Source of the DNA: Thermoleophilia bacterium
GTDB lineage: Bacteria; Actinomycetota; Thermoleophilia; Gaiellales; SKUG01
NCBI GenBank assembly: GCA_025964455.1
Contig: JAOPYU010000278.1
Span: 1 to 6,449 of the forward strand
DNA: 6,449 nt
Reading direction: 5' to 3'
The notes under the pieces are model-generated. The model had not been told where the DNA came from. It saw nothing but the letters and a program-made list of their open reading frames with translations, and ran no database searches. Both the position numbers and the translations under genes were made by a program. This document shows, piece after piece, positions 1 to 6,449 of the stretch (the first letter of the stretch is position 1; the number at the start of each line of letters is the position of its first letter).

Positions 1-678
1 AAGGCCGCCAAGGATTCCGCGACCACGCCGGAGGCCGCAGGGGCCATGCCCGCGCCCGTCGGTCCAATGGCGAACGTCATCGACGGACTCGCGATGTCCG
101 GCCCCGAGGTCGTCTTCGAGCCGTCGCCCGATGCCGATGCCACGCCGGCGCCCACCCGCACGCGCCTCGGACTGCTGGAGATCGTCGCGATCGTGCTGCT
201 CGCCGCACTGGCAGGCGTCGCGGGCTTCAAGGTGATGTCGACCAAGGGTGACCTGGCCGACGCGCCGGCCGCCACCCAGCAGGCCGTGCCGGCCGAGGTC
301 GCGCCCGTCGTGGCCCCGGTCACGCCCGCCACCCCCGCCAAGGCCCTCACACCGGCGCAGAAAAAGGCCGCCGCCGCGAAGGCCGCGGCACGCAGGAAGG
401 CTGCTGCCGCCAAGAAGGCAGCTACAGCCAAGAAGGCAGCCGCTGCGCCCGGCGCCGCACCCGGAGCAGGAACCACCCCGGCAGCCCCCGCAGCGGCGCC
501 GCCCGGCGGCCCGGTCGGCAACGGCGGTGCCTCCAGCGCCCTCGCCGATGCCGCGGGAACCGCAGCGTCATCAGCTCCGTCAGATACCGCAGGTGCTCAG
601 GATTCCGCCAGCGCTGCCGATGGAGCAGTCGTGACGGCGGCGGCCGCAGATGACACCAACCCGTTCGCCCGCCCGTGA
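1..678 (+). CDS. Single-pass membrane protein with Lys/Ala-rich (histone H1-like) tail, 5' end outside window
   Basis: The frame is open from base 1 with G/C-rich third positions, so the gene probably begins upstream. ATG 46, with GGAGG at 30-34, is an alternative start giving 210 aa; residue numbers below use it. One hydrophobic helix (about 43-63) follows an Arg-containing stretch. Beyond it comes a Pro/Ala/Val stretch, then a Lys/Ala tract (about 106-134) with repeated AAAKKA-type units like histone H1 or HU tails, then an Ala/Gly/Ser/Pro low-complexity region ending in DDTNPFARP. I recognise no enzymatic domain. By the positive-inside rule the topology is ambiguous, because basic residues flank both sides of the helix. 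The C-terminal NPF motif loosely recalls ends of some type IV pilus assembly proteins, but that is only a lead. The next open frame could overlap by GTGA, but I place the real start of that gene much further on. Function unknown. Confidence 0.7.
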   Translation, partial: KAAKDSATTPEAAGAMPAPVGPMANVIDGLAMSGPEVVFEPSPDADATPAPTRTRLGLLEIVAIVLLAALAGVAGFKVMSTKGDLADAPAATQQAVPAEVAPVVAPVTPATPAKALTPAQKKAAAAKAAARRKAAAAKKAATAKKAAAAPGAAPGAGTTPAAPAAAPPGGPVGNGGASSALADAAGTAASSAPSDTAGAQDSASAADGAVVTAAAADDTNPFARP

Positions 679-742
679 GGAACCCCATGCCTGACCAGAC
701 AGCCCACAACCGAGCGGGATGGCCTGCACCGCAGGTCGCTGC

Positions 743-748
743 TATGGT
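743..748 (+). promoter_or_regulatory. Candidate -10 box (TATGGT) upstream of the lipoprotein gene
   Basis: TATGGT in the context GCTATGGT lies in a gap with poor coding character. The same GCTA lead-in precedes two other candidate -10 boxes in the window, ahead of mnmA and the DUF948-type gene. I see no good -35. Transcription would start near 755 and leave about 130 bases of leader before the preferred start codon. This is pattern recognition only. Confidence 0.4.
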
Positions 749-754
749 GGAAGC

Positions 755-887
755 AGACCCGGTCCGGGACGGAGCGCAAACCGTCGAAGGGCCAACACTT
801 CACGATCGGGAGACCGAGTTCGGCCGCGGCCTTGCTTCGTTCGACAGGTCACCCACCTGCTTTGGCAGGTCCTCACGAGCGTCTGCG
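755..887 (+). other. Hairpin-rich 5' leader of the lipoprotein gene, no known RNA family recognised
   Basis: If transcription starts after the TATGGT box, this is untranslated leader. It holds several short self-complementary segments. CCCG/CGGG lies at 758-768. GACGG/CCGTC at 768-785 has loop AGCGCAAA. TCGG-GAGA-CCGA at 806-817 has a GNRA-type loop. ACCTGC-TTTG-GCAGGT lies at 855-870. Read as codons in the lipoprotein frame, 24 of the 71 codons from 675 to 887 end in A or T by hand count, far more than in the gene body, which argues against translation. I could not match it to a riboswitch or sRNA family. It may simply be GC-rich spacer. Confidence 0.3.
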
Positions 888-1733
888 TTGCGTGTCGGGC
901 CGGGTCCTTCTCTCTCCTCGCGACTTCGTCGCAGCGCCCTGCTGATCGGCGCACTCGCACTGCTCGCCACTGGCTGTGGTGGCGGCGATGACGCTGCGGC
1001 GGTCGACCCTGCAGCTACGGCAGCGGCAACCCCGACGACCGATGCGAACGGCGCGGTCGTCGGCGGAACCGGCACCGCTCCCGCGGCAGCCACCGGCGAC
1101 ACCGGCAGCACCCTCGGCGACGACACCGCCACGCCCGGCGCCAACGAGATCGCCGGTGCGAATGCCGCTGGCGGCTCGCCCGTCACCGTCACCGCGATCA
1201 CGCCCAAGAAGTTCGCCAAGGCGCACTGCATCAAGCCGATCATCGTCGTCTTCTACCAGCCGGGCTCGGTCGTCGACCAGCGCCTGTACGCGGAAGCAGC
1301 AGCCGCGGCGGCATCGGTGAAGGGCATCGTCTCGCTCACCTTCACGCCGAAGGACACGAAGCTCTACGGCGACCTGCCGGCCAAGCTCGGCCTGCTCTCG
1401 ACCCCCGGCCTGGCGGTCGTGGACCGGAGCGGCAAGCTCGAGAACTTCTGGGTGACCTACGTCGACCGCGCCCTGATCCGCCGTTCGCTCCAGAACGCCG
1501 CCGCTGCCAAGCCGTGCAAGGTCGCCACCGACGAGGCGCCCGCCGCCGGATCGGCGCTCTCTGATGCTGCACTCGTGGCCAACGGCGGGACGGTCGCCAA
1601 CACGACCGCCAACCCGCTCGCCGGCACGGAGCCCGGCACGGCCGCAGTCGATGCCGCAGGAGCACCTGCCTCGACGACCGGCTCGCCGGCGCTCGACACG
1701 GCAGCCGCCGGCGCCGTCGCCCCGACCACCTGA
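888..1733 (+). CDS. Lipoprotein with thioredoxin-like domain lacking the CxxC motif
   Basis: Starting at TTG 888 gives 281 aa with a clean lipoprotein signal: Arg-rich n-region (12-15), hydrophobic core (17-27) and lipobox LATGC with the lipidated Cys at 30. The frame stays open back to GTG 675, but that start would bury the signal peptide 70 residues in, and the extra stretch has poor coding character, so I chose TTG; its ribosome-binding site is weak. After an Ala/Thr/Gly linker (31-97), residues about 98-207 look thioredoxin-like: beta strand IIVVFYQP (118-125), helix, second strand VSLTFTP, then STPG (171-174), where thioredoxins carry the cis-proline, followed by strand LAVVD. The position of WCxxC reads GSVVD, so both redox cysteines are absent. 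Cys114 and Cys210 bracket the domain and could form a disulfide. The tail is Ala/Thr/Gly-rich. It probably sits on the outer face of the membrane as a binding or structural protein rather than an oxidoreductase. Confidence 0.75.
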   Translation: MRVGPGPSLSSRLRRSALLIGALALLATGCGGGDDAAAVDPAATAAATPTTDANGAVVGGTGTAPAAATGDTGSTLGDDTATPGANEIAGANAAGGSPVTVTAITPKKFAKAHCIKPIIVVFYQPGSVVDQRLYAEAAAAAASVKGIVSLTFTPKDTKLYGDLPAKLGLLSTPGLAVVDRSGKLENFWVTYVDRALIRRSLQNAAAAKPCKVATDEAPAAGSALSDAALVANGGTVANTTANPLAGTEPGTAAVDAAGAPASTTGSPALDTAAAGAVAPTT

Positions 1734-1758
1734 CGCACCGCGCTCGGCCCTGGGTGCG
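1734..1758 (+). promoter_or_regulatory. Inverted repeat between the lipoprotein gene and mnmA
   Basis: CGCACC (1734-1739) is complementary to GGTGCG (1753-1758) across a 13-base loop, starting right after the lipoprotein stop codon and ending just before the candidate mnmA -10 box. It could be a weak terminator, although there is no T-run, or an operator. At this GC content a 6-bp stem can arise by chance. Confidence 0.25.
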
Positions 1759-1759
1759 C

Positions 1760-1765
1760 TACCCT
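1760..1765 (+). promoter_or_regulatory. Candidate -10 box (TACCCT) giving a leaderless mnmA mRNA
   Basis: TACCCT in the context GCTACCCT ends 7 bases before the mnmA ATG at 1773. Transcription would therefore begin at or within a base or two of the start codon, and there is no Shine-Dalgarno sequence in front of it. Leaderless mRNAs are common in actinobacteria. No convincing -35 is seen. Confidence 0.45.
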
Positions 1766-1772
1766 TCGGGCG

Positions 1773-3341
1773 ATGCGCAGCCTGCAGGAACACCTGGATG
1801 CACCGAGCCTCGGCGACGGTTTCATGGACGACCCTGCGCTCGCATCGGCTGACGGCTGCGCGGGGGGCTCCTGTGGCGTGCTCGCGCACTATCGGCTCGA
1901 GGTCGACGCCGCGGGCGTGATCCGCGACTGCTCCGCCCGCATCCGTGGACGGGCCTCCGCATTCGCCACCGCCAGTGCCCTGTGCGAAGGCGCGCGCGGG
2001 CGCACCCTGCTCGAGGCATCGCGCCTCGGTATCGCCACGCTGCATCCGAGCTTCTCGCAGATGGACGAGGAGGACCTCGAGCGGGCGCTGGTCGCCGAGG
2101 ACGGGTTCCACCACGCGCTCGGTCGGTGGCTGCTCGAGCGCATGCACGATGCGCCGCGCGGCGTGGGCGCCGAGCGACCCGTGATCGCCGCCATCGACGC
2201 CGATGCGAATCGCCACGCGAGCGTCGTGGTCGGGATGAGCGGCGGCGTCGATTCGGCGGTCACGCTCCATCGCATGCTCGACGAACACGGGCCTTCGGTC
2301 GTGGGAGCGACCCTGCGACTGTGGATCGATCCGCTCGCGCCCGACCCCGAGGCCGCATGCTGCAGCCCGGATTCGGTGCGCCGCGCGCGCCACACGTGCC
2401 ACGCCGCGGGCGTCGGCCACCTCTCGATCGACCTGCGCGAATCCTTCGCGGCGAACGTGGTCGTCCCGTTCGTCAGCTCGTACGCGGGCGGGGAGACGCC
2501 CAACCCGTGCGTGCGCTGCAACGGGCGCTTTCGCCTTGACGAGCTCGTGCGCCTCGCCGACGTGCTCGGCGCCGAGCACGTCGCAACGGGCCACTACGCA
2601 CGCATCGTCGTGCGCGACGGCACGCACCTGATCGCCCGCGGCATCGATCGCAACAAGGACCAGTCCTACATGCTCGCCGAGGTCGCTCCGGCGACCACGG
2701 CCCGGCTGCGCTTCCCGCTCGGGGAGGAGCACAAGCCGAGCGTGCGCGCCGAGGCCGCGGAGCTCGGGCTCGCCCAGTCGACCGCCAAGGAGAGCCAGGA
2801 GGTCTGCTTCCTGGGCGGCGGTGACTACCGCCAGTTCCTGGAGCGCAGCCGTGCGCTCGGCCGCAGCGGCGAGATCGTGCTCGACCCCGGCGACGGCAGC
2901 GACCGCCGCACCGTCGGCACCCACGGCGGGGTCGCCCGCTTCACGCCCGGCCAGCGCCGCGGCATCGGCGTCGCCGCCGAATCGCCGCTCTACGTCCTCG
3001 ACGTCGATGCGCCCACCGGCCGCGTGCTCGTGGGACCGGCGGCGGCCGCAGCCACCTACCTCGATCGCACCGCCGTGAGGGTCGACGACATGCGCTGGCA
3101 CGACCCCCGCCCCCCCGAGCACGTTCGCGTGCAGCTGCGCTATCGCATGCGGGACGGCGCTGCCCCGGCGCGTGTGGAGCACGGTCGGGAAGCCGGCAGC
3201 GTGACTCTTCACCTCGATGAAGCGCGCCGCGCGCCCGCGCCGGGGCAGGTCGCCGTCATCTACGACGAGCACGACGTCGTGCTCGGCAGCGGACGGATTC
3301 GTCGGGAACCTGTGCTGGCGGACGCCCGACGCGACAGCTAG
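1773..3341 (+). CDS. mnmA: tRNA 2-thiouridine(34) synthase MnmA with N-terminal degenerate IscU/NifU-like domain
   Basis: MnmA adenylates U34 of Glu, Gln and Lys tRNAs and inserts sulfur from a persulfide relay. All hallmarks are present in this 522-aa protein: PP-loop GMSGGVDS (154-161), NPCVRCN with catalytic Cys246 (244-250), TGHYARI (272-278), DQSYML (296-301), EVCF with the second catalytic Cys345, GDYRQFL, and TPGQRRGIG (391-399) opening the C-terminal barrels. CCSPD (196-200) is typical of one MnmA subgroup. Usual MnmA is about 360-400 aa, so roughly 130 residues are extra. Residues about 27-125 align by eye with IscU/SufU: SCG (33-35), a beta segment ending VIRD, the GRASAFATAS helix start (59-68), GRTLLEA (76-82) and FHHALGRWLLERM (112-124). 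Only the first ligand Cys (34) is kept; the second is Arg60, the third His114, and the Asp is Val36. No cysteine desulfurase gene is in the window. ATG 1773 keeps the whole domain and fits the leaderless promoter. Confidence 0.93.
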   Translation: MRSLQEHLDAPSLGDGFMDDPALASADGCAGGSCGVLAHYRLEVDAAGVIRDCSARIRGRASAFATASALCEGARGRTLLEASRLGIATLHPSFSQMDEEDLERALVAEDGFHHALGRWLLERMHDAPRGVGAERPVIAAIDADANRHASVVVGMSGGVDSAVTLHRMLDEHGPSVVGATLRLWIDPLAPDPEAACCSPDSVRRARHTCHAAGVGHLSIDLRESFAANVVVPFVSSYAGGETPNPCVRCNGRFRLDELVRLADVLGAEHVATGHYARIVVRDGTHLIARGIDRNKDQSYMLAEVAPATTARLRFPLGEEHKPSVRAEAAELGLAQSTAKESQEVCFLGGGDYRQFLERSRALGRSGEIVLDPGDGSDRRTVGTHGGVARFTPGQRRGIGVAAESPLYVLDVDAPTGRVLVGPAAAAATYLDRTAVRVDDMRWHDPRPPEHVRVQLRYRMRDGAAPARVEHGREAGSVTLHLDEARRAPAPGQVAVIYDEHDVVLGSGRIRREPVLADARRDS

Positions 3342-3344
3342 GCT
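3339..3344 (+). promoter_or_regulatory. Candidate -10 box (TAGGCT) for the downstream operon, overlapping the mnmA stop codon
   Basis: TAGGCT, again in a GCTA context, shares its first three bases with the mnmA TAG stop. Transcription would start around 3351 and leave a leader of about 26 bases that contains the strong ribosome-binding site of the next gene. No clear -35 is visible. Confidence 0.35.
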
Positions 3345-3360
3345 CTCCGCCATAGAGGGT

Positions 3361-3368
3361 GGAGGAGG
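3361..3368 (+). promoter_or_regulatory. Strong Shine-Dalgarno sequence (GGAGGAGG) that fixes the start of the next gene
   Basis: GGAGGAGG sits 8 bases before GTG 3377. An in-frame GTG at 3359 lies upstream of this site and so cannot use it, which makes GTG 3377 the better start. This is the clearest ribosome-binding site in the window. Confidence 0.75.
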
Positions 3369-3376
3369 CAGCACCT

Positions 3377-3790
3377 GTGGACGGCGATACCGCGAAGGCG
3401 ATCATGTGGCTCGGCCTCGCGCTGCTCTTCGCGCTGCTCGGGGCCGGCCTCGGCTACGCCTTCTGGCGGCTCGGTCGCCTGCTGCGCGGCACCGAGCGTG
3501 AGCTGCACCGCACCGTCGACGAGGTCGTGCCGCTCATGGCCAAGGCCGGCGTGAGCATGGATCGCGTCAACGACCAGCTCGGCAAGGTCGACGTGATGAT
3601 GGACAGCGCGGTCGACATGGCCGAGGCGCTCGACAGCACCGTGCGCGCCGTCTCACATGCCGTCACCGAGCCGGTTCGGGCCGTCTCCACGACCGTCGCC
3701 GGCGCCGCGGAGGCCGCCCGCAGCTTCCGCGAGCGCATGTCCTCGGAGGAGGGGCCTGCGCCCGAATCTGCCGAAGGGGATGACTCGTGA
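3377..3790 (+). CDS. DUF948-type membrane-anchored coiled-coil protein
   Basis: This 137-aa protein has one N-terminal transmembrane helix (about 9-30) followed by RLGRLLRGTERELHRT and long amphipathic helices (about 33-120) with heptad-like spacing. The middle reads like DUF948 proteins: VDEVVPLM, then a segment of the type VNxQLGKVDVMMDSAVDMAEALDSTV. The tail is acidic (SSEEG...EGDDS). DUF948 proteins have no established activity; they resemble envelope-associated or methyl-accepting-type helical bundles. In many actinobacteria such a gene and a second small gene stand just before alaS; here mnmA lies upstream and a sigma module downstream. GTG 3377 was chosen for its strong ribosome-binding site. 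It overlaps the next gene by 4 bases (GTGA), which implies translational coupling. Confidence 0.8.
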   Translation: MDGDTAKAIMWLGLALLFALLGAGLGYAFWRLGRLLRGTERELHRTVDEVVPLMAKAGVSMDRVNDQLGKVDVMMDSAVDMAEALDSTVRAVSHAVTEPVRAVSTTVAGAAEAARSFRERMSSEEGPAPESAEGDDS

Positions 3791-4059
3791 GCACGCTACG
3801 TGGCATCATCGGCGCGGTGGTCGGCGCGACGGCAGCAGGAGTAGCACTGCGGGCGCGCTCGATCGCGAAGGAGCGCGGGCAGTCCCTGGGCGAGGTCGTC
3901 ACCGACCTTCCGGGAATTCTCGCGGAGGACATGACACGCATCAGCGATGCCGCGCGACACGCCGTCGACGACGGCAAGGCGGCATCGCGCGAGGCACGAA
4001 TCGATTTCGACGAGCAGGTTGCCGCCCGCAGCCGTCGAACCAAGGGGAACGATGGCTGA
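3787..4059 (+). CDS. Small hypothetical helical protein with N-terminal hydrophobic segment (DUF6167/YtxH-like)
   Basis: This 90-aa protein starts at GTG 3787, overlapping the previous stop by 4 bases, with AAGGGGA at 3774-3780 as ribosome-binding site. Residues about 5-22 form a Gly/Ala/Val hydrophobic segment (GIIGAVVGATAAGVALRAR), followed by a charged helical part rich in Arg, Asp and Ala (ISDAARHAVDDGKAASREAR). That architecture matches the small second protein often found between a DUF948 gene and alaS in actinobacteria, and YtxH-like proteins generally. Its position after the DUF948-type gene supports this. No function is known; it may partner the DUF948-type protein at the membrane. 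Its stop overlaps the next gene by 8 bases. Confidence 0.7.
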   Translation: MSTLRGIIGAVVGATAAGVALRARSIAKERGQSLGEVVTDLPGILAEDMTRISDAARHAVDDGKAASREARIDFDEQVAARSRRTKGNDG

Positions 4060-4474
4060 CTCTGTATCACTGAGCTTTCCGCGCGACTCGCGTTACTACG
4101 CGGTCGCACGCCTCGTGGTGGGTGGCATGGCCGCGCCGCTGCAGATGTCGTACGACGCGCTCGACGACCTGCAGCTCGCGATCTCCAGCCTGCTCGACCA
4201 CGAGGACCTTGCCACCGCCGGTGCCGGCGTCGGCGGCGCGCCCGGCGACGTGCGCCTGCGCCTCGAGGTGGACGAGCACCAGCTCGTCGCCGCGATCGGC
4301 AGCTTCGTGACCGGCAGCATCGATCGCGCATTCGAGCGATCCGCCCAGCAGGGTGGCGACCTCGGACTCCGTCGCCTGCTCGACACGATCGTCGACGACG
4401 TCACCGTGGACGGCGATGGTGACGGCGACGGCGAGTGGATCACGCTCACCAAGCACGTGAAGGCGATCGCCTGA
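4052..4474 (+). CDS. RsbW/SpoIIAB-like anti-sigma protein with degenerate ATP-binding boxes
   Basis: This 140-aa protein starts at ATG 4052 with AAGGGGA at 4042-4048, inside the end of the previous gene. Its length and order of elements match serine-kinase anti-sigma factors of the GHKL/Bergerat fold. The N-terminal strand and helix are FPRDSRYYAVARLVVGGMAA (9-28). The N-box helix is YDALDDLQLAISS (34-46). Strands LRLEVDEHQLVAAIG follow at 69-83, G2-like GGDLGLRRLLDTIVDDV at 101-117, and a final strand EWITLTKHV at 128-136. Against RsbW the N-box Glu aligns with Ser46 and Asn with His50, while DxGxG reads AIGSF, so Mg-ATP binding and kinase activity are probably lost. An acidic GD repeat (121-127) precedes the last strand. 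Its stop and the sigma factor's start share one base (TGATG), the arrangement expected of an anti-sigma/sigma pair. Alternatively it is a helper protein that merely keeps the fold. Confidence 0.65.
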   Translation: MADSVSLSFPRDSRYYAVARLVVGGMAAPLQMSYDALDDLQLAISSLLDHEDLATAGAGVGGAPGDVRLRLEVDEHQLVAAIGSFVTGSIDRAFERSAQQGGDLGLRRLLDTIVDDVTVDGDGDGDGEWITLTKHVKAIA

Positions 4475-5322
4475 TGAATCGTCGCCCAGAGGACATCATC
4501 GTCACGGCAGGCCTCGATCCCGCGATCCAGCAGGACATCGAGGAGAACCTGAACGAGCCGGTTCGTCGCCCCACGGCCGACGACAAGGTCGACCACCAGC
4601 TGCTCTACGCCTACCACCACGACGGCAGCATGAAGGCACGCGAGCAGCTCATCGAGCTGTACCTGCCGCTCGTGCGATCGCTGGCGCGCCGCTACTCCTA
4701 TCGCGGGGAGCAGCTCGAGGACCTCGTGCAGGTCGGCTGCATCGGCCTGATCAAGGCGATCGACCGCTTCGACATCGAGCGCGGGGTCGAGCTCACGACC
4801 TATGCGACGCCGAACATCATCGGCGAGATCAAGCGCCACTTCCGCGACAAGGGCTGGGCCGTGCGCGTGCCGCGTGGCCTGCAGGAGCTCAATGTCCGCC
4901 TCAGCAAGCTCATCGAGGAGCTGACGGTGCAGCTCGAGCGCTCCCCGACGATCGCGGAACTCGCCAAGGCGAGTGGCGCGACGGAGGAAGAGGTGCTCGA
5001 GGCGCTCGAGACCGGCCAGGCGTACTCGTCGGTCTCGCTGTCGTCCGGTCCGTCCGGCGGCGATGACGATGGCGACCTGGATCCGCTCGAGTCGCTCGGC
5101 TCGATCGAGGAGCAGTACGCGATCACCGAGGACCGCGCCGTACTGGCGCCGGGCTTCGCCGCACTCGATGACCGCGAGCGGTTCATCCTGCACCTGCGCT
5201 TCTTCGAGGGCCTCACGCAGTCGCAGATCGCGAGCCGCGTCGGAATTTCCCAGATGCACGTCTCGCGCCTCATCCGCCGCTCACTCCAGAAGATCAAGGA
5301 CGAGATCGGCACCGCGGAGTAG
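4474..5322 (+). CDS. RNA polymerase sigma factor, SigB/SigF/FliA-type (group 3)
   Basis: This 282-aa sigma-70-family protein directs RNA polymerase to an alternative promoter set, typically stress or developmental genes. Region 2 spans about 54-130: LIELYLPLVRSLARRY (59-74), EDLVQVGCIGLIKAIDRFD (82-100) for core binding, and LTTYATPNIIGEIKRHFRDKGW (107-128) for -10 recognition. VRVPRGLQEL (130-139) opens region 3, continuing to about 185. A Gly/Ser/Asp-rich linker (190-202) precedes region 4 (222-278), whose helix-turn-helix is LTQSQIASRVGISQMHVSRLIRR (247-269). The region 1.1 of housekeeping sigmas is absent, as usual for this group. A 40-residue N-terminal extension is present. ATG 4474 shares a base with the preceding stop, and the RsbW-like neighbour suggests partner-protein control; no anti-anti-sigma gene is in the window. 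SigB versus SigF cannot be decided from sequence alone. Confidence 0.93.
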   Translation: MNRRPEDIIVTAGLDPAIQQDIEENLNEPVRRPTADDKVDHQLLYAYHHDGSMKAREQLIELYLPLVRSLARRYSYRGEQLEDLVQVGCIGLIKAIDRFDIERGVELTTYATPNIIGEIKRHFRDKGWAVRVPRGLQELNVRLSKLIEELTVQLERSPTIAELAKASGATEEEVLEALETGQAYSSVSLSSGPSGGDDDGDLDPLESLGSIEEQYAITEDRAVLAPGFAALDDRERFILHLRFFEGLTQSQIASRVGISQMHVSRLIRRSLQKIKDEIGTAE

Positions 5323-5323
5323 C

Positions 5324-5869
5324 GTGCGTACCGGGCGGGCGGCACGAGGTCTGCGATGGGCCGTGCGTCCCGGTCTCGCGGCGCTGGTCACGATGTTCGT
5401 GCTGTCGGCACCGTTCGCGTTCGTGTTCGTGAACTCGGCGTTCCATGACGTGGTCGCAGACGGTCCGAATGACGACATCGGGTGGGCACTGGTCGCAAGG
5501 CATGTACTTACGATCGGTGTCGCGACCGCCGTGGCTGCTGGGGCGACCGTCGACCGTACTGGCCCGATCCGTCCCTGGAACGTGCTGGCGAGTGGAGCCT
5601 GTGCTGCGGCGTGCACGAGCCTCTGGTTCTGGTACTTCGACGGGTACTACCTCCCATGGCTGGCAAGCGTCACGGTGGTGATCGCGACGCTGCTGGGGGC
5701 CGCGATCGCCATTCGATTCGTCGCGCGGTTCGCGCTGCGTCGAGAACTCGTCGCGATCGTCGGGATCTGTACCGCGCTGCTGGCCGTGCTCCTGCTGGTG
5801 GATCGCATCGATCGCTCGTACCGGGCGTTCGACCTGGAGCGAATGAACGAGATCGGAATCGCGGAGTGA
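5324..5869 (+). CDS. Polytopic membrane protein of unknown family
   Basis: GTG 5324, one base after the sigma factor's stop and 4 bases after GGAG (5316-5319), gives 181 aa. A basic N-terminus (RTGRAARGLRWAVRPG) precedes hydrophobic segments at about 16-36, 56-74, 84-103, 110-131 and 141-160, so four or five membrane helices. An aromatic cluster (WFWYFDGYYLPW, 101-112) lies between the third and fourth segments, and the charged C-terminal tail (RIDRSYRAFDLERMNE) is probably cytoplasmic. I recognise no family or catalytic motif. Directly following the sigma gene, it could be a member of its regulon or sense envelope state, but that is speculation. The open frame continues upstream inside the sigma gene, which is an artefact of GC-rich sequence. 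It overlaps the next gene by 4 bases (GTGA). Confidence 0.75.
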   Translation: MRTGRAARGLRWAVRPGLAALVTMFVLSAPFAFVFVNSAFHDVVADGPNDDIGWALVARHVLTIGVATAVAAGATVDRTGPIRPWNVLASGACAAACTSLWFWYFDGYYLPWLASVTVVIATLLGAAIAIRFVARFALRRELVAIVGICTALLAVLLLVDRIDRSYRAFDLERMNEIGIAE

Positions 5870-6156
5870 CCGGAGAGACAGCCAATGCCGTCGTGGATCG
5901 GTTGGTCGATGCGCTCGTGCCTGAGACCGACCGCGCCCGGGTGCGCGCGGTCCTCGCGCAGCAGGCCGGGCCTGATGCACTCCGCATGCGCTCGGCGATC
6001 GTGCGCCTGTTCGCAGAGGGACGCATGCCGCTGGAGCAGGCGGCCACGCTCGCCCTCGTCAACCGTCGCGACCTGCTGACGGCTGCAGGGTTCAGCGAGG
6101 ATGTCGAATCGCATCGCGAGTGGGTCGACCGTGTGTTGGACCCCGGCGCCTCGTAA
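5866..6156 (+). CDS. Small helical protein with UPF0175-like segment
   Basis: GTG 5866 overlaps the previous stop by 4 bases and gives 96 aa, all predicted helical and soluble. Residues 45-76, from IVRLFAEGRMPLEQAA to RRDLLTAAGF, resemble the UPF0175 pattern (a growth/input step, then AAELAG, then a helix-turn-helix-like segment). UPF0175 proteins are small and often act as antitoxin-like DNA-binding partners. The match is by eye and partial, and no toxin gene lies beside it. Residues 1-44 hold two Arg/Asp-rich helices with no recognised family. It is the last gene of the operon; a 37-bp palindrome begins 8 bases after its stop. Alternatively it is a lineage-specific protein without DNA-binding function. 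Confidence 0.65.
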   Translation: MTGETANAVVDRLVDALVPETDRARVRAVLAQQAGPDALRMRSAIVRLFAEGRMPLEQAATLALVNRRDLLTAAGFSEDVESHREWVDRVLDPGAS

Positions 6157-6163
6157 GGGTCAC

Positions 6164-6200
6164 TGTGCAGAACCGATAACCCCTCGATCGTTTCTGTACA
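6164..6200 (+). repeat. 37-bp imperfect palindrome, copy 1
   Basis: Arms TGTGCAGAACCGAT and ATCGTTTCTGTACA are complementary at 12 of 14 positions around a 9-base spacer (AACCCCTCG). One of the two mismatches would be a G-U pair in RNA read from the plus strand. It begins 8 bases after the last operon stop and has no T-run, so it is not a classical rho-independent terminator, though the hairpin could stall polymerase or protect a 3' end. It is identical to copy 2 at 36 of 37 positions, at a distance of 72 bases. Confidence 0.85.
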
Positions 6201-6235
6201 GACGAGGGTGCCTGGTCGGTTCGCGGACCGTCAAA

Positions 6236-6272
6236 TGTGCAGAACCGATACCCCCTCGATCGTTTCTGTACA
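6236..6272 (+). repeat. 37-bp imperfect palindrome, copy 2
   Basis: The same element as copy 1, with C instead of A at the fifteenth base (6251), which lies at the start of the spacer, so both arms are fully conserved. It ends 31 bases before the stop codon of the convergent minus-strand gene. Together the pair fills most of the gap between convergent genes, like REP/BIME-type intergenic elements. Confidence 0.85.
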
Positions 6273-6303
6273 TGGAGGAGGGCCGCGGCCTGCCCGGTCA
6301 ACA

Positions 6304-6449
6304 TCAGCCCGGCAGCATGTCGGCAAGCTGCGCCGCACACCGAGCCGGTTCCGCGATGGGCACGTCGTGATCCTTGTCCTGCATTGCCGCGTAGCGGATG
6401 CTCGGTGACGATTCCGCGATCCGCCGCATGAGGTCGTGGTCGACGCTCG
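6304..6449 (-). CDS. C-terminal fragment of a minus-strand protein, possibly an alpha/beta hydrolase (start outside window)
   Basis: Reading the minus strand from 6447 gives 47 residues ending in a TGA at 6306-6304, with strongly G/C-biased third codon positions, unlike the other two minus-strand frames. The C-terminal part reads YAAMQDKDHDVPIAEPARC followed by AAQLADMLPG. A His-Asp-Val-Pro followed by a Pro-containing helix at the extreme C-terminus is typical of the catalytic His region of alpha/beta hydrolases (pattern GHDVPxExPxxLA). With only 47 residues this is suggestive, not firm. The gene is convergent with the plus-strand operon and shares the intervening palindromes as its 3' flank. 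Confidence 0.6.
   Translation of the reverse strand, partial: SVDHDLMRRIAESSPSIRYAAMQDKDHDVPIAEPARCAAQLADMLPG

What the first reader, a model, noticed from the sequence alone, without database searches (positions are those of the whole stretch)
1773..2222. MnmA fused to an IscU/NifU-like scaffold that has lost most of its Fe-S ligands
About 130 residues before the MnmA PP-loop align by eye with IscU/SufU. The first ligand Cys (34) is kept, but the other conserved ligands read Val36 (Asp), Arg60 (Cys) and His114 (Cys, next to the conserved-type His113). The scaffold therefore probably cannot assemble a normal cluster. Because IscU binds the cysteine desulfurase, the domain may instead be a docking module that brings the desulfurase to MnmA, with Cys34 as a possible persulfide relay in place of TusA/TusE-type carriers, none of which is seen here. 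Family motifs are established knowledge; the role is inference.
Basis: partly seen in the sequence, partly recalled or inferred. Interest (0 to 1): 0.72.

Follow-up and report, generated by a model that had tools for sequence, protein, structure and literature searches.

The report
MnmA fused to metal-site-less IscU domain
A bacterial enzyme that puts sulfur on transfer RNA carries, fused in front of it, a relative of an iron-sulfur scaffold protein that has lost nearly all its metal-binding residues but kept one reactive cysteine unchanged, which may make it a built-in sulfur-delivery arm.

The parts
1773..3341 (+). Gene for the fused protein, 522 aa: IscU/NifU_N-like domain + CxxC-C type MnmA
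1773..2147 (+). IscU-like domain (residues 1-125), with N-terminal helix 4-9, hairpin 26-44, strand 49-58, helix 61-74 and last helix 99-125
1857..1859 (+). Cys29, invariant in 34 of 34 clade members; Cys in 0 of 302 other fused rows (6 of them gaps)
1872..1874 (+). Cys34 = first IscU/SufU Cys, in the hairpin loop; Cys in 34 of 34 clade rows and in all 296 other fused rows that cover it
1878..1880 (+). Val36 in place of the conserved Asp ligand (V 32, A 1, D 1 of 34)
1950..1952 (+). Arg60 in place of the second Cys ligand (R 33, Q 1 of 34)
2073..2084 (+). Asp101-Leu102-Glu103-Arg104 in place of Lys-x-His-Cys of IscU (docking Lys, His ligand, third Cys)
2133..2213 (+). Variable linker between the two domains (residues 121-147; 42% mean pairwise identity in the clade)
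2220..3299 (+). MnmA: PP-loop (HUP), PRC-barrel-like and C-terminal domains (residues 150-509)
2508..2519 (+). C246-x-x-C249 of the CxxC-C type MnmA active site, in 34 of 34 clade members
2805..2807 (+). C345, third Cys of the CxxC-C site (equivalent of E. coli Cys199 by motif; equivalence recalled)

Best explanation
The protein belongs to a large family of IscU-MnmA fusions of Actinomycetota that I did not find described, and its clade is one in which the fused IscU domain has given up the ligands for metal and cluster binding. Shown: the fold (by model), the fusion, the loss of four of five ligands, the invariance of C34 and C29, the strength of constraint on the domain, and the gene order desulfurase-IscU-MnmA in some relatives. 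Inferred: a cysteine desulfurase (type not known) passes persulfide to C34 on the hairpin loop, as SufS does to the equivalent Cys of SufU; C34, perhaps with C29 as a partner that releases the sulfur by forming a disulfide, hands it in cis to the CxxC-C site of MnmA, whose [4Fe-4S] cluster or Cys345 uses it for s2U34. The Arg/Glu residues that replaced the ligands (R60, E103, R104, with R58 nearby) would hold the thiolate or persulfide instead of a metal.
For: C34 kept in 34 of 34 clade rows and 296 of 302 other fused rows, 6 gaps. C29 34 of 34 in the clade, 0 of 302 elsewhere. NifU core 75% mean pairwise identity in the clade, equal to the PP-loop domain (75%) and above residues 349-509 (58%), so it is not decaying. 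The equivalent Cys accepts persulfide in SufU (PMC10216065, PMC11021402, passages), and a structure titled persulfurated B. subtilis SufU is among the fold matches (6jzw). iscS-iscU-mnmA gene rows with full-ligand IscU in two Clostridia loci and in 4 genomes of the same class; the two closest four-ligand fusions, L241 and L252, have a NifS/IscS-like desulfurase gene directly upstream on the same strand. All 34 clade MnmAs are CxxC-C type, a type shown in T. thermophilus to carry a [4Fe-4S] cluster (PMC8584467, passage). G003, G091 and G023, all with fusions, gave no TusA and no DsrC match.
Against: No experiment. The basic residue used by IscU to bind IscS is Asp/Glu in 32 of 34 clade rows. 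In SufU zinc is important for the transfer (PMC10216065), and this clade has lost those ligands. In human ISCU2 the acceptor is the third Cys and the first was not essential for it (PMC11021402); for SufU of E. faecalis Cys128 was proposed (PMC10216065). A neighbouring clade lives with a mini-domain without a conserved Cys. MnmA can be fed without any carrier (YrvO in B. subtilis; PMC11784392, passage). Two genomes with the fusion, G004 and G117, also have TusA and DsrC. The distance from C34 to the MnmA active site could not be measured (no coordinates given). No desulfurase gene was recognised in the window.
Confidence: 0.45

Rival explanations
1. Docking or structural module without sulfur chemistry: the domain recruits a desulfurase or other partner, or stabilises MnmA or its tRNA binding; C34 is kept for structural or historical reasons.
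For: A conserved mini-domain (64% mean pairwise identity over 33 rows) without a conserved Cys persists in a neighbouring clade, so the fused domain can be useful without the Cys. IscU is a known desulfurase-binding protein (PMC2854127, passage). The clade has an invariant or nearly invariant Arg-rich stretch R56/R58/R60 near C34, which could touch RNA.
Against: Complete invariance of C29 and C34 in 34 sequences while the other ligands were lost; the IscU docking Lys is reversed.
Confidence: 0.27
2. Redox switch: C29 and C34 form a disulfide that turns the oxygen-sensitive [4Fe-4S] MnmA on or off.
For: The invariant CAGGSC pair in one hairpin; many fusions of another group have a vicinal Cys pair at the same place (Cys at position 35 in 64 of 302 rows).
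Against: C34 is kept also in fusions without C29 or C35, which points to an older role of C34 alone.
Confidence: 0.1
3. Scaffold or carrier that still builds or delivers an Fe-S cluster to the MnmA active site, with C29, C34 and new ligands such as H91 or E103.
For: The MnmA part is of the cluster-dependent type; C29, C34, H91, H113 are invariant in the clade.
Against: Four of five IscU ligands are gone; Asp71 and Cys95 of ISCU2, both lost here, were essential for persulfidation (PMC11021402, passage); in the four genomes G003-G006 with a fusion or part of one, a separate SufU-like gene is encoded elsewhere, so a scaffold protein need not be this one.
Confidence: 0.1
4. Vestige of a once useful fusion, on its way to being lost.
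For: Graded loss of ligands and, in a neighbouring clade, of whole helices.
Against: The domain core is as conserved as the catalytic domain in the clade, which decay would not give.
Confidence: 0.05

Closest known systems
IscU / NifU N-terminal scaffold domain (PF01592, TIGR01999)
   Different: Asp, Cys2, His, Cys3 and the IscS-docking Lys are replaced; fused to MnmA; new invariant C29
SufU (Zn-dependent sulfurtransferase of SufS)
   Different: No metal ligand but the Cys left in this clade; closer to IscU than to SufU by fold score and by family hits
CxxC-C ('ancient') type MnmA, e.g. of Thermus thermophilus
   Same: MnmA equivalog above cut-off (NF001138 313 bits against 284); CxxC and third Cys present
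   Different: Carries the extra IscU-like domain
YrvO-MnmA of Bacillus subtilis and desulfurase-mnmA gene pairs
   Same: Desulfurase tied to MnmA without a Tus chain
   Different: There the desulfurase passes sulfur straight to MnmA (PMC11784392, passage); here an IscU domain is built in
TusA/TusBCD/TusE relay and ThiI rhodanese domain of E. coli
   Same: Works like it if the relay reading holds: a Cys carrier between desulfurase and PP-loop enzyme, in ThiI also fused
   Different: Unrelated folds (recalled)

Membership tests
MnmA (tRNA-uridine 2-sulfurtransferase) | Whole-protein score over the equivalog cut-off | tested here: met
   NF001138 313.4 bits (cut-off 284), TIGR00420 255.3 (236.95)
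MnmA (tRNA-uridine 2-sulfurtransferase) | PP-loop SGGxDS | tested here: met
   SGGVDS at residues 156-161, invariant in A1
CxxC-C (Fe-S dependent) MnmA | CxxC plus third Cys in the active site | tested here: met
   34 of 34 clade rows and 114 of 114 other fused rows by pattern
CxxC-C (Fe-S dependent) MnmA | [4Fe-4S] cluster needed for activity | not testable with these tools
   Shown for T. thermophilus MnmA (PMC8584467, passage), not for this protein
NifU_N domain (PF01592) | Score at or over Pfam gathering threshold | tested here: met
   25.5 bits on residues 1-150, 22.0 on the whole protein, cut-off 22
IscU scaffold (functional) | Three Cys, Asp and His of the assembly site | tested here: not met
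   Only C34 kept; V36, R60, E103, R104
IscU scaffold (functional) | Score over the IscU equivalog cut-off (TIGR01999) | tested here: not met
   25.2 bits against 192.4
SufU | Zn ligands Asp, Cys2 and a further Cys beside the first Cys | tested here: not met
   V36, R60, R104
SufU | Presence of the first Cys, which accepts persulfide | tested here: met
   C34 present and invariant; whether it is persulfidated was not testable
Persulfide carrier for MnmA (TusE-like role) | Takes sulfur from a desulfurase and gives it to MnmA | not testable with these tools
   Inference from conservation and gene order only

The most novel reading that the evidence does not exclude
An IscU-fold domain has been turned, after fusion, from an iron-sulfur scaffold into a metal-free dithiol (C29/C34) persulfide arm dedicated to tRNA thiolation, replacing the Tus relay and feeding the [4Fe-4S]-type MnmA in cis; relatives in one bacterial class still show the likely stages, from separate iscS-iscU-mnmA genes through four-ligand fusions to this one-ligand form and, on another branch, a mini-domain without a conserved Cys.
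Probability: 0.35. Interest if true: 0.78.

Novelty: new variant of a known kind. Interest (0 to 1): 0.6.

Why it matters
How sulfur reaches MnmA where Tus proteins are absent, and how CxxC-C MnmA uses its cluster, are open (PMC8584467: unclear how the T. thermophilus cluster catalyses transfer; PMC11784392 reviews the open mechanism in E. coli; passages). A family with a likely sulfur acceptor fused to the enzyme makes both testable with one polypeptide and one desulfurase. The graded series may also show which IscU residues serve sulfur acceptance as opposed to cluster assembly, a point on which IscU and SufU differ (third against first Cys).

Tried and rejected
Rejected: that the fusion is a rarity of this window. 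Rejected as a general rule: that every fused domain has lost its ligands; the 302 other rows keep Cys2 in 302 and Asp in 296. First taken for fusions, then seen to be separate neighbouring genes: L047 and L059 of Clostridia. First taken for unfused MnmA: L001 and L002, which carry the mini-domain. The mini-domain is linked to the fused NifU domains by profile comparison (hhalign probability 95.6 against the other fusions, but only 9.2 against the window's clade) and by secondary structure of its model; the structure comparison of that model listed no IscU chain among its 50 rows, so its descent is likely, not proven. Desulfurases: in G023 and G091 only one PF00266 match passes E 1e-40, but weaker ones were not listed, so 'sole desulfurase' is not claimed. 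Papers: none describing the fusion was found in the searches over an open-access library; most subscription papers are not in it. Read as passages only: PMC8584467, PMC11784392, PMC10216065, PMC11021402, PMC2854127, PMC8300815. Nothing seen of the T. thermophilus MnmA paper itself (look-up failed).

Full report

Ligands. In the alignment to IscU and in an alignment of 338 rows, IscU's Cys1, Asp, Cys2, His, Cys3 correspond to C34, V36, R60, E103, R104. Only C34 is left. Position 101, the Lys that E. coli IscU needs to bind IscS (K103E abolished binding; PMC2854127, passage), is Asp.

The clade. A protein search with residues 1-150 found 33 relatives among 3271 candidates at E<=1e-3; the three with an organism name are Thermoleophilia MAGs. 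In the 34-row alignment C29-A-G-G-S-C34-G is invariant, as are R56, R58, G59, H91, E103, E109, D110 and H113; R60 is R in 33. NifU_N is matched in 34 of 34 at E<=1. Mean pairwise identity is 75% for residues 27-120, 75% for the PP-loop domain, 58% for residues 349-509, 42% for the linker and 47% for residues 1-26. So the domain is held as tightly as the catalytic part.

The family. Two relatives in named genomes, L003 (Solirubrobacterales) and L004 (Actinobacteria), carry the same fusion with a better kept site. Searches with two such N-domains gave 2321 and 123 proteins at E<=1e-3 (120 listed each); the listed ones nearly all carry MnmA and NifU_N Pfam domains. L003 belongs to an order of the class Thermoleophilia. 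In 199 genomes of its class, NifU_N is found in 197 and MnmA in 187. Of 90 loci inspected, 83 have a frame with the MnmA PP-loop, of which 81, from 81 genomes, were kept; with L241 and L252 at least 83 of 199 genomes carry the fusion. In 396 genomes of the phylum, 12 of 20 fetched loci are fusions by pattern, and L304 and L307 also by eye; their class is not told. Counts over 302 other fused rows (291 distinct): Cys1 296 (6 gaps), Asp 296 (5 gaps, 1 Gly), Cys2 302, His 296, Cys3 5; the clade of the window: Cys1 34, Asp 1, Cys2 0, His 0, Cys3 0 of 34. Thus most of these fusions keep Cys1-Asp-Cys2-His, the set that binds iron in free human ISCU2 (PMC11021402, passage), and lack Cys3, the persulfide acceptor of ISCU2; a few keep Cys3 and lack the His. 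The clade of the window keeps Cys1 alone, which in SufU is the acceptor; one member, P0034, also has the Asp.

Relatives in order. A FastTree tree of 184 MnmA domains puts the window's 34 rows in one clade (support 100) beside a group (90) of two fusions, L241 and L252, and 34 rows with a mini-domain (98); the whole set of 70 has support 96. L241 and L252 keep, by eye, Cys1, Asp, Cys2 and Cys3. The mini-domain is about 70 residues; 26 of 33 have no Cys in it, the others one each in seven different columns. Its model shows three strands and the last helix, the helix of Cys2 being absent. If the branch of support 90 is right, ligand loss in the window's clade and in the mini clade happened separately. 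The place of the separate-gene genomes L253-L256 inside the fusions (support 89) leaves open whether fusion came once with later splitting, or more than once.

Gene order. In two Clostridia loci (L047, L059) an Rrf2/IscR-like gene (by eye), iscS, an IscU with all ligands, and mnmA lie in a row. The order iscS-iscU-mnmA, with separate genes and full-ligand IscU, is seen in four genomes of the class sample, L253-L256. Directly upstream of the fused genes of L241 and L252 lies a class V aminotransferase gene scoring best against the NifS desulfurase model, below its cut-off. These are links between desulfurase, IscU and MnmA. In 20 genomes examined, TusA was found in 11 and DsrC (TusE family) in 7, 6 over the cut-off; G003, G091 and G023, with fusions, had neither; G004 and G117, with fusions, had both.

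How it most likely works. All 34 MnmA parts are of the CxxC-C type, for which a [4Fe-4S] cluster was shown in Thermus thermophilus and the way it acts is unclear (PMC8584467, passage). I infer that C34 receives persulfide from a desulfurase and passes it in cis to MnmA. The change of Asp, Cys2, His, Cys3 to Val, Arg, Glu, Arg would remove the metal and could hold a thiolate. C29 could resolve the persulfide as a disulfide; a vicinal Cys at position 35 in 64 of 302 other fused rows suggests that a second thiol near Cys1 arose more than once. The steps from desulfurase to C34 and from C34 to MnmA are not shown.

Against. The reversed charge at position 101 argues against classical IscU-IscS docking in this clade; SufS or a co-evolved IscS is possible. 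Zinc is important for transfer in SufU, and its ligands are gone here. In ISCU2 the first Cys was not essential for sulfur acceptance, and for E. faecalis SufU another Cys was proposed. The mini-domain shows that part of the family does without a conserved Cys. Direct transfer from desulfurase to MnmA is known in B. subtilis (PMC11784392, passage). The window's genome is not held.

Novelty. Databases show the domain pair (Pfam columns), yet the source names shown for these proteins are plain MnmA or tRNA 2-thiouridylase/sulfurtransferase. Searches of an open-access library found no paper that describes the fusion; most subscription papers are absent from it. I rate it a new variant of a known kind.

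Noticed in passing
L217-L251 (33 loci), L001:9776-11026, L002:9776-10933: MnmA with a conserved ~70-residue N-terminal mini-domain, apparently an IscU domain that lost the Cys2 helix and the conserved cysteines; function unknown.
   Followed up: partly
L294-L304, L306, L307, L312: IscU-MnmA fusions with (A/S)CGD, GCAAC and mostly EHA/GHA motifs in genomes elsewhere in the phylum; their class is not told.
   Followed up: partly
P0035-P0156 group, position 35 of the window protein: 64 of 302 other fused rows (63 of them in the P0035 search group) have a vicinal Cys pair (CC) in place of CG at the first ligand.
   Followed up: partly
window 4052-5322: RsbW-like anti-sigma factor (below cut-off) followed by a SigB/SigF/SigG-family sigma factor downstream of the MnmA gene, suggesting a stress operon next door.
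   Followed up: partly
window 675-1733 and 3359-3790; L004:2995-4113 and 5644-6183: By eye, similar secreted, possibly thioredoxin-like proteins upstream and DUF948-like proteins downstream of the fused gene in both; the upstream one of the window has no Pfam match and the DUF948 match is below its cut-off.
   Followed up: partly
window about 6164-6275: Two nearly identical copies of a ~37-base element (tgtgcagaaccgata..ccctcgatcgtttctgtaca) with inverted-repeat ends, seen by eye, between gene ends.
   Followed up: no
PMC10216065, section 3.7: The text names Cys31 as a zinc ligand of SufU but Cys131 in the interface list; one of them looks like a misprint.
   Followed up: no
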